This document shows positions 1-64,000 of a stretch of DNA of 64,000 bases, in pieces. This DNA comes from Mariprofundus ferrinatatus. Its GTDB lineage: Bacteria; Pseudomonadota; Zetaproteobacteria; Mariprofundales; Mariprofundaceae. The stretch spans positions 1,302,001 to 1,366,000 of the forward strand of contig NZ_CP018800.1 of NCBI RefSeq assembly GCF_002795825.1, written 5' to 3'. The notes under the pieces were generated by a model that worked only from the letters and a program-made list of their open reading frames with translations, was not told where the DNA came from and ran no database searches. A program made the translations under genes and the position numbers. The first letter of the stretch is position 1, and each line of letters begins with the position of its first letter.

Positions 1-823
1 CCACCTGTGCCACGGCGGGAATACCGCGGAACGGCGGCAGCATCATGGCGTACTTGAATGCCACCTCATGCGTATCCTCGGTTTCACCCTTACTGTTGAC
101 GGTTTCAACGTGCATCAGGCCATCTTCGATCTTGGTGGTCTTGGCATTGGTAAGCCACTTGATGTGACGCTGTCGCATCTCGGACTCGAGCATACCCTTT
201 GAATCACCGACACCACCGAGACCCAGGTGGCCGATATATGGCTCACTGGTCACAAAAGTCATCGGAACCTTATCGCGAATCTTGCGGCGACGAAGTTCGG
301 TATCAAGAATCATGGCGAATTCATAGGCAGGACCGAAGCAGGAAGCCCCCTGTACGGCACCAACAACGATCGGGCCGGGGTTCTTGCAGAACTCTTCAAA
401 TGCGTGGTAGGCCTCAACTGCATGATCGACATGGCAGACCGAATGGGTATGGCCGTCAGGCCCCAGTCCATCCACCAGTTCAAATGCAAGTCGCGGACCG
501 GTGGTGATCAGCAGATAGTCATACTCGAGATCGTGACCATTGTGCAGGGTCAGCTTGTTCTCTTTCGGATGGATCTCTTTCACGCCACTGGCAACAAAGT
601 TAATCCCCTTCTTGTTCAGGTACGGACCAACCTTAAAGCTGATATCCTCTTTGGTGCGCCAGCCGACTGCCACCCACGGATTTGAGGGCACAAAGTGGAA
701 GTAGTCCACATTTGATACCACTGTTACTTCGTGATCCTTGCCGATTTTGTTGAGGGCCTCTTTCATCTCATAAGCAGCCGGCATGCCCCCGATACCTGCT
801 CCCACGACTACAATATGCGCCAT
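1..823 (-). CDS. Sulfide:quinone oxidoreductase-like flavoprotein, C-terminus off window
   Basis: FAD-dependent disulfide oxidoreductase that probably oxidises sulfide to polysulfide/persulfide and reduces membrane quinone. Translating the minus strand from the ATG at 823 gives MAHIVVVGAGIGG..., a Rossmann FAD motif at residues 6-12. Cys130 lies in SVCHVDHAVEA and Cys162 in QGASCFGPAYEF; these contexts match two of the three catalytic cysteines of SQR. The third Cys and the C-terminal membrane helices lie beyond base 1. About 274 codons are visible. It is the last visible gene of the rhodanese/DUF302/DUF2892 run, which supports a sulfide role over a generic NADH dehydrogenase. The gene continues past the left edge. 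Confidence 0.85.
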   Translation of the reverse strand, partial: MAHIVVVGAGIGGMPAAYEMKEALNKIGKDHEVTVVSNVDYFHFVPSNPWVAVGWRTKEDISFKVGPYLNKKGINFVASGVKEIHPKENKLTLHNGHDLEYDYLLITTGPRLAFELVDGLGPDGHTHSVCHVDHAVEAYHAFEEFCKNPGPIVVGAVQGASCFGPAYEFAMILDTELRRRKIRDKVPMTFVTSEPYIGHLGLGGVGDSKGMLESEMRQRHIKWLTNAKTTKIEDGLMHVETVNSKGETEDTHEVAFKYAMMLPPFRGIPAVAQV

Positions 824-887
824 ATTTCTCTCCTCATTAGCAAAGGGCTCTGCCCCAGTTATTACTCTGTTTTGTCTGTAATTCTGA

Positions 888-1094
888 TCAACCCTTGTTG
901 CCGCAGGTGTTGATACCCAGCAGCGGATAAAGCGGGCAGAACTTAATCAGCACTGTCAGTACAAATACGCTGCCGGCACCGATTGCCACAGCATTCCAAG
1001 GGGAAGCCAGGCCACCCATATAACCGAATGCGATCAATGCCGCACCGGCAACCAGACGAATTACGCGATCCACTGTTCCTACATTTGCTTTCAT
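888..1094 (-). CDS. DUF2892 (YgaP-type) small membrane protein A
   Basis: A 68-residue inner-membrane protein of the DUF2892 family, the membrane domain found fused to rhodanese in YgaP. Two hydrophobic helices, about residues 13-28 and 35-52, are followed by the family tail CPLYPLLGINTC with two cysteines. RBS GGAGAG sits just upstream of the ATG. It lies between DUF302 and the SQR gene in one co-directional run. A role in persulfide or thiocyanate handling at the membrane is inferred from YgaP; the biochemical function of stand-alone DUF2892 is not settled. Confidence 0.85.
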   Translation of the reverse strand: MKANVGTVDRVIRLVAGAALIAFGYMGGLASPWNAVAIGAGSVFVLTVLIKFCPLYPLLGINTCGNKG

Positions 1095-1125
1095 ATCATC
1101 TCTCCATTGTCTAATTTATATTTTT

Positions 1126-1518
1126 TTATTTGATGCTTTCGAGCGCCTGCTCAAGCAGTGGCCTCGCATCGTCGGCCAGTTGATTCAATTCACTGTTATC
1201 GAGCATGCCGACCATGGCCAACGGATCAATCACCGACACCACAGTCTCATCACTCTCATTCTGATAGACGATCACATTGCAGGGCAAAAACAGCCCAAGC
1301 TCTGCCTCGGCATTCAGCCCTCTATTGGCAAGATTCGGATTGCATGCACCCAGAATCACATAGGGCCTGCGATCCACATTGATCTTGTTTTTCAGTGTTG
1401 CAGCCACATCAATACGGGTAAGAATTCCGAAACCCACCTCTTTCAAGGCTGCTGTAATGGCTGCTTCCGCCTCGTCGAGGCTGCCGTCATACACGGCTCT
1501 TATGCCATAGCTGTTCAA
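1126..1518 (-). CDS. DUF302 family protein
   Basis: A 130-residue protein of the DUF302 family, whose function is unknown and which often sits beside rhodanese and sulfur genes. The family core is visible: ALKEVGFGILTRIDV near the N-terminus, then GACNP and LPCNV, each bringing one conserved Cys. I chose the TTG start at 1518 because GGAGGT lies 5 nt upstream and the protein then begins NSYGIRAVYDG, as family members do; a longer ATG start at 1557 would overlap the rhodanese gene by 43 nt. The TTG overlaps the rhodanese stop codon, so translation is probably coupled. Confidence 0.8.
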   Translation of the reverse strand: MNSYGIRAVYDGSLDEAEAAITAALKEVGFGILTRIDVAATLKNKINVDRRPYVILGACNPNLANRGLNAEAELGLFLPCNVIVYQNESDETVVSVIDPLAMVGMLDNSELNQLADDARPLLEQALESIK

Positions 1519-1853
1519 TTCACACCTCCTTCGACCGGATAACCACTGTTGCTCCATGCCATGGTTCCCCCATCGACATTGATCAGGTTATTAAATCCAA
1601 GCTGCTGTTTAAGGTAAACAGCAGCCTGTGCAGAACGTGCTCCGGAGTGGCAGATAAGGAAAACATCACCCTCTTTCGGTACCTCATTGGCACGAGACAT
1701 CAAAGTATTGAGCGAGATCAGTCTGGCGCCAGGAACATGGCAGGCGCGATACTCTTCCGGTGAACGCACATCGATCAGTGTAAATGGGCGATTGTTTTCG
1801 CGCGCCACCAGCCAACGTGGATAGAGCTGATCTACTGTTACTGCATCCAACAT
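1515..1853 (-). CDS. Cytoplasmic single-domain rhodanese
   Basis: A 112-residue rhodanese without signal peptide or membrane span, so predicted cytoplasmic. The domain runs through TLIDVRSPEEYRACHVPGA to the active-site loop CHSGARS (Cys68) and ends GGTMAWSNSGYPVEGG. Such domains carry sulfane sulfur as a Cys persulfide. The start overlaps the upstream rhodanese stop (TAATG) and the stop overlaps the DUF302 start. It is the third rhodanese of this cluster and the only one lacking an N-terminal hydrophobic segment. Confidence 0.9.
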   Translation of the reverse strand: MLDAVTVDQLYPRWLVARENNRPFTLIDVRSPEEYRACHVPGARLISLNTLMSRANEVPKEGDVFLICHSGARSAQAAVYLKQQLGFNNLINVDGGTMAWSNSGYPVEGGVN

Positions 1854-2275
1854 TATTTCACCACCTGATATTCTGCATCTTTCCAGGCAGTGATCCCGCC
1901 CAGCACATTCTCAATATTACTGTAGCCTGCTCTGGCCAGAATGCCAGCCGCCTGAGCTGAGCGCTTGCCTGAACGGCAGTAGACATATACCTGCTTATCT
2001 TTCGGCACCTCATTCATGCGCACTTCCAGTTCCTGCACCGGAATAAGCCTGGCGCCCTCGATATGCCCGTCGGCATACTCCTCGGGCGTTCGCACATCGA
2101 TAAACTCAAAAGGTACGGCAGACGAGGCCCCCTGATTCCAGTGTTGATATGCGTGTTTCACCTCGGTGTTTTCGTAACCTTCGGCAACTTTCTCACCAAA
2201 TCCGCATGCTGCAGCCGTTACCGGCAACAGAAACAGTGCGATCAGCATGATCCAGACCTTCTTTGCAACCATCAT
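1853..2275 (-). CDS. Exported (periplasmic) rhodanese
   Basis: A 140-residue rhodanese with an N-terminal signal sequence: basic MMVAKK, then a hydrophobic core to about residue 22, then AAAC. Export to the periplasm is predicted; the AAAC is a poor lipobox, so anchoring as a lipoprotein is less likely. The active-site loop is CRSGKRS with Cys100, preceded by FIDVRTPEEYADGHIEGA. GGAGGAG lies just before the ATG. A candidate ArsR-family operator 28-47 nt upstream suggests a promoter that starts the distal sulfur genes (rhodaneses, DUF302, DUF2892, SQR). Confidence 0.88.
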   Translation of the reverse strand: MMVAKKVWIMLIALFLLPVTAAACGFGEKVAEGYENTEVKHAYQHWNQGASSAVPFEFIDVRTPEEYADGHIEGARLIPVQELEVRMNEVPKDKQVYVYCRSGKRSAQAAGILARAGYSNIENVLGGITAWKDAEYQVVK

Positions 2276-2302
2276 CTACTCCTCTTTCCTTTCATTATTA
2301 TA

Positions 2303-2322
2303 TATAAGCAAATCGTAATATG
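2303..2322. promoter_or_regulatory. Candidate ArsR operator, site B
   Basis: The plus strand reads TATAAGCAAATCGTAATATG and matches the site at 9279-9298 in 16 of 20 ungapped positions, including GCAA and GTAATATG. It fits TATWA-N8-TAATAT. On the minus strand it is followed at once by TATAAT, a good -10, 28 nt before the exported rhodanese start. Binding by the ArsR protein encoded at 8922-9251 is inferred. Confidence 0.55.
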
Positions 2323-2351
2323 CCTGTGCTTCGTTTCTGTGACAATGTCAC

Positions 2352-2759
2352 TTAACCACGACTGCGTACCGGTAATCCGGCACTGCTCCATGCACCCATG
2401 CCACCGGAGAAGTTGTAGACCTCTTCATAACCGGCGTTGGCCAGTGCAGTTGCAGCCATCGATGAGCGGCCACCGGAGGCGCAGATCACTACAACCGGCT
2501 TCTCTTTCTGAATTTCATGCATGCGCTCCTTTATTTCCCCTAAAGGAATATGAACCGCATTTGCAGCATGTACTGCGTCCCACTCATGCTGCTGGCGCAC
2601 ATCAACCAGCGTATGTGATTGATTACGCATCTGCATGTAATCGGCCGCCGAAAGTGATTTTACGCCCGACATTTTAGGGCCAATCACCCGCTGCCAGAGA
2701 AACCAGCCGATCAGCAGAGCGATGAAAATGTAAACAGCATTCTGTTGCATAAATTGCAT
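2352..2759 (-). CDS. Membrane-anchored rhodanese
   Basis: A 135-residue rhodanese with one N-terminal membrane span (about residues 9-26, YIFIALLIGWFLWQRVIG), then a rhodanese domain with TLVDVRQQHEWDAVHA and active-site loop CASGGRS (Cys93). The positively charged residues just after the span suggest the domain faces the cytoplasm, though topology is not certain. It lies between the RND/DUF2892 genes and the exported rhodanese, with about 76-200 nt gaps on each side, so it may have its own transcript. With its two neighbours it gives three rhodaneses with three predicted locations. Confidence 0.87.
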   Translation of the reverse strand: MQFMQQNAVYIFIALLIGWFLWQRVIGPKMSGVKSLSAADYMQMRNQSHTLVDVRQQHEWDAVHAANAVHIPLGEIKERMHEIQKEKPVVVICASGGRSSMAATALANAGYEEVYNFSGGMGAWSSAGLPVRSRG

Positions 2760-2889
2760 CTATCTTTCCTCAATTCCTGAAATTAATTATCAGCGGGTAC
2801 AGACGGTTCACGTATGGGAGGGGGGGAGAGAAATCCGCCTGCACCCGCCGAAACATGGCAATGGAGCGCTCTTATGCTATTGTGCAAAC

Positions 2890-2961
2890 AGCAGCAACAG
2901 CCATTGCTCGTTCTTTATTTCACTATCGCGCAAATAAGAGCAACACCCATTGCTCTTATTT
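2890..2961. repeat. Duplicated stem-loop between RND block and rhodanese block
   Basis: A perfect 12-bp inverted repeat (AAATAAGAGCAA at 2932-2943, loop CACCCA, TTGCTCTTATTT at 2950-2961) overlaps the 3' end of the DUF2892 gene. About 30 nt beyond it is a decayed second copy, AGCAACAGCCATTGCTCGTT (2893-2912). On the minus transcript the main hairpin ends in TTATTTG, a weak U-tract, so it may act as a partial terminator or an mRNA-stabilising structure between pump and rhodanese genes. Confidence 0.6.
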
Positions 2962-3180
2962 ACTTGCTTCACAGCAGGATTTCATGCCCAGCTTGGAAAG
3001 AATGGTTTCCATCAGGCACCAGTTGGTGAAACCTGACTGCAGCAGGTTTGCACCGACAAATGCGGTGAACCAGAGCCAGGTCGGCTCGGTCAGTACCACG
3101 CCGTTATAGAGGTGGGCCAGATATAGGCTCAGTAGTATAAATGAGCCTGCAATAATACGAATAGTGCGTTGAATCGTCAC
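2956..3180 (-). CDS. DUF2892 (YgaP-type) small membrane protein B
   Basis: A second DUF2892 protein, 74 residues from the GTG at 3180, which has AAGGAGC upstream; upstream in-frame ATG codons would lie inside the RND gene. Two hydrophobic spans are visible (IIAGSFILLSLYLAHLY and WLWFTAFVGANLLQSGF), followed by CLMETILSKLGMKSCC, the Cys-bearing family tail. It sits 26 nt after the RND stop and looks like the last gene of the pump operon. It differs from protein A (888-1094) in sequence and has an extra C-terminal cysteine pair. Confidence 0.8.
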   Translation of the reverse strand: MTIQRTIRIIAGSFILLSLYLAHLYNGVVLTEPTWLWFTAFVGANLLQSGFTNWCLMETILSKLGMKSCCEASK

Positions 3181-3206
3181 AATAGTGCTCCTTGGATTGA
3201 TTTTTT

Positions 3207-6200
3207 TTATTTGTTCGATGGCAGCGTCGAGTAGTCCTGTTCGGACTCCCACGGACGATCTTTATGCCAGAGGTAGTACATCAGAGGCGTCACAAAGAGG
3301 GTCAAGATCGTGGCCGCCAGAGTTCCGAATGCCATTGATACACCGAGACCTCCGAATACCGGATCGGTAATCATGATCGAGGTTCCGGCAATCACGGCAA
3401 GGGCAGTCAACAGAATCGGACGAGCCCGAACTGCACCCGCTTCCAGAACAGCCTCTTTTACGCCATTTCCCTGCTTACGGTAATCAACAATAAAGTCGAT
3501 CAGCAGTGTCGAGTTACGCACCACAATGCCGGCAAGTGCGATCATGCCGATCATCGAAGTAGCGGTGAATGGCTGGCCGGTAATCCAGTGGCCGGGAAAG
3601 ATACCGATCATGGTCAGAGCGGTTGGCGCCATCACCATCATCGGCAGAACAAATTCACCATAATATGCCACCATCAACAGGTAGATCAGCACCAGTGCCA
3701 CGATAAAGGCGGCTCCCAGATCACGGAACACATCGAGGGTGAGGCGCATCTCACCATCCCACAGCATGTGATAGCCGAAGGTGTTCTCAGGTGCAGTGTC
3801 GGTAAAGCGCATGCCGCCGGTCATTACGGTCGCACCCGGCACTACCTCCTGCCCATCCAGCTTGCCATCCATCTCAAGCAGCGGATAGACCTGTGACCCC
3901 TGCTTCGGCTCAGCCATGACGTAGGTAACCTGATGCCCGTCCTTGGTGTAGATCGGTTTGGCGACAATGCCCTCCTCAATCACAGCGATTGCTGAAAGCG
4001 GAACCGCCCCCTGCGCACCGCTGACATATATGCGGCTCAGATCCTCGGCATGGGCACGCAGTGCTTTCGGCAACTGCACATGCAGGCGCACCTGATGGCG
4101 CTCCTCGTCAATATGTACGGCACCGAAATCATAGCCCTGCAGGAAATCGTGCAATGCTGTAACCACCTGCTGGGTGGCAACGCCAAGATGCGACGCCTTC
4201 TCTTTATCCAGACGAACATTGAGTTGCTGCTGATCGTCACCGACAGAATCATCAATATCGGTCACATCGTAGGTTTCGGCAAACCTCTTACGCACCTCTT
4301 TGGCCAGTTCTCGCTGGGTTTCGTAATCAGGCCCATAGATCTCGGCCAGCAGCGTTGAACGAACCGGTGGGCCCGGCGGATCTTCCACCAGCTTGATATT
4401 AGCCGACGGATTGGCATCAATCACAGGGACCATCAGCTCACGCAGTTCCAGAACGATAGCTGCAGAGCGGATCGAGCGCTGGTGCTTGTCCACCAGGTTG
4501 ACGCGAATCTCGGCAAGGTTAGAGCCCTGCCTGAGCACTGCACCGCGCAACATGCCATTGAAGTCGACAGGACCTGCCTGACCTACAAATGTTTCGTAAT
4601 CAACCACCATCGGATGGGCGCGCAGAACACTGCCCACCTGACGGGCAACACGGTCACTCTCCTCGAGAGTCGAACCCTCCGGCAGGTCGATGGTAATATT
4701 AAAGGTGTTGTTATTGCCCTTTGGCAGCATCTTCAGCTCAACGCTGCCAAAGGTAAGCGGGCCGTTGATGCCGGCAGGACGGATGAACTGCCAACCCGGC
4801 TGAATCATCGCCCCGACAAAGAGCAGTAGCGTTGCAATCCAGAAAAGCTTGCGAACACGCTTATCCTCAATCAGCGGCACGGCATAACGCATGTAGGTGC
4901 GATATACCCAATCTTTCTCGTTATGGTTGTTATGATTCTGTACGGCAGACACATTTTTCGTTGGCAGAAAACGCTGCGCTATCCACGGCGTGAACATGTA
5001 TGCGATCACCAGTGATGCGGCCATGGCTACCGGCGCATTGAACGGAATCGGCCCCATGTACGGCCCCATCATACCGGTTACAAATGCCATCGGCACAAAA
5101 GCGAGTATCACGGCAATCGTGGCGATAATGGTCGGCTTGCCCGTTTCATTAGTAGCCATGACAATCAGCCGTGCCTTATCCGCCGCATCCCTCACACCTT
5201 TGTGGAGATGGCGGTGGATATTTTCAATCACCACGATGGCGTCATCAACGAGCAGGCCCAGCGACAGAATCAGTGCAAAGAGAGTAATACGGTTGATCGT
5301 CTGGTCGGCCATAAGCCCGATCGCCAGCACCACGAATAGAATCAGCGGGATGTTGAGCGTAACGATCGTCGCTTCACGCCAACCCAGGAACAGCAGCAAA
5401 ATAAGAATGACGGTGCCAATCGCAATACCGAGATGTTCAATGAGCATGTTCACTGCGGCATTGGCACGCTGACCGGAGTCACGGGTAACCGTAGCTGTCA
5501 CATTGTTGGGGATAAAATCACCCTTCAGCTCGTTCAGCTTCGCCTCAATGCGCTGGGTAACGACTACGGCATTTGTACCCCGTTTCTTGGCCAGTGCAAT
5601 CGAAACGGCTGGAAGCTCAGGTTCAACGTCTGTGGAACCGCCTGCGACTGAACTTCCGAAACCGATACGGTGGAAGTTTTCCACCTCGGCCGGACCATCA
5701 GTGATGGTGGCGATATCCCTGAGGTAGATCGGCTTGTCCTGCCACTGGCCGACAATCAGTTGCCCGACCTCATCAGCAGTTTTCAGATAGCCATCAAGCC
5801 ATATCTTGGTTTCACGGTTATTGCCCACCAGTGAGCCGACCGGGCCGCCTGCATTGGCGGAGACCAGCACACTGTGCAGTTGATCCAGCGGAATGCGGTA
5901 AGCTGCCAGACGGGCAGGATCAAGGCGGATGCTGATCTCATGATCGCGGCCACCGATAATTTCGGCTACAGATACACCTTCCAGCGGAGCCAGCTGATCA
6001 CGAACCCGCTCGGCCAGGCGCTTGAGCGCCAACCCGTCAAGATCGCGAGAACTGAGTGTAATGACTGAAGCTGGCACATCGTCGACATCAACCGGCTTCA
6101 CCAGCGGCTGCGAGGCACCGGCCGGAATGCGGTCCATGTTCTGCATAATGCGGTCGTAGAGCTTAACGAGGCTCACCTCTTTATCCTCGCCCACTTCAAA

Positions 6201-6509
6201 CATCACGGTAACCACGGCCTGGGAATCCATCGCCATGCCATAGGTGTGCTCCACGCCTGTAATCTCACGCAGCACCATCTCCAGCGGACGAACAATCAGG
6301 TTCTGCACCTCTTCCGGGCTGGCGCCCTGCATCTGGACAAAGACATTGGCTGCAGGCACATCGATCTGCGGATTCTCTTCACGCGGTGTCACCATCAGTG
6401 CCACAGCACCGATCAGGAAGATCAGGATACTGAGCATAGGCGTCAGGTTGGTGAACATCGCCGCCTTCCCCAGGCGGCCTGCAATATTCAATGAATGATT
6501 GTCGCTCAT
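3207..6509 (-). CDS. RND efflux transporter, inner-membrane pump (HAE1-like)
   Basis: A 1100-residue proton-driven RND permease, slightly longer than AcrB (about 1050). Visible family signs are the first transmembrane segment (residues 22-40), the porter loop EENPQIDVPAANVFVQMQGASPEEV, and GLLVDDAIVVIENIHRH in TM4 with the proton-relay pair Asp422-Asp423, typical of drug/organic pumps rather than heavy-metal CusA types. The second half repeats the fold, ending with MIALAGIVVRNSTLLIDF and VFGGLGVSMAFGTLAATILTLFVTPLMYYL. Its start overlaps the adaptor stop. Linkage to an ArsR regulator and persulfide genes suggests a sulfur-related substrate, but none can be read from sequence. Confidence 0.93.
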   Translation of the reverse strand: MSDNHSLNIAGRLGKAAMFTNLTPMLSILIFLIGAVALMVTPREENPQIDVPAANVFVQMQGASPEEVQNLIVRPLEMVLREITGVEHTYGMAMDSQAVVTVMFEVGEDKEVSLVKLYDRIMQNMDRIPAGASQPLVKPVDVDDVPASVITLSSRDLDGLALKRLAERVRDQLAPLEGVSVAEIIGGRDHEISIRLDPARLAAYRIPLDQLHSVLVSANAGGPVGSLVGNNRETKIWLDGYLKTADEVGQLIVGQWQDKPIYLRDIATITDGPAEVENFHRIGFGSSVAGGSTDVEPELPAVSIALAKKRGTNAVVVTQRIEAKLNELKGDFIPNNVTATVTRDSGQRANAAVNMLIEHLGIAIGTVILILLLFLGWREATIVTLNIPLILFVVLAIGLMADQTINRITLFALILSLGLLVDDAIVVIENIHRHLHKGVRDAADKARLIVMATNETGKPTIIATIAVILAFVPMAFVTGMMGPYMGPIPFNAPVAMAASLVIAYMFTPWIAQRFLPTKNVSAVQNHNNHNEKDWVYRTYMRYAVPLIEDKRVRKLFWIATLLLFVGAMIQPGWQFIRPAGINGPLTFGSVELKMLPKGNNNTFNITIDLPEGSTLEESDRVARQVGSVLRAHPMVVDYETFVGQAGPVDFNGMLRGAVLRQGSNLAEIRVNLVDKHQRSIRSAAIVLELRELMVPVIDANPSANIKLVEDPPGPPVRSTLLAEIYGPDYETQRELAKEVRKRFAETYDVTDIDDSVGDDQQQLNVRLDKEKASHLGVATQQVVTALHDFLQGYDFGAVHIDEERHQVRLHVQLPKALRAHAEDLSRIYVSGAQGAVPLSAIAVIEEGIVAKPIYTKDGHQVTYVMAEPKQGSQVYPLLEMDGKLDGQEVVPGATVMTGGMRFTDTAPENTFGYHMLWDGEMRLTLDVFRDLGAAFIVALVLIYLLMVAYYGEFVLPMMVMAPTALTMIGIFPGHWITGQPFTATSMIGMIALAGIVVRNSTLLIDFIVDYRKQGNGVKEAVLEAGAVRARPILLTALAVIAGTSIMITDPVFGGLGVSMAFGTLAATILTLFVTPLMYYLWHKDRPWESEQDYSTLPSNK

Positions 6510-7534
6510 TATTTAGCCTGTACTTTCATACCGGTAACAAGAGCCGGTGAGCCGTTCCATGCCACTGTGTCACCCTCATGCAGACCGGCCAGCACCTCGA
6601 CGAGTTCATTGCGCACCTGACCGATACGAATCTGACGGTAGTTAACGATACCTTCGCTGTCTGCCACATAGATGCCGTTAAGGCCACCGCGATCGATCAC
6701 AGCTGCTGCAGGCACCTGCAGCCCCTTACGGCTGCCAACCTTGAAAGCGACCTGCGCATACATGCCAGGATGCACATCATCGCGCAGTTCAAGTGCTATC
6801 TTGATCAGGAACTGGTGTGTAACCGCATCGGCCGCCTGCACAACCTGGCGAACCGTACCGGCAAAAGCCTGCTTCAGAGAAGCAACCTCGATTTCAACTT
6901 CATCGCCCGCATGGATGCCACTGACATACTGCTCGGAGACATAGGTCTCAACCAGCAGGCTGGCCGGATCCTCCAGTGTCAGAATCGGCGCTCCGGGAGA
7001 TGCGAGATCGCCCTTGTTCATCTTTTTCTCGACGACAACCCCATCAACAGGAGATCGCACCTCGGCATAACTGAGCTGGTTGCGCGCCTGTTCCAGCTGT
7101 GAGCGAGCCACCTTGTAACGCAGGCGGATACGATCCAGTTGCTGCTTACTTACGGCGCTCGCCTTGAAAAGTTCCTCATACCGGTTGAGATCCGCTTTTG
7201 CATCGGACATGTCTGCCTCGGCCTGCACAACACCCTGACGGGCATTCACAGGGTCAACGCGAACCAGCACATCGCCCGCCTTAACGCTGTCCCCTTCACG
7301 AACCGGCAATTCTCGAATATATCCGGAGAGACGTGATGAAATGGATACACGGTGATCTGAGGTCACAGTGCCACTGGTGACATAGCGGACAGGAAGGTCA
7401 GCGGCAGCAAGTGTCAGAATTTCAGCCTTGGAGACCGCCTTAGTGGCAGATTCGCCTGTGCCATCATCGGAACTGCAGCCTGCAAGCAGAAGCCCTGCAG
7501 TAAGCATCGATGCAAACGCGAAATATCTGTTCAT
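6509..7534 (-). CDS. RND adaptor (membrane fusion) lipoprotein
   Basis: A 341-residue periplasmic adaptor linking pump and outer-membrane channel. The N-terminus is a lipoprotein signal, LTAGLLLAGC, with Cys20 as lipidation site. The biotinyl-lipoyl-like halves are visible (SGYIRELPVREGDSVKAGDVLVRVD and VRSPVDGVVVEKKMNKGDLASPGAPILTL) around a coiled-coil hairpin at about residues 100-150. A beta-barrel and membrane-proximal domain follow. It overlaps the pump start by one base and the TolC stop by 4 nt, so the three pump parts are tightly coupled. Confidence 0.92.
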   Translation of the reverse strand: MNRYFAFASMLTAGLLLAGCSSDDGTGESATKAVSKAEILTLAAADLPVRYVTSGTVTSDHRVSISSRLSGYIRELPVREGDSVKAGDVLVRVDPVNARQGVVQAEADMSDAKADLNRYEELFKASAVSKQQLDRIRLRYKVARSQLEQARNQLSYAEVRSPVDGVVVEKKMNKGDLASPGAPILTLEDPASLLVETYVSEQYVSGIHAGDEVEIEVASLKQAFAGTVRQVVQAADAVTHQFLIKIALELRDDVHPGMYAQVAFKVGSRKGLQVPAAAVIDRGGLNGIYVADSEGIVNYRQIRIGQVRNELVEVLAGLHEGDTVAWNGSPALVTGMKVQAK

Positions 7535-8916
7535 TGAATCACCTCTTCATTGAGCATGCCGATTGAGAGCAGCAATGCCGCCTGAGCAACCGTTACATCA
7601 TATCTGGCTTGAATAGCCGCAACGCGCATGGAATCCGCCTGCACCTGTGCATCGAGCAGGTCGGAGGTGCTGGTCAAACCCTGTTCATAGCGCAATGACT
7701 TGATCCGCAGAGACTCAATACTCTGCTGCATGGCCTCATTTTCGCTTTCATGGCGCATTTGAGATTCGGCAAGCTGGCGCCATGCATGTGAAACCTCGTT
7801 GTGAATCTGCTGCTTGAGGTCGCCTACCCTGTACTCCAGCGACACCTCTTCTGCCTGAGCGGCACGTATCTTCGCGGTATCGGAACCGCCGGAGAAGAGA
7901 TTCATGGTTACTGTAGCGCCAACCATTGTATTGCGGTTATTCATACCAAAGGTAGGTGAATTCCAATCCTGGGCTGCAACCAGATTTACATGTGGCAAAA
8001 AAGAAGCGCGCGACTGATGAACGCCGGCCGATGCCGCCTTATGCTGATTTTCAATCGCCATCAGGTCAGGACGGCTGGCAAGTGCCTTCTCTACTGCCTC
8101 ATCCAGTGAAAGAGCCGGCATCTTCAACTTCGGATCCTCTTCAGTATTCAGGTGCACATCACCATTAAGACCCATCACCTGCTCAAGTCTATCCTTGCTA
8201 GAGGAGAAACCGTTTTTCGCCTCCTCCAGCTTGACGCTCATACGAAGCAGATGAACACGTGCATCCATCACATCACTCTTAATCAACACGCCGCGATTCT
8301 GCATGGCTTCGGTATCCTGCAAGCGCTTACTGGCAGCCGTGACAGCACTCTCCATCGCAGCAATCTGCGCCTGTGCCTGGCGAACACGGGCATAAGCGGA
8401 AACCGTCTGAAACACCACCTGCTGCCTCATGTAGTGATGACCATACTGGCTCGCTTCGGCCTGATGCGAAGCGATAGACCTGCCTGCCCATAGTGCACCA
8501 CCCTGAAATACGGGCATCGTGACACCGATACGGGTCTGGTAGTTGTTTATGTATCCGGGATTGTTCATGAGTACCGGGTTAAAATCTGCAGCTGTAATCG
8601 CCTTCTGGTTCAGCTTGATACCGAAATAATCTCCCGGTGCATTGGTTCGTGCCACGCCTGTTGAGAGATCTACACGCGGCAGCAGACGGCCCGTGGCATC
8701 GGAAACGGATGCATTTGCCTGCTCAACCGATTGCGCATTGGCGCCCAGCATGCGGTTATGTTCAAGGGCGTACTCGACACTCTGACGCAAGGTCGAAATT
8801 TCACCGGCAACGGCAGCGGTTGCAGATAAGATCATGACTGCAGCAAACAGTGTCGATTTTATTATATAATTATAATTTACTGATACTTCTGCGCGCAGTG
8901 CAGTACGGTCGCTCAT
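7531..8916 (-). CDS. TolC-family outer membrane efflux channel
   Basis: A 461-residue outer-membrane channel with the two tandem outer-membrane-efflux repeats: LRQSVEYALEHNRML...QANASVSDATGRLLPRVDLS in the first half and LDEAVEKALASRPDLMAIE...ASFLPHVNLV in the second. A signal sequence (FAAVMILSATAAVAG) lies unusually deep, after about 20 residues; no better in-frame start is seen, so the annotated ATG at 8916 may include a short odd N-extension. The gene begins 5 nt after the ArsR stop and completes a tripartite RND pump. Confidence 0.9.
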   Translation of the reverse strand: MSDRTALRAEVSVNYNYIIKSTLFAAVMILSATAAVAGEISTLRQSVEYALEHNRMLGANAQSVEQANASVSDATGRLLPRVDLSTGVARTNAPGDYFGIKLNQKAITAADFNPVLMNNPGYINNYQTRIGVTMPVFQGGALWAGRSIASHQAEASQYGHHYMRQQVVFQTVSAYARVRQAQAQIAAMESAVTAASKRLQDTEAMQNRGVLIKSDVMDARVHLLRMSVKLEEAKNGFSSSKDRLEQVMGLNGDVHLNTEEDPKLKMPALSLDEAVEKALASRPDLMAIENQHKAASAGVHQSRASFLPHVNLVAAQDWNSPTFGMNNRNTMVGATVTMNLFSGGSDTAKIRAAQAEEVSLEYRVGDLKQQIHNEVSHAWRQLAESQMRHESENEAMQQSIESLRIKSLRYEQGLTSTSDLLDAQVQADSMRVAAIQARYDVTVAQAALLLSIGMLNEEVIQ

Positions 8917-8921
8917 CGCCT

Positions 8922-9251
8922 TTACCCCTCTCCGTTAGAGGGTACGCACATTTCCGGGCAATAGATGAATTTCAACGCATGCACCAGATCTGCAAATGCC
9001 GGGTTGGCAATGCGATAGATGACTTCCTGTCCCCTCTTCTCATTTTCAAGAATGCCAAGCATACGCATCTTGGAAAGATGCTGTGACAGGTTGGACTGAG
9101 CAGCACCAGTGGCCTCAATCAGTTCATGAACACACATTGGGCGCTCCAGCAGCAGGCAGAGCACAGAGAGACGCAACTCGTGTGCGATAGCTCTCAGCCC
9201 CTGGCTGGCTGCTTTAATTCGATCTTCTGGAATTTGGATTGTCTCATTCAT
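8922..9251 (-). CDS. ArsR-family regulator, BigR/SqrR-like
   Basis: A 109-residue winged-helix repressor. The recognition-helix region ATGAAQSNLSQHLSKMRMLGIL and the wing QEVIYRIANP are typical ArsR. It lacks the ELCVCDL metal site of ArsR proper but has Cys32, Cys40, Cys98 and Cys102. Cys32 (in LSVLCLLLE) and Cys98 (in KFIYCPEMC) sit where the persulfide-sensing cysteines of BigR/SqrR lie, so sulfane-sulfur sensing is a reasonable inference. It heads the TolC-adaptor-RND operon and is divergent from the ABC exporter, as expected for a local autoregulator. Metal sensing is the alternative. Confidence 0.85.
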   Translation of the reverse strand: MNETIQIPEDRIKAASQGLRAIAHELRLSVLCLLLERPMCVHELIEATGAAQSNLSQHLSKMRMLGILENEKRGQEVIYRIANPAFADLVHALKFIYCPEMCVPSNGEG

Positions 9252-9261
9252 AGGACGAAAT

Positions 9262-9298
9262 ATATTCGATTCTTGTTATATTAGCAAGATGTAATATG
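9262..9298. promoter_or_regulatory. arsR promoter with candidate operator, site A
   Basis: The plus strand holds ATATTA-N8-TAATAT at 9278-9297, a perfect 6-bp inverted repeat. On the minus strand a promoter TTGCTA-N17-TATATT overlaps it: the -35 lies inside the repeat and the -10 falls at about 9260-9266. The same site lies 50-70 nt before the divergent ABC gene, so one bound dimer could repress both directions. Confidence 0.6.
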
Positions 9299-9348
9299 AA
9301 TGAGATTCCATACATTGAAGTTAGCTCCGGATATGGGAGATTAAGGGC

Positions 9349-10266
9349 ATGGAAAGTGTGATCGTCAGCGCAAAAGCATTACGCAAAACATTCGCGGATC
9401 GAGAGGTGGTGTGCGCTGTTAACTTTGATGTGAAGAGCGGCATCTGCTTCGGCATCCTGGGCCCTAATGGCGCGGGTAAAACCACGCTGATGCGTATGCT
9501 GCTGGGGCTATCCCCGGTAACATCGGGCGAATACACACTGTTTGGCCAGCCTGTTTCCGAGGCATCGATTCACACCCGGGTCGGCGTCGTACCGCAACAG
9601 GACAATCTCGACCCTGACTTCTCCGTTCGTCTGAATCTGAAGGTATATGCAGGATATTTCGGTATTCCTGCCTCCGTAGCTGAGCCCCGCATAGAGGAGT
9701 TGCTTGAGTTTGCCGCCCTCACCTCGCGCGGCGATGATCAGGTTTCATCGCTATCCGGCGGCATGCGAAGACGGTTGATGATCGCCCGCGCCCTGATTAA
9801 CAACCCGGATCTGATAGTACTCGATGAGCCGACAACCGGGCTCGACCCGCAGGCACGTCACCTGATCTGGCAGCGGCTGCGATCACTCAAAAACAGCGGC
9901 AAAACCCTCATCCTGACCACCCATTACATGGAGGAGGCTGCGGAGTTGTGCGACGAACTGATGGTGCTCGACCGCGGACATATTCTGACACGGGGCTCAC
10001 CGCGTGAACTGATTGCCGAGCATGTCGAACCGGAGGTGGTGGCAGTTCGCGGCTTAAGCAATGAGCTTGATGCCATTGAGTTGTGCGAAGGGCTGGATAT
10101 CCGTCTCGATCATGTCGGAGACACCTGGTTCTGCTATGGCCTTGATGCAAGACCGCTGGTATCCCGCTGCGCCGAACGAAACGATCTGATCTATATTCAC
10201 CGCCCCGCCTCTCTTGAAGATGTATTCCTGAAACTTACAGGTCGTGACCTGAGGGAAGATGCATGA
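9349..10266 (+). CDS. ABC exporter ATPase, NodI/DrrA-like
   Basis: A 305-residue ATPase of an ABC-2 type exporter. Walker A is GPNGAGKTT, the signature is LSGGMRRRL, Walker B is LIVLDEPTTGLDP and the switch His is in LTTHYMEEA. The size and the C-terminal accessory domain fit the NodI/DrrA branch that pairs with a single permease. It is divergent from arsR and its last codons overlap the permease start (ATGA). The substrate is unknown; sharing the arsR control region suggests co-regulation with the RND pump. Confidence 0.9.
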   Translation: MESVIVSAKALRKTFADREVVCAVNFDVKSGICFGILGPNGAGKTTLMRMLLGLSPVTSGEYTLFGQPVSEASIHTRVGVVPQQDNLDPDFSVRLNLKVYAGYFGIPASVAEPRIEELLEFAALTSRGDDQVSSLSGGMRRRLMIARALINNPDLIVLDEPTTGLDPQARHLIWQRLRSLKNSGKTLILTTHYMEEAAELCDELMVLDRGHILTRGSPRELIAEHVEPEVVAVRGLSNELDAIELCEGLDIRLDHVGDTWFCYGLDARPLVSRCAERNDLIYIHRPASLEDVFLKLTGRDLREDA

Positions 10267-11039
10267 GCAGCTATAAGGTGATACCAGCCCACATCGTGGC
10301 CGTCTGGCGGCGCAATTTCCTAGTCTGGAAAAAACTGGCAGGCGCCTCAATGCTCGGCAACTTCGGTGATCCGTTCCTCTACCTGCTCGGACTTGGTTAT
10401 GGCCTCGGCCTCTACATCGGTGACATGAACGGCATCCCCTACATGGCATTCCTGGCCAGCGGCATCCTCTGCTCCAGCGCGATGAATACTGCGACCTTTG
10501 AAGGGCTGTATTCGGCATTTACCCGCATGAACCAGCAGGGAACCTGGGAATCGATGCTCTGCACTCCAGTGCGCATTCAGGAGGTCATTGCCGGTGAACA
10601 GGTGTGGGCAGCCACCAAAAGCCTGATCAGCGGCACGGCAATCTTTATCGTTGCAGGAGTGCTTGGCGGTATCCAGCAGTGGGAAACCGCCCTCTTTGCG
10701 CTGCCGGTGATATTCCTGACAGGCCTCGCTTTTGCAGGACCCGCTCTGGCGATCTGCGCAATCTCCCCCAGCTACGATTTCTTCCTCTACTATTTCACGC
10801 TGGCCGTCACACCGATGTTCCTCTTCTGCGGTGTTTTCTACCCGATTGATACCCTGCCCGCGTTTATCCAGGTGATTGCGCAGGTGCTGCCGCTCACCCA
10901 TGCGGTAGCCCTGATTCGCCCTCTGTTGACGGAGCTGCCCTTGAGTATGCCACTTCTGCATATCGGCGTACTCGCACTCTATGCGGTCACAGGATTCATC
11001 TTCGCGGCTCATCTGGCCGCCCGACGCCTGCTACGCTGA
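10263..11039 (+). CDS. ABC-2 exporter permease, NodJ-like
   Basis: A 258-residue inner-membrane permease with about six hydrophobic helices and the ABC-2 pattern: cytoplasmic N-terminus with VWRRNFLVWKKL, then GDPFLYLLGLGYGLG, and FLFCGVFYPIDTLPAFIQVIAQVLPLTHAV near the C-terminus, which is characteristic of the NodJ/DrrB group. It overlaps the ATPase gene by 4 nt and is followed by a hairpin terminator. Together they form one exporter; the transported compound cannot be told from sequence. Confidence 0.88.
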   Translation: MSSYKVIPAHIVAVWRRNFLVWKKLAGASMLGNFGDPFLYLLGLGYGLGLYIGDMNGIPYMAFLASGILCSSAMNTATFEGLYSAFTRMNQQGTWESMLCTPVRIQEVIAGEQVWAATKSLISGTAIFIVAGVLGGIQQWETALFALPVIFLTGLAFAGPALAICAISPSYDFFLYYFTLAVTPMFLFCGVFYPIDTLPAFIQVIAQVLPLTHAVALIRPLLTELPLSMPLLHIGVLALYAVTGFIFAAHLAARRLLR

Positions 11040-11048
11040 ACAAATAAC

Positions 11049-11076
11049 AAAGCCCCCTGCACAAGCAGGAGGCTTT
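11049..11076. terminator. Bidirectional terminator
   Basis: AAAGCCCCCTGC-ACAA-GCAGGAGGCTTT forms a stem of about 12 bp with one mismatch. It lies between the convergent ABC permease and the 54-codon gene, with a T-rich end on the minus strand (GGCTTTGTTATTT) and CTTT on the plus strand. Confidence 0.75.
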
Positions 11077-11106
11077 GAAAAGCTACAACGTTTTAATCAA
11101 ACGTCA

Positions 11107-11271
11107 TTAATGATGCGACTTCGACATCAGCTTGAGCATTTTCAGATTGATGACGATAAAGCGGATACCCTGCCAGATCAGGGATGTACGCATGTAGCGG
11201 GTAAAACCGGTCGGGGCCGGCGGATAGTAAGCCTGCTGGTAAGGCTCCTTATTGGTGATTTTGTTTGCCAT
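11107..11271 (-). CDS. 54-residue small protein after the second SQR-like gene
   Basis: Short gene from ATG at 11271 to TAA at 11107-11109, with a strong RBS (GAGGAG, 6 nt spacing). The product starts MANKITNKEPYQQAYYPPAP, a polar Tyr/Pro-rich head, and continues with an amphipathic-to-hydrophobic stretch (about residues 29-47, TSLIWQGIRFIVINLKMLK) and a His-His end. It is 34 nt downstream of the SQR-like gene on the same strand, with only a terminator beyond, so the two form an operon. I do not recognise the family. A membrane-surface accessory peptide of the flavoprotein is a guess. Confidence 0.7.
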   Translation of the reverse strand: MANKITNKEPYQQAYYPPAPTGFTRYMRTSLIWQGIRFIVINLKMLKLMSKSHH

Positions 11272-11305
11272 ATCTTGCTCCTCAGAATTCTTGGTATCGA
11301 TTTAA

Positions 11306-12763
11306 TTAATCTGGCAGCACTGACCAGCCCGGTTTCAGCTTGGCCTGATAGATGAAGGTATGATGCAGAATATACTTCATCCAGTGGCCTGCCAAACCGA
11401 TTTCACCGGTCGTCAGCTCAAGGTCGCGCCCTGTATCCGGATATTTTTCGAAGTCCGGTACTACCGGGAACACAGTCATCGTGGCAGCTGTACCCTTGAA
11501 TATGTGCGATCCGGTTGAAGCCACGCAGGCTGCTCCCATCTCCGCCATGGATGCCGTATGCGTTGGTTCAGCAGCACCATTGACCATATCGCGGATACTC
11601 ATGGCCACGGCTTTCGCCATTGTCGCCGAAGGCATGCCGGTTCTTGGCGGTGTCGGATTGATGGCTGTGCCATTGGTACTCTGCATCGGTTTACTGATCG
11701 GATGCGGAGGTGCGAAAGCAATGCCGACCGCGAATACATTTTTATACTTCGGCGTCTGGTATTTTCTTGGCCAGTCTTTGGCACTCCACTCTGCAAATGG
11801 ACGTGGCGTGTAATCGGCATCCACCTTCATGAAACCGTTGGGTGCAAATACCTCACTGGTAATATCCTCACCCGCATTATTGAATGCCTGCAGACCTACA
11901 CCGGCAAACGGTGGAATCAGCATGGAGAAGTCGAACTCCTGCTCGTGGAACTCCCCATCCAGCGTCTCATAATGAACCTTACCGGCCTCAACCTTCTTCA
12001 CGTGAGCACGGGTAATCCACTCAATTCCACGCTCAACCATGAGGGATTCGGCAAAGGTTTTGCCATTGGTGACATAACCGCCACGTTTGATATGAACACC
12101 GCCCATACCGAAATCGCCCAGTTCGTACTCATTACTGATCCAAACAACACGGGCCATATCGCGAACACCCTCTTCACGCAGAATATGGTCGACATTATAG
12201 ATATATTCGAATGCAGCACCCTGGCAGGTACACATACCGTGACCTGTTCCGATCAGGATGGTGCAGTGCTCACCAGACTTCATTCTCTCAATGACCGCCT
12301 GGAGCTTCTGGTTCGCTTCAATGGCATGGCCCGCGGTACATACCGATACGGTATGGCCGTGATCCGGACCCAGGCCCTCTGTGGCACCAAAGTTGAGCTT
12401 CGGACCAGTTGCATTGATCAGGTAATCGTACTCAACATTTTCCTGCTCACCGGCTTTCTCCGGCAGCGTATATTCAATGGTAATAAACGGAGTTGAATTT
12501 TCTCCGGCACCTTCCGGATTGATCGACAACCCCTTGGCCTGGAGAAACTTCACATTGGTTTTATTATAAACCTCGGCAAGATCGAAGGTGACCTCTTCTT
12601 CCGTCATCTGGCCAACACCCACCCAGATGTTGGATGGTATCCAGTTCCATTTGGCATTGGGCGAAACAACGATGATTTCATGTTTCTTACCCAGCCATTT
12701 ATCAAGGTATCTGGCTGCGGTATGGCCTGAAATTCCTGCGCCTAATATTACGATTCGAGACAT
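11306..12763 (-). CDS. Second SQR-like FAD-dependent oxidoreductase
   Basis: A 485-residue flavoprotein with the FAD motif GAGISGHTAA at residues 8-17. Its cysteines align with those of the SQR at 1-823: Cys142 in SVCTAGHAIEAN and Cys180 in GMCTCQGAAFEY, and a third, Cys413, lies in MGAACVASTG. The C-terminus (GLAGHWMKYILHHTFIYQAKLKPGW) looks like an amphipathic membrane-binding end. An extra CxC (Cys178/Cys180) sits at the active site. It is a divergent SQR type; polysulfide, flavocytochrome-like or another quinone-linked substrate is possible. Its promoter carries candidate operator C. Confidence 0.82.
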   Translation of the reverse strand: MSRIVILGAGISGHTAARYLDKWLGKKHEIIVVSPNAKWNWIPSNIWVGVGQMTEEEVTFDLAEVYNKTNVKFLQAKGLSINPEGAGENSTPFITIEYTLPEKAGEQENVEYDYLINATGPKLNFGATEGLGPDHGHTVSVCTAGHAIEANQKLQAVIERMKSGEHCTILIGTGHGMCTCQGAAFEYIYNVDHILREEGVRDMARVVWISNEYELGDFGMGGVHIKRGGYVTNGKTFAESLMVERGIEWITRAHVKKVEAGKVHYETLDGEFHEQEFDFSMLIPPFAGVGLQAFNNAGEDITSEVFAPNGFMKVDADYTPRPFAEWSAKDWPRKYQTPKYKNVFAVGIAFAPPHPISKPMQSTNGTAINPTPPRTGMPSATMAKAVAMSIRDMVNGAAEPTHTASMAEMGAACVASTGSHIFKGTAATMTVFPVVPDFEKYPDTGRDLELTTGEIGLAGHWMKYILHHTFIYQAKLKPGWSVLPD

Positions 12764-12818
12764 GTTTCCTCCTGCTTATTCCTCATTTCTTATAACTAAA
12801 TCTCAAAATTATTGCGTG

Positions 12819-12846
12819 AATATATTATAATATCGTTATATGTCAA
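12819..12846 (-). promoter_or_regulatory. Promoter of second SQR-like gene with candidate operator, site C
   Basis: On the minus strand TTGACA (12846-12841), 16 nt, then TATATT (12824-12819). The spacer (12840-12822) reads TATAA-N8-TAATAT, the same arrangement as sites at 2303 and 9279 though with fewer matches in the N8 part. An operator filling the -35/-10 spacer would repress strongly. Confidence 0.55.
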
Positions 12847-12912
12847 CTTAATATTTCCATCATCAGGAAACAGCAATTGAATCGATGCAAGTCGGCAAAC
12901 GTTATTTAGAAT

Positions 12913-12986
12913 ATTATTAAATTAATAATTCTTGATAATTTTACTCAACTTTTACATACTGGAAAATTGGATCGCCCGAGAGGCGA
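12913..12986 (+). promoter_or_regulatory. Promoter and leader hairpin of the 33-residue gene
   Basis: A 17-bp AT-only inverted repeat (ATTATTAA-A-TTAATAAT, 12913-12929) sits where an UP element or operator would lie. It is followed by TTGATA (12932-12937), a 17-nt spacer and CATACT (12955-12960). The predicted leader then holds a hairpin TCGCC-CGAGA-GGCGA (12972-12986) just before the RBS. Confidence 0.5.
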
Positions 12987-13000
12987 CATAGGAGAGCAAC

Positions 13001-13102
13001 ATGAGTGAAGTATTATCAGGCTCGATGGATGGAATTATACTGGGCACTTTAGTGTGCGGCACCGCAGTGGCGTTCTTTTTATTCGTAGGTGGCGTTATTT
13101 AG
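13001..13102 (+). CDS. 33-residue single-span membrane protein
   Basis: Tiny gene with ATG at 13001 and TAG at 13100-13102, preceded by TAGGAGAGC at good spacing. The product is an acidic, Ser-rich head of about 11 residues (MSEVLSGSMDG) followed by one Gly/Phe-rich membrane span of about 22 residues containing a single Cys. A promoter, a leader hairpin and a strong terminator frame this gene alone, so it is probably expressed at a high level as a monocistronic message. I do not recognise it. Size and form resemble small subunits of membrane complexes (CydX- or CcoQ-like in style only, not in sequence). Confidence 0.72.
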   Translation: MSEVLSGSMDGIILGTLVCGTAVAFFLFVGGVI

Positions 13103-13132
13103 TCACCAAATGCACAACATGTACCAGTAGAG

Positions 13133-13158
13133 GTCCCGGCTTGCCGGGGCTTTTTTTT
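13133..13158 (+). terminator. Strong intrinsic terminator after the 33-residue gene
   Basis: CCCGGC-TT-GCCGGG stem extended by one G-U pair, followed at once by GCTTTTTTTT. It lies 31 nt after the stop codon on the plus strand. Confidence 0.9.
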
Positions 13159-13225
13159 GCCCTGATTATTGCAACCAAACAAAGGGATGATAAAACACCA
13201 TCTTCTCCTTCGCCAAGTTACCCCC

Positions 13226-13603
13226 TCATATTGCCCTTGCGATCTGAATTCCCAGCCAGGTCAGTGTCAGGCAGACAACCACCTGACCAATCACATTACC
13301 GAATGCGAGGGAAACAGCCCCCTCCTGCAGAAGCCTTACTGACTCCAGTGAATAGGTGGAGAAGGTGGTGAAAGCGCCAAGAAAACCAACAGTAAGCGCA
13401 AGCCGAGCCACTTCACTCACCGTGGAACGCTCAATCAACCAGAAAAACAGGAAACCGAGCAGAAAACTGCCAATAGCATTTACGGCGAAAGTGCCCCAAG
13501 GAAAGGCGCCGCCAGCCATCTTCTGAATACCCGATGCCATCAGCCAGCGCATTACCGCGCCTGCTGCACCGCCAATCGCGACAGCAATCAATTGTCTCAT
13601 CAC
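13226..13603 (-). CDS. crcB: Fluoride ion channel CrcB/FluC
   Basis: A 125-residue, four-helix fluoride exporter that works as a dual-topology dimer. Family signs are GGAAGAVMRW near the N-terminus, GTFAVNAIGSFLLGF in helix 2 and GFLGAFTTFSTYSLE with the conserved Phe/Thr/Ser pore residues. ATG ATG at 13603 overlaps the rarA stop, and either Met could start. It is the last gene of the pyrE-to-crcB run. No fluoride riboswitch was recognised before it, so expression probably follows rarA. Confidence 0.93.
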   Translation of the reverse strand: MMRQLIAVAIGGAAGAVMRWLMASGIQKMAGGAFPWGTFAVNAIGSFLLGFLFFWLIERSTVSEVARLALTVGFLGAFTTFSTYSLESVRLLQEGAVSLAFGNVIGQVVVCLTLTWLGIQIARAI

Positions 13604-14919
13604 GATTTATCTCCCCTGCCCTTTCGCTCATTCAGCCAATGTATGCGCTCCCTGAGTGTGCGTTCAAAGCCGCGGTCGACCGGTTTGTACAGTTCCGCAT
13701 TCACACCCTCAGGAAAATGCTGCTGCGTAACCACCGCATCCTCAGCATCATGGGCATACTGGTAACCGGCGCCATGCCCAAGCTCTTTCATCAGCCTGGT
13801 CGGTGCATTCTTCAAATGTGTCGGGACATCGGTTTGCTGTGTCTCTCTGGCCAGCCGTCTCGCCCTCTTTTCAGCCATGTAAGCGGCATTGCTTTTCGGA
13901 GCGAGTGCCAGGTAGATCGCTGTCTCGAAAAGTCCCTGCTCCCCTTCTGGCGAGCCCAGAATCTCATACATGCGATGGGCATCGAGTGCCACATTCAGGG
14001 CCTTAGGGTCGGCCAGTCCGATATCCTCGGTGGCCATGCGAATCAGACGCCTGGCTATATAGAGCGGCTCCTCACCGGCCTCCAGCATACGCGCCAGCCA
14101 GTAAACGGATGCATCGGCATCAGAATCACGCACACTCTTATGCAGTGCAGATATCAGATCATAGTGGGAATCGCCATCACGATCATACCGTGCGGCCCTT
14201 CTCATGCCCTGAGCTTTAACCGCATCCTTATCCCAGCTTCTTTTCTGATCAGACTCATACAATGCTTCCAGGGCATTAAGCGCGTAGCGGGCATCGCCAT
14301 CGCTTCCTGCAGCCAGCCATTTAAGTGCATCGGACTCCACATTGAACATTGGAGCTTCCTGCTGCAGAAATGTGGCCGCACGCTGAAGAATGGATTCGAT
14401 ATCGGATGGCTGAAGCGATTTAAGAACAATTACCCGACAACGGGAAAGCAGAGCATTATTCAGTGAAAAGGATGGGTTTTCGGTAGTGGCTCCTACCAGA
14501 ACCAGTGTGCCATCCTCGATATAGGGGAGCAAAACATCCTGCTGTGCCTTGTTGAAGCGATGTATCTCATCAAGAAAAAGCAGCCATGTTTTCCCCTGCT
14601 CCTTGGCCTGACGGACCACCTGCTGCACCTCAGCCTTACCCGCGGATACGGCTGAAAGATGGGTAAACGGCACGCCTGCTGCATCGGCCATCATTGTCGC
14701 CAGCGTGGTCTTACCCACGCCAGGTGCACCCCAGAAGATACAGGAGATTGCCCGCCCCTCCTTCAGCATGGCTGAGAACCATGAATCTGGTCGGGTCAGC
14801 TCATCCTGGCCTGTAACCTCTGAGAGCGTCCGTGGCCGCATACGGTGCGCCAACGGTACAGCAATATCCGACTCAGAGACCCCTGCCTCAGGCTGAAGAA
14901 AAGAGACCTGTCGAGACAC
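13600..14919 (-). CDS. rarA: Replication-associated recombination ATPase RarA/MgsA
   Basis: A 439-residue AAA+ ATPase acting at stalled replication forks. Walker A is GAPGVGKTT and Walker B is FLDEIHRF, then sensor 1 GATTENPSF and arginine-finger region LLSRC. The C-terminal MgsA domain with ALYIARRLIRMATEDIGLADPKAL is present. It starts with GTG at 14919, two bases after the fadL stop. It follows ftsK and lolA as in Escherichia coli, but with a fadL gene inserted in between. Confidence 0.95.
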   Translation of the reverse strand: MSRQVSFLQPEAGVSESDIAVPLAHRMRPRTLSEVTGQDELTRPDSWFSAMLKEGRAISCIFWGAPGVGKTTLATMMADAAGVPFTHLSAVSAGKAEVQQVVRQAKEQGKTWLLFLDEIHRFNKAQQDVLLPYIEDGTLVLVGATTENPSFSLNNALLSRCRVIVLKSLQPSDIESILQRAATFLQQEAPMFNVESDALKWLAAGSDGDARYALNALEALYESDQKRSWDKDAVKAQGMRRAARYDRDGDSHYDLISALHKSVRDSDADASVYWLARMLEAGEEPLYIARRLIRMATEDIGLADPKALNVALDAHRMYEILGSPEGEQGLFETAIYLALAPKSNAAYMAEKRARRLARETQQTDVPTHLKNAPTRLMKELGHGAGYQYAHDAEDAVVTQQHFPEGVNAELYKPVDRGFERTLRERIHWLNERKGRGDKS

Positions 14920-14921
14920 CC

Positions 14922-16034
14922 TTACTCGAAAGTTTTGCTTACAGAGAAAACCAGCGCCTGTCTGCGATCACGATAGGTTCCCGCATAAGTGCCGGTCGCA
15001 GTTTTCTTGCTATAGTAGGTATAGCTGTAAGCCAGATCCATATGCATATTCATTATTTCGCTGCCAAAACCAAGCGTGGCACGATGGCCATCCTGATCGG
15101 CAATAATGGGATTGAAACCTGAAGCCTTGTTGGCTCCCTGTTCGTAGGCGTAACCGATACGGAACTGCGATTTCGGATACCAGGTCCATGTCAGGCCAGC
15201 CATGGCAGTCAATGTGTCGCGAAGATTCAAAGAATTCGGCTGTGCTGCAGGGCCGGTCACACTCATGCTCTTCAATGCCGACCAGCGGGTCCATTTCGCA
15301 TCCACTTCAAGGCGCCAGACATCGGCAAAATCATGTGCCACACCAACTGTCACCTCATCGGGAAGTTTAATGGAGAGCTTCTGGTTGGCCAATCCTGATA
15401 CATTCACTTTCGCCCCGGAGCGCCCTGTCAACCCGACACTCCACGCAGGTGCAGGTTTCCACATCAGTGCGGCATGGCCGCCGAAGGTGGTAAAGTTGTT
15501 GTTGTTAAAATTGTTGGCGCCTTGAGAAAAGGTGGCGCGCGTGAGATACCAGTCCAAGCCGGCAGCCACCGCGAGGCTGCTGCTAATGGCATAGACCGCA
15601 TCAAAGGAAGCGTGATCCACCATTAACTTGGTAGTGTCTGCGGCAGGCGTGCCGAATGGTGCGCTGCTCCAGTTGTTATTGATCTGGTATAGCGGTGCGA
15701 ATCCGAAACCTGCACCCCAGCGACTATCCAGCGGGGCCCAGGTTGCGTAGATATGCCCGACAGTGGCCTCCGTACCTGTGTTGGGGGCGATGCCGCCTGG
15801 AAGTTTTACCGATGAGTCGCGGTAATTAAGTGTGCCGCCTACAGTGGCCGACACACCTGGCAACCAGGCAATTCCAGCCGGATTATACACCACTGCAGAT
15901 GCATCGTTTGCGGTTGCAACAAAAGCATCTGCCACGCCCGCTGCAGCTGCAGAGTGGCCTGACTGTGCAAAACCGGCGGCATGCGCATTTGTACCCGCCA
16001 TCATCATGGCGATCAGACAAAATATTTTTTTCAT
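14922..16034 (-). CDS. FadL/OmpP1-family outer membrane transporter
   Basis: A 370-residue outer-membrane beta-barrel for hydrophobic compounds. A signal peptide ends at about residue 19 (AHA-AGFAQSGHS), then comes the hatch domain AAAAGVADAFVATANDASAVVYNPAGIAWLP with the NPAG motif typical of FadL. Repeated amphipathic strands follow, ending in the aromatic terminus SVSKTFE. Fatty acid uptake is the classic role, but autotrophs also carry such proteins for other lipophiles. It is unusual in the ftsK-lolA-rarA context. It begins 10 nt after lolA. Confidence 0.88.
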   Translation of the reverse strand: MKKIFCLIAMMMAGTNAHAAGFAQSGHSAAAAGVADAFVATANDASAVVYNPAGIAWLPGVSATVGGTLNYRDSSVKLPGGIAPNTGTEATVGHIYATWAPLDSRWGAGFGFAPLYQINNNWSSAPFGTPAADTTKLMVDHASFDAVYAISSSLAVAAGLDWYLTRATFSQGANNFNNNNFTTFGGHAALMWKPAPAWSVGLTGRSGAKVNVSGLANQKLSIKLPDEVTVGVAHDFADVWRLEVDAKWTRWSALKSMSVTGPAAQPNSLNLRDTLTAMAGLTWTWYPKSQFRIGYAYEQGANKASGFNPIIADQDGHRATLGFGSEIMNMHMDLAYSYTYYSKKTATGTYAGTYRDRRQALVFSVSKTFE

Positions 16035-16043
16035 TGAAGGTCC

Positions 16044-16706
16044 CTATTCACTGTTTGCTGAGCGCAAATCAATTCGATCCACTCCCTCAGGTGGCGTAAA
16101 ACTAAATAGATTTGTCGAAGGTGCAACGTAAGAACATCCGGAAAGGGTCATCTGGTTGCTGTTCCCCAACATATCGATGCGTTCAACCGAAACAAGATCC
16201 CCTTTATTGTCAAAACCGAGCCAGACTTCCGGAGAGTCGCCGATACGGACCTGATAACGATTAATGCCAGATTTGCTCTTCTTATCGCTGTCCAGCACAT
16301 CCAGGTCCTTCAGCGAAACACGCCCATCGAGCAGCTTCATCACAGCAGGGTCCACCTGATCGAGATCATTAAGTCTCTCCGCCTGCATCAGATCCGGCTC
16401 ATAATGCCATATTACAGAACCATCCCCGACATAGAGCTGTTCGTATGGCAACGTATAGCTCCACCTGAACCGTTTGGGCTTAAGCATGGCAACTTCACCG
16501 GAATATTGCTGACTTCCTCCATCACTGAAACGCATCAGCTGGTCAAATTGGCACTGGAACCCGGGCAGTTCAGAAAGACGCTTGATGCTCTGGACAAAAA
16601 GCTCATCCGCCAGCGGAGCACTTTTCACCTCTACCACCTCAGCGGCATGCAGCGGTGACAGAAACACCCAGACAAACAATGCAATTGTAATGGAAATCCT
16701 TCTCAC
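16044..16706 (-). CDS. lolA: Outer membrane lipoprotein carrier LolA
   Basis: A 220-residue periplasmic chaperone that carries lipoproteins from LolCDE to the outer membrane. The signal peptide ends near residue 21 (SPLHA-AEV). Family features are LPGFQCQFDQ, the segment GEVAMLKPKRFRWSYTLPYEQLYVGDGSVIWHYEPDLMQAERL and the C-terminal FSFTPPEGVDRIDL. The start overlaps the ftsK stop (ATGA), the classic ftsK-lolA arrangement. Confidence 0.93.
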   Translation of the reverse strand: MRRISITIALFVWVFLSPLHAAEVVEVKSAPLADELFVQSIKRLSELPGFQCQFDQLMRFSDGGSQQYSGEVAMLKPKRFRWSYTLPYEQLYVGDGSVIWHYEPDLMQAERLNDLDQVDPAVMKLLDGRVSLKDLDVLDSDKKSKSGINRYQVRIGDSPEVWLGFDNKGDLVSVERIDMLGNSNQMTLSGCSYVAPSTNLFSFTPPEGVDRIDLRSANSE

Positions 16707-18904
16707 TCTATCACTCCGCCGCCACCCGATTCAGATCGGGCAAGCACTTTGCGCATACCACCTGAGCCGGGAGGGGAAACAAGCCCTTCGCGCTCCATCT
16801 GTTCAACCAGCCGACTGGCACGATTGTAGCCGATTCGCAGATAGCGCTGCACCATCGATACGGAACACTGCCCCTTCTCGATCACCAGCGCAGCTGCCTC
16901 ATCATACTTCTCATCATGATCATCGCCGCCCATACCACCGGCACCGTCACCGTCCGATGCAGTCGGCACCTCGAACACCTCTTCACGGTAGTCCGGCTCA
17001 CCCTGTGCCTTCAGATGTTCAACAAGATTTATCACCTCGGCATCGGAAACGAATGCGCCATGGACACGCCTGAGATCACGCCCGCCACTGAGAAAAAGGC
17101 TGTCGCCCTGACCGAGTAGCTGTTCCGCGCCCATCTGGTCGAGAATCGTTCTTGAGTCAATTTTCGAGGAGACCTGGAAAGAGAGCCTGCTGGGCAGATT
17201 GGCCTTGATCAGGCCGGTAATCACATCAACACTTGGTCGCTGTGTAGCCAGCACAAGATGCAATCCTGCCGCCCTCGCCTTCTGGGCAATACGACAGATC
17301 GCTTGCTCCACCTCTTTGCCTGCCACCATCATCAGGTCAGCCAGCTCATCAATCACAATGACAATATATGGCAGACGTTCAGCATCGGCATCTTTCTCGG
17401 CAGCTTTATTGTAACCATCGATATTACGTACCTTGGCATCACTCATCAGCTGGTAGCGCCGTTCCATCTCGTAAACCGCCCAGGCAAGGGCCTTGGCCGC
17501 CTTATGCGGATTGGTCACCACCGGCACGAGCAGATGCGGAATGTCATCGTAAACCGAAAGCTCAAGCATTTTCGGATCGACCATTATCATGCGCAGATCC
17601 TGCGGCGTTTTCACCATCAGCAGGGAGCAGATCATGGCGTTGATTGCAACGGACTTGCCGGAACCTGTGGTACCAGCCACAAGCAGATGCGGCATGCGGG
17701 CCAGATCCGTGACTACCGGCTGGCCAGAAATATCGACACCGAGTGCAATCGGAAGGATATGTTTGCGGTTGGCGAATTCAGGGCTCGCAAGCACCTGGTG
17801 TAGCACCACGGTCTCGCGCTCTTCATTGGGGAGCTCGATACCGATCACGTTTTTGCCGGGAATATTACCGGCCACACGCACACTGATTGCCGCCATTGAG
17901 CGAGCCAGATCATCCTGTAGTGCAACGATTCGATTCACCTTGGTGCCCGGTGACGGCTCCAGCTCGAACTGGGTCACCACCGGACCCGGCTGCACCGCAA
18001 TCACCTGCCCCTCGACCCTGTAATCCAGCAGTTTCTTCTCCAGCATGCGGGCAACTGCCTGCAGCACTTTCGGATCATGCGATTTCTGGTGTCCTTCACC
18101 ACGGTTGAAGAGGTTCAATGATGGCAGCTTGAATCCGGAAGCAGCCGGCTCGATAAAGCCAAGTTCTGCCTGCTGCTGCTGTTTGGCCTGACGCGACACA
18201 GTCACCTTCTGCTGCTTGCTTACAGCGGGCTCAGACTTGGCGATACGCTCGGGCCGCTTTTTTCGAATCTCTTTACGAACCTCGCGCGCCTCCATGCGAT
18301 CCTTGCGCTCATATGCCTTGGAGAATATCGACCTCAGGATACCGGCAATATAGGCAGATGCTGCAGCCAACAGCAGATAACAGCGCTTAAGCAACGCCAA
18401 TAGCGACCAGCGGGATGCCGCCACAAGACTGGAAAGCAGCAGGGTCACCAGAAGTATATCACGACCAAGGCTGCGCAATGGCTCCTGCACTGTCTCGCCC
18501 AGCATCGAACCGAGTGCCCCGCCGGGGCCGGCAGGAAGCTCGAGAATATCAAGGCTTGATCCTTGCAGCACATAGGCGTGCATCAGTGCGGCCAGAGAAA
18601 GAACAACTGGAACCCAGAACAGTGACGTCCAGCTGCCAAGATAAGGGTGTCGACCCATAGCGATACGGAAGGTCAGCACACCCAACAACGTCACCCATAA
18701 CCAGCCGGCATACCCGAACAATTGATAGATAAAATCGGAAACATAGGCGCCCGCCATGCCGGTCAGGTTCTGCACCACAGCATCTGTTTCACGATTCAGT
18801 GAAGGGTCCAGCGGTGAAAAACTGTACATGGCCAGCAACAGCACAATAACAATGCCGGCAAGAAGCAGTGCCAGCGACTCACGAACAACCAGACGCACAT
18901 CCAT
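16703..18904 (-). CDS. ftsK: DNA translocase FtsK
   Basis: A 733-residue septal DNA pump. Four N-terminal membrane helices (residues about 10-170), a short basic/Gln linker, then the alpha-beta motor with Walker A GTTGSGKSVAIN and Walker B in IVIVIDELADLMM. The C-terminal gamma winged helix (QCSVSMVQRYLRIGYNRASRLVEQME) reads KOPS-type sites and activates XerD. The linker is much shorter than in E. coli. It starts 6 nt after the RNase J stop, without a clear RBS, so coupling is likely. Confidence 0.96.
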   Translation of the reverse strand: MDVRLVVRESLALLLAGIVIVLLLAMYSFSPLDPSLNRETDAVVQNLTGMAGAYVSDFIYQLFGYAGWLWVTLLGVLTFRIAMGRHPYLGSWTSLFWVPVVLSLAALMHAYVLQGSSLDILELPAGPGGALGSMLGETVQEPLRSLGRDILLVTLLLSSLVAASRWSLLALLKRCYLLLAAASAYIAGILRSIFSKAYERKDRMEAREVRKEIRKKRPERIAKSEPAVSKQQKVTVSRQAKQQQQAELGFIEPAASGFKLPSLNLFNRGEGHQKSHDPKVLQAVARMLEKKLLDYRVEGQVIAVQPGPVVTQFELEPSPGTKVNRIVALQDDLARSMAAISVRVAGNIPGKNVIGIELPNEERETVVLHQVLASPEFANRKHILPIALGVDISGQPVVTDLARMPHLLVAGTTGSGKSVAINAMICSLLMVKTPQDLRMIMVDPKMLELSVYDDIPHLLVPVVTNPHKAAKALAWAVYEMERRYQLMSDAKVRNIDGYNKAAEKDADAERLPYIVIVIDELADLMMVAGKEVEQAICRIAQKARAAGLHLVLATQRPSVDVITGLIKANLPSRLSFQVSSKIDSRTILDQMGAEQLLGQGDSLFLSGGRDLRRVHGAFVSDAEVINLVEHLKAQGEPDYREEVFEVPTASDGDGAGGMGGDDHDEKYDEAAALVIEKGQCSVSMVQRYLRIGYNRASRLVEQMEREGLVSPPGSGGMRKVLARSESGGGGVIE

Positions 18905-18910
18905 ATCCGA

Positions 18911-20569
18911 TCAGACTGCCAGAATCACAGGCAGCACCATGGGCCTGCGTCCGATATGCTTTTTGCACCAGCGGCGCAGAAAGAGACGAACCTCCTCCTT
19001 TGCCGAATCCATATCGGCAAGCCACTCCCTGTCCATGCCTTCGAGAAACTGCTGCAGCGCCTTCCCTGCCGCAGACAACACGTCGTCACTTACATCTTCA
19101 TGCAGCACGCCTCGCGCCACCAGTTCAGGTTCAGACAGCAGCCGGCCTTCATGACGGCTGAGCAGTACGGTCACGGAGATCATGCCGTCACCTGCCAGAA
19201 CGCGCCTGTCACGAAGCACAAGATCATCAATCTCGTCGCGACTGTCACCATCGACAAATACGGCACCGGCATGGAATTCAGGGCCATGCCTGACCCCCTG
19301 CTCATCAATGATCACACTGTAACCGTTCTCAGCAATGACTGAATGGTCAAATGCAATGCCAGTGGCCACGGCCAGATCCCGGTGTTCGATCAGGTTGCGG
19401 TATTCACCGTGTACCGGATAGAAGTAGTCCGGCCTGGTCAGCTGAATCATCATCTTCAGTTCATGCGCCTGGGCATGCCCGGAAACATGCAGCGGTGCCT
19501 GTCCGGCATGCATGATACGGGCTCCTCGGCGATAGATATGGTTGTAGAGGCCGGCAATCACCCGCTCGTTACCCGGGATGCTGCTGGAAGAGAAGATGAC
19601 AAGGTCACCCTGACCAAGCTTCAGGCCGGTAAAACGGTCCTGCGCCAGTCGCGCCAGTGCTGCCCGTGACTCACCCTGCGACCCGGTTGCAATAATCAGC
19701 AACTCATGGGCAGCAATACCCTCTGTCTGCTTGATATCAACCATGGTACCTGCAGGCACGTTAAGGCGATTGAGGTTGCGGGTGATATCCATATTGCGTT
19801 CCAGACTTCGTCCTGCAACGGCCACCCGCCGGCCGCAGGCGACTGCCGCGTCGACAATCTGCTGAATACGGAACATATTGGAGGCAAATGTCGTCACTAC
19901 AACCTTGCCGCTGCACTGTGATACTGCCTGTTTCAGGGCCGGGCCCACAACGCGCTCAGACGCACCACTTCCCGAACGCGTAGCATTGGTGGAATCCGAG
20001 GCGAGCAGGAGCACACCCTGATCTCCAAGCTGCGAGAAACGGTGAATGGCCGTGGCACGTCCATCAATAGGAGCCGGATCGAATTTGAAATCCCCGGTAT
20101 GGATAATGACACCGAGTTCGGTATGGATGGCAACTGAAACTGCATCCATGATCGAATGGGTTACCGGCACCCCCTCCACCTTAAATGGGCCGACATCCAC
20201 CTGTGTACCATCGTCAGGCAGAAGATTCAGATCCCCTCTATAGCCACGTTCGGAGAGTTTTGCCCTGACCAGTGCAATGGTCACTTCAGAGCCGTAAACC
20301 GGCAGATTCAGGCGCGGCAACAGATGTGGCAATCCACCGATATGATCTTCATGGCCATGGGTCAGAAGCATGGCGTGAATGTGCAGGCCAAGTTCATCTA
20401 GCGCCGAGATATCCGGAACAACAATATCAACACCATGCTGACCGGGTTCGGGGAAGCCCATCCCGCAATCGACAATCACCGCATCATCATCAATGGCATA
20501 CACCATCATGTTCTTGCCGAATTCGCCGACGCCGCCAAACGGGAAACATCTCAGCACAGGTTTACTCAT
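18911..20569 (-). CDS. rnj: Ribonuclease J
   Basis: A 552-residue metallo-beta-lactamase/beta-CASP nuclease acting in RNA processing and decay. The zinc motif HGHEDH is at residues 71-76, HSIMDAVS and HTGDFKFD follow, and the beta-CASP motifs TTFASNMFRIQQI, ATGSQGE and HVSGHA are present, then the C-terminal RNase J domain. The RBS AGGAG is good. RNase J is uncommon in gamma- and betaproteobacteria, which helps to exclude those groups. It follows pyrE after a 90-nt gap in which I see no structure. Confidence 0.94.
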   Translation of the reverse strand: MSKPVLRCFPFGGVGEFGKNMMVYAIDDDAVIVDCGMGFPEPGQHGVDIVVPDISALDELGLHIHAMLLTHGHEDHIGGLPHLLPRLNLPVYGSEVTIALVRAKLSERGYRGDLNLLPDDGTQVDVGPFKVEGVPVTHSIMDAVSVAIHTELGVIIHTGDFKFDPAPIDGRATAIHRFSQLGDQGVLLLASDSTNATRSGSGASERVVGPALKQAVSQCSGKVVVTTFASNMFRIQQIVDAAVACGRRVAVAGRSLERNMDITRNLNRLNVPAGTMVDIKQTEGIAAHELLIIATGSQGESRAALARLAQDRFTGLKLGQGDLVIFSSSSIPGNERVIAGLYNHIYRRGARIMHAGQAPLHVSGHAQAHELKMMIQLTRPDYFYPVHGEYRNLIEHRDLAVATGIAFDHSVIAENGYSVIIDEQGVRHGPEFHAGAVFVDGDSRDEIDDLVLRDRRVLAGDGMISVTVLLSRHEGRLLSEPELVARGVLHEDVSDDVLSAAGKALQQFLEGMDREWLADMDSAKEEVRLFLRRWCKKHIGRRPMVLPVILAV

Positions 20570-20659
20570 TTACACTCCTCATATCAATCGGCATCGAACG
20601 TAACAGATGACTGCAACGCTGCCGTGCCCTTCATCACAAGCTCAACAGGGGTGCTCCCG

Positions 20660-21241
20660 TCAGGCCGAACCCCTGCTGCCCGGTTTAATCGCAGGGAGCA
20701 GACCCTCACTGCACATCGGGCACGCATCCGCAGCATAGGTCTCCACACTCAGGCTGATAGCCGTTGCAAAAGGCACATCAAAACGGCCATCCACATCCGG
20801 TGCCCGGTCGACAACCGCCAGCACCTTCACAGGCTCGCCACCATGCTCACGCACAACCGCCATGCACTCACGCACTGAACCGCCGGTGGTAATCACGTCT
20901 TCGACCACCAGAAGCCTTGCCCCTTCAGGTATAGAGAAACCGCGACGCATCTGCATTTCGCCCTCTTTGCGCTCCGTGAAAATGAATGGTTTATGCAGCT
21001 GGCGTGCCACCTCCTGACCGATCACCAGACCACCAATGGCCGGGGAAACCACCATATCAACCTGATCGGCATCGACTTTGGTAATTAACTCTGCAGCCAG
21101 GGCCGTTGCATTGTCGATATTCATCAACACCAGCGCCGACTGAAGATATCGCGCCGAGTGTCTGCCGCTGGAAAGAATAAAATGGCCGTTTAGTAATGCA
21201 CCAGCATCTTCGTACATTGCCAGAATCTCATTTTCGTTCAT
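20660..21241 (-). CDS. pyrE: Orotate phosphoribosyltransferase
   Basis: A 193-residue enzyme making OMP from orotate and PRPP in pyrimidine synthesis. I chose ATG at 21241 (AAGGA upstream, product MNENEILAMYEDAG); the frame stays open further but the extra 55 residues are not family-like. The PRPP loop is VVEDVITTGGSV, the catalytic-loop segment is ERKEGEMQMRRGF and the C-terminus CPMCSEGLLPAIKPGSR is typical of one bacterial PyrE branch. It is the first gene of the rnj-ftsK-lolA run and is divergent from lptG. Confidence 0.93.
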   Translation of the reverse strand: MNENEILAMYEDAGALLNGHFILSSGRHSARYLQSALVLMNIDNATALAAELITKVDADQVDMVVSPAIGGLVIGQEVARQLHKPFIFTERKEGEMQMRRGFSIPEGARLLVVEDVITTGGSVRECMAVVREHGGEPVKVLAVVDRAPDVDGRFDVPFATAISLSVETYAADACPMCSEGLLPAIKPGSRGSA

Positions 21242-21443
21242 TGATACATCCTTTTGTATCGGGACTACATTCAAAAGAAGGTTAGCACCCTGAAAAATTT
21301 GCGGGAGTGTAACAGTTTCCCCACCAACACAGAACCTTACGCCTGTATTAAAACAGGAACAGGAAAAATGAGCAAAAAGCCGCATGGAGAGAAAAAGCCA
21401 CTGCACACTTTCCCTGCAGGCAGCAGATGCCTAGTCTCCCCCC

Positions 21444-22502
21444 ATGCCTGTCATATTCCGATGGATCTTTTCCGGTTGTATGAGCCGCTCACTGGTCACC
21501 ATGCTGGCTCTGCTGGCCATCTATGCAATCATCGAAAGCTTTGATAAAGCCCGCTATCTCGGCCAGGGGCTGACTCCCGGCCTTATGACAGAGTACCTGC
21601 TGCTTAAAATCCCTTTCATGATCAGTGAATTCATGCCGGTCATCGTGCTGATCGGAGCCAGCATCTACCTGATCGAGCTCTCCCGAAACCACGAGGTGGT
21701 CGCCGTACGGGCCGCCGGCCTCGGCATCAACAAGCTGCTGATGCCACTGCTTGCCGTAGCGTTCCTCGCCTCATCGTTCAGCTTTGTGGTTGGTGAGTGG
21801 GTTACCCCGATCACCAATAAACGGCTGGATGTCATCGAGAATATACATATCAAACAGCTGAAGAGCGCCAGCCAGGGCGTTCAGTGGCTGAAGGATGGAC
21901 ATCGTTTTTTCCGGCTGACACCGTTAAGAGAGAACACGTTTGCCATGATCATTCTTGAGACAGGTAGTCGCGGCGAGTGGCTCAAGCGTATCGATGCGGC
22001 CAGCGCCACTTACGCCAACCGGCAGTGGCAGCTCTCCGATGTAGTGATAGCTGAACCATCCCCAGATCAGGGCATGGTTCAGGAGAAGATGGAAACCATG
22101 ACAATCAACTCGGCGATCGGCCCTGAAACAGCCGAGCTTCCCAAACCCAGGCACATGCACTTTGGCGAACTATACCACTACATTTCCGACCTGGAGCATG
22201 CAGGACTTTCGACGGGCTCCTACACATACGCCCTGCACAGAAAGCTTGCAGCACCTCTGGCCTGTATGCTCATGGTGATTCTTGCCGCCGCCCTCTGTCT
22301 GCATACAGGCAGCCGCAACAGCAAGATGTCCTGGGGTATTGTCTCCGCGCTCTCCCTCGGCCTGCTCTTTTATATGATTGGTAATGCAGGGAACCTGCTG
22401 GCCAGTAACGAGCAGATTCCGCCCGCCTATGCGGCGTGGCTCCCCAGCCTTGTTTTCGGAGGGCTCGGCATGTTCCTGCTACTTAAACGTGAGGGACATT
22501 AA
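21444..22502 (+). CDS. lptG: LPS export permease of the LptF/LptG family
   Basis: A 352-residue inner-membrane subunit of the LptBFG lipopolysaccharide extractor. Three N-terminal helices, a periplasmic beta-jellyroll of about residues 125-260, and three C-terminal helices fit the family. The FMPVIVLIGASIYLIELSRNHEVVAVRAAGLG segment is the conserved coupling region. It stands alone here, without lptF or lptB. The start is uncertain: ATG 21444 lacks a clear RBS, and ATG 21480 is an alternative. Confidence 0.88.
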   Translation: MPVIFRWIFSGCMSRSLVTMLALLAIYAIIESFDKARYLGQGLTPGLMTEYLLLKIPFMISEFMPVIVLIGASIYLIELSRNHEVVAVRAAGLGINKLLMPLLAVAFLASSFSFVVGEWVTPITNKRLDVIENIHIKQLKSASQGVQWLKDGHRFFRLTPLRENTFAMIILETGSRGEWLKRIDAASATYANRQWQLSDVVIAEPSPDQGMVQEKMETMTINSAIGPETAELPKPRHMHFGELYHYISDLEHAGLSTGSYTYALHRKLAAPLACMLMVILAAALCLHTGSRNSKMSWGIVSALSLGLLFYMIGNAGNLLASNEQIPPAYAAWLPSLVFGGLGMFLLLKREGH

Positions 22503-22519
22503 ACCCTGACAGGGCTCAA

Positions 22520-23293
22520 TCAGACCGACTGCAGAAGGGTGCACACTTCGCTGTGCAGGTGTGGATTGGCTGCCAGTATATCGCCCTTTTCAAGATCGAT
22601 AGTTGCACCGTCAAGCCCTGTCGCAAGGCCTCCCGCCTCCTGAACCAGCAGATATCCGGCTGCAATATCCCAGGGCTTAAGGCCAGCCTCCCAGTAAACA
22701 TCAAGGCGCCCGGCTGCCACATATGCGAGATCTAGAGCTGCTGAACCACCACGCCTGTATCCATCCATAGCACGCATACAGATATCCATACGCGCTTGGA
22801 AAAGGTCAATATGTTCACGCTGATATGATGGCATACCCGAAGCAAAAAGAGCATGATCCAACCGCTTCTCTGAGGTTGCACGCAGGCGACGCCTATTTAC
22901 AAAAGCACCGCCGCCATTCTTTGCTTCAAACGTTTCATCACGAATCGGATCGTGGACCACTGCCAGCAGAGGCTTGCCATCCTTCCATGCAGAAATGGAT
23001 ACGGCAAAATGGGGATAGCCGTGAATAAAGTTGGTTGTGCCATCAAGCGGGTCGACATACCACTGCACGGATGCGGCAGGATTGATCCGCTTCGCACTCT
23101 CCTCGGCGACAATGCCGTGATCCGGATAGTGCTGGGCAATCTCCCTCAGGATCAGCGCTTCAGCACGCTGATCTACATCGGTGACATAGTCCCGATCCGA
23201 TTTCTGATGCACTTTAAAACTATCGCGTTCATCAAAAGCCCTGGCAATCAGATCCCCGGCACGCCTGGCGGCCCGTACAGCTACATATAACAC
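22520..23293 (-). CDS. suhB: Inositol monophosphatase family protein SuhB
   Basis: A 257-residue Mg-dependent phosphatase. Metal ligands are visible in VAEESAKR (Glu64/65) and DPLDGTTNFIHGYPHFAVSIS (Asp81, Asp84), and in GLKPWDIAAG near the C-terminus. In proteobacteria SuhB also joins ribosomal antitermination complexes. It starts with GTG at 23293, preceded by CAGGAGTG. It converges with lptG, 17 nt apart. Confidence 0.92.
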   Translation of the reverse strand: MLYVAVRAARRAGDLIARAFDERDSFKVHQKSDRDYVTDVDQRAEALILREIAQHYPDHGIVAEESAKRINPAASVQWYVDPLDGTTNFIHGYPHFAVSISAWKDGKPLLAVVHDPIRDETFEAKNGGGAFVNRRRLRATSEKRLDHALFASGMPSYQREHIDLFQARMDICMRAMDGYRRGGSAALDLAYVAAGRLDVYWEAGLKPWDIAAGYLLVQEAGGLATGLDGATIDLEKGDILAANPHLHSEVCTLLQSV

Positions 23294-23402
23294 TTATCCA
23301 CTCCTGAAACAGCCGACCTATGGGCAGAACCCGATCGGGTCGCGAACCATATCAAGGATGATCGAAAATGTACGCCAAAATTATTTGCGCAGCCCCGCCA
23401 CC

Positions 23403-23430
23403 TTGCAGGCGCATCAAATAGAACTACACT
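23403..23430 (+). promoter_or_regulatory. Putative promoter of the hybrid histidine kinase
   Basis: TTGCAG (23403-23408), 16-nt spacer, TACACT (23425-23430), about 64 nt before the ATG. Judged only by similarity to the sigma-70 consensus. Confidence 0.4.
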
Positions 23431-23493
23431 CATCAACATGGGAGCGGCCTGATCTACCTCCTGTTCGAAGCAAATCCTGTGAGTGGAGGGCTC

Positions 23494-25632
23494 ATGTCAT
23501 ACTTCAACAGCGTTGCAGCGTGGCTTCAGAATGAAGCCTATACGGGTGACAAGCCCCTTGCCGAACTTCAGCTGCAGCAGACCAAGGCGCGCATTCTGCT
23601 CACCATAGCCAGCCTTACTTATGTAATCCTGCATGGTGAATACTTCCAGTTCTATAAAGTTGAGGCTCTGATTTATACGGGCTTCTACTTTATCATGAAT
23701 GCCGCTGCACTGATCAGCCTGCGCAAGCAGCCCTTCACGATTCTCGGCTCCCTCTTCTATCCGCTTCTTGATGTTATTATTGTGGCTTTCGGCATGCTCA
23801 TCGACGGCGGCCATGCCAGCGGCATCTACTTCATCCTGCCGATAATCATTATTGGCAACGGACTGCGCTTCGGCAACCCGATGCTGATCTACTCCCAGAT
23901 ACTGTGCCTGATCGGACTGTTTGGCTCAACCGCCTATGGGCATTATTCGCTGCAACTACCGATCGATTACACGCTTCTCTTCTGGCAGGTATTCACCCTC
24001 CTGGCCGTACCCTTTTATGTCTACCTGATCGTAAAAAAGGTGGAGACGGCGATCTATGAACGGAATGCTGCAGAGCAAAGTTCCTTCCAGCTGATAGACA
24101 AAGGTCCCCTGCCGGTCTTCACATTTGAACTCGATGCAGGCCAGAACCCGCAGATGCTCTATGCCAATGCGGCCATGTTTCAGCTATTTCATAATAAGCA
24201 GTCAGATATTGTCGGCAAGCCTGCTGAGATTCTGGTGCTGCCTGAAGACGCTGAGGAGATGAATAAATTCTGTCGTGCAGCACTTTTCGATGGGACTAGT
24301 AAGAATTTAATCCGTCCGAAGACCAGCTACCTAAGAGGCATTGATGCATCGGATCGTATCATCAAACTGATGGCTTCAGCCATCCGCATGCGCTGGCATG
24401 AGAACTGGATCGGCGTCTGCTTCCTGCTCGATATCACCGAACGTGAAACCCTTCAGGAGGAGCTGGAGGCCGTGTACAAGGAAGGCTACATGTCCACACT
24501 TGTTGCAGGCATTGTTCACGACTTCAGGAACGTACTGACCAACATGATCGGCAATGCTGAAGTGCTCCAGATGAACAGCAATGATGCAGCTGAGAAACAG
24601 CAGATTGAGTCGATTATCGAAGCCGGCGAGCGGGGTTCGGAGTTGGTTACCCATCTGTTGAAACTGAGCAGAAAAAGCGACCCCGATCAGACCAGTGTTT
24701 GCACCGCTGGCATCGAGCTTCAGCAGCCACTGGACAACATTATCGGGCTTGCACGTCTGCAACTGCCCCACAACATCCGTCTAATCTGCCACATTGATGC
24801 GCAGTTGCCGGATGTTGCAATCAACGTCATTGAGATCGAACAGATCCTTCTAAACCTGATCAACAACTCAAGGCAGGCGATCACCGGAACAGGCAGGATC
24901 GAGGTCAACATCGGCACTGCTTCCAACAAGGAAAGCGGTTTATCTGAACTCTGCATCAACGTAACCGACAATGGTGAAGGCATCAGCAAAGAGGATCTGG
25001 ATAAGGTGTTCAAACCCTTCTGGACATCCAGAAAAAACATTGGCGGCACCGGCATCGGCCTGACCATGGTTCAGCGCATCGTAAAGCTTCACCACGGCCG
25101 CATTGACATCTCATCTCCTGCCGGTGAACACCGGACAACAGTCACGGTTTGCATCCCCTCCTTCCAAACTGAAGAGAAAACAAAATCCGGGCAGAGCTCC
25201 TATGTAAACCGGATAGAGGAGCAATCAGCTGGCGATCATGTGGTGGTCCAGCCACAGCACGTGCTGCTTGTCGACGATATGCTCGATATCCTGCATATTC
25301 ACAAGGCGATGCTCGCCCGCATGGGCCACAGCGCAGCAATGGCAGAGTCTGCCGATCAGGCCATGCAACTGTTCAATGACGAACAGCAGCAGTTCGACCT
25401 GATTATAACGGACTTCCGCATGCCCGGTAAGGATGGCCTGCAGATGGTCAAAGAGATCCGGCAGAAAGACCCGACAATTCCGATTTTAATGATCACTGCA
25501 TACGGTGAAGATGAGCAGCTGCAACAGGCAGCCAGCTACGGCGTTCATTTGATCAGTAAACCGGTATCTATCAACAAGATGGAAACCGGGATTCGGCTGG
25601 CACTGACTCAGACCCCGAATCAGGGTCACTGA
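23494..25632 (+). CDS. Membrane hybrid histidine kinase with C-terminal receiver
   Basis: A 712-residue sensor from ATG 23494 (GGAGGG upstream; an in-frame GTG at 23479 is less likely). About five or six membrane helices (residues 25-185) have little periplasmic loop, as in RpfC-type sensors. A PAS-like domain (about 200-320) is followed by the phosphoacceptor His342 in GIVHDFRNVLTNMIGNAEVL, a HATPase domain with NLINNSRQAI, DNGEGI and GGTGIGLTMV, and a receiver with Asp640 in TDFRMPGKDG. There is no cognate DNA-binding regulator next to it. The signal is unknown; a lipophilic or membrane cue is possible. Confidence 0.9.
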   Translation: MSYFNSVAAWLQNEAYTGDKPLAELQLQQTKARILLTIASLTYVILHGEYFQFYKVEALIYTGFYFIMNAAALISLRKQPFTILGSLFYPLLDVIIVAFGMLIDGGHASGIYFILPIIIIGNGLRFGNPMLIYSQILCLIGLFGSTAYGHYSLQLPIDYTLLFWQVFTLLAVPFYVYLIVKKVETAIYERNAAEQSSFQLIDKGPLPVFTFELDAGQNPQMLYANAAMFQLFHNKQSDIVGKPAEILVLPEDAEEMNKFCRAALFDGTSKNLIRPKTSYLRGIDASDRIIKLMASAIRMRWHENWIGVCFLLDITERETLQEELEAVYKEGYMSTLVAGIVHDFRNVLTNMIGNAEVLQMNSNDAAEKQQIESIIEAGERGSELVTHLLKLSRKSDPDQTSVCTAGIELQQPLDNIIGLARLQLPHNIRLICHIDAQLPDVAINVIEIEQILLNLINNSRQAITGTGRIEVNIGTASNKESGLSELCINVTDNGEGISKEDLDKVFKPFWTSRKNIGGTGIGLTMVQRIVKLHHGRIDISSPAGEHRTTVTVCIPSFQTEEKTKSGQSSYVNRIEEQSAGDHVVVQPQHVLLVDDMLDILHIHKAMLARMGHSAAMAESADQAMQLFNDEQQQFDLIITDFRMPGKDGLQMVKEIRQKDPTIPILMITAYGEDEQLQQAASYGVHLISKPVSINKMETGIRLALTQTPNQGH

Positions 25633-25646
25633 TCAGCCCCTGATTC
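25617..25646. terminator. Hairpin between convergent kinase and truA
   Basis: GAATCAGGG (25617-25625) and CCCTGATTC (25638-25646) form a perfect 9-bp stem that overlaps both stop codons. There is no T-tract, so it may stop transcription only weakly. Confidence 0.5.
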
Positions 25647-26442
25647 AGCTATTGCCAATCAGTTCACGGGAGCTGAAGCCATCATAGACTGCATCGACAA
25701 AGTAGAGGCCATGGGCAGGTGCAGTCGCTGCGGCCTTGCTTCTGTCTTTCTGATCCAGCAGTCGCGCAAACCCTTCCGGGCTCTGCCTTCCCAATCCAAC
25801 ATCTACCAGATTCCCCACCAGGTTACGGACCATATGATAGAGGAAGGCATCGGCAGCCACCTCGATGGTAATCACCCCATCGGATCGCTTCACATTAATC
25901 CGGCTGATTGTCCGGATTGCGTGGGCCGCCTGACATCCTGAAGCTCGAAGCGTGCTGAAATCGTGCGTGCCAAGGCAGCATAAAGCAGCTTCGCACATCG
26001 CATCAACATCGAGCGGCCGGGGCATCCACCAGTGTCGCCAGCGATAGATCGCAGAAGGGGTGTTGCGATTCCATATCTGATAGCGGTATGCCCTCTCTCT
26101 GCAATCGAATCGGGCATGGAAATCGGAGTTTACAGCGCGTACTCCCACTACCCTGACCGTATCCGGAAGCTTGCTGTTAACCCCGTGTATATAGGCCAGG
26201 TGTGATCGCTGCCATCGCTCTGCCGAGACATCCGCATGTACCAGCAGTGCCTCAGCATGAACACCGCTATCGGTTCGTCCTGCAGCAACAGTAGAAACAG
26301 GTTTACCCTCGATCTCTGCCAAGGCTTCCTGCAACGAAGCCTGCACAGAAACGGCGTTATCCTGCTGCTGCCAGCCGTGAAACGCACTGCCATCAAATTC
26401 CAGTGCCATAGCAATTCTCTGCCGTTGAACTATATCTTCCAT
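25645..26442 (-). CDS. truA: tRNA pseudouridine(38-40) synthase TruA
   Basis: A 265-residue enzyme isomerising uridines 38-40 of the tRNA anticodon arm. The catalytic Asp58 lies in AAGRTDSGVHA; FHARFDCRERAYRYQI and FLYHMVRNLVGNLVDVG are the other family motifs. Its start lies 13 nt inside the upstream membrane-protein gene. It closes the leuB-asd-fimV-truA run that is conserved in many proteobacteria. Confidence 0.95.
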   Translation of the reverse strand: MEDIVQRQRIAMALEFDGSAFHGWQQQDNAVSVQASLQEALAEIEGKPVSTVAAGRTDSGVHAEALLVHADVSAERWQRSHLAYIHGVNSKLPDTVRVVGVRAVNSDFHARFDCRERAYRYQIWNRNTPSAIYRWRHWWMPRPLDVDAMCEAALCCLGTHDFSTLRASGCQAAHAIRTISRINVKRSDGVITIEVAADAFLYHMVRNLVGNLVDVGLGRQSPEGFARLLDQKDRSKAAATAPAHGLYFVDAVYDGFSSRELIGNS

Positions 26443-27146
26443 GCCATCACCAGCCCTGCAACCCCGAAAGCAGCAGTGAGCAGATTCGCTCCCACAAGGG
26501 ATCCACCCGCCTTCATTGTTTGATCTTCAATGTAAACAGGAGAACCAGGCCAGCGCAGCCATAACAGTCGCGACTGATCTGCAGCAACCATGAGGGTGGA
26601 ACGAAATGCAGAAACAAGGAGCTGCGGAGCACTCCGCCAGCTTTTTCGCATCTGCCACTGATGTTTTACAGAGAGCAGCACTGCTCCCACACTGCGTTTA
26701 AGCGGTGCCATTATCATCAAGTAGATCAGCAGCTCTCTGCTGATAAATGGCAGTAGTAGCAACCCTTTGAACCATTCGCTTTGCCTTAAACAGAGAAAAA
26801 GGAGGGCCGCGCCAAGATATATTGCAGAGAGATGCAATGACAACCGTACTCCCTGCAACAGCCCCTCATACGTCAGGGGTAGAAGTGGAATATCCGGGAA
26901 TAGAAACTGACCGGGAGAAAAACATGAATGCAGAACGATTATTGGAATAACAAACCAGCGTAACAAACCGGAAATCCGAATAACACGAGTCCACCCGCCC
27001 TCGATAAATCGAATCATCAGTGCAGACAGCAGCATGAATAACAGGCCATATGTGACTGCATGCGCGGCAATTGCAAGACTCAGCATGGCAAGCCCCACAA
27101 GAAACCTGGAGAGAGGATGGATTGCGTAGTAGTTGCTGGCTGTCAT
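26430..27146 (-). CDS. EcfT/CbiQ-like membrane protein
   Basis: A 238-residue protein with five or so hydrophobic helices and an N-terminus (YYAIHPLSRFLVGLAMLSLAIAAH) resembling the transmembrane EcfT/CbiQ component of energy-coupling-factor transporters. The conserved Ala-Arg-Gly coupling motifs are not clear; the cytoplasmic segment reads KHQWQMRKSWRSAPQL. No ECF ATPase or substrate-binding gene is adjacent. It sits between fimV and truA. ATG 27146 or GTG 27149 could start it. Treat the ECF assignment as tentative. Confidence 0.5.
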   Translation of the reverse strand: MTASNYYAIHPLSRFLVGLAMLSLAIAAHAVTYGLLFMLLSALMIRFIEGGWTRVIRISGLLRWFVIPIIVLHSCFSPGQFLFPDIPLLPLTYEGLLQGVRLSLHLSAIYLGAALLFLCLRQSEWFKGLLLLPFISRELLIYLMIMAPLKRSVGAVLLSVKHQWQMRKSWRSAPQLLVSAFRSTLMVAADQSRLLWLRWPGSPVYIEDQTMKAGGSLVGANLLTAAFGVAGLVMAWKI

Positions 27147-27168
27147 CACTTACAGAGAATCAGAAGAT

Positions 27169-30100
27169 TCAGGGTTTTTTATCCTTGTCCTCATCCTCAT
27201 CGCCGAATTGACTCAACAACTGGTCCAGCTCCTGGGTTGCATCGTGATCAACCCTCTCACCACCTGCCGATCTGTCAGCTTCCGGTTCGCCCTCCTGGTC
27301 TGTTAAAAGGGCACTATTATTCTCGAACTGCTGGGTTGAATCCTGATCTTCGGATGAGATATCTTCAGCGCCATTTAATGCGCTGCTCTCTTCGAACTCG
27401 ATCAAATCACTCCCTTCTTCATTGCCGGAAAAACCACTAATAAATGAATCCAGATGCTGCGTAGCTCCGAATTCGTCATCATCCTCTTCAGGTTTGCTCT
27501 CCGCTTGCAGGTCCTCATCAACATCGAATGAGATCAACTCATTATCTCTGCTGAAATCGAAATCGTCTTCACTATCGAAAGCGCCAAGCAAGTTATCCAG
27601 ATGCTGGGTGGCGGTAAGCTCTTTTTCCAGTTCATCAGCATCCTGTTCCGCCTTTGTCTCAGAAGACTCAGACAGTTCATCCGGCTCTTCCTGATCACTT
27701 GAAAAGTCCTCAATCAGATTGCCCAGCTCCTCACCAATTCCGGTATCAGACTCAATCTCAATGGTGCCTTCAGACTCCGGAAGCTCCTCTGCTGTGCGCT
27801 CCATATTGATAGAGTCACCTTCAAGGGATATCTCTTTCGAACTGTCATCCTCAAATTCATCAAGAATCGCTTCGATCTCACTGTTCTCGTCATCCATAAC
27901 ATTCAGAGTAATGGCTTCATCATCCTCATTTCCCTCTGAATCATGCTCCGCTTCATCTTCGAACGGGGCAGCATGAAGCCAATCAAGTTCATCGTCCTGT
28001 TTATCGGCTTCAGAAGCAGGCTCAGCCTGAGAAGTTTCAACCTCAGGTTCACCCGTTTCAGCAGCTTCATCTTCAAACGGGGCAGCATGAAGCCAATCAA
28101 GTTCATCGTCCTGTTTATCGGCTTCAGAAGCCGGCTCAGCCTGAGAGGTTTCAACCTCAGGTTCACCCGTTTCAGCAGCTTCATCTTCAAACGGGGCAGC
28201 ATGAAGCCAATCAAGTTCATCGTCCTGTTTATCGGCTTCAGAAGCCGGTTCAGCCTGAGAGGTTTCAACCTCTGGCTCATCCGTTTCTGCAACTTCATCT
28301 TCAGGCGAATCCAGATAGGAAATGTCATAATCCAGCACCGGCCCCTCTTCAGCTCCGGCTGTCTCAGAGGAGTCAAATCCTTCAGCCCCCTCTTCAGAAG
28401 AGCTCTCTTGAGAAGAGGCCTCTCCAGAAGAAAAATCATATGTATCCAATTCAGATTCGGCGGAAGTCAGCCCTGTGATCGTAGCATTGAACTGCGCCAG
28501 TGCAGCACCGGTAAGAGCAGCCATGGCTGCATCCTTGGCTGCATTAAAACCATCCGTATCACCTCTGGTATGCAGAAGTTCAGCCTTACGAATATGGGCC
28601 TCAACATTGCTCGGGCTTGCACGCAGGGCAAGTTCCAATTGCTGCAACGCCTCCTCTTCCATGCCATAGCGGATATAGACATCAACCTCAGAGAGATAAT
28701 CGGTGTGCGTGTCACCTTCCAATGTAGTTGAATCCAGCATCACCATCTCAGCAGTGTCGGTCTCGGTAAGGTCCTCAGAGAGATTGAAAACGTCAGCCTT
28801 GTCCCCCCCTTCATTTACAGGAGCAGCTTCACCATGCCCTTCCTCTGTTTCGCTCACATCTGTGACGGAGGGCTCTTCCATTTCGGACGACATCTCATGC
28901 TCAACCGGTTCACTTGCTTTACTGACAGCAGCTGCTTCAGATGGGTGCGCTGGCTCCCTGCGCATCAACAGCACAACCACCACCAACAGAATAACAACCA
29001 GGCCAATTAACACCCAGACAATCCAGTCCAAGCCTCCAGACTGCGAGGCCTGGGCCCTTGCCTGCACCAACTCCTCCTGCAAGCGGGACACAAGAATCTC
29101 CAGCCTTTCAACCTTGGCATCGGATGCAGCTGCTCCGGCCTGATCCACCTTCTGGCTCAGCGCCTCGATACGTTTCTCACTCTCTGCAAGTTTCTGCTGC
29201 AGTATCTCGTTCTGCATACTCAGTTCAGAAAGAATCGCGCTCTGGCTGCTCTCACCACCCTCTGGTATCAGGTTATCAGCAGCAACAGGCGCCACCTCCC
29301 CTGAAACGGTTACATCAACTTTATCCCTGGCAGGAACAACAGGCTCAGATTTCTCATCTACAGCAGCTGCTGGGGCCGCAACAGGTGCCGATGCCACCCC
29401 GTCTGCGACCTGTCCTACGCTAACGCGCTTGCTGTAACGGGTACGCTGTGCTTCAGCTTCAGCCGCATATCGCGGCTGATTCTTAAGTTCCTGAAACTGT
29501 TTATCATGCTCTTTGAAGACCTTATAAGCTTCACTGGTGGAGAGTCTCTCTACTTCTGCCGCAGTCGGAACATCAAGATAGCTGCCACTGAGCAGCAGGT
29601 TCATGTTTTCCTTATCAAATTTCGCTTTGTTCTTTTCAAAAAGCGCAACCGAAATCTGAGAAAGCGTATAGCGCTTATCAACACGCAGGCGATGAACGAC
29701 GGTACTAAGCATATCGCCACGAACAATCGGTCCATAACGACTGGTTCTTGCCCATCCCTCAAAGTACTCGACCTTTTTAATTTCCTCGACCGGCACATCT
29801 TCAACGGCAACTACGGCGGCAGAACTTACAGAATCATCTGCCGTCTCCACCTTAACAGCAGGAAGCGGTGCTTTTTCAGCAGCCTGAACCACATTTTTCG
29901 GGGTTTCGAGAAAAACAGGGTACTTCTTGAAATGGGCTACGCGCCCATGGCGGATTTTGACGATCAGATTGAAAAATGGCGCTCGAATCGCATTACTTGA
30001 GCTGAGTTTGACACGGGCACCGCGGGAATCACTGGTTACTTCAGCACGAATACCGTTAACCGCAGCGTCGCGGTAAACCTCGAAAATCCTGTAATCGGAA

Positions 30101-30297
30101 GCCGCAGCGATTTCGACAAAGACCTTGGATACCAGCTCGCTCTCTTCCAGTTGCAGCGGAACTTCAGCGTAGAAAGGCTCTCCCAGTCGGGAGTTGACCT
30201 CGATTTTCTCAAGCGATGCGGCAAAGGTAACGCCTGTGAACAGATACAGTGCCAGGCCAAACCAGACCAGTCGAAAAATGTGTCCTACTCGATTCAT
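27169..30297 (-). CDS. fimV: FimV-like polar/type IV pilus assembly protein
   Basis: A 1042-residue inner-membrane protein. Order: signal peptide (to about residue 26); FimV N-terminal domain (LEKIEVNSRLGEPFYAEVPL); LysM-like peptidoglycan-binding segment (about residues 185-245); Gln/Glu coiled coil (about 355-415); one membrane span (DWIVWVLIGLVVILLVVVVLL); and a long acidic cytoplasmic part with a TPR-like helix pair (YIRYGMEEEALQQLELALRASPSNVEAHI). The acidic part holds three 38-residue tandem repeats and four TQ-x-(L/F)-(D/E) motifs. FimV organises the cell pole and promotes pilus function, matching the pilT genes at 56.6-59.9 kb. Confidence 0.9.
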   Translation of the reverse strand: MNRVGHIFRLVWFGLALYLFTGVTFAASLEKIEVNSRLGEPFYAEVPLQLEESELVSKVFVEIAAASDYRIFEVYRDAAVNGIRAEVTSDSRGARVKLSSSNAIRAPFFNLIVKIRHGRVAHFKKYPVFLETPKNVVQAAEKAPLPAVKVETADDSVSSAAVVAVEDVPVEEIKKVEYFEGWARTSRYGPIVRGDMLSTVVHRLRVDKRYTLSQISVALFEKNKAKFDKENMNLLLSGSYLDVPTAAEVERLSTSEAYKVFKEHDKQFQELKNQPRYAAEAEAQRTRYSKRVSVGQVADGVASAPVAAPAAAVDEKSEPVVPARDKVDVTVSGEVAPVAADNLIPEGGESSQSAILSELSMQNEILQQKLAESEKRIEALSQKVDQAGAAASDAKVERLEILVSRLQEELVQARAQASQSGGLDWIVWVLIGLVVILLVVVVLLMRREPAHPSEAAAVSKASEPVEHEMSSEMEEPSVTDVSETEEGHGEAAPVNEGGDKADVFNLSEDLTETDTAEMVMLDSTTLEGDTHTDYLSEVDVYIRYGMEEEALQQLELALRASPSNVEAHIRKAELLHTRGDTDGFNAAKDAAMAALTGAALAQFNATITGLTSAESELDTYDFSSGEASSQESSSEEGAEGFDSSETAGAEEGPVLDYDISYLDSPEDEVAETDEPEVETSQAEPASEADKQDDELDWLHAAPFEDEAAETGEPEVETSQAEPASEADKQDDELDWLHAAPFEDEAAETGEPEVETSQAEPASEADKQDDELDWLHAAPFEDEAEHDSEGNEDDEAITLNVMDDENSEIEAILDEFEDDSSKEISLEGDSINMERTAEELPESEGTIEIESDTGIGEELGNLIEDFSSDQEEPDELSESSETKAEQDADELEKELTATQHLDNLLGAFDSEDDFDFSRDNELISFDVDEDLQAESKPEEDDDEFGATQHLDSFISGFSGNEEGSDLIEFEESSALNGAEDISSEDQDSTQQFENNSALLTDQEGEPEADRSAGGERVDHDATQELDQLLSQFGDEDEDKDKKP
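27951..28300. repeat. 114-bp tandem repeat inside fimV
   Basis: Three nearly identical 114-bp units in frame; the marker GGGGCAGCATGAAGCC recurs at 27965, 28079 and 28193, and a partial fourth copy has diverged. Each encodes a 38-residue acidic unit with EVETSQAEPASEADKQDD and ELDWLHAAPFEDEA. The near-identity at DNA level suggests recent expansion or gene conversion, and copy number may vary between strains. Confidence 0.92.
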
Positions 30298-30332
30298 TGT
30301 GCTCCCTCCATCACCCTGCAGGAGCTCTTCTC

Positions 30333-31373
30333 CTATGAGTGAGGAATCAGAATTTCCGCTATCTGCACAGCATTTAGAGCCGCGCCTTTACGTACGTTAT
30401 CGGCAACAACCCATAAATGCAAAGAGTTTGCGCAGCTTTGGTCATCGCGAATCCTGCCCACCCAAACCGGATCAGTTCCAGCGGCCTCACTCGGCATCGG
30501 ATAATCTTCTCCTGCAGGATCATCGACAACACAAACACCTTCAGCATCAGCCAGCAACCTGCGTGCCGTTACTGCATCCATCGGTCCGGAAAAGGTGATA
30601 TTGACGGATTCCGAATGACCATAGAATACGGGAACGCGAACGGTCGTTGCTGTGACGGCGATCTCAGATTCCATGATCTTGCGCGTCTCATCCATCATCT
30701 TTCGCTCTTCTTTGGTATATCCGTCATCCATAAAGACGTCGATATGTGGAATCACATTGAAAGCGATCCGGGCAGGAAAAACATTCACTTCAGCACTCTG
30801 GCCATTGAGCAGCTGTGCCGTCTGCTTGGCCAGTTCATCCATCGCCTTACCGCCGGCGCCACTCACTGCCTGATAGGTGGAGACCACCACCCGTTCAATC
30901 GGCACGGCATCGTGTAGTGGTTTCAACGCCACAACCATCTGAATGGTCGAGCAGTTGGGGTTAGCGATGATCTTGTTCTCACGCGCCATCTCCAGCGCAT
31001 GGGGATTCACCTCTGGAACAACGAGGCAGATATCATCATCCATCCGCCAGGCGCTTGAGTTGTCAATTACGTAGCATCCCGCTGCCGCAAAACGAGGAGC
31101 ATGTGTTTTTGAGGTGCCGCCACCTGCAGAGAACAGTGCGATATCAACACCGGTCGGATCAAAGGTTTCGAGATCCTGGACAACATACTCCTTGCCCCTG
31201 AACTCAATGGTTGAGCCGGCACTGCGACTCGACGCCACCGGATAAAGTTCGTCAATCGGGAAATTACGCTCCGCAAGAATCTCCAGCATGGTCTTACCAA
31301 CCGCACCGGTCGCCCCCACCACGGCTACGACATAGCCCTCATCTTTTTTCGGCAAAAACGGTTCTGTGCTCAC
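30333..31373 (-). CDS. asd: Aspartate-semialdehyde dehydrogenase
   Basis: A 346-residue enzyme reducing aspartyl phosphate to the semialdehyde for lysine, threonine, methionine and diaminopimelate. The NADP motif is [11 protein letters not shown], the catalytic Cys141 is in NPNCSTIQ, and SGAGGKAM and the His of FYGHSESVN are present. A GTG start at 31373 overlaps the leuB stop (GTGA). Confidence 0.96.
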
Positions 31374-32452
31374 GCCAGCGCCTCCAGTTCCTTACAGACT
31401 GCATCACCCATGCCCGAGCAGCTTACGGATGCTCCGCCATCGGCAAGATCAACGGTGCGCACACCGTTGTTGAGCGTATTCTCTACCGCCTGCTCCACCT
31501 TGTCAGCCAGGTCGGGGCGATTCAGTGAGAATCGCAGCATCATGGCAGCCGAGAGAATGGTTGCCAGCGGGTTGGCCTTGTCCTGGCCTGCAATATCAGG
31601 AGCCGAGCCGTGAATCGGCTCATACATGGCAAACTCTTCGCCGATCGAGGCTGATGGAAGCATGCCGATGGAACCGGTCAGCATAGATGCTTCATCGGAG
31701 AGAATGTCGCCGAACATATTGGTGGTAACAATGACGTCGAACTGTTTCGGATTACGGATCAGCTGCATCGCCGCATTGTCAACATACATGTGTGAAAGCT
31801 CGACATCGCTGTACTCAGCTGCATGCAGGGCTGTAACCACCTCACGCCAGTACTCGGTTGCCTCAAGCACATTCGCCTTGTCGATCGAGCAGACACGGTT
31901 AGAGCGCAGACGGGCTGCCTCAAACGCCTTGCGTGCAATACGCTCAATCTCACTGGTCTTGTAGGCCAGTGTATTAAAACCACGCTTCTCACCATTCGGA
32001 AGCTCTTCAATGCCGCGCGGCTGGCCGAAATAGATGCCTGAAACCAGTTCACGCACCACCAGGATATCGACACCGCTGATCACTTCCGGCTTAAGCGTGG
32101 AGGCGTTCAGAAGCTGATCATGCACCTTGGCCGGACGGTAGTTGGCAAACAGGCCGAGATCCTCACGGATACGCAGCAGCCCAGCCTCAGGACGTAGCGG
32201 TTTTGCAAGCGGCTCCCATTTCGGTCCACCCACTGCACCGAGCAGCACTGCATCACACGCTTTTACCAGCCTCTGAGTCGCCTCAGGATATGGATCACCC
32301 GCTTCATCGTAACCGGCACCGCCAATCGCGGCCTCTTCCCATGTAGCATCCAGACCAAAGTTGCGATTCAGCACCTCAAGCACCTTCAGGGCCTCATCGA
32401 CAATCTCTTTACCGATACCATCACCGGGCAATACTGCAATCTTTACAGCCAT
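31370..32452 (-). CDS. leuB: 3-isopropylmalate dehydrogenase
   Basis: A 360-residue NAD-dependent oxidative decarboxylase of leucine synthesis. Visible motifs are LPGDGIGKE at the N-terminus, [16 protein letters not shown], the Mg/substrate segment [16 protein letters not shown] and the NAD-binding [17 protein letters not shown]. It starts 2 nt after the nrdR stop. leuCD are not in the window. Confidence 0.96.
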
Positions 32453-32454
32453 CT

Positions 32455-32913
32455 CTACTCCTTCTTTCCGACTGCGGTTTTGACCGCTGCCAGAAAATCA
32501 TCCACATCCTTGAATTCTCTATACACCGAGGCGAAACGCACATAGGCCACGCCATCGAGCCTGCGCAACTGCTCCATCACATAAGCGCCGACACTCTCAG
32601 CGGCAATCTCCGACTCACCCTGCTCCTGAACGGCGCGCAACACCGCATTGACACCCTTCTCAAGCTGATCTGCCGAAACAGGCCGCTTCTCCAGCGCCTT
32701 TTGCATGCCGGCATGGATTTTGCCCACATCGAAGGCCTGACGCGTGCCATCCTTCTTTACTACCAGCGGCAGCTTCAGTTCGGCACGCTCATATGTGGAG
32801 AATCGCTTACCACACTTCTCGCACTCACGGCGGCGGCGAACAGCCGCACCATCCTCGACCACGCGTGAATCAACCACGCGCGTATCGTCATTGGCACAAT
32901 AGGGGCAATACAT
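32455..32913 (-). CDS. nrdR: Transcriptional repressor NrdR
   Basis: A 152-residue ATP/dATP-responsive repressor of ribonucleotide reductase genes. The N-terminal zinc ribbon ([15 protein letters not shown]...[13 protein letters not shown]) and the ATP-cone domain ([24 protein letters not shown]) are complete. It lies between glyA and leuB; glyA-nrdR linkage is common. I saw no NrdR box pair in the window. Confidence 0.96.
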
Positions 32914-32943
32914 TCAGATCAACCGTGAAATGTTTGGCTATCC

Positions 32944-34203
32944 TTAACTCTCGTAAATCGGGAACCGATTCGTCAGCTTATGAACCTCATCCAGCACTGC
33001 CGCATGGATCGCCGCATCTTCCGGTGCTTTCAATACCTGCAGGATCATTTCGCCAATCAGGGAGGCATCCGACTCTTTCATGCCGCGCGCTGTGATGACC
33101 GATGCACCGATACGGATACCGGAGGTGACAAACGGTGATTCAGGATCGAACGGAATGGTATTCTTATTGGTGGTAATGCCGGCAGCTTCCAGTGCCTCTT
33201 CGGCCTGCTTGCCGGTGATTCCCTGCGGACGGACATCAACGCGGAACATATGGCAGTCGGTACCGCCAGAAACGATACGCAGACCTCCCTCTGTAAGGGT
33301 TGCAGCCAGTGCACGCGCATTGGCAATCACCTGCTTCTGGTCTTCCTTGAACTGATCGCCAAGCGCCTCGCCGAATGCAACCGCCTTGGCTGCAATCACA
33401 TGCATCAGCGGGCCGCCCTGAATGCCAGGGAAGATGCGCGAATTGATCTTCTTCGCCAATTCATCATCGTCGGTCAGGATCATGCCGCCGCGTGGACCAC
33501 GCAGTGTTTTATGGGTGGTCGTGGTGATTACATGCGCATGTCCTACCGGGCTCGGGTAAACGCCAGCCGCAATCAGACCTGCATAATGCGCCATATCCAC
33601 CATCAGGATCGCGCCCACCTTGTCTGCAATTTCGCGCATACGCGCAAAATCGATTCCGCGCTCATAAGCCGATGCACCGCCGATAATCATCTTCGGACGC
33701 TGTACTTCTGCCATCTTCTGCATCACATCATAATCGATCAGCTCGTTATCCTGACGTACACCGTAGGCAACAACCTCGTAGAGGCGGCCGGAGAAGTTAA
33801 CCGGAGAACCGTGGGTCAGGTGACCTCCGTGCGAGAGATCCATACCCATGACAGTATCACCCGGGTTAAGGGTCGCCATATAAACGGCCATGTTGGCCTG
33901 GGAGCCAGAGTGTGGCTGTACGTTGGCATGCTTGACGCCGAAGATCTCACAGGCGCGCTGCTGCGCCAGTGACTCAACCACATCCACATGCTCACAACCA
34001 CCGTAATAACGACGGCCAGGATAGCCTTCGGCATACTTATTGGTCATCACGGAGCCCTGCGCCTCCATCACGGCCCGGGATACGATATTTTCACTGGCAA
34101 TGAGCTCCAGCGTGTGCTGCTGGCGGCCAAGTTCGGCGGCTATGGCATCTTTGACAACCGTATCGGCAAGCGGTGCATTAAAAAACTGACTGCGATCAGA
34201 CAT
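32944..34203 (-). CDS. glyA: Serine hydroxymethyltransferase
   Basis: A 419-residue PLP enzyme interconverting serine and glycine with tetrahydrofolate. Motifs: ASENIVS near the N-terminus, [21 protein letters not shown], and the PLP lysine in [22 protein letters not shown]. Besides one-carbon supply it can take glycine from the glycolate/glyoxylate route encoded at 45.1-50.1 kb. It begins the glyA-to-truA run and has its own promoter and a leader hairpin. Confidence 0.97.
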
Positions 34204-34221
34204 GAAGACTCCTGAAATAAC

Positions 34222-34247
34222 AAAAGGCGATGTTTCACCCGCCTTTT
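34222..34247 (-). terminator. Hairpin with U-tract in the glyA leader
   Basis: AAAAGGCG (34222-34229) and CGCCTTTT (34240-34247) form an 8-bp stem. On the minus strand it ends CGCCTTTTGTTATTT, 10 nt before the glyA RBS. It could end the hflX transcript or attenuate glyA, since the likely glyA promoter lies upstream of it. Confidence 0.65.
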
Positions 34248-34283
34248 TCTCTACTCCCGACCTGTGAGGAATTCGGGGTGCGT

Positions 34284-34312
34284 ATTATGTCGAATCAAAG
34301 CAGCCGCGTCAC
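34284..34312 (-). promoter_or_regulatory. Putative glyA promoter
   Basis: On the minus strand GTGACG (34312-34307), 17-nt spacer, CATAAT (34289-34284). It lies after the hflX stop and gives a leader of about 75 nt that includes the hairpin at 34222-34247. Judged from consensus only. Confidence 0.45.
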
Positions 34313-34357
34313 CTTCGATTTCCACCGGCAGGGTGAGCCTGCATGCATAGCCGTTTA

Positions 34358-35662
34358 TCAGCGCAAACGGTGCACCCCCTCTTCCAGAATCAACCGTCCC
34401 GCTTCTGCCGGATTCATGCGCACAACCATGTCGACAACGCTCTCATGGACTGTTTTTGAGAGCACTGAACCGTGCTGATGACAGAAAGCCATTGTGCGCC
34501 CGTCCGACAGGTCCAGCTTCAGATGCATCTCATGCATATCCTGCTGCAGCCAGTCGGTCAAAAGAGCAATCAGCTCGTCCACGCCGTCACCGGTGATGGC
34601 GGAGAGTGCAATGCGGCTGCCCGGTACAGTTTCAGCTCGCCAGCTCTCAATCCCCGGCACCAGATCCTTCTTGTTCATCACCTCAACAACCGGCGGAGAC
34701 AGATCACCGACCAGCCCCAGCTGCTCCAGCGTCTCCTCAACGACCTTCCCCTGCTCGGCCAGCATGGGGTCGGCTGCATCGCGCACATGCAGCACGAGAT
34801 CGGCTTCAACCACCTCTTCCAGCGTGGCGCGAAAGGCATCTACAAGTTCGTGCGGCAACTCCTGCACAAAACCCACAGTATCGGAAAACATCAGGCGCAG
34901 GCCACCGGGCAACTCGAGAAGACGCAGTGTCGGATCGAGTGTGGCGAAGAGCTGGTCTGCCGCGTAAACCCCGGACTCAGTGAGGCGGTTAAAGAGGGTC
35001 GATTTTCCCGCATTGGTGTAACCGACCAGAGCCACGGTCGGGATATCTTTTCTTTTGCGGCCCATCCGCTGGGTAGCGCGCATCTGGCGCACCTTCTCAA
35101 GATCCTTTTCAAGCGATTTGATTTTTACCCTGATCATACGGCGATCCAACTCGATCTGGCGCTCACCAGGGCCGCCCATAAAACCGAAACCACCGCGCTG
35201 CCGCTCCAGATGTGTCCAGCTGCGCACCAGACGTCCCAACTGATAGTTAAGACTGGCCAACTCCACCTGCAGCACACCTTCACGGGTACGGGCGCGCGAT
35301 GCAAAAATTTCTAAGATCAGACCGGTACGATCCACCACCTTGGCATTCCATGCCTTCTCAAGATTGCGCTGCTGCACCGGCGAAAGCGGATGATCAACAA
35401 ATACAACCACCGCCTCTTCAACCTCGACGAATTGGGCAACCTCATCCACCTGCCCCTCTCCGAGCAGTGTACCGGAATTCGCCCTGCGCACCGTAAATCG
35501 CTCAGAGCGAACAAGATTGCAGCCACTGGACTCCACCAACCGGTCAAACTCCTCGCTACGCGCCTTCCATGCATATTCTCCGACGCGCTTACTGGCCAGT
35601 TCGGGGTGCACACTTATCACCACATCCGGCTGATCTTCGGTCTGGGTCCACTCTCCACTCAT
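34358..35662 (-). CDS. hflX: Ribosome-associated GTPase HflX
   Basis: A 434-residue GTPase that splits stalled ribosomes. The N-terminal domain has SGTLLGEGQVDEVAQ and LEIFASRARTREGVLQVELASLNYQLGRL; then GGPGERQIELDRR, and the G domain with G1 GYTNAGKST, G3 DTVGF and G4 NKKD. I chose ATG 35662, which overlaps the miaA stop (ATGA); the frame is open 28 codons further inside miaA. It ends the mutL-antiporter-miaA-hflX run. Confidence 0.95.
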   Translation of the reverse strand: MSGEWTQTEDQPDVVISVHPELASKRVGEYAWKARSEEFDRLVESSGCNLVRSERFTVRRANSGTLLGEGQVDEVAQFVEVEEAVVVFVDHPLSPVQQRNLEKAWNAKVVDRTGLILEIFASRARTREGVLQVELASLNYQLGRLVRSWTHLERQRGGFGFMGGPGERQIELDRRMIRVKIKSLEKDLEKVRQMRATQRMGRKRKDIPTVALVGYTNAGKSTLFNRLTESGVYAADQLFATLDPTLRLLELPGGLRLMFSDTVGFVQELPHELVDAFRATLEEVVEADLVLHVRDAADPMLAEQGKVVEETLEQLGLVGDLSPPVVEVMNKKDLVPGIESWRAETVPGSRIALSAITGDGVDELIALLTDWLQQDMHEMHLKLDLSDGRTMAFCHQHGSVLSKTVHESVVDMVVRMNPAEAGRLILEEGVHRLR

Positions 35663-36579
35663 GATCTCTGCAACAGCCCCTTTATCATCTCTTTTAAAAC
35701 ATCCGCTGTGCCATGAACGGCATCGGCAGTCTGATGGTTGAACCATGTCACCTGTCGCTTGGCATAGCGTCGTGTCGCCGTAATGCCGTCAGCAATCGCT
35801 GTTTCAAGATCCATGTCGCCATTCAGGTAGTCCAGAAGCTGTCGGTAGCCGACCGCCCGCATAGCCGGGTGGGTGTCGGCCAACTTCAATGAGGCCAGCC
35901 ATTTCACCTCATCCAGCCAACCGGCATTAACCATTGTATGAAAACGCCCGGCTAAACGCTCCCGCAAAACCTCGCGCTGCACATCAAGCACAAACACCGG
36001 ACAGTTGATTACAGGAGCAGCCCGTAGCGCATCACGCTGCCAATCGGACAGCGAGCGACCTGTGCTCTCCAATACGCAGAGCGCGCGCATAATACGCTGG
36101 GTATCCAGCGGCTTCAGCCTTTCGGCCATCACAGCGTCATGCTCCTGCAGATAGGCATATATCGTTTGCGTACCCTGCTCACGCTGCATCTGCTCGAATT
36201 TTTCTCTAATATCTGGCAACTCTGGTGGAATCTCTGCAAACCCTTCCAGCAAGGCCTTCAGGTAAAAGCCGGTGCCACCGACAATCAGCGGAACTCTTCC
36301 CTGGCTGTTCTCCGACCCGATGATCTCCCTCGCCTCTTCCGCCCAGCGTGCAGCTGAGTAGACGTCGGGAAGGTCACAGCAGTCGACCAGGAAATGAGGC
36401 ACTTCTGCCCGCTCATCCTGCGTCGGCTTGGCCGTGCCAATATCGAGTCCCCTGTAGAGCTGCATCGAATCGCAGCAGATGATCGAACCCCCTGTTTCAC
36501 CGGCAAGCTGCATAGCCAGTGCCGACTTGCCGGTGCCGGTTGCACCCATCAGGGCAGCGGCCCGCAGTTCATTACTCAT
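35659..36579 (-). CDS. miaA: tRNA dimethylallyltransferase
   Basis: A 306-residue enzyme adding the isopentenyl group to A37 of UNN-reading tRNAs. P-loop GATGTGKSALA, then DSMQLYRGLDIGTAKP and the substrate motif VGGTGFYLKALLEG. The C-terminal DVKRRY-like QVTWFNHQ is present (RYAKRQVTWF). It overlaps the antiporter stop and the hflX start by 4 nt each. The usual hfq gene between miaA and hflX is absent. Confidence 0.95.
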   Translation of the reverse strand: MSNELRAAALMGATGTGKSALAMQLAGETGGSIICCDSMQLYRGLDIGTAKPTQDERAEVPHFLVDCCDLPDVYSAARWAEEAREIIGSENSQGRVPLIVGGTGFYLKALLEGFAEIPPELPDIREKFEQMQREQGTQTIYAYLQEHDAVMAERLKPLDTQRIMRALCVLESTGRSLSDWQRDALRAAPVINCPVFVLDVQREVLRERLAGRFHTMVNAGWLDEVKWLASLKLADTHPAMRAVGYRQLLDYLNGDMDLETAIADGITATRRYAKRQVTWFNHQTADAVHGTADVLKEMIKGLLQRS

Positions 36580-37751
36580 AAACGGTCGGATGTGTATACG
36601 CCGTGAATACGGGCAAAGCGTTTAATCAGGGAGTGCCAGAGGGGACTGAGCAACAGCGTCAGCGCAATCACCAGCACGGTCATTGTATGCAGTGTCTGAT
36701 CGATCAGTGCCACGTGCAGTCCAACCGCCGCCAGCAGGAATGAGAATTCACCGATCTGGCTGAGCAGACCGGCAGTGACCAGAGCCGGCTCCCACTGCTC
36801 ACCCAGCGCGCGCATGACAAAGACGTTGGTCCCCGAATTAAAAAGAAAGACAAGCAAGGTCACGCCCAGCACGACCTCAACATGGGAAAACAGATATTCG
36901 AGTTCCACAAGCATACCGACAGAGAGGAAAAACATGGCCATGAATATGACCTGTACCGGACCAATATGTTCATGCACCCATTTGGACTGATCCGAGGAGG
37001 CCAGCACTACGCCGGCCAGAAATGCCCCCAGCGCCGGAGAGAGCCCCAGCCAGCCTGTCAGTGATGCCGAACCCAGGCAGAGGAGCAGCCCAAGCATCAT
37101 CCTGTGCTCAAAGCTCCCCAGCAACACCTCCGGAATGTGGAAACGGCCGGAACGCATCAACCAGATGACAAACAGCAGGATCGCGACACCGCCCACAACC
37201 TGCACAGCAACAGCTGAAACTGAGACATCCTCGCCGCCGCCAAGCATACTGAGGATGACCATCATCGGAATGATCGCCATATCCTGAACCAGCAAGACAC
37301 CGAGCGCGTTCTGGCCCAGCGGCAGCTCCAGCTCTCCGGAGTCCTGCAGCATCCTCAGCACCACGGCAGTACTGGAGAGGCTGATAATAAAGCCGTAGAG
37401 CACCCCCTGCTGCCATGTCATATCCACCAGCATAGCCAGCCCCACGCAGGCGGCCACACTGATCAGAATCTGGATATTGGTGCCGACAAAAGCGATCTTC
37501 CACCCCTCCATCAGGCGCGGAATGGAGACCTCCATACCGACGAAAAAGAGCAGCATGATCACACCGATCTCCCCAATACGCGTTACCAGATCATGGTCCT
37601 CTATCACGGCGAATCCGGAGGGGCCGATCAGGATACCGGTCAGAATATAGGCGACCACAATCGGCAGCTTCAAACGCATGGCAACATATGCCGTAAGCAT
37701 GGCGAAGAAGAGTACAATGGTGATAATCAGTATGGCGGGATCGAGATGCAT
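36576..37751 (-). CDS. Monovalent cation:proton antiporter-2 (Kef/CPA2-like)
   Basis: A 391-residue inner-membrane protein with about 12 helices. CPA2 signs: PIVVAYILTGILIGPSG, IGEIGVIMLLFFVGMEVS, SLSSTAVVLRML, NALGVLLVQDMAIIPMMV and LSPALGAFLAGVVLASS. It lacks the C-terminal RCK/TrkA-N nucleotide domain of KefB/KefC, so gating is likely by other means. It sits between mutL and miaA with overlapping ends. The ion (K or Na) cannot be told. Confidence 0.88.
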   Translation of the reverse strand: MHLDPAILIITIVLFFAMLTAYVAMRLKLPIVVAYILTGILIGPSGFAVIEDHDLVTRIGEIGVIMLLFFVGMEVSIPRLMEGWKIAFVGTNIQILISVAACVGLAMLVDMTWQQGVLYGFIISLSSTAVVLRMLQDSGELELPLGQNALGVLLVQDMAIIPMMVILSMLGGGEDVSVSAVAVQVVGGVAILLFVIWLMRSGRFHIPEVLLGSFEHRMMLGLLLCLGSASLTGWLGLSPALGAFLAGVVLASSDQSKWVHEHIGPVQVIFMAMFFLSVGMLVELEYLFSHVEVVLGVTLLVFLFNSGTNVFVMRALGEQWEPALVTAGLLSQIGEFSFLLAAVGLHVALIDQTLHTMTVLVIALTLLLSPLWHSLIKRFARIHGVYTSDRL

Positions 37752-37757
37752 CTGCCT

Positions 37758-39563
37758 CTACTCTTTCCTGCCAAAAAGGCGGTCGAGATCGTTCAGCGAG
37801 AGTGACACATAGGTGGGCCGCCCGTGATTGCACTGCGCAATATTAGGGGTCCCCTCCATCGCCCGCAGCAGCGACTCCTGTTCGTCATGCGATAAAATTC
37901 GTCCGGACTTGATCGAACCCTTGCAGGCCCGGTTGCCGAGCCAGCGTTCGAGAACCCTGCCAAGTCCGCGGCCGTCACTCTCGGCATCAGCCCCCATCAG
38001 CATGCAGCTCTCGATAAGCTCGACCACCAGTTCAGCTGCAGGCTCTTTCACCAGCATCGAAGGAACAGCAACGATTCGGAACGACTCCTCACCGACGATT
38101 TCAATCTCTACGCCGAACGGATGCAACAGTTCGTGATGATCATGTAGCCATGCCGCCTGTTTGCCGCCCAGGTGCAAAGTTTCGGGGGTCAACAGTTTCT
38201 GGCTGGAGACCTTTTTACCTGCCAGCTGTTTTTTGAGCTTTTCGTAGGTCATGCGCTCGTGTGCGGCATGCTGGTCAACAAGGATTACACCCGACTCAGT
38301 CTGTGCCAGTATATAACAGCGGTGAATCTGGGCCAGTGGATGACCAAGATCAGGGTGTCCCGTCCGGTAGCCTGTCTCCGGCTCTGCAGCCTCCGCATGC
38401 GAAAATAGCCTGTGCTGCATATTGCCCGGCATCGCTCCGGATGCAGCCGGAGTCCTGAAGCCACTGGAGGAGGGTCGCGGCACTCCCCCCGGGGAAGGGG
38501 CTGCATAACGACCGCCCCCGTACTGCATCGAGCGCATCGCATCAGCCGTAGTTGTGGATGAGACCGAGCGCCCGAATTGATCAATGGCGGCCCGGATACA
38601 GGAGACCACGCCTGCACGCACCGTTTGTGGCGATCTGAAACGCACCTCCCGCTTGGAGGGGTGCACATTGACATCAACATCGGCCGGATCGATCTCGATC
38701 TTCATCACCGCTACCGGATAGCGATCATGAAACATGACATCGCGATATCCTGCGCGCACCGCAGCAATCAGCTGTTTGTCACGGATTACGCGGCCGTTGA
38801 TCATGAAAAGCATGCGGGTGGAGTCGCGGTGATGGAAGGTCGGCAATCCCAGATGGCCGGAGATCTGCATCCCCTCATGCTCAATCGCCATGTCGATACT
38901 GTTGTCGGCAAAATCGTTGCCCATGATTGCCACAACGCGAGCCCGCTCATCCTGCGGTGCAAAATCGAAGCGTGTGCGGCCATCGAGTTCCAGCTGCATT
39001 GCCACGGATGGATTGGCAAGTGCCAGCGAGCGGAAAGCCTCTATGATCGACGCCTCTTCGGTTTTGTCGGTGCGCATAAAATTCAGGCGCGCCGGGGTGT
39101 TGAGGAAGAGATCAAGCACCTCGATACGCGTGCCACGCCTGGGAGCCGTCGGGCGAACTTCGGTTGCACCACCGCCATCAACACGAACTTCGACCCCTTC
39201 ACCACTGCCGGCAAGCGCGGTCTGCATGCGGAAACGTGAAACCGAGGCGATTGATGGCAGTGCCTCACCGCGGAAACCGTGGCTGGCGATATGGTGCAGG
39301 TCCTCGGAGGTCTCGATTTTACTGGTAGCATGTCGCTGCAGTGCAAGCTCGGCATCCGCCGCACTCATTCCCGAGCCGTCATCCTCGATCACAATCGATT
39401 TTTTTCCCGCTCCTGTAATACGCACAATGATCTTTGTCGCCCCGGCATCAAGTGAGTTCTCAACCAGCTCTTTTACGGCTGAGGAGGGACGCTCCACCAC
39501 TTCACCGGCAGCAATCTGGTTGGCCACCTGTGGGGATAGAATATGGATCAGCTGTTCAGGCAT
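37758..39563 (-). CDS. mutL: DNA mismatch repair protein MutL
   Basis: A 601-residue mismatch-repair ATPase. The GHKL motifs are clear: ELVENSLDAGA, EDDGSGM, RHATSKI and GFRGEALPSI. The C-terminal half has DQHAAHERMTYE, fitting the endonuclease motif DQHAx2Ex4E, and QCNHGRPTYV near the end. MutL of this type nicks DNA itself, consistent with a MutH-independent pathway. The central linker is Pro/Gly/Ser rich. It heads the antiporter-miaA-hflX run. Confidence 0.96.
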   Translation of the reverse strand: MPEQLIHILSPQVANQIAAGEVVERPSSAVKELVENSLDAGATKIIVRITGAGKKSIVIEDDGSGMSAADAELALQRHATSKIETSEDLHHIASHGFRGEALPSIASVSRFRMQTALAGSGEGVEVRVDGGGATEVRPTAPRRGTRIEVLDLFLNTPARLNFMRTDKTEEASIIEAFRSLALANPSVAMQLELDGRTRFDFAPQDERARVVAIMGNDFADNSIDMAIEHEGMQISGHLGLPTFHHRDSTRMLFMINGRVIRDKQLIAAVRAGYRDVMFHDRYPVAVMKIEIDPADVDVNVHPSKREVRFRSPQTVRAGVVSCIRAAIDQFGRSVSSTTTADAMRSMQYGGGRYAAPSPGGVPRPSSSGFRTPAASGAMPGNMQHRLFSHAEAAEPETGYRTGHPDLGHPLAQIHRCYILAQTESGVILVDQHAAHERMTYEKLKKQLAGKKVSSQKLLTPETLHLGGKQAAWLHDHHELLHPFGVEIEIVGEESFRIVAVPSMLVKEPAAELVVELIESCMLMGADAESDGRGLGRVLERWLGNRACKGSIKSGRILSHDEQESLLRAMEGTPNIAQCNHGRPTYVSLSLNDLDRLFGRKE

Positions 39564-39732
39564 TGATACGTTGCCCCGAAGGATTTACAGAACGAGAGAT
39601 GGTTGAGCTCCTTGCACGCTTGGTAGCCCAAATCTGCAAGCTTTGGTCGCAACAATCCACCTTCGTAGTGAACGGATGCACTTTTCTCCACTCTGATTAG
39701 CATGATGCCATTGTTTGAGAGGAGGAGCAGAT

Positions 39733-40140
39733 ATGGGAGAGAAGGCATTTACCATTGCCTGGATGCGGGGAAGCCAGCTCTTTGCCCCGCTTCCAGACGC
39801 GCTCCTCAACGAACTGGCCGGTCACTGCAGCATCCAGTCATTCAGTGCCGGAGATTTTCTGATCAGGGAGAACGGGGACAACATCTCACTGTTTCTTCTG
39901 ACTCGCGGCGAAGTAAAGATCGTCAGCAATGGCACCGAGGTCGACAGGCAACAGAGCGGCGATACCGTCGGTGAAATTTCCTCATCTGGAATCAGCCCGC
40001 CGGTTGCCGATGTCATAGCAATTGATGATGTCGAAGCTGTCTCTTTTCCGCTCGAACTGATTCAATCGCTCTGCAACACCCATCCCGACTTTGCACGACG
40101 GCTGCGTGAAGCCGGCATGATTAAGGTTTATGGCAGGTAA
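39733..40140 (+). CDS. Cyclic-nucleotide-binding-like domain protein
   Basis: A 135-residue protein made mostly of one cNMP-binding fold: FAPLPDALLNELAGHCSIQSFSAGDFLIRENGDNISLFLLTRGEVKIVSNG is the typical beta-roll start. The phosphate-binding cassette (normally GExAL) reads GEISSSGISPP, so ligand binding is doubtful. There is no DNA-binding helix-turn-helix. ATG 39733 has AGGAGG upstream. It stands between divergent mutL and the cytochrome operon, and may act as a regulatory or scaffolding subunit; the partner is unknown. Confidence 0.78.
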   Translation: MGEKAFTIAWMRGSQLFAPLPDALLNELAGHCSIQSFSAGDFLIRENGDNISLFLLTRGEVKIVSNGTEVDRQQSGDTVGEISSSGISPPVADVIAIDDVEAVSFPLELIQSLCNTHPDFARRLREAGMIKVYGR

Positions 40141-40202
40141 GGCTCAAGCGGCATCGGCCTCTCCACCCTTTCAACTTCACTGATCCCTCAATAACCACCT
40201 CT

Positions 40203-40219
40203 TTTCAGTTTGAGTTCAG
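40203..40219 (+). promoter_or_regulatory. Candidate response-regulator box 1 (cytochrome operon)
   Basis: Direct repeat TTTCAG-TTTGA-GTTCAG, 11-bp period, matching the box at 44106-44122. A -10-like CTAAAG lies about 10 nt downstream, the spacing of class-II OmpR-family activation. If so, the transcript starts almost at the b561 ATG. Confidence 0.5.
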
Positions 40220-40242
40220 ATAACCGCACTAAAGTTGCGGCC

Positions 40243-40821
40243 ATGACTGAAAAAGAGATTCAAATCTGGGATCCGCTAATACGCATTTTTCATGTGCTGC
40301 TCATCACCTGCTTTGTACTGGCCTGGTGGTTCGAGGACGACTACCTGAAGCTGCACCTGTTGTGCGGGAGCATCGTGCTTGGCTTGATCTTCTTCCGAAT
40401 GATCTGGGGCATAACCGGCACGCCCCACACTCGGTTCAGCGACTTTCCGCTTTCACCCCGAATGCTGCTATCCCACCTCAACAGCCTGTGGAAACTGCGC
40501 AAGGAGAGTTATCCGGGTCATACACCTGCAGGCAGCCTCATGATTATCACGCTGCTACTTCTACTCCTGCTATTGAGTCTGAGCGGTGTGGCCGTTTATG
40601 CGCTGCAAACCGGGCACGGACCGCTTGCCAGCTGGGCAGAATCGGTCGATTTCCAGCGCGAGATATGGCTGACGAAAATTCACCAACTGCTCGCCGACAC
40701 CATCACACTCCTCGCCCTGCTGCATGTGGGGGGCGTGCTGTTCGAAAGCCTTCTGCAAAAACAGAACCTGGCCCTGGCCATGATTACCGGCAGAAAAAAA
40801 AGAATGGAGAAACAACCATGA
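40243..40821 (+). CDS. Cytochrome b561-family membrane protein
   Basis: A 192-residue, four-helix b-type cytochrome that should pass electrons from quinol to the c-type cytochromes next to it. Likely haem ligands are histidines in WDPLIRIFHVLL, KLHLLCGSIVLGL and ALLHVGGVLFES, with the intervening helix MIITLLLLLLLLSLSGVAVYALQTG. ATG 40243 is chosen over an upstream TTG because the family begins close to WDPLIRIFH. The stop overlaps the next start (ATGA). Clustering with SHP and dihaem cytochrome c is a known arrangement. Confidence 0.88.
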   Translation: MTEKEIQIWDPLIRIFHVLLITCFVLAWWFEDDYLKLHLLCGSIVLGLIFFRMIWGITGTPHTRFSDFPLSPRMLLSHLNSLWKLRKESYPGHTPAGSLMIITLLLLLLLLSLSGVAVYALQTGHGPLASWAESVDFQREIWLTKIHQLLADTITLLALLHVGGVLFESLLQKQNLALAMITGRKKRMEKQP

Positions 40822-41216
40822 AAAGAATTGCTATCACCTTTGCTCTGCTGCTACTGGCGCAACCCGCCATGGCCTCAGACGTTATCGAAGAGCTGCTCAA
40901 CAGCTATCGCGCCGAAGGAGCTGCTGCGTTTGACGGCAAGCGCGGTAAAACCATGTGGCAGGAACAGCACCAGCAGCCGCAGCTTGGCAAGGCGGTAAGT
41001 TGTGCCTCCTGCCACGGAACAGACCTGACACAGAGAGGCAGCCATATTAAAACAGGTAAGCTGATCGAGCCCCTGGCTGTTCGCACCAATGCGGGGCGCC
41101 TGACAGACCCTGTGAAAATAGAGAAATGGTTCGGCCGCAACTGTCACTGGACCTATGGCCGCGCCTGCACAGCGCAGGAGAAAGGCGACTTTCTGCTGTT
41201 CATCCAGAATTACTAA
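40818..41216 (+). CDS. SHP-like cytochrome c (DUF1924)
   Basis: A 132-residue exported monohaem cytochrome c. Signal peptide MKRIAITFALLLLAQPAMA, haem motif CASCH at about residues 59-63, and the family C-terminus RNCHWTYGRACTAQEKGDFLLF with a cysteine pair, as in sphaeroides haem protein (SHP). SHP binds small ligands such as oxygen or NO at an exposed haem with a labile Asn ligand; the partner dihaem cytochrome follows. Encoded in an overlapping operon with the b561. Confidence 0.9.
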   Translation: MKRIAITFALLLLAQPAMASDVIEELLNSYRAEGAAAFDGKRGKTMWQEQHQQPQLGKAVSCASCHGTDLTQRGSHIKTGKLIEPLAVRTNAGRLTDPVKIEKWFGRNCHWTYGRACTAQEKGDFLLFIQNY

Positions 41217-41231
41217 CAGAGGAGTAGATGT

Positions 41232-41801
41232 ATGAATAAAAAAATTGCGACAGGCACAGCAGTCATGGCAATATGCATTAGCCTTTCGGTCTCTTTTGTT
41301 GCCGCAGGCGACGATGACTGGTGGGGCGATAAGGATCGTGGTTATGGTGAGAGAAGCGCAACAGTGGCGGCTGTAATGAACAAAACCTACGAAACCGAGT
41401 GTGGTGCGTGCCACTTCGCCTATCAGCCCGGCTTCCTTCCCGTGCGCTCCTGGGTAAAAATGATGGGCAACCTTGAAGATCATTTCGGTGACAATGCGAC
41501 ACTCGATGCCGTCACCAGCAAAGAGATCCTTGACTATCTCAGCAATAATGCAGCTGATCGGAAGAATCAGCGTTTCAGCCGCAGTATCCTTCGCTCCATT
41601 CCGCAGGAAACCACGCCGCTGCGTATCACCGAGACCCGCTTCTTTACCGGTGAACACCATGAACTGCCGAAAAGGCTCGTCAGGGATAATCCGAAGGTGC
41701 GCTCCTTCTCCAACTGCCAGAGTTGCCACACACAGGCAGCCAAGGGTGACTTCAACGAGCATCGTGTCGTAGTTCCTGGCTTCGGTCGCTGGGATGACTG
41801 A
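41232..41801 (+). CDS. Dihaem cytochrome c (DHC family)
   Basis: A 189-residue exported cytochrome with two haem sites, CGACH (residues about 57-61) and CQSCH (about 163-167). The signal peptide ends near residue 25 (SFVAA-GDDDW). The spacing and the pattern ECGACHFAYQPGFLPVRSWVKMMGNLEDHFG match the dihaem cytochrome that donates electrons to SHP. A good RBS (GAGGAG) precedes it. The order b561, SHP, DHC suggests quinol to b561 to DHC to SHP electron flow. Confidence 0.9.
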   Translation: MNKKIATGTAVMAICISLSVSFVAAGDDDWWGDKDRGYGERSATVAAVMNKTYETECGACHFAYQPGFLPVRSWVKMMGNLEDHFGDNATLDAVTSKEILDYLSNNAADRKNQRFSRSILRSIPQETTPLRITETRFFTGEHHELPKRLVRDNPKVRSFSNCQSCHTQAAKGDFNEHRVVVPGFGRWDD

Positions 41802-41804
41802 TTG

Positions 41805-42110
41805 ATGCGCCTGCTGCTCATCCTGCTGATGCTCTCTCTGCCGCTGTTATCACCGGCGGCATGGGGAGATGAGAAGGATCACGAGCGGGCACACAGGCTG
41901 ATGCATGAGCATCAGGTGCTTCCGCTCAGCCGTATAGTGGAAATGATATCCGGCCCCTATCCCGGCAAGATCCTCGATGTTGAACTGGAAGAGGAAGATA
42001 ATGAAGCGATTGTGTATGAAATGAAGATCCTGGGTAAGGATCGGGGAGTACGCAAAATCAAGGTGGATGCCCGTACCGGAAACATTCTGGAAAGCGAGAT
42101 TGATGACTGA
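41805..42110 (+). CDS. PepSY-domain exported protein
   Basis: A 101-residue protein with a signal peptide (LLLILLMLSLPLLSPAAWG) and one PepSY fold: LPLSRIVEMISGPYPGKILDVELEEEDNEAIVYEMKIL, ending in KIKVDARTGNILE. PepSY proteins often sit beside PhoPQ-like systems and may modulate the sensor. The ATG lies 3 nt after the dihaem cytochrome stop (a TTG at 41802 is also in frame) and the stop overlaps the response-regulator start by one base. Confidence 0.85.
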   Translation: MRLLLILLMLSLPLLSPAAWGDEKDHERAHRLMHEHQVLPLSRIVEMISGPYPGKILDVELEEEDNEAIVYEMKILGKDRGVRKIKVDARTGNILESEIDD

Positions 42111-42796
42111 TGCGACTACTTCTGGCTGAAGATGATGCAGCACTCTCCACCACCGTAGCCGATTTCCTGCGCAGCCATGGCTATGCGGTGGACCTCGCTG
42201 AGGATGGAACTGAAGCCGCCTTTCTGGGCAGTAGCGAACCTTACGACGTTATCGTCCTCGACCTGGGGTTACCCGGCATAAGCGGCTTGCAGGTGCTGCA
42301 ACAGTGGCGGGTTTCGGGAATCAAAACACCGGTACTGATCCTGACCGCGCGTGGTGCATGGCATGAGAAAGTGGACGGATTCCGCGCTGGTGCCGACGAC
42401 TACCTCACCAAGCCGTTTCACTCCGAAGAGCTGCTTGTACGACTTCAGGCACTGGTACGCAGGGCACACGGTCATGCCGGAGGCGAACTGCAGGCTGGCC
42501 CGCTTAAACTCGATGAGGGGAGACAGAGCGTTTCCATTCATTGTGCAGATGGGCGGCAGGAGATCGAACTATCCGGAGTTGAGTTCCGGCTGCTCAAATA
42601 CATGATGCTGCAGCCGGGCAAGATCCTCAGTGCAAGCCAAATCATTGAACACGTTTACGACTACAATGATGAGAAGGAGTCGAATGTCATTGAGGTCTAC
42701 ATCAGTCGCCTGCGCAAACGGCTTGGGAAAAGCGCCATCTTGACCAAGCGAGGACAGGGATATGTATTCAACCCGGATGGTATATGCGTTCACTGA
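42110..42796 (+). CDS. OmpR/PhoP-family response regulator
   Basis: A 228-residue regulator. Receiver with acidic pocket AEDD, phosphoacceptor Asp51 in VIVLDLGLPG, the Thr of ILTAR and Lys of LTKPF; the C-terminal winged helix has LSGVEFRLLKYMML and SNVIEVYISRLRKRLG. Such regulators bind tandem half-sites 11 bp apart, and two such repeats lie at 40203 and 44106. Cotranscribed with the cytochromes and the kinase. Confidence 0.95.
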   Translation: MRLLLAEDDAALSTTVADFLRSHGYAVDLAEDGTEAAFLGSSEPYDVIVLDLGLPGISGLQVLQQWRVSGIKTPVLILTARGAWHEKVDGFRAGADDYLTKPFHSEELLVRLQALVRRAHGHAGGELQAGPLKLDEGRQSVSIHCADGRQEIELSGVEFRLLKYMMLQPGKILSASQIIEHVYDYNDEKESNVIEVYISRLRKRLGKSAILTKRGQGYVFNPDGICVH

Positions 42797-44097
42797 GCCA
42801 GCGCCTGAGCCTGAGCCTGGCTGCAAGCCTGGCTCTCTTCTTCCTGCTGCTGGCATTCATTTTCGGCATTGAAAGCGAATCATTGAGCGAAAAAACAGTT
42901 CTCTCCCGCATGGAGCACGATATGGAGAGCGTTCTGTCAGCCACCCAGTTACAGGGAGAACAAATCCAGCTCGATGCAACCAAAATTGATGCCATCTATG
43001 AGCGCCCTCTCTCGGGCCACTACTTTCAGCTTCATTCGGGTGAAGGTGTCATCCGATCACGCTCACTCTGGGACCAGAGCTTGAACAGCTTCGATGCTGG
43101 TGTTCACAGGGATGTTGCCGGCCCTGACGGCCAGCACCTTCTGATACTGAGCCGTGAGTTCCGGATCGGAAAAAGCCCGGTAACCCTTACCCTTGCAGAG
43201 GATATGTCAGACCTCTATCACCAGGCACAGGAATACCAGAAACGACTGCTGCTGCTGCTGTTTTTCACCCTGCTGGCACTTCTCGGCCTGCAGGTCTGGG
43301 TAATCAGGCGTGCAATGCGGCCACTCGGACAGGTGCGACAGGCATTGCTGAAACTAGAACAGGGAGAGAACAGCCAGCTGCAACTCGATCTGCCGAGCGA
43401 GATCAACCCGCTTGTACAGGAGGTAAACCGCCTTCTTCTGGTAATGCAGGAGCGTCTGGCCCGCTCCCGCTCAGCCACAGGAAACCTCGCACACGCCCTA
43501 AAGACGCCGCTTGCGGTTATCAGGCGCACACTGGAGGGCGGCCCGGCAATCAATGTGATCAGTGAACAGACGGGAAAGATCGAGTCCCTGATCGAGCGTG
43601 AACTCTCACGGGCACGCCTGGCCGGTACGGCTCCCGGCGGTTTCTGGCCGGAGCCGGAGCAGGATCTCAGGGATATGGCAGCCATGCTGAAGAAAGTGCA
43701 TGGTGAAAAGGTCCAGATCGAACTGGAGATGGAGTCCGGCCTGCATCTGCCGGCCGACCGCGAGGATATGCTGGAGCTAATCGGAAACCTGCTCGACAAT
43801 GCCTGTAAATGGTCCAGTCGGCAGGTTCGCTGTACCCTGCGGATGAGTCGTGAGCTTGAACTCATTGTTGAGGATGATGGACCCGGTATGGCTGAGGGTG
43901 CATGGCAGGAGCTGCTGCAGCGCGGCATGCGCAGCGATGAATCGAGGCCCGGACACGGACTGGGGCTGGCGATAGTAAACGATATCGTCACCACTTATGG
44001 TGGCCGGATCAGTGCCGGCAGATCCGAAATGCTTGGGGGTCTTCGGGTTGAGCTATCACTGCCTCTTCAAAGCAGCCAGGAATCCACTAAACAATAA
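42784..44097 (+). CDS. PhoQ-like sensor histidine kinase
   Basis: A 437-residue kinase overlapping the regulator by 13 nt. Membrane helix 1 (about residues 9-28), a periplasmic sensor of about 125 residues (29-155), helix 2 (about 157-175), a HAMP-like region, His237 in GNLAHALKTPLAVI, and ATPase motifs LDNACKWS, VEDDGPGM and GHGLGLAIV. The H-box ALKTPL is that of the PhoQ/QseC group. The sensed signal is unknown; the periplasmic PepSY protein and haem proteins upstream are candidates for feedback. Confidence 0.93.
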   Translation: MRSLSQRLSLSLAASLALFFLLLAFIFGIESESLSEKTVLSRMEHDMESVLSATQLQGEQIQLDATKIDAIYERPLSGHYFQLHSGEGVIRSRSLWDQSLNSFDAGVHRDVAGPDGQHLLILSREFRIGKSPVTLTLAEDMSDLYHQAQEYQKRLLLLLFFTLLALLGLQVWVIRRAMRPLGQVRQALLKLEQGENSQLQLDLPSEINPLVQEVNRLLLVMQERLARSRSATGNLAHALKTPLAVIRRTLEGGPAINVISEQTGKIESLIERELSRARLAGTAPGGFWPEPEQDLRDMAAMLKKVHGEKVQIELEMESGLHLPADREDMLELIGNLLDNACKWSSRQVRCTLRMSRELELIVEDDGPGMAEGAWQELLQRGMRSDESRPGHGLGLAIVNDIVTTYGGRISAGRSEMLGGLRVELSLPLQSSQESTKQ

Positions 44098-44105
44098 TCC
44101 TCCCC

Positions 44106-44122
44106 TTTCAGTTTCATTTCAG
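44106..44122 (+). promoter_or_regulatory. Candidate response-regulator box 2 (outer-membrane barrel)
   Basis: Direct repeat TTTCAG-TTTCA-TTTCAG, 11-bp period, 66 nt before the barrel-protein ATG. It matches box 1 at 40203-40219 in 14 of 17 positions. Confidence 0.5.
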
Positions 44123-44187
44123 CATCACGCCATAGCGTCGTCACGTCCGGCCGTTCCGTCCGGCATCAATCTGATATGGAGCATTCA

Positions 44188-44751
44188 ATGAAAAAAACCG
44201 TGACATCCTTTATCGCCGCTCTGGCTGCCATCACCTCAGTGGCGCCTGCGGCACATGCAAGCGACCCTTACATCGGCGTCGGCGTCGGCTCATTCATTCT
44301 TAATGACGGCATCTCGAAAAAAGCCAGCACTATCGGAACATATCTGCAGGTCGGAGATAATTTTTCGGAGTTTCTGGGTGGTGAAATCCGCATCGGAACC
44401 AGCGGCAACACCAAGGAAGAGTTCGCCATCATTCCGGGTAATAAGGTTGACTATTTCGCCGCAGCATTCCTGAAGCCGCAGATCAAAATCGCTGAGGATT
44501 TCACCGCTTACGCTCTGGTTGGCATGGGCACCATCCGCGCCACTCACTACCCTGTTGCAGGACTCTCCTCGAGCAAAAGCCGCAGCGGCCTCGGCTACGG
44601 CCTGGGATTCTCCTACAGCGCCATGGAGAACCTCGGTATCTCCGGAGAGTGGTCACACCTGAACACAAAACCTAAGGGAGCAACCTCAGTCAACTACAAG
44701 GGTGTCAGCGCCAGCATGTACACCCTCTCGCTGCAGTACCACTTCTTCTGA
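44188..44751 (+). CDS. Small outer-membrane beta-barrel protein
   Basis: A 187-residue exported protein; signal peptide to about residue 25 (PAAHA-SDPYIG), then alternating strands starting YIGVGVGSFIL and ending with the barrel signature SLQYHFF. It resembles the OmpA/OmpW-like eight-stranded barrels of porin-fold superfamilies (opacity-type). ATG 44188 has GGAG upstream. Placement just after the kinase and the repeat box suggests control by that two-component system. Confidence 0.8.
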   Translation: MKKTVTSFIAALAAITSVAPAAHASDPYIGVGVGSFILNDGISKKASTIGTYLQVGDNFSEFLGGEIRIGTSGNTKEEFAIIPGNKVDYFAAAFLKPQIKIAEDFTAYALVGMGTIRATHYPVAGLSSSKSRSGLGYGLGFSYSAMENLGISGEWSHLNTKPKGATSVNYKGVSASMYTLSLQYHFF

Positions 44752-44762
44752 TCTGCAGATCT

Positions 44763-44839
44763 CCTCTCGAAAAGGCTGTAGTGGTACAGCGTGGGGTGGC
44801 CTTCCGGTTTATGCCGAAGGGCCACCCCTCAAAGAGAGG
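44763..44839. terminator. Strong bidirectional hairpin
   Basis: Inner stem GGGGTGGCC...GGCCACCCC with TTC/GAA extension (44793-44828) and outer CCTCTC (44763-44768) with GAGAGG (44834-44839). It lies between the convergent barrel gene and ppiC. Confidence 0.75.
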
Positions 44840-44840
44840 T

Positions 44841-45107
44841 CTAACTCCTGAAATAGACAACCACCAGATGATAGCCGAACCTTGTTTTGATCGGCCCGTG
44901 CACCTTCAATAATGGCTTCTTGAAAATCACATCCTCGATCGGCTTAAGCAGCTGACCGGGGTAGATCTCGCCCAGATCACCATCGCGCTTCCTGGAAGGA
45001 CAGATCGAGTGTTTGCGGGCCAGCTTGGCAAAATCGTCACCCTTGCCGAGACGCTCTTTCAGCTTCTCGGCCTCATCTTTCGTTTTCACCAGAATATGTT
45101 TTGCCAT
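44841..45107 (-). CDS. ppiC: Parvulin-type peptidyl-prolyl isomerase
   Basis: An 88-residue single-domain parvulin, close in size to E. coli PpiC (93). MAKHILVKTKDEAEKLKERL is the typical start; FAKLARKHSICPS, GDLGEIYPGQLLKPIEDVIF and VHGPIKTRFGYHLVVVYF follow. No signal peptide, so cytoplasmic. ATG 45107 is chosen on family length; 45119 is four codons earlier. Confidence 0.92.
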   Translation of the reverse strand: MAKHILVKTKDEAEKLKERLGKGDDFAKLARKHSICPSRKRDGDLGEIYPGQLLKPIEDVIFKKPLLKVHGPIKTRFGYHLVVVYFRS

Positions 45108-45153
45108 TGCGCTTCGCATCAGGCTGATTATCTCTGAATGTTCCGGTTGTCAG

Positions 45154-46329
45154 TTATTTGTAAGCGGCAAGGGCTGCAGATACAGCAACGCCGTTGTTTA
45201 CCGGCGCATTGATCCGGCCCAGCACCTCATCGAGTGCGGCCAGGCATTTGAGCACATTATCCTTGCGTGCGGCATAACCCATCAGGCCGATTCGCCAAAC
45301 CTTGCCGGCCATCGGTCCAAGGCCTGCGCCGATCTCAAGGTTGTAGTCATTGAGCAGGGCACCACGCACTGCGGCATCGTCAACACCGTCAGGAATGGTG
45401 ACGGCATTGAGTTGCGGCAGCCGCTCGGCCTCCGGCACCACGAATGTGAGTCCCATAGCCTCCAGCCCCGCCTTCAGTGCATTGTGATGCAGGCGATGCC
45501 TTGCCCACGAGTTCTCCAGCCCCTCATTGTGCAGAATCACCAGCGATTCGTGCAGTGCGTACAGGGTATTTACCGGAGCGGTATGATGGTAGGCACGCTT
45601 GGCACCCTGCCCCCAGTAACCCATGACCAGATTAAGATCGAGGAACCAGCTCTGTACGGGCGATTTGCGCCCCTTGATCGCCGCAATAGCTCGATCGTTA
45701 AAGGAGACAGGAGAGAGGCCGGGCACACATGAAAGGCACTTCTGGGTACCGGAGTAGATTGCATCCACGCCCCACGCATCGACGCGCAACTCGGTGCCGC
45801 CGAGGGAGGTCACTGCATCAACGATGGTCAGGCAATCATACCTGTGTGCCAGTTCCACCAGCGTTTTGACATCCGAGGATGCGCCGGTGGAGGTCTCCGC
45901 TTGCACGAATGCCACCACCTTCGCCTCCGGATGCGCCTGCAGTGCATCCTCGAGCTTGTTGGCATCGACCGCCCTGCCCCACTCATCCTGTACCATGACA
46001 GCTGTGCCGCCGCAGCGCTCGACATTCTCTTTCATGCGGCCACCAAAAACACCGTTCTGGCAAACGATCACGGTATCGCCCGGTTCGACAAGGTTGACAA
46101 AACAGGTCTCCATACCGGCGGATCCGGGTGCTGATACGGGAATCGTCAGCTGGTTGCCGGTCTGGAATGCCTGCTGCAGCAACTCCTTCATCTCATCCAT
46201 CATGGCAACGAACATTGGATCGAGATGACCGATCGTGGGCCTTGCCATCGCCTGTGAAACACGCGGATTCACATCCGACGGGCCGGGCCCCATCAGGGTG
46301 CGTTGTGGTGGATAAAATGATGTTGTCAT
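45154..46329 (-). CDS. Serine/alanine-glyoxylate aminotransferase
   Basis: A 391-residue class-V PLP aminotransferase that turns glyoxylate into glycine. The start LMGPGPSDVNPRV, the segment VSAPGSAGMETCFVNLVEPGD, VDAVTSLGGTE and the PLP lysine Lys197 in SGTQKCLSC are visible. It lies 53 nt after glcF, so glycolate oxidised by GlcDEF can be aminated to glycine. The amino donor (serine or alanine) is not settled by sequence. Confidence 0.92.
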   Translation of the reverse strand: MTTSFYPPQRTLMGPGPSDVNPRVSQAMARPTIGHLDPMFVAMMDEMKELLQQAFQTGNQLTIPVSAPGSAGMETCFVNLVEPGDTVIVCQNGVFGGRMKENVERCGGTAVMVQDEWGRAVDANKLEDALQAHPEAKVVAFVQAETSTGASSDVKTLVELAHRYDCLTIVDAVTSLGGTELRVDAWGVDAIYSGTQKCLSCVPGLSPVSFNDRAIAAIKGRKSPVQSWFLDLNLVMGYWGQGAKRAYHHTAPVNTLYALHESLVILHNEGLENSWARHRLHHNALKAGLEAMGLTFVVPEAERLPQLNAVTIPDGVDDAAVRGALLNDYNLEIGAGLGPMAGKVWRIGLMGYAARKDNVLKCLAALDEVLGRINAPVNNGVAVSAALAAYK

Positions 46330-46381
46330 ACTCTACCTCTCAATTTGGCTGCCTGCAGACTAGAAAAATGTATCGCCCGCA

Positions 46382-47617
46382 TCACCCTCTATCTGTTTGT
46401 GGTTTTTCATACAGTTCGGCCAGCAACTCAATCCAGTGGACCACCGGAATCTCGCTTGCTGACTCGATATGTTTCATGCAACCGATATTGGCAGTCGCAA
46501 TCCGTGTCGGCCGCCCTGCCTCAAGTGATTCTATTTTATTCGCTCTCAGCGCCTCTCCAATCTCCGGTTGCAACAGCGTATAGGTTCCGGCGGCACCGCA
46601 GCAGAGATGGCCACCTTTCACCGGCACCAGTTCAAATCCGGACTTCTCCAGTATGGTCTCAACCACGCCGCTCAGCTTCTGGCCATGCTGCAGCGTGCAT
46701 GAAGCATGGAAGGCGATCTTTTCGCCACCACCGTTTGCTGCAGGCAGATCCTGCCCTGCCACCAGTTCGGAAATGTCGGCAGCAAGTGCTGATATCTGCT
46801 TTGCCTTTTCTGCATATGCCGGATCGTTACGCAGCAGGTAGCCATACTCCTTGAGTTGCAGGGCACAGGCGCTGGCCGTCGACACGATCCCCTCCACTCC
46901 CGCCTCAATATCTGCCCACCAGTGGTCGATATTGCTTCTCATACGCTCCAGTGCTGCCTCAGATGCATTCAGGTGATGCTCCAGCGCGCCGCAGCATTGG
47001 GCAATACCTGTACGTTGCAGAGAAATACCAGCCTGATCCAGCACGATTGCCGCAGCGCGGTCGATACCCGCATCGAGCACCGGCTGCACACAACCCTCGA
47101 TCATCAATACCGTGCGCTTATGCCTGCGCGGCGGCCAATCCAGCTTCGTCCGGGAAACAGCGGGAAGCAGTGCTTTCAGCCCCTGCGGCAACAGCGGCCT
47201 GAACAAGCCTGCCCCCTTGAGAAGCAGGGAGAAGCGTGTGCGGTTAGGAAGTATGGCAGTCATAGCTTTGCGCTGGATCCGCTCCACCATTGGCCGCTCT
47301 GTTCCCGCCTCGCACAATTCACGTCCGATATCCAGAAGGTGGGCATATTCCACACCGGAGGGGCAGGTCGATTCACAGCTGCGACAGGTAAGGCAGCGAT
47401 CAAGATGCTCGCGCGTTTTCTCGCTGGCACTGCCGCTCTCCAGCATCTCCTTGATCAGGTAGATACGCCCGCGCGGCCCGTCAAGTTCATCGCCGAGCAG
47501 CTGGTAGGTCGGACATGTCGCGGTGCAGAACCCACAGTGCACGCAGGAGCGAAGGATACGGTCCGCCTCTTTCCCAGCTTCGCTGGCAAGTTTACCGGCT
47601 GGAATCTTCGTCTGCAT
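46382..47617 (-). CDS. glcF: Glycolate oxidase iron-sulfur subunit GlcF
   Basis: A 411-residue subunit with two [4Fe-4S] motifs, CVHCGFCTATCP and CLTCRSCESTCP, and two CCG domains (GIAQCCGALEHH and GGHLCCGAAGTY). It passes electrons from the flavin subunits to the quinone pool. It starts 3 nt after the glcE stop. Confidence 0.95.
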   Translation of the reverse strand: MQTKIPAGKLASEAGKEADRILRSCVHCGFCTATCPTYQLLGDELDGPRGRIYLIKEMLESGSASEKTREHLDRCLTCRSCESTCPSGVEYAHLLDIGRELCEAGTERPMVERIQRKAMTAILPNRTRFSLLLKGAGLFRPLLPQGLKALLPAVSRTKLDWPPRRHKRTVLMIEGCVQPVLDAGIDRAAAIVLDQAGISLQRTGIAQCCGALEHHLNASEAALERMRSNIDHWWADIEAGVEGIVSTASACALQLKEYGYLLRNDPAYAEKAKQISALAADISELVAGQDLPAANGGGEKIAFHASCTLQHGQKLSGVVETILEKSGFELVPVKGGHLCCGAAGTYTLLQPEIGEALRANKIESLEAGRPTRIATANIGCMKHIESASEIPVVHWIELLAELYEKPQTDRG

Positions 47618-47620
47618 GGC

Positions 47621-48685
47621 TCAGATACCGCCGTACATGCGACCGGGATTGAGGATCCCTTTGGGGTCGAAAGCCGCCTTCAGCTGTCTATGCAACTTCA
47701 TCTCTCCATCACTTAACGGAGCAAAAATCTCTGCAGTTCGATCACCGCCACGAAACAGCGTGGCATGACCGCCAGCCTCTGATGCAACAGCAAATATCTG
47801 CTCGGAAGGGAGATCCGACTTCAGCCAGCGCTGAGCCCCGCCCCAGCCGATAAACCAGTCTGTATCTTCTGATGCAGCAAGAAGCGGATGTTGAGCATCC
47901 GAAGGTACGGAGAGTCGCCAGAGGGGGCGAAGGTCGTCGAAGAAAGAGAGGTTGTGCTCACGAATATCCTTCCATAAATTCAACCCATCCACGTAAATTT
48001 CGCCGCCGATCAGAGCGGCTGATTTGCGCACCGCTGATTCCGTACCACAAATTCGGAAATAGACCCGTTCACCATCGGCCGCCATGGCAGTAACCGGCAA
48101 CGGGGTTCCAGCCCAGCGGTTCATTATCCGGATCGCATCAATGTAGCCAGCCTCAATCATTACGGTCTGTTCGGCCTGTCTGTGCGGCAGCACTTTAAGC
48201 GACACATCCAGCAGTACGCCGAGCGTGCCGAGACTGCCGGCCATCGCCCTTGAAACATCGAAACCGGCAACATTCTTCATGACCTCACCGCCGAAGCGCA
48301 TCTCCTCGCCCCTGCCGTTAATCATGTGGCAGCCGAGCACGAAATCGCGGCAGGCGCCCGCATAGGGACGTCTGGGGCCGGAAAATCCGCAGGCAACGGT
48401 GCCGCCAATAGTGGCATCTTCGCCGTAATACGGTGGATCGAAGGGCAACCGCTGGCGATGACCGTCCAGGGCATCTGCAAGCTCAGAAAGCTTCGTCCCG
48501 GCGCGTGCCGTGATCACCAACTCGGTCGACTGATAGGAGATGATACCGCTATGCGCTGATACCGAAAGCGGCTCACCCAGAGGTTCACGTCCGTACCACG
48601 ATTTGGTTCCGTTTCCGATAATATTGAGCGCCCTGCCGCCCCGGAAGGCATCCTCGATCTGCTGCCTGATCTCACTACTGCCCAT
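47621..48685 (-). CDS. glcE: Glycolate oxidase FAD-binding subunit GlcE
   Basis: A 354-residue subunit of the FAD-linked oxidase family, shorter than GlcD. FAD-binding segment IIGNGTKSWYGR, LPFDPPYYGEDATIGGTVACGFSGPRRPYAG, and the C-terminal FDPKGILNPGRMYGG are visible. The start and the glcD stop share one base. Confidence 0.94.
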   Translation of the reverse strand: MGSSEIRQQIEDAFRGGRALNIIGNGTKSWYGREPLGEPLSVSAHSGIISYQSTELVITARAGTKLSELADALDGHRQRLPFDPPYYGEDATIGGTVACGFSGPRRPYAGACRDFVLGCHMINGRGEEMRFGGEVMKNVAGFDVSRAMAGSLGTLGVLLDVSLKVLPHRQAEQTVMIEAGYIDAIRIMNRWAGTPLPVTAMAADGERVYFRICGTESAVRKSAALIGGEIYVDGLNLWKDIREHNLSFFDDLRPLWRLSVPSDAQHPLLAASEDTDWFIGWGGAQRWLKSDLPSEQIFAVASEAGGHATLFRGGDRTAEIFAPLSDGEMKLHRQLKAAFDPKGILNPGRMYGGI

Positions 48686-50148
48686 CAGAAACGCTCCAGT
48701 TCAGGGTGCGGAAGCTGGCCGTTGTGAACATGCATGCGACCAAGCTCTGCACAGCGGTGCAGTGTCGGCACCGCCTTGCCCGGATTAAGCAGGCGATCAG
48801 GATCAAAGGCATCCTTCACAGCAAAGAACTGATTTAATTCAAGCGCTCCGAACTGGATGCACATCGAATCGAGCTTCTCCACGCCGACACCGTGCTCGCC
48901 GGTGATGCTGCCGCCCGACGCCACACAGAGCTCGAGGATCTTAGCGCCGAACGCTTCCGTACGCTCAAGTTCGCCCGGCTTATTGGCATCGTAAAGAATC
49001 AGCGGATGCATATTGCCGTCTCCGGCATGAAAAACGTTGGCGACCGGAAGCTTGTACTCATCCGACCAGAGAGCGATCTGCCGCAGTACATTCGCAAGTG
49101 CTGCCTTGGGGATGGTCCCGTCCATACAGTAGTAATCGGGTGCCAGACGCCCCACGGCGGGAAATGCTGCCTTGCGTCCGGCCCAGAGCTGCAGGCGTTC
49201 GCTTTCATTGTTCGATGTTTTTATTGCAGTTGCACCGGCTCCATTCAACACCTTCTGTACCGCCGCAATGTGATCCGTCACCCCCTCAAGGGTACCATCG
49301 ATTTCGCAGAGAAGGATCGCCTCGGCATCATCCGGATATCCAGCATGGGCAAATGCCTCGGCCGCCTCAATGGCCAGTTTGTCCATCATCTCCAGCCCTG
49401 CCGGCACAATGCCCGCAGCAATAATATCGGCAACGCCCCGTCCCGCCTTCTCAATATCATCGAAAGCAGCCATCACCACCTGCGCGACTTCCGGTTTCGG
49501 CAACAGCTTCACCGTCACCTCGACAATCACCCCGAGCAGTCCCTCCGAGCCGTGCATGAGAGCAAGCAGGTCGTAACCGGCTGCATCAAGCGCCGCACCG
49601 CCCAGTTCGATCAGTTCGCCCTGCATGGTGAGTATTTTCAGGCCCAGCACATTGTGTACCGTCAGGCCGTATTTAAGGCAATGTACGCCGCCGGAGTTCT
49701 CGGCCACGTTGCCGCCGATGGTACAGGCGATCTGGGAGCTGGGATCCGGGGCATAATAGAGCCCGAGATAATCAACCGCCTGCGATATCGCCAGATTGCG
49801 AACGCCGGGCTGTACGACAGCGGTTCGGTTATCGGAATTTATGGAGAGGATATTGTTGAACTTTGCCAGCGACAGGAGAACCGCGTTTTCGACCGGCATC
49901 GCTCCGCCGGAAAGTCCCGTACCTGCACCTCGTGCAACCACCTCTACCTTCTCGGTATGGCATAACCTGAGAATCGAGGCCACCTGCTCCACGCTTTCAG
50001 GCAGCACAACCAGCGCCGGCAGCTGACGGCAAACTGAAAGTCCATCACACTCATAAGGACCGAGCTCTTCTCGACTGGTCAGAATAGAGGCCGAGGGAAC
50101 AAACTCCGAAAGTTTATTCAGCAGCCGCTCTTTTTTCTCCCCATCCAT
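48685..50148 (-). CDS. glcD: Glycolate oxidase catalytic subunit GlcD
   Basis: A 487-residue FAD-linked oxidase catalysing glycolate to glyoxylate. VVARGAGTGLSGGAMPVE and GLYYAPDPSSQIACTIGGNVAENSGG form the FAD site; VANVFHAGDGNMHPLILYD and GSITGEHGVGVEKL lie in the C-terminal domain; FDPDRLLNPGKAVP ends the fold. With glcEF, the aminotransferase and GlyA it forms a photorespiratory-type salvage route, expected when RuBisCO oxygenates. Confidence 0.95.
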   Translation of the reverse strand: MDGEKKERLLNKLSEFVPSASILTSREELGPYECDGLSVCRQLPALVVLPESVEQVASILRLCHTEKVEVVARGAGTGLSGGAMPVENAVLLSLAKFNNILSINSDNRTAVVQPGVRNLAISQAVDYLGLYYAPDPSSQIACTIGGNVAENSGGVHCLKYGLTVHNVLGLKILTMQGELIELGGAALDAAGYDLLALMHGSEGLLGVIVEVTVKLLPKPEVAQVVMAAFDDIEKAGRGVADIIAAGIVPAGLEMMDKLAIEAAEAFAHAGYPDDAEAILLCEIDGTLEGVTDHIAAVQKVLNGAGATAIKTSNNESERLQLWAGRKAAFPAVGRLAPDYYCMDGTIPKAALANVLRQIALWSDEYKLPVANVFHAGDGNMHPLILYDANKPGELERTEAFGAKILELCVASGGSITGEHGVGVEKLDSMCIQFGALELNQFFAVKDAFDPDRLLNPGKAVPTLHRCAELGRMHVHNGQLPHPELERF

Positions 50149-50245
50149 AACCCAACATGATGAGAGGAAGCACCCTCTGCGTCCACCCCACGTTGTGAAC
50201 GGTTATTTTGACTGTTCAGAGAGAGGAGCGATGAAAAACTGTGGC

Positions 50246-50279
50246 TCTCCATTATACCCGGTTTGATCTATAATGGAGA
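50246..50279. repeat. Perfect 11-bp inverted repeat in the glcD/MMPL divergent region
   Basis: TCTCCATTATA (50246-50256), 12-nt spacer, TATAATGGAGA (50269-50279). Each arm holds TATAAT reading outward, so it may be a pair of divergent -10 elements, a regulator site, or both. No matching -35 was found. Confidence 0.6.
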
Positions 50280-50353
50280 CAGAGGGTAGCGCTACACGGG
50301 GCCGCCTCATGCATGTGGTTGCAGGATTGCGTAACAGCAACAGAAGGAGAGCG

Positions 50354-52843
50354 ATGAAGCTGGTTGTCTGGTATGAAAAACTGGTCATAGAGAGGCCCAA
50401 ACTGACACTGACCCTTCTCGGCCTGTTGTTGCTGATCTTTGCAGCTTTCATACCAAGATTTGAGCTCGATGTTTCTGCTGACTCGCTGGTGCTGGAAAAC
50501 GATGCCGATCTTGAATATTACCGCTCTATCCGTGCCCGCTATGGTTCCGACGACTCCCTGATCCTTACCTATACACCCAATGCCGAACTCTTTTCAAAAG
50601 ATGAACTTGCGCGGCTTCGCAACATGCGCGACCGGCTGCGTGGCATCGATCATGTTGAATCTGTGGTCACCATTCTCGATGTGCCGCTCCTGGAGAGCCC
50701 GCCGATCTCGCTCAGTGAGTTCAGTGAGAGTGCCCCGATGCTTGAGCAGCCAACGACAGACCCTGCACTGGCCAAGAGGGAGTTGCGTCAGAGTCCGCTC
50801 TATCGCAACCACCTGATGAGTCCGGACGGAAAAACCTGTGCACTGCAGATCGTGCTGCAGCGAGATGAGACCTATCTGAACCTGCGCAAACAGCGCGACC
50901 GGCTGCGTGAGAGAAAACTGACCGGTGCACTGACCGAGAGCGAGAAAGCGCAGCTGCCACGCATCGAGGGTGAGTTTGAGCGCTACAGCCAGAAGGTGAC
51001 GGAAAAAGAGGCGGAGCTGATCAACGCCGTACGCGCCACCATGGATGAGTATCGCCCCTATGCCCAGATGCATCTGGGCGGTGTACCAATGATCGTCTCC
51101 GATATGATGAGTTTTATCCGTCACGACCTCGTGCTTTTCGGCTTTGCCGTACTGGCGATTCTGGCGCTGATGCTGGTGATTGTATTCGGCAAACTGCACT
51201 GGGTGCTGCTGCCGCTTCTGACAGCTGCAGCAACCGGTATCGTAACCACCGGTTTTCTCGGCATGGTCGGCTGGCCTGTCACCGTTGTCTCCTCGAACTT
51301 TCTGGCACTGGTGCTGATCTTCAGTCTCTCTCTCACCATCCACCTGATTGTGCGCTACCGCGAGCAGCACCTGCTTGAGCCGGAAGCCCTGCAAAGCCGG
51401 CTCGTAAGCATTACGGTGCGCAGCAAGGCGATGCCATGCCTGTTCAATGCGCTGACCACGATGGTCGCCTTCGGCTCACTTGTGGTCAGTGATATTCGTC
51501 CGGTCATCGACTTCGGCTGGATTATGTTTTTTGCCGTTGGCGCGTCGATGCTGCTCTCCTTTACCCTTTTTCCCGCCACCCTGATGTTTGTTCAGCCCGG
51601 CCAACCGCAACAGGGGCGAGACATCATGGGCAGCATCACTGCGTTCTTCGCACGCCTTGTTGAACAGCACAGCGGCAAGCTGCTGCTAATCGCAGCCCTG
51701 CTCGCAACCCTTGGAACTTTGGGCATGTCGCGCCTGACGGTTGAGAACCGGTTTATCGACTACTTTCACAGCTCCACAGAGATCTTTCAGGGCATGAAAC
51801 TGATTGACGAAAAACTTGGCGGCACAACACCTCTCGATGTCATCATCGATGCACCTGAAGAGAATCCATTCGAAGCGGGTTGGGAGGATGAATTCGAAGA
51901 CGATGAAGAGGGAGGTTTTGCCAATCGTAGCTACTGGTTCAATACACGCATGCAGGATGACATCGCCTCTATACACAACTTTATTGATGCACTTCCCGAG
52001 ACAGGCAAGGTGCTCTCACTGCACACTGCCATGACCATGCTGGACACCCTTAAAGGGGATGAGGTCGTGGACAACCTCTTCCTCTCTGTGCTCTATAAAC
52101 GCATGCCACCAGAGGTGATGTCGCAGATGATCACCCCCTACCTTTCCGCCGACGGACAGCAGTTACGCATTGCCGTCCGCGTCTATGAATCCGATGTCGG
52201 CCTTAACCGCAAGGAGCTGCTGGAAAAGATCCGCAATCATCTGACAGATCAACGTGCGGAAAATGGAGAGCAGGTACACCTGAGCGGCATGGTCGTACTC
52301 TATAACAATCTGCTGCAGAGCCTCTTTCGCTCCCAGATCCAGACCCTCGGCTTTGTTTTTATGGTAATTCTGATCACCTTCGCCCTGCTCTTCCGCTCTT
52401 TCAAAGTAGCCACCATCGCCATCATTCCCAACATCATTCCGGTTGTTCTTGTGCTGGGGTTATTGGGCGGGCTCGGCATTCCGCTCGATATCATGACGAT
52501 CACCATTGCAGCCATCACGGTGGGTATTGCCGTGGACGACACCATTCACTATGTCTACCGCTACCATGAGGAGTGGCAGAAGGATGGCGACTACCATGCT
52601 GCCGTGTTTCGGGCTCACAACAGCATCGGCCGGGCGATGTATTACACCTCGATTACCATCACCATCGGTTTCATCGCCATGGTGCTCTCCGACTTCGTGC
52701 CGACCATCTACTTCGGCCTCTTCACCGCCTTTGCCATGATGACTGCCCTGCTCACCAACATTACCGTGTTGCCGATCCTGCTAAGAAACTTCAAACCCTA
52801 CGGCAATCAACCCGCTGTCAGCGCAACAGACCCACAACACTGA
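50354..52843 (+). CDS. MMPL/RND-superfamily exporter
   Basis: An 829-residue RND-type exporter made of two repeats, each with one helix, a large periplasmic loop and a six-helix sterol-sensing-like bundle. The first loop has a Glu/Arg-rich coiled segment (about residues 185-225) and the second an acidic insert (EDEFEDDEEGG). AITVGIAVDDTIHYVYRYHEE carries the conserved Asp pair of the second half. ATG 50354 has AGGAG upstream. This group includes hopanoid or lipid exporters and works without a TolC partner. Substrate unknown. Confidence 0.87.
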   Translation: MKLVVWYEKLVIERPKLTLTLLGLLLLIFAAFIPRFELDVSADSLVLENDADLEYYRSIRARYGSDDSLILTYTPNAELFSKDELARLRNMRDRLRGIDHVESVVTILDVPLLESPPISLSEFSESAPMLEQPTTDPALAKRELRQSPLYRNHLMSPDGKTCALQIVLQRDETYLNLRKQRDRLRERKLTGALTESEKAQLPRIEGEFERYSQKVTEKEAELINAVRATMDEYRPYAQMHLGGVPMIVSDMMSFIRHDLVLFGFAVLAILALMLVIVFGKLHWVLLPLLTAAATGIVTTGFLGMVGWPVTVVSSNFLALVLIFSLSLTIHLIVRYREQHLLEPEALQSRLVSITVRSKAMPCLFNALTTMVAFGSLVVSDIRPVIDFGWIMFFAVGASMLLSFTLFPATLMFVQPGQPQQGRDIMGSITAFFARLVEQHSGKLLLIAALLATLGTLGMSRLTVENRFIDYFHSSTEIFQGMKLIDEKLGGTTPLDVIIDAPEENPFEAGWEDEFEDDEEGGFANRSYWFNTRMQDDIASIHNFIDALPETGKVLSLHTAMTMLDTLKGDEVVDNLFLSVLYKRMPPEVMSQMITPYLSADGQQLRIAVRVYESDVGLNRKELLEKIRNHLTDQRAENGEQVHLSGMVVLYNNLLQSLFRSQIQTLGFVFMVILITFALLFRSFKVATIAIIPNIIPVVLVLGLLGGLGIPLDIMTITIAAITVGIAVDDTIHYVYRYHEEWQKDGDYHAAVFRAHNSIGRAMYYTSITITIGFIAMVLSDFVPTIYFGLFTAFAMMTALLTNITVLPILLRNFKPYGNQPAVSATDPQH

Positions 52844-53549
52844 TCACAACAAGTGCGCCGCCAATCACCTGCTTGAAGCTGGCCGTACCCTCTGCAATCA
52901 GCTGTTCATGCAGTTTCAGACCGATGAGATGACCGATGGCGGCACATGGAAGCAGCCAGAGATGGTGGACCCACCAGAAGTCGATACCGGCCCAGTAGAG
53001 CACCGAGAGCTTGATCACAACGAGGATAAACCAGAGGACAAAGAGCGTATTGCGCAACTCCCCAACCGCAACATGGCGTGCGAATACAGCCACGATCAAT
53101 GGTGCGCCGATCAGTGACACGCCTGCGGCGTAAGCACCGGCAATAAGCAGAAGATAGTCAATCCAGGGACTGCGACTGCTCAGTTCAAAGCGGAACAGAT
53201 AGCAGAAGGCGTAAAAGAGTGTGGTCAGATAGACAAATGCCACAATCCACTCGGAGGGGAGCGTTAACAATCCGAACACCCCGATCAGTTTTGGGATAAT
53301 CATGATGCCGAACGCCTTCTTCAGATAGGGCCAGTTCACATGTTCGATGCGAGAGCTGACGGTAATGGATGAGAAGAATAGCAGGTGGATACCGATCAGC
53401 GGCAGCCAGATCAGGGCATCATCCACCACCAGCAACAGCAGTGGAAGCCCGAGTGCAGCACCGCCAAAGCCGAGCCCCGAGCGCACAAATCCGGTCCAGA
53501 CAAAGATCAGGGCCGTGGCAATGTATTGCCAGGTTTGCAGATCATGCAT
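52818..53549 (-). CDS. TauE/SafE-family anion permease
   Basis: A 243-residue membrane protein with about eight helices in two repeats. The family hallmark GFVRSGLGFGGAALGLPLLLL near the N-terminus and SLIGAPLIVAVFARHVAVGELRNTLF in the second half are clear. Members export sulfite, sulfoacetate or similar anions, so it could remove sulfite made from sulfide oxidation, but this gene is far from the sulfur cluster. Its 3' end overlaps the convergent exporter by 26 nt. Confidence 0.88.
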   Translation of the reverse strand: MHDLQTWQYIATALIFVWTGFVRSGLGFGGAALGLPLLLLVVDDALIWLPLIGIHLLFFSSITVSSRIEHVNWPYLKKAFGIMIIPKLIGVFGLLTLPSEWIVAFVYLTTLFYAFCYLFRFELSSRSPWIDYLLLIAGAYAAGVSLIGAPLIVAVFARHVAVGELRNTLFVLWFILVVIKLSVLYWAGIDFWWVHHLWLLPCAAIGHLIGLKLHEQLIAEGTASFKQVIGGALVVISVVGLLR

Positions 53550-53686
53550 AATTAAAAGTCTTTATATTACAGAATGATAAGAGCTTCTGTTATTGAACAG
53601 GTACAAGTCGTTTTGAACGATATGTAGCCATAAGCAATTGAGTGAAAAACAACGCAGCAGGATTCAAAAGCAGAGGCTCCTTCGAC

Positions 53687-54895
53687 TTAGCTGATTTGTT
53701 TCGGTACAGGGAGTGAAAGACCGGTAGAGTTACGCATCAGGAGCTCTTTGATCGCGCCGGAATTGCCCATTAGCCGCATACCAGCGCCTCGAAGCTCTTT
53801 GAGCCCGGGAATCGTAGCGGTGAATACCTGATGCAGCCCCTCCATTGAGCCCATCACCGAGAGCACATCCGGAAGCCTCTGCTTCATATAGCGCTCAAGC
53901 ACATCCATTTTACCCCAATCCTCATCGAAACGTCTGGCATCGGAGATCTCCTGAGCCAGCACCATCGCATCGCGCAGGCCGAGATTCACACCGAGCCCTG
54001 CCAATGGATGGATGCAGTGGGCTGCATCGCCCACCAGCGCCACCCGCTCTCGGACAAAATGCTTGGCAAGCCGTGCTATCAGCGGAAATGCAGCGCGCTC
54101 TCCCGTTTCAGTGATACGCCCCAGTACAGGGCCGAAGGTGAGATTCAGGGCGTCAAGGAACGCAGCCTCATCCATCGCCATCAGTCGATCGGCTTCACTG
54201 TTCTCTGCACTCCATACAATCGAGCAGAGGCCATCGGTCATCGGCAGCATGGCCAGCGGACCTGTCGGCAGAAAACGCTGAAAGGCAACACCATTGTGGC
54301 CTCGCTCGGGGCGCACCGTGGCAACAATCCCCTTCTGACTGTAATCGCGCTGCCAGACCCCTATTCCGGCCTGTTCCCGAATCCATGATCGGCCGCCATC
54401 GGCGCCAACAACCAGCGGCGTGGTCAGCATTCGCCCATCTGCCAGATGCACCTCGACATGCTCGCCAAGCCAGTTGATCTCGCTGATTTCCGCCGGCGAG
54501 CAGAATTCAATGTTCTCACTCTCCAGCAGCGCCTTGTGCATGGCCCGTTGCGTACATGAATTCTCGATCAGGTAACCCAGCGCTTCTTCACCGATCTCAT
54601 GACTATCAAAGCGGATGCCCCCCTGCTCCTGATTGTCCCATATACGCATGGCGCGCATTGGGCCGGCATCTTTCTCAAGGTATTTCCAGACACCGATACC
54701 CTGCAGAATCTTCACATTGCCCATCACGATGGCGGATACCCGGCAGTCACGGTCAAGTGATTTGAACACGGGCGGTTCGCCCCGCTCGATAATCACGATA
54801 TGCAGCCCGCTATGGCGAAGTGCACAGGCTAGCCCGAGCCCCACCATGCCCCCGCCAACAATAATCAGGTCTGCGTGATCGGCATGCGTCCGCAT
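53687..54895 (-). CDS. UbiH/UbiF/Coq6-family FAD monooxygenase, second copy
   Basis: A 402-residue flavin hydroxylase for ubiquinone-ring synthesis. FAD motif LIIVGGGMVGLGLACAL, the mid motif VVGADGGRSWIREQ, and VGDAAHCIHPLAGLGVNLGLRDAMVLAQE are typical. Which ring carbon it hydroxylates cannot be told. The start shares a base with the upstream paralogue stop (TAATG). Confidence 0.9.
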   Translation of the reverse strand: MRTHADHADLIIVGGGMVGLGLACALRHSGLHIVIIERGEPPVFKSLDRDCRVSAIVMGNVKILQGIGVWKYLEKDAGPMRAMRIWDNQEQGGIRFDSHEIGEEALGYLIENSCTQRAMHKALLESENIEFCSPAEISEINWLGEHVEVHLADGRMLTTPLVVGADGGRSWIREQAGIGVWQRDYSQKGIVATVRPERGHNGVAFQRFLPTGPLAMLPMTDGLCSIVWSAENSEADRLMAMDEAAFLDALNLTFGPVLGRITETGERAAFPLIARLAKHFVRERVALVGDAAHCIHPLAGLGVNLGLRDAMVLAQEISDARRFDEDWGKMDVLERYMKQRLPDVLSVMGSMEGLHQVFTATIPGLKELRGAGMRLMGNSGAIKELLMRNSTGLSLPVPKQIS

Positions 54896-56124
54896 TATGA
54901 TACCCCCTGTTTAATCTGTCCGACGCCTGATGCCTGCCTGAGCAGCAAGCCCTGCAGCGTCGGTGCAAAGGCCATTTTCTCCAGTGCCAGTCCACGCAGA
55001 AACTTTGCTCCCGGAATTTCGCTGCCGAAGGTATGCGACATCGATTCGGTAAAGGTCGCCACCGCCGCAACATCGGCACGGCGCTTCTCGGCATAACCCT
55101 GCAAAATAATCGGCTGGCCGGGATCCTTATGCGCCAGCTCCCCTTCAAGCATCGTTACCATGTCCGCCACATCGCGGAAACCGAGATTCATCCCCTGTCC
55201 GGCAACCGGATGGATGGTGTGAGCGGCATTGCCGACCAGAGCGATACGCTGAGCTGTAAACTGTTTGGCAATGGAGAGTTCGAGCGGATAGGTAGCCCGT
55301 TTTGAAACCCCTGTGATGGCGCCGATCTCGTCCATGGTTCGCTCGCCCGCAGCCTTCTGCAGCGCGGTGATGAATAAGTCATCGTTCATGGCAAGCAGTT
55401 GAGTCGCCTCGGCGGGGGTGGCTGCCCAAACAATGGAGAAGCGACCATCTGCCAGCGGCAGAAAAGCCAGTGGACCGGAGCCCCGAAAACATTCATGTGC
55501 GGTATCGCGATGTCCCTTTTCACAGCTTACCGATGCCACCAGGCCGAAGCGATTGTAGTCCCAGCCAAACAGTCCTATGCCTGCCATGCGGCGGATCTGG
55601 CTGTGCGTGCCATCGGCTGCAACCATCAGCGAGGCAGTGATACGCTGTTTCTCATCGCCTGATGCAACCTCGATCTCGACACGATCACTGAACGTCTCGA
55701 ATTTGCGCAGGGATGCGGGTGAAAAAAGTGTCACCGAAGATCTCCGGAGCTTTTCGTAGAGAGGCCTCAGCAACACCCCCATCTCGACCACATATCCGAG
55801 CTCATTCATCCCGGGAAATTCATTGCGGCCATCGCTGGCATCAAGATCGACCCGACCGCGATTGCCAGGCTCGGTAACAATGATATGGCGAATATTCCCA
55901 ACGCCCTGCGCCTCCACCCCCTGCCAAAGCCCAAGACGTTCGAGATGCAGCCTGGAGCCGTAATTCAAGGCAATCACCCGCTCGGGATCGGTCGATGCAA
56001 ACGAGGGGTCGGCGTGCTCAATCACAGCCACGCGATAAGCAAGGCGCTCCAGTTCAAGCGCAAGCGTTGCACCAACCGCGCCACCACCGACAATCACAAT
56101 ATCAAAATGTTGTGCTTCGCCCAT
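54895..56124 (-). CDS. UbiH/UbiF/Coq6-family FAD monooxygenase, first copy
   Basis: A 409-residue paralogue of the next gene: FAD motif IVIVGGGAVGATLALELE, VAADGTHSQIRRM and VGNAAHTIHPVAGQGMNLGFRDVADM. ATG 56124 is preferred over GTG 56136 because GGGGGAG is close and the FAD motif then starts at residue 8. Two different hydroxylases in tandem probably act on different positions of the ubiquinone ring. Confidence 0.9.
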   Translation of the reverse strand: MGEAQHFDIVIVGGGAVGATLALELERLAYRVAVIEHADPSFASTDPERVIALNYGSRLHLERLGLWQGVEAQGVGNIRHIIVTEPGNRGRVDLDASDGRNEFPGMNELGYVVEMGVLLRPLYEKLRRSSVTLFSPASLRKFETFSDRVEIEVASGDEKQRITASLMVAADGTHSQIRRMAGIGLFGWDYNRFGLVASVSCEKGHRDTAHECFRGSGPLAFLPLADGRFSIVWAATPAEATQLLAMNDDLFITALQKAAGERTMDEIGAITGVSKRATYPLELSIAKQFTAQRIALVGNAAHTIHPVAGQGMNLGFRDVADMVTMLEGELAHKDPGQPIILQGYAEKRRADVAAVATFTESMSHTFGSEIPGAKFLRGLALEKMAFAPTLQGLLLRQASGVGQIKQGVS

Positions 56125-56283
56125 GCACTCCCCCACAACGCATCCGTAACCGCATTATCCTTGCGGGATTAAAGCGGATTGCAAGCCGCGCATGCCGGAG
56201 GTGACTGATCAGCCGCCAATCAGCTTGACAGCCTTACAGAGGATGACAATGCTTCGCGCCGTCTCCGAAAGTTCAATTGCAAT

Positions 56284-56370
56284 GCCAGAGTGGTGGAATT
56301 GGTAGACACGATGGACTCAAAATCCATTGCTAGCGATAGCGTGCCGGTTCGAGTCCGGCCTCTGGTACCA
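56284..56370 (+). tRNA. tRNA-Leu (CAA)
   Basis: 87 nt with encoded CCA. Acceptor GCCAGAG pairs with CTCTGGT (one G-U at the top), the D arm contains AATTGGTAGAC, the anticodon stem ATGGA/TCCAT encloses loop CTCAAAA with CAA at 56318-56320, a long variable arm (GCTAGCGATAGC) marks class II, and GGTTCGAGTCC is the T loop. Confidence 0.96.
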
Positions 56371-56598
56371 GCAAGCCAATATATTAAATATCATTATTGG
56401 CGCGATAGTGGACAACGATTTAACGTTTCCTGTCTTACCACTACGAACACACCTCTTACAAGCACGCTTCATAAGCAGCATCGATAAGACCAACATAGCT
56501 TTTTTTGCTTTCAAAACGGCTGGAACTTGCGGGCACAGGAGAACACTCTTATGCTCTGCTATGCACCTTAAGCCGAATGCACCAGGAGTGAAGAAATC

Positions 56599-57651
56599 AT
56601 GGAAGTCTCAGAGCTGCTTGCCTTTACCGTAAAGAACAAAGCCTCGGATCTGCACCTCTCATCTGGCGAACCGCCGATGATCCGCATCAACGGCGACATG
56701 ACTCGCATCAAGATGCCTCCGGTCGACAAACGCGATATCCAGTCGATGGTCTACGACATCATGAGCGACACCCAGCGCAAGGTGTTCGAGGAGCATATGG
56801 AGCTGGATTTCTCATTTGCACTCGGTGAGATCGCCCGTTTCCGTGTCAACGTATTCCAGCAGCGGCGCGGCATGGGTGCGGTATTCCGCGTCATTCCAAG
56901 CGAAGTACTGACCCTTGAAAACCTCAAGTGCCCTGATATTTTCAAGGATATCGCCATGACCCCGCGCGGTATCTGTCTGGTGACAGGCCCGACCGGTTCG
57001 GGCAAATCCACAACGCTTGCCGCCATGATCGATCACCGCAATGAGCGTGAACGCGGACATATACTGACCATTGAAGACCCGATTGAGTTTGTACATAAAT
57101 CGAAAAACTGCCTGATCTCCCAGCGTGAACTGGGACCACATACCCACTCGTTTGAAAACGCCCTGCGCAGTGCGCTTCGTGAAGACCCGGATGTCATTCT
57201 GGTCGGCGAATTGCGCGATCTGGAAACCATTCGGCTGGCCCTGACCGCTGCCGAAACCGGGCACATGGTATTTGGCACACTGCACACCTCTTCAGCGCCC
57301 AAAACCATCGACCGTGTGATCGATGTATTTCCTGCTGCTGAAAAGGAGATGGTGCGATCCATGCTCTCCGAATCGATTCGGGCCGTCATCTCACAGACAC
57401 TGCTTAAAACAGCCGATGGCAACAGCCGTATTGCAGCCCATGAAATCATGATCGGCACACCCGCCATCCGAAACCTGATTCGCGAAAACAAGATCGCCCA
57501 GATGGTGTCGGTGATGCAGACATCACTTCGCGATGGCATGCAAACACTGGACTCAAACCTGCAGTCGCTGGTCAATGCAAGGAAAATAACCCAACAGGCT
57601 GCTATGGAAAAAGCGGCTAACAAGAAACTGTTCGGTGGCGGTGCCATCTGA
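56599..57651 (+). CDS. pilT: Type IV pilus retraction ATPase PilT
   Basis: A 350-residue hexameric ATPase. N-terminal PAS-like half (ASDLHLSSGEPPMIRINGDM), Walker A GPTGSGKSTT, Asp box TIEDPIEF, Walker B region DPDVILVGELRDLETI, His box TAAETGHMVFGTLHT, and the C-terminal AIRNLIRENK retraction motif (AIRNLIRE). It lies 230 nt after tRNA-Leu; that gap shows a weak hairpin GCCAATA/TATTGGC only. Confidence 0.96.
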   Translation: MEVSELLAFTVKNKASDLHLSSGEPPMIRINGDMTRIKMPPVDKRDIQSMVYDIMSDTQRKVFEEHMELDFSFALGEIARFRVNVFQQRRGMGAVFRVIPSEVLTLENLKCPDIFKDIAMTPRGICLVTGPTGSGKSTTLAAMIDHRNERERGHILTIEDPIEFVHKSKNCLISQRELGPHTHSFENALRSALREDPDVILVGELRDLETIRLALTAAETGHMVFGTLHTSSAPKTIDRVIDVFPAAEKEMVRSMLSESIRAVISQTLLKTADGNSRIAAHEIMIGTPAIRNLIRENKIAQMVSVMQTSLRDGMQTLDSNLQSLVNARKITQQAAMEKAANKKLFGGGAI

Positions 57652-57693
57652 TTTTTCCGCATATTATTTGCCTCTTTCTAAAGGAGCCTGTTT

Positions 57694-58848
57694 ATGAGTG
57701 CTGCTGAAACATCCCTGTCGATCAAGCAGCTGCTGCAGGTGATGGAGAAACGCGAGGCATCCGACCTCTATATCACGACCGGCATGCCCCCCTCCTACCG
57801 CATTAATGGCGTTGTTCAGCCGTTGAAACAACCACCACTGAGCGCACTGCAGTGCGAAAAGCTGGCCACCTCAATCATGAACGAACGCCAGCGCGCCTCC
57901 TTTGCCGCCGAATATGAGATGAATATGGCGCTCGCCTACCCCGACATCGGACGATTCCGCGTCAATATCTTCCGCCAGCGCGGCCATATCGGCATGGTTA
58001 TTCGCAAAGTGAAAACGGAAGTTCCGACCATTGATCAACTGGGACTGCCCGAGATTTTCAAGGATATTGCCATGTCTCCGCGTGGGCTGGTACTGATGGT
58101 CGGCACCACCGGTTCAGGAAAATCCACCTCACTGGCGGCCATGGTTGACTGGCGCAATTCGAATCAGGCGGGCCATATTATTTCCATCGAAGACCCGATT
58201 GAATTTGTGCATGAACACAAGAAGAGCGTCATCACCCAGCGCGAGGTCGGCACCGACACACTGGAGTATCACAAAGCGCTGAAGAACGCCCTCAGACAGG
58301 CACCCGATGTAATCCTGATCGGAGAGATTCGTGACCGTGAAACCATGGAGCATGCGCTCGAATTCTCTGAAACCGGCCACCTCTGCATGGCAACCCTGCA
58401 TGCCAACAACGCAAATCAGGCGCTGGAGCGCATAATCAACTTCTTCCCTGAGGAGATGCATCCGCAGGTGTGTCTGAATCTGGCCCTGAATCTCAAATCC
58501 ATTCTATCCCAGAGGCTGGTAAAAACGCCTGCCGACAGACGTGTTGCCGCCATTGAGATCCTGATCAATACGCCGCGCGTTTCCGATCTGATCGGAAAAT
58601 GGGATATTGCCGAGATTAAAGAGACAATGGCGAGCGGCGGCAACTACGGTATGCAGACCTTCGACCAGCACCTGCTCAGTCTCTGGGCGAATGGCGTCAT
58701 TAGCGAGGATGAGGCACTGCGCCAGGCCGACTCGGTTAACAACCTGCGGCTGCAGATCAAGATGGTGAAACTTGAGGATCAGGGCGGCAGTGCAAATGAC
58801 CTTGAGCAGTTGTCGAATGATGGCAGCTCGGAAGGGCTGAGAATCTGA
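57694..58848 (+). CDS. pilU: Type IV pilus retraction ATPase PilU
   Basis: A 384-residue PilT paralogue that assists PilT. Walker A GTTGSGKSTS, Asp box SIEDPIEFVHEHKKS, Walker B APDVILIGEIRDRETMEHAL and His box FSETGHLCMATLHANN match PilU. The C-terminus is longer and acidic. RBS AAAGGAG. It overlaps the next ATPase gene by one base. Confidence 0.94.
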   Translation: MSAAETSLSIKQLLQVMEKREASDLYITTGMPPSYRINGVVQPLKQPPLSALQCEKLATSIMNERQRASFAAEYEMNMALAYPDIGRFRVNIFRQRGHIGMVIRKVKTEVPTIDQLGLPEIFKDIAMSPRGLVLMVGTTGSGKSTSLAAMVDWRNSNQAGHIISIEDPIEFVHEHKKSVITQREVGTDTLEYHKALKNALRQAPDVILIGEIRDRETMEHALEFSETGHLCMATLHANNANQALERIINFFPEEMHPQVCLNLALNLKSILSQRLVKTPADRRVAAIEILINTPRVSDLIGKWDIAEIKETMASGGNYGMQTFDQHLLSLWANGVISEDEALRQADSVNNLRLQIKMVKLEDQGGSANDLEQLSNDGSSEGLRI

Positions 58849-59939
58849 TGGACGGATATACCCTGATCGACGAACTTCTACTGATTGCCAACAAGAACGG
58901 TGCTTCGGATCTGATTGTCCGGACCGGGGACCGTGTACGCATGCGAATCGCCGGAGAAATCGTCACCATCCCGGTTGAAAAAGTCGCAGAGGTCGGCCGG
59001 GAGCAGGTTGTCGAGATGATCAAACACCTGGTCCGCGAGCTTCCCAAGCGACCGGATATCGAGCAGATGAAACATCTCGATTTCCATTACAGCCTGAAAA
59101 GCACCTCCCATTTCCGTATCCACGTGATGCGCACCAACAACAACTTCGGCATTGTCGCCCGCCTGATCCCGCAGCAGATTCCGGGTTTCGAAGCCTTACG
59201 GCTGCCAGAAGTGATCAAGGAGATTACCACCTACCGCAACGGACTGATCCTGATGGCCGGCTCAGCAGGTTCAGGTAAAAGCACGACGCTTGCTGCAATG
59301 CTCAACCACATCATCAGACAGAGAGCCGTACACGCGGTGACACTCGAGGATCCGATCGAGTTCCGCTACAGCACCAGCCATCAGGGTTCGGTCAGCCAGC
59401 GTGAGATCGGCACCGATGTTGAAAGTTACAAGCAGGGGCTGATCGATGCCATGCGTCAGACGCCGAACATTATTGTGGCTGGAGAAGCACGCGGTCGCGA
59501 TGAGGTGCAACTGGCACTGGAGGCGAGTGAAACAGGGCATCTTGTCATGTCCACCGTTCACGCAACCACTGCAATCGGCACCATGCGCCGCGTTATGGGC
59601 TCGTTCAACAGTGATGAGCAGATCAGCATTCGCGAACGGCTTGCTGAAAACCTGCGCGCCATCATCGTACAGAAACTGCTTCCCATGAAAAACGGCAAAG
59701 GGCGTATCGTTGTGCTTGAAGTCTTGGTCAAGAATGCCGTCATCAAGCACTTCATCCTCAATCCCGACCACTGGAGCGAGATCCCCCGGGCCATGGAAGA
59801 GGGGCACTCCATGTATGGCAGCCAGACCTTCGACCAGCATCTGCAGCAGCTGGTTGAAGATGATCTTGTTGATTACAACGAGGCGCTTCTCAATGCCGTT
59901 TTCCCGGAAGATTTCACCATCCGGCTCGGACGCAATTAG
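58848..59939 (+). CDS. Third PilT/PilU-like ATPase with altered Walker B
   Basis: A 363-residue member of the same secretion-ATPase family. Walker A is GSAGSGKSTT and the Asp box is TLEDPIEFRYST, but the Walker B segment reads TPNIIVAGEARGRDEVQLAL, so the conserved RD of GExRDxET is RG. The His box SETGHLVMSTVHATT is intact. The AIRNLIRE motif is absent. Third in an overlapping pilT-pilU run. It may be a divergent partner subunit or a motor for another filament. Confidence 0.85.
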   Translation: MDGYTLIDELLLIANKNGASDLIVRTGDRVRMRIAGEIVTIPVEKVAEVGREQVVEMIKHLVRELPKRPDIEQMKHLDFHYSLKSTSHFRIHVMRTNNNFGIVARLIPQQIPGFEALRLPEVIKEITTYRNGLILMAGSAGSGKSTTLAAMLNHIIRQRAVHAVTLEDPIEFRYSTSHQGSVSQREIGTDVESYKQGLIDAMRQTPNIIVAGEARGRDEVQLALEASETGHLVMSTVHATTAIGTMRRVMGSFNSDEQISIRERLAENLRAIIVQKLLPMKNGKGRIVVLEVLVKNAVIKHFILNPDHWSEIPRAMEEGHSMYGSQTFDQHLQQLVEDDLVDYNEALLNAVFPEDFTIRLGRN

Positions 59940-60571
59940 TCCCTGTTCGCCCGATTCAGGCTTTTGATGGCATGTCTGATCAGTGCCGTGTCACTGCGGA
60001 TACCCTCATCCGGATGCTGTCTGGGAAGATGAAATGGCTCGCCAATCACCACTCTGGCACGACTGCGGCGATAAAAAGCGCGCCAGAGATGGATATGATC
60101 AAAGGGCCAGACTCCCGATACCCTGAACGGAATAATCGGTGCGCCGGTTTCGCGCGCGATCAGCGCGGCACCCGGAAGAATCCTGTGCATAGGAATCGGA
60201 GGATTGGCCGCCCCCTCCGGAAATATGCAGATTGCCCCTCCCCTGTTCACCACCTCGACCGCTTCCCGCAAGGCATAGCGGTTGGCGCCACCGGGAGACA
60301 CAGGGATCGCTCCGACCATATCGAAGCCCCAGCGTAACCAGGAAATCTTCAGATAATACTCTCGTGCCATCAGGAATGAGAGAGGCCGGTTAACCGATGC
60401 CTGAATCAGCAGGGGGTCAAGTCCGCAGATATGGTTCCCCACCAGAATCGCAGGCCCCTCCGGCAGTTCACACTCGATGCTGCCAAGCCGATGCCAGCCG
60501 CGGCAGAAAAGCCGGTTCAACCAGCGCAGAAACGCATTCGGCCCACGCCTCTCATAAGACTTTTCACGCAC
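59936..60571 (-). CDS. 1-acyl-sn-glycerol-3-phosphate acyltransferase family (PlsC-like)
   Basis: A 211-residue acyltransferase with motif I GNHICGLDP (His and Asp of NHx4D) and the third block FPEGAAN (usual FPEGT with Thr replaced by Ala). It probably acylates lysophosphatidate or a related lipid. No clear membrane span. Convergent with the third ATPase, overlapping by 4 nt, and divergent from the GpsA-like gene. Confidence 0.87.
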   Translation of the reverse strand: MREKSYERRGPNAFLRWLNRLFCRGWHRLGSIECELPEGPAILVGNHICGLDPLLIQASVNRPLSFLMAREYYLKISWLRWGFDMVGAIPVSPGGANRYALREAVEVVNRGGAICIFPEGAANPPIPMHRILPGAALIARETGAPIIPFRVSGVWPFDHIHLWRAFYRRSRARVVIGEPFHLPRQHPDEGIRSDTALIRHAIKSLNRANRD

Positions 60572-60605
60572 TCGGTATTCCTCTTCTCACAAACAGGCAC
60601 TCTCT

Positions 60606-60634
60606 TTGCATAAATGCAGCATGCTATCTATAGT
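60606..60634 (+). promoter_or_regulatory. Putative promoter of the GpsA-like gene
   Basis: TTGCAT (60606-60611), 17-nt spacer, TATAGT (60629-60634), 85 nt before the ATG. From consensus only. Confidence 0.5.
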
Positions 60635-60718
60635 AGTAACAGTCAGGTACAGATATGGGCTGAATCACCATATCGGCTGAATCTACACGATCCGTTCGGT
60701 TGGGATAGAGGGTGAACC

Positions 60719-61621
60719 ATGGCAGAAGACAGGGTGTCACGTGTGCTGATTATCGGCTATGGAGAGATGGGCCATGCCATGCAATACCTGCTGAGTGAAA
60801 GACACCAGCTCTCCATCTACGATTCGCGACCTGTCGAGGGGCTCGAGCCTGTCAATCTGGAACAGGAAGCCGCATCAGCCGACTTTATCCTCTTCTGTAT
60901 CCCTGCACAGCCGCTGCAGGAGATGCTTCTGAAGGTCGGACCTCACCTGCAGAACCATGCGATATGCCTGAGTATCTCAAAGGGACTGGATGATCTTGGA
61001 CGTTCACCTGCCCAGATCTATGAACAGACATTTCACTCCGACCACCGCTATTGCCTGCTCTACGGGCCGATGATCTCCGAGGAGATTCGTGCCGGCCGCT
61101 ACGGCTTTGCCCAGCTGGGATGTTCTGATCATGCCATTTTTGAGGAGGTAAAATCCCTCTTCAGCGGTTCAGCCCTGGGAATAGACAAGAGCAGTGACAT
61201 AGCCGGCATCTCCTGGTCGGTAATCCTGAAGAATGTCTATGCCATCGCCTTTGGTGCCGCCGATGAACTGAAGCTGGGAGACAACGTTCGGGGTTTTCTG
61301 GCAGTTACCGCCATGGATGAGCTCAGTGCGATCATGCTGCAGATGGGAGGCAACGCGGCCACGCCGCTAAGACTGGCAGGCTTGGGAGACCTGATCACCA
61401 CAGCCACCAGCAAGGGCTCCCATCACCATGAACTTGGCATCAAGCTGGCGCGGGGTGAAACTGAGGGCATCACCGGAGAAGGTATCCATACGCTGCAGAT
61501 GGTGGAGAAATTCAGACTCTTCGATTTCCGGACATTTCCCCTTTTCTCGCTTGTCCACGACATGGTCGGGGAACCGGCAATGACCAGGCCGCTGTTCCAT
61601 AAATTTATGGATTCGATCTGA
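60719..61621 (+). CDS. GpsA-like glycerol-3-phosphate dehydrogenase paralogue
   Basis: A 300-residue NAD-dependent dehydrogenase of the GpsA fold. Nucleotide motif VLIIGYGEMGHAM, GPMISEEI in place of the usual GPxFAxE, the catalytic Lys in SVILKNVYAIAFGAADEL, and GLGDLITTATS. The usual SRN after this motif is SHHH, and the protein is about 30 residues short of typical GpsA. It may be a divergent GpsA or a dehydrogenase of another phospho-substrate. RBS GAGGG. Next to PlsC, which fits phospholipid synthesis. Confidence 0.75.
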   Translation: MAEDRVSRVLIIGYGEMGHAMQYLLSERHQLSIYDSRPVEGLEPVNLEQEAASADFILFCIPAQPLQEMLLKVGPHLQNHAICLSISKGLDDLGRSPAQIYEQTFHSDHRYCLLYGPMISEEIRAGRYGFAQLGCSDHAIFEEVKSLFSGSALGIDKSSDIAGISWSVILKNVYAIAFGAADELKLGDNVRGFLAVTAMDELSAIMLQMGGNAATPLRLAGLGDLITTATSKGSHHHELGIKLARGETEGITGEGIHTLQMVEKFRLFDFRTFPLFSLVHDMVGEPAMTRPLFHKFMDSI

Positions 61622-61654
61622 ACCTGCTTAACAGTGCCATCCGGCGCCCTGTGA

Positions 61655-62620
61655 TCAGACGTTGATACCTTCCGCTTCAAAGCGCGGCTTGATCAACTCA
61701 AAGGCAAATTCAGCATGCCGCTTCACGGCCTCCTGAAAGCGGTACCACTCTGTTGACTTCATGTTGGAGGGGGATCTCCAGAAATATGACCCCGCCTTAC
61801 GATGCACCGCAGCATCAAACCAGCCGTCGGGATCAAACTGACCCAGATAGTAGAGTTCGATCCTGTATTTCCTGTAGCGCTGGTAGCGGTTCATCTCCAT
61901 CGAACTGGCCTTCGAGGAGGGGCCAAGCATTGCTGCAAGTTCATCCTCCATCCGTTCGGGGGAATATCCCGAACGGATATTTCGCCCCTCGTTAAAGCTG
62001 AGATATTTCCTGTAAAGAGCCATGCCTGCATCGATAAAGCGTTTACGGTTGTCGATCAACGGATCAAGCAGTCGCTCGTCCTGCCATATCAGACATGGTA
62101 TGTCCGGTTTGTGTTCAACATCGGCGTGTCCGATATTGGGCAGGATGCTACCGGCATGGTTAAAGCTATCCTCAATGCCAATAAAATTCTGGTGTGCCCA
62201 GGTATCGATGTAGGCGTGTGATGCGATACCGATAGCGTGCAGCAACTGATCCTCGCTCTCCACCATATTGCCACCAAGGGCATGATCGATAATCCTGTTT
62301 GCTATCTCGTTGTCTGGCGTGGTATTCAACTGATGGATCCGATTGTCGATACGACGTGCCGAATCTGCATTCGGATCTCCAGGAATAAAATGGAACAACG
62401 GATAAATGCGAATTCGTTCGGACCTTGGCTTGGTGATATCCATCGTCTGGCTGATCTGGTTGCGGTAAGGCTTAGCGCTACGCTTCTGATAAACCGTGCA
62501 CTCCGTACAGTTATAATCGACATACTCCGATGCGGTAGCGATTGTGGTGGCTTCGCTATCGGAAAATCCGGAACACCTGGCCAGAAAACCAGTGATGTAG
62601 TAATGAAACTCCGTATCCAT
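61655..62620 (-). CDS. DUF6765-like protein
   Basis: A 321-residue protein starting at ATG 62620, which has GGGAGG upstream; the frame stays open 18 codons more. MDTEFHYYITGFLARCSGFSDSEATTIA, then ASEYVDY, PLFHFIPGD and LLHAIGIASHAYIDTWAHQNFIG resemble DUF6765 proteins, in which several His and Asp residues (HFxP, HxxxDTWxHQ) could form a metal-dependent phospholipase- or nuclease-like site. No signal peptide. The function is unknown. It stands alone between the GpsA-like gene and glgB. Confidence 0.65.
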   Translation of the reverse strand: MDTEFHYYITGFLARCSGFSDSEATTIATASEYVDYNCTECTVYQKRSAKPYRNQISQTMDITKPRSERIRIYPLFHFIPGDPNADSARRIDNRIHQLNTTPDNEIANRIIDHALGGNMVESEDQLLHAIGIASHAYIDTWAHQNFIGIEDSFNHAGSILPNIGHADVEHKPDIPCLIWQDERLLDPLIDNRKRFIDAGMALYRKYLSFNEGRNIRSGYSPERMEDELAAMLGPSSKASSMEMNRYQRYRKYRIELYYLGQFDPDGWFDAAVHRKAGSYFWRSPSNMKSTEWYRFQEAVKRHAEFAFELIKPRFEAEGINV

Positions 62621-62721
62621 GCAAAGCCTCCCTACCCTGACTATGTAATAGACCACAATCCGGAAGGCGTCCACCAGAAAAAGATGGAGCGCAGGCTTTC
62701 ACTGATTCCCTGAGTGTTATT

Positions 62722-64000
62722 TTACTCTTCGTCAGGCCTCAAGATTACGCAGGAGAGCGGTGGCAGGGTCAGGGTAACTGAATGCGGCTGATCCATGAAT
62801 CCGTAATCATCCGTATCCACGCCGCCCGCATTACCGATATTGGCGCCCCCATAGAGTTCCGAGTCGGTATTCATCACTTCCCTGTAGTGGCCCGGTTTTG
62901 GAACACCCAGCCGGTAACCATAGCGCGGCACCGGAGTTAGATTCAGGGAGACCACAACGATACCGCCATTCTTGTCGCGACGGATATAACTTAGAATGGC
63001 ATGCTCTGCATCGTTACAGTCGATCCACTGGAAACCACCACTTTCGAAATCGACTTCATGAAGAGCCGGCACATTCTTGTAGAGATGATTCATATCACGC
63101 TGCATCAGCTGCAGTCCCCGGTGCGGCATGAAGTTGGACTGATCCCATGAGAGTGAGGTGTCAAAGTTCCACTCCGGCCATTGGCCGAACTCCAGCCCCA
63201 TAAACTGCAGCTTCTTGCCCGGATGGGTGTACATGTAGCCATAGAGCAGGCGCAGGTTGGCAAAGCGCTGCCAGTCGTCACCCGGCATCTTGCCCGGCAT
63301 GGAGCCCTTGCCATGCACCACCTCATCGTGTGAGAAGGGCAGGATAAAGTTCTCGGTAAATGCGTAAACCATCGAGAAGGTGAGTTGATGGTGATGGTAG
63401 GTGCGATAGATCGGATCATTCTCGAAATAGGAGAGGGTGTCGTTCATCCAGCCCATGTTCCATTTCATCGTAAAGCCGAGTCCGCCAAGATAGGTAGGCC
63501 GGCTCACCATCGGCCACGAGGTGGACTCCTCGGCCATGGTTACCGCCCCTGGAAAACGCTCATGTACGAGATGATTGAACTGCTTGAGGAACTCAACCGC
63601 TTCAAGGTTCTCGCGGCCGCCGTATTTATTAGGTACCCACTCCCCCTCCTCTCTCGAGTAGTCGAGGTAGAGCATTGAGGCGACGGCATCCACGCGCAAG
63701 CCGTCGATATGGAACTCGTCCAGCCAGAACAGCGCGGAGGCGATCAGGAAATTGCGCACCTCGTTGCGGCCGAAGTTGAAGATATAGGTTCCCCAGTCCT
63801 TATGTTCGCCAAGCCGCGGATCGGAATGCTCATAAAGCGGCGTACCATCAAAACGGGCCAGGCCAAACGCATCTTTCGGGAAGTGCGCCGGAACCCAGTC
63901 GAGAAACACACCGATGCTGTTCTGATGGCAGTAGTCGATAAAATAACGGAAATCATCTGGTGTGCCGAAACGGCTGGTCGGTGCAAAATAACCGACGGTC
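62722..64000 (-). CDS. glgB: 1,4-alpha-glucan branching enzyme, N-terminus off window
   Basis: C-terminal 425 or so residues of a GH13 branching enzyme; the frame is open to base 64000 ([26 protein letters not shown] precedes [12 protein letters not shown]). The nucleophile Asp is in [17 protein letters not shown], the acid/base Glu in AEESTSWP and the transition-state Asp in FSHDE. It makes alpha-1,6 branches in glycogen, implying carbon storage. The start lies past the right edge; an internal Met at 63909 is not the start. Confidence 0.96.

Follow-up and report, generated by a model that had tools for sequence, protein, structure and literature searches.

A conserved palindrome as candidate operator of a BigR/SqrR/YgaV-type ArsR repressor at sulfide and respiration genes of Mariprofundus

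Three promoters in a sulfide-handling and export locus of Mariprofundus ferrinatatus carry the palindrome ATATTA-N8-TAATAT, and we consider it likely that these sites are the operators of the ArsR-family protein encoded at 8922–9251, a repressor of the BigR/SqrR/YgaV type that would act as a thiol-persulfide switch. On the sequence evidence, the three sites belong to a lineage-wide operator set rather than forming a local trio, and control by ArsR probably reaches genes of respiration as well.

The palindrome and its three promoters

The window, the whole 64-kb stretch of DNA analysed here, comes from a complete genome of 2,301,665 bases with a GC content of 54.2%. The original prediction described three sites sharing TATWA-N8-TAATAT. 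They read TATAAGCAAATCGTAATAT at 2303–2321 (plus strand), TATTAGCAAGATGTAATAT at 9279–9297 (plus strand) and TATAACGATATTATAATAT at 12822–12840 on the minus strand; their positions and letters proved correct, as did the count of 16 matches over 20 positions between the first two. The exact pattern yields four strand matches at these three places in the window, whereas 100 dinucleotide shuffles contain none. The core of the described motif is present, but the unit defined from 30 orthologous arsR promoters of relatives is the palindrome ATATTA-N8-TAATAT, which extends the motif by one base on its left side and puts the sites at 2302–2321, 9278–9297 and 12822–12841. The prediction had also reported no fourth site in other intergenic regions of the window: no separate exact fit occurs there, but a site at 9262–9281 that overlaps the arsR site had been missed.

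To what extent does the motif depend on the sites from which it was first drawn? We trained a symmetric matrix on 26 arsR promoters from other genomes, excluding the window genome and its three closest relatives, which removes the circularity of a motif taken from the same three sites. In the window, this matrix ranks 9278–9297 first, 12822–12841 second and 2302–2321 third, followed by the overlapping arsR site at 9262–9281, so that arsR promoters of other species retrieve the rhodanese and SQR2 sites too. Matches as strong as the top three appeared in none of 100 simulated windows (expected number per window, 0.00). When all 64 A/T-only half-sites were compared at 15 spacings each (960 patterns), ATATTA-N8 ranked first for the promoters of arsR, cytochrome b561, cytochrome c and the rhodanese genes, third for thioredoxin and seventh for SQR2. 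A second collection of 35 further loci (428 kb; some of the genomes overlap the first set) contains 43 copies of the palindrome with at most one mismatch (17 are perfect), a count that reflects the placement of the motif within loci fetched around arsR and not its genome-wide abundance. The 63 other A/T-only half-sites occur 3.8 times on average in the same DNA and at most 13 times, the maximum belonging to a one-letter neighbour, and 38 of the 43 palindromes lie directly upstream of arsR, a rhodanese gene or SQR2.

At arsR, two candidate operators overlap and have their middle half-site in common: operator A (9278–9297), the perfect palindrome ATATTA-GCAAGATG-TAATAT found by both pattern and matrix, and operator B (9262–9281), ATATTC-GATTCTTG-TTATAT. 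The arsR promoter (9259–9287, minus strand) consists of a -35 element TTGCTA (9282–9287), a 17-bp spacer and a -10 element TATATT (9259–9264); the -35 element sits inside operator A and the -10 element is overlapped by operator B. This layout is repeated in orthologues. The palindrome is found within one mismatch in 21 of the 30 orthologous arsR promoters, perfect in nine, and in most of them three half-sites follow one another every 16 bp. ArsR homologues from other groups, at 38–51% identity, likewise have the palindrome at their own promoter.

Downstream of arsR on the minus strand follow genes for a TolC-type outer membrane factor (7531–8916), an RND periplasmic adaptor (6509–7534), an RND permease that scores under every curated cut-off and is closest to HAE1-type pumps (3207–6509), a YgaP-like transmembrane (DUF2892) protein (2956–3180) and the rhodanese Rhd3 (2352–2759), the last gene of the arsR operon ahead of the next operator. 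Divergent from arsR, on the plus strand, lie a NodI-like ABC ATPase (9349–10266) and a NodJ-family ABC-2 permease (10263–11039; TIGR01291 above cut-off). The predicted linkage of the operons through the motif needs restriction at this point, as the ABC exporter is tied in only via the divergent site that it shares with arsR.

The second candidate operator (2302–2321), ATATAA-GCAAATCG-TAATAT with one mismatch, was again found by pattern and matrix. It precedes, all on the minus strand, the rhodanese genes rhd2 (1853–2275, the first gene past the site) and rhd1 (1515–1853), a DUF302 gene (1126–1557), a second YgaP-like DUF2892 gene (888–1094) and SQR1 (1–823), a sulfide:quinone reductase that is cut by the window start, is whole in locus L061 and matches the SQR structures of A. 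ferrooxidans with 561 bits. Counting the window genome, four of the six close relatives compared keep the site (G000, G011, G016, G020); in the other two, G001 and G015, the palindrome is absent at the same gap. Ghiorsea has independent rhodanese-linked palindrome sites.

The third site stands before SQR2 (11306–12763, minus strand), a distant SQR-like flavoprotein with 134 bits to the Aquifex SQR. Its promoter (12819–12846, minus strand) combines TTGACA, a 16-bp spacer and TATATT, matches in 11 of 12 positions and is the best promoter-like match between 800 and 13200. As predicted, the spacer is occupied by the candidate operator (12822–12841), which reads ATATAA-CGATATTA-TAATAT on the minus strand with one mismatch, and the N8 palindrome is found within one mismatch in five of eight SQR2 promoters. 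The same stretch also contains a 12-bp palindrome, ATATTATAATAT, at 12822–12833. Unlikely, yet deserving serious weight, is the reading that SQR2 has a different operator, namely this conserved 12-bp palindrome, or merely a strong promoter: across the eight SQR2 promoters the pattern ATATTA-N0-TAATAT ranks first, ahead of the N8 form. However, in one relative (G016) the 12-bp palindrome is broken while ATATAA-N8-TAATAT is retained, and the cytochrome c promoters of relatives show the layout TTGACATATWA-N8-TAATAT without the 12-bp palindrome, which argues for the N8 palindrome as the unit at SQR2 as well.

The repressor and its candidate signal

ArsR (8922–9251, minus strand; Pfam HTH_5) is a winged-helix protein of 109 amino acids, and its nearest named relative by locus is that of Mariprofundus sp. 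KV, with 95% identity in ArsR. Its best matches among solved sequences are YgaV, BigR, HlyU and SqrR, together with mycobacterial SmtB. In the alignment, the sensor cysteines of YgaV, BigR, HlyU and SqrR, one in the second helix and the other where the last helix ends, correspond to Cys32 and Cys98 of ArsR. Neither residue varies among the 30 orthologues or among the 19 of another set. ArsR also has the AT-rich inverted repeat with an 8-base spacer in its own promoter that marks the group, with ATATTA in place of ATTC as half-site, and it is linked to sulfide-handling genes: the three rhodaneses, SQR1, SQR2 and the two YgaP-like membrane proteins. Against the NCBIfam BigR equivalog NF040642, ArsR scores 57.5 bits with a cut-off of 155, which places it in the wider BigR/SqrR/YgaV group and not in BigR itself. 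The structure model (pLDDT 82.9) has SqrR, HlyU, BigR and YgaV among its top Foldseek matches but also metal sensors, with mycobacterial SmtB as the best; since the model fits sulfide and metal sensors alike, the fold alone cannot settle the signal.

Metal-sensing ArsR proteins commonly control efflux. In an alternative reading, the sites are bound by ArsR, but its signal is a metal or metalloid that the RND pump would then export; this is favoured by the best fold match, SmtB, and by the near-invariance of Cys40 in its CVHEL stretch, but we judge it improbable. The two strictly invariant residues, Cys32 and Cys98, occupy the positions of the sulfide sensor, whereas Cys40 is lost in one orthologue (L116) and Cys102 is common yet variable. 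Moreover, the permease reaches 433 bits with multidrug-type RND models compared to 250 with CusA/CzcA, and the regulated neighbours are rhodaneses and SQRs. As to metal ligands in the third or last helix, the orthologue alignment gives a mixed picture, with Cys40 nearly invariant, Cys102 variable and no full known ligand set recognised. The frequency of Cys40 and Cys102 leaves some room for a metal or another thiol signal beside the persulfide signal that we favour.

Sites beyond the window

Pattern searches of the whole genome, with the reversed pattern as control, found four perfect palindromes against none and 13 places within one mismatch against three, so the motif does not occur at the background rate that would have spoken against the prediction. 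With two mismatches allowed, the numbers are 62 and 39; as the excess shrinks, only strong sites are informative. Across 15 genomes of the Mariprofundus group, 27 palindromes without mismatch compare with three for the control. The spacing of 8 is likewise enriched: five reported places in the window genome fit TATTA-Nk-TAATA with k=8, as does 842831, while spacers of a length near 8 have at most two places each. Most of the genomic sites tested precede redox or respiratory genes, which again argues against background occurrence.

Conserved in relatives are the sites before a cytochrome b561 gene that is followed by an FGE-sulfatase gene (site 789757; palindrome in eight of eight promoters, seven perfect), before a thioredoxin gene, where the other side of the site is flanked by a gene for a hemerythrin-domain protein (164806; three of eight within one mismatch) and before a cytochrome c gene (1032102; four of five within one mismatch). 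In total, the palindrome is conserved upstream of the orthologues of six targets of G000. Two relatives (G002, G013) have a perfect palindrome ahead of cydA, and perfect sites also lie near ccoN and ccoG in relatives. The site at 1505121, ahead of a gene whose family is unknown, is conserved only in part, and further one-mismatch places are found near ftsH (270387), near a BcsB-like gene (596179) and at 627490. Two more, 700123 and 1901721, lie inside reading frames, look like chance and were discarded. Farther afield, an arsR-tolC-mfp-rnd-rhodanese locus with a perfect palindrome occurs in another part of the phylum (L118), and in L131 and L133 a distant ArsR homologue is the first gene of a persulfide-dioxygenase operon that has the palindrome at its start. 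The matrix, the control half-sites and the conservation together support the proposed candidate ArsR regulon, which appears larger than originally thought.

The palindrome takes two positions relative to the promoter. In the first layout (arsR, cytochrome b561), the -35 element lies within the spacer of the palindrome; in the second (SQR2, thioredoxin, cytochrome c), the palindrome fills the gap between -35 and -10.

Could these be real operators of another regulator that also controls arsR? Many targets outside the window are respiratory (the neighbourhoods of cytochrome b561, cytochrome c, cydA, ccoN and ccoG), and G019, an assembly that is 92% complete and in which neither an arsR orthologue nor the RND gene is present, retains weakened sites with one, two and three mismatches. 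We nevertheless give this reading little credence: the palindrome recurs at the own promoters of ArsR relatives from different groups, even where identity has fallen to 38%, its geometry is that given for SqrR, whose site is written ATTC-N8-GAAT (PMC9774250), and E. coli YgaV itself controls respiratory genes including cydAB (PMC11858517). The reading that the shared letters are merely AT-rich promoter elements (TTGMTA, TATAAT-like) and no operator is hardly credible: at arsR and cytochrome b561 the spacer TTGM and part of the right half do coincide with a sigma-70 -35 element and spacer, but the left half ATATTA lies outside that core promoter and is still conserved at a fixed 8-base spacing, the position relative to -35 and -10 differs in SQR2, thioredoxin and cytochrome c, and other A/T half-sites and spacers fall short of ATATTA-N8, so that the 960-pattern and 63-control tests led us to reject AT-richness and sigma-70 alone as explanations.

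A predicted persulfide switch and its place among known systems

We therefore return to ArsR as the likely owner of the sites. Because the palindrome lies over the core promoter in both layouts, a bound dimer of reduced ArsR would exclude RNA polymerase. Sulfide-derived persulfide or polysulfide would then join Cys32 to Cys98 and ArsR would leave the DNA, a release step that we infer from SqrR, BigR and YgaV (PMC9774250, PMC5823870). Following release, the cell would make the SQRs, the rhodaneses, the RND pump, more ArsR and a number of respiratory and redox proteins. The three half-sites at arsR would provide two overlapping dimer sites and probably a tighter autoregulation. Counted against this model were the rhodanese site missing in G001 and G015, the 12-bp palindrome at SQR2, the weakened sites in G019 and the BigR score.

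The predicted system resembles several characterized ones. With SqrR of Rhodobacter capsulatus, it has in common the ArsR fold, the Cys32/Cys98 positions, an AT-rich repeat with an 8-base spacer and the control of SQR; it differs in its half-sites (ATATTA/TAATAT), in having a TolC-adaptor-RND operon and an ABC exporter among its targets, and in sequence (31% identity). BigR of Xylella and Agrobacterium, which represses sulfide detoxification, has the same cysteine pair and fold, and the persulfide-dioxygenase operons behind the homologues in L131 and L133 add to the likeness. In contrast to BigR, ArsR falls below the NCBIfam cut-off, and the dioxygenase is missing from the arsR operon. YgaV of E. 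coli is the best PDB sequence match of ArsR (1.3e-13), is followed by a YgaP-type rhodanese/membrane gene and controls respiratory genes including cydAB (PMC9774250, PMC11858517); at ygaV itself, it sits over the promoter recognition site (PMC9774250). However, the palindrome is weak at the ygaV promoter of E. coli, with four mismatches, and the E. coli system lacks an RND operon. The Hyphomicrobium repressors SoxR and sHdrR are also of the ArsR type, respond to sulfane sulfur and have two sensor cysteines (PMC10451225, PMC12423496), but their targets are thiosulfate oxidation and not SQR and efflux. The type of switch is thus already known, whereas the set of genes that would be controlled here seems to be new; a literature search that left most subscription journals uncovered found no paper on this regulator in Zetaproteobacteria.

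What we find most interesting is the genus-wide extent of the regulon over respiration and the RND pump. It is conceivable, and we put it forward only tentatively, that one persulfide-sensing repressor acting through a single operator directly controls sulfide removal, the RND pump, thiol repair and parts of respiration. The respiratory part of this reading includes cytochrome bd in some species. In E. coli, cydAB reads are higher in a ygaV mutant (PMC9774250), repression of the cytochrome bd genes is ascribed to YgaV (PMC11858517), and the route by which sulfide raises cytochrome bd expression has been called unresolved (PMC9774250). The perfect cydA operator in two relatives bears on this question, and with it a direct link can be put to the test. 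The operator matrix itself may serve as a tool for mapping sulfide-sensing regulons in metagenomes.

For Mariprofundus, such a regulon would also give its SQR genes a meaning. Strains CP-5 and CP-8 have SQR genes but do not grow on sulfide (PMC5513912), and persulfide control of SQR, rhodaneses and a pump would make these genes explicable as protection rather than as energy metabolism. If the wider reading with respiration included is true, sulfide at the oxic-anoxic boundary would switch iron-oxidising Zetaproteobacteria to sulfide-tolerant respiration in a single step.

Candidate operator array and cysteines of ArsR

The arsR promoter contains a second candidate ArsR-type operator (window 9262-9281), which overlaps the arsR site such that the middle half-site is common to both, and this array of three half-sites is found again in orthologous arsR promoters. 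At the arsR/tolC junction, several genomes feature a near-identical ATATTAAAAAATCGTTATAT-like site (loci L080, 7977; L087, 699; L090, 4091; L097, 559), a putative internal operator. ArsR itself (window 8922-9251, minus strand) carries two additional cysteines, Cys40 and Cys102, which are invariant in the 30 nearest orthologues and lose this invariance in more distant ones.

The RND permease and small reading frames

The RND permease (window 3207-6509) falls under all curated NCBIfam cut-offs and is without a close solved relative. Close to SQR2 and the ABC genes lies a hydrophobic 33-aa reading frame, MSEVLSGSMDGIILGTLVCGTAVAFFLFVGGVI (window 13001-13102), with tblastn matches in three relatives (38-47%). 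Elsewhere in the genome, a 63-aa orphan frame adjoining trpS is preceded by a TTGACA/TATACT promoter containing a perfect palindrome (G000:C1:842831-842850, locus L054), which is kept in one relative (G011:C1:1569505, L279).

Palindromes upstream of cydA

In two relatives, a perfect ATATTA-N8-TAATAT lies immediately 5' of cydA, encoding cytochrome bd (L078, 15442-15461; L285, 1972-1991). The position of these predicted operators suggests a direct link from sulfide to the oxidase.

Follow-up and report, generated by a model that had tools for sequence, protein, structure and literature searches.

Both protein and RNA outputs of iron-sulfur stress are well known. Among small membrane proteins, CydX, KdpF and AcrZ are accessory subunits of respiratory or transport complexes, and peptides that depolarise membranes are usually cationic. 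In E. coli, DinQ is described as SOS-regulated, and YohP (27 aa) is reported to lower membrane potential and silence metabolism. For IscR, PMC3899308 gives the type-1 consensus as ATASYYGACTRWWWYAGTCRRSTAT and describes two iscR boxes in P. aeruginosa, of 68% and 76% identity, which overlap the polymerase site; site B contains TTACTCGG.

The locus described here lies in a window of 64,000 nucleotides from Mariprofundus ferrinatatus (positions 1,302,001 to 1,366,000 of contig NZ_CP018800.1; the host genome is one contig of 2,301,665 bases). An initial annotation, made from the letters of the window, had proposed that a membrane microprotein has a transcription unit to itself here, and the promoter, leader hairpin, ribosome-binding site, frame and terminator that it named are all present. 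The frame at 13001-13102 on the plus strand is confirmed as a genuine gene for a predicted single-span membrane microprotein, previously unclassified, and both its coding status and its one-gene transcription unit are well supported. The parts of the unit and its neighbours are as follows.

11306-12763, minus strand: sulfide:quinone-reductase-like flavoprotein gene flanking the microprotein unit (NCBIfam match below the cut-off)
12913-12920 and 12922-12929, no strand: arms of an AT-only inverted repeat, ATTATTAA and TTAATAAT (perfect 8-bp arms, 1-nt spacer)
12928-12952, plus strand: putative IscR type-1 box ATTCTTGATAATTTTACTCAACTTT over the -35 hexamer and spacer (20/25 against ATASYYGACTRWWWYAGTCRRSTAT; rank 1 with an iscR-derived matrix)
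12932-12960, plus strand: sigma-70-type promoter, TTGATA-17-CATACT (9/12 consensus matches; position kept in three orthologs)
12972-12986, plus strand: leader hairpin, UCGCC-CGAGA-GGCGA (folding; pairs kept across species)
12990-12994, plus strand: ribosome-binding site AGGAG, before ATG (from the sequence and its conservation)
13001-13102, plus strand: microprotein gene, 33 aa, MSEVLSGSMDGIILGTLVCGTAVAFFLFVGGVI, group A (reading frame, relatives, selection, span and helix prediction)
13129-13158, plus strand: intrinsic terminator, GC stem and T8 (folding; stem kept in four species)
13226-13603, minus strand: crcB, the other flank of the unit

The isc operons of E. coli and P. aeruginosa resemble this unit in having a 25-bp box over the promoter and a cognate Cys3His IscR in the genome. 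The target here, however, is a membrane microprotein and not an iron-sulfur assembly enzyme, and one putative box is recognised instead of two. CydX, KdpF and AcrZ are alike in size and in having one helix, whereas the present gene shares no operon with a complex, has its own promoter and terminator, and shifts position between species. A single-span microprotein of the stress type would be of a known kind; what is new is the family and the putative IscR-type gate.

The terminator hairpin folds at -16.4 kcal/mol (z -3.58), a value equalled by 0 of 200 shuffles, which bears out the terminator proposed at the outset; a simple terminator scan missed it. The good ribosome-binding site is also there, its AGGAG invariant in four species. 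The leader hairpin is present and keeps 5/5 pairs in 4/4 species, with one-sided changes only, but its folding energy of -6.9 kcal/mol does not stand out from that of shuffled sequence (z -1.09; 30 of 200 shuffles equal it). The AT-only inverted repeat can likewise be found in the window but is absent from all three group A orthologs; for this lack of conservation it was rejected as an operator, and it is perhaps mere AT-rich upstream sequence. The promoter had been called strong-looking, a description that is not supported: its hexamers are mediocre and overlapped by a probable repressor box. A scan of 2 kb gave 7 sites of 9/12 grade against 3.0 (sd 1.7) in shuffles, and a hexamer match of that grade is by itself weak evidence of a promoter.

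A search of 61 related genomes recovered three clear relatives, in G001, G015 and G011 (E 4e-5 to 4e-3). A 4-row profile run over 78 genomes of the class finds the four group A places at E < 1e-15 and nothing else better than 0.014, so that group A is distributed over 4/23 Mariprofundus genomes and 0/55 other genomes of the class. The orthologs, all from other Mariprofundus species, are 35 aa long with 39-48% identity to the window's 33-aa protein; they share its start and stop and differ in length by 6 nt, in frame (two codons). The promoter, leader hairpin and terminator are also present in all three. Between group A units the pairwise identity is 59-97% in the promoter, 66-89% in the leader, 56-86% in the frame and 72-91% in the terminator. 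Just beyond the unit it falls to 22-30% for five pairs, and the closest pair has 58%. The ratio pN/pS is 0.32-0.64, below 1 in 6/6 pairs, and second codon positions are the least changed. Null simulations, in which the observed changes were redistributed, gave an open frame together with a ratio that low at a joint probability of 0.006-0.20 (ungapped 96-nt tails), above 0.05 in 2/6 pairs. Given the kept start and stop, these ratios and the simulations, the group A frame is under purifying selection, with evidence that is moderate to modest pair by pair.

Weak group A hits led to a paralogous unit at 882 kb of the same genome (MSNSNETHDGVEGLGLATMCGGTALAFWAAVVLL), which defines group B. G011, G015 and G020 contain its relatives (E 1e-8 or better); the remaining 4/8 genomes in that search gave E 0.17 or worse, taken as chance. 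Group B is a one-gene unit for 31-34 aa, found in 4/78 class genomes, and in 4/4 units the promoter contains ATACTTGACTT and the stop is followed by a GC hairpin and T-run. Here pN/pS is 0.23-0.33 in 6/6 pairs, with a joint null p <= 0.0007. An 8-row profile of both groups recovers all eight places and puts all others at E 0.0967 or worse; eight of these weak candidates were read by hand, and none was a short frame of the microprotein kind. The two groups co-occur in 3 genomes and together cover 5/23 genomes of the genus; neither was found in the other 18/23, which means that the lifestyle does not require the function. Groups A and B form a two-group family of one Mariprofundus lineage. One leader-like DNA match, at G000:C1:1491989, was set aside as chance, since by eye its translation reads as the beginning of an S18-like ribosomal protein.

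These comparisons also bear on the proposal that the unit is a small regulatory RNA with a chance frame, which the initial annotation would have preferred had the frame been disrupted in relatives; it is open in 3/3 orthologs found. The unit is short, its promoter, hairpins and terminator are conserved, and in 6/6 pairs conservation is higher across the promoter segment than across the frame, as such an RNA would have it. Set against this, frame, start, stop and hydrophobic pattern are kept in 8/8 members of the two groups, and with the quiet second codon positions of group A and the low ratios of group B they make a small RNA extremely unlikely.

Group A matched nothing in Pfam or PDB and had only sub-threshold matches in NCBIfam, and the two of four group B sequences scanned against Pfam gave nothing over the cut-off. 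One group A sequence had no match in plasmids and phages. Two genome_contigs scans for more distant relatives gave, at their sensitivity, a single locus, which was the already known Mariprofundus ortholog of G015; none lay outside the genus. Among the papers listed for IscR and small membrane proteins, for Zetaproteobacteria and IscR, and for Mariprofundus small proteins, none concerns the microprotein gene.

The 33-codon frame with one membrane span agrees with what had been read from the sequence. The window's protein has one hydrophobic span (KD19 2.36), and single-sequence AlphaFold2 predicts a helix over residues 2-32 (pLDDT 89.6); it is predicted to be an acidic single-span inner-membrane protein. 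M1, S2, G7, M9, L14, G20, FF25-26 and GG30-31 are invariant in group A, and both groups share a short acidic N-terminus, GG or CG in mid-span, and FF or FW. Lys and Arg are absent from 4/4 group A and 3/4 group B proteins, the one exception among the eight carrying a single Lys. This charge pattern matters for the reading in which the protein is a DinQ/YohP-type stress peptide that iron-sulfur stress derepresses and that lowers membrane potential and slows metabolism with no single partner. YohP and DinQ are similar in length (under 50 aa), in having one hydrophobic helix and in being under a stress regulator, here suggested by the box; but the likeness seen is in these features, an IscR-type box takes the place of SOS or starvation control, and the lack of Lys and Arg makes a depolarising peptide rather unlikely.

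The promoter evidence centres on the 25-bp palindrome at 12928-12952, which covers the -35 hexamer at 12932-12937. Its 20 matches of 25 to ATASYYGACTRWWWYAGTCRRSTAT are the best in the window on both strands (the runner-up has 19), and all eight microprotein promoters have 19-21. The TTACTCGG of P. aeruginosa site B is also present in the group A promoter of G001, and the promoters of A and B are alike well beyond the hexamers. With a matrix derived solely from the paired boxes that precede iscR in five Mariprofundus genomes, 12928-12952 ranks 1 of 63,976 window positions at 12.0 bits, against 8.4 for the next; the other seven microprotein promoters score 17-22 bits, which makes the window's box the weakest of the eight. 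Among shuffles of the window's AT-rich intergenic region, 39/2000 reach the score of the box. Because the -35 hexamer belongs to the box, a promoter-matched control was built from 626 unique TTGA-type promoter-like sites, drawn from DNA gathered around microprotein and iscR-related genes, and the 19 positions outside the hexamer were scored. The top 13 places went to 5/5 iscR and 8/8 microprotein promoters, each with 13-17 matches; an unrelated site equals the last of them at 13, and the remaining sites have 12 or fewer. Common descent links the eight microprotein promoters, which therefore do not count as eight separate observations. Also against the IscR reading, the right half of the box is degenerate in group B, and the right halves of the microprotein boxes are unlike that of the suf-regulator box.

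The candidate regulator is encoded in the same genome. Its gene precedes a frame recognised as iscS-like by reading its sequence, and in an alignment to PDB 4hf1 the protein has three Cys and a His at the ligand positions and the equivalent of Glu43. The Mariprofundus iscR promoters (L189-L193) carry two tandem IscR-like boxes, 28 bp from start to start, in 5/5 cases. Together these comparisons argue strongly for IscR control of the microprotein promoter. The high expression that had been expected of the protein is not supported: the window's best IscR type-1-like box, lying over the -35 region, suggests conditional, derepressed expression and not a constitutively strong promoter.

The box could also belong to another regulator, for instance a suf-linked Rrf2 protein, or the promoter could simply look like an IscR box while the microprotein is regulated otherwise. 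In each of the five genomes searched, 2 to 3 Rrf2 proteins score above the cut-off of Pfam, and a related box, AAACCGGACTAGAATGGTCGCCTTT, stands before a second Rrf2 regulator that is followed by a suf-like frame (L197, L200, L201 and L202, 4/5 of the loci of this regulator). Part of the match, moreover, is supplied by the -35 hexamer itself. Yet the suf-regulator box has a GGTC right half that is absent from the microprotein boxes, and without the -35 positions the microprotein promoters still rank with those of iscR, above the other 613 sites bar the one tie. A different regulator or a chance resemblance is unlikely, if still a serious candidate.

Apart from the microprotein units, an IscR-like palindrome was seen in two species, at L152:15807-15831 (G011) and L150:579-603 (G016), upstream of a membrane-protein gene with a Urate_ox_N match below the cut-off (E 0.0099). 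This gene is possibly a further member of an IscR regulon.

The chromosomal place of the unit differs between species. In G001, G015 and G011 the group A gene comes after a NodJ-family permease gene and has its orientation, while in the window it lies beyond the flavoprotein gene and adjoins crcB; G020 yielded no group A gene, and its NodJ-flavoprotein-crcB order contains no inserted unit. Group B has a location common to G011 and G015 and is elsewhere in the window genome and in G020. The microprotein unit is a self-contained, movable one-gene unit, and no terminal inverted repeats that would explain its moves were seen around the window unit. The microprotein could in principle be an accessory of the NodI/NodJ-type ABC exporter beside it, since in 3/4 species it comes immediately after the permease in the same orientation. 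In the window, though, the convergent flavoprotein gene lies between the two, 8/12 permease-bearing class genomes have no group A, and group B is located elsewhere; with its position not conserved, the exporter accessory was rejected as very improbable.

Two observations concern the flavoprotein neighbourhood. A 54-codon frame at 11107-11271 (minus strand), just downstream of the flavoprotein gene, has no Pfam match, and a stretch that resembles it by eye follows the flavoprotein gene in G020. Near the left end of the window, at 20-823 (minus strand), is a second flavoprotein stretch with 35% identity to 11306-12763.

The reading that we prefer, with a probability of roughly 0.6, is that of an IscR-repressed, relocating one-gene unit whose microprotein is a conditional accessory that tunes a membrane function during iron-sulfur shortage. 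[2Fe-2S]-IscR would occupy the -35 region and repress the promoter; loss of the cluster through iron shortage, oxidants or oxygen pulses would turn the promoter on. Under repression by holo-IscR the acidic, Lys/Arg-free helix would so be made when iron-sulfur clusters are short. With its small-residue (GG) faces it may pack against a larger inner-membrane protein or alter the membrane, as YohP reportedly does, and respiration or transport would thereby be adjusted while clusters are scarce. This conditional-accessory role of the helix is speculative. The wider proposal, in which two groups of lineage-specific microproteins are gated by iron-sulfur status, the cassette relocates together with its IscR operator, and a respiratory or transport complex is retuned, is more tentative and falls somewhat short of even odds. 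If true, an IscR-driven membrane microprotein would be a new kind of iron-sulfur stress output, in an organism that lives by iron oxidation at the oxic-anoxic boundary.

The strongly expressed, constitutive subunit of the initial annotation fits less well than a conditional accessory. In its most specific form the microprotein would be built into a respiratory complex, for example the aa3 oxidase, as a structural subunit, and 5/5 microprotein carriers do belong to the 7/23 Mariprofundus genomes that encode an aa3-type subunit I, identified by matches below the cut-off of that family. The other two of these seven, G016 and G019, are incomplete drafts (86% and 92% complete) in which neither microprotein was found. 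In a 13-protein tree the group A carriers stand together, apart from G016, G019 and G020 (split support 1.0), and the overlap of aa3 and microprotein follows the tree because of shared descent. Since, in addition, 7/7 aa3 clusters have a 40-aa small membrane protein of their own and the IscR-like box speaks against constitutive expression, a constitutive subunit is improbable, and the partnership with aa3 oxidase was rejected. The same tree places the long-branched G074, of another genus, on the carriers' side of that split, beside the window genome with support 0.81; G074 contributes 1039 of about 4300 residues, and this placement is treated as an artefact of the missing data.

The 40-aa protein of the aa3 clusters is basic and single-span, ends in LYYLISHIPG or LYYLLSHIPG, and is encoded some 4 kb past the coxA start, in L147 (G000, around 710 kb) and its six counterparts L148-L153. 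It has a sub-threshold Coa3_cc match (E 0.0046) and is possibly a small oxidase assembly factor.
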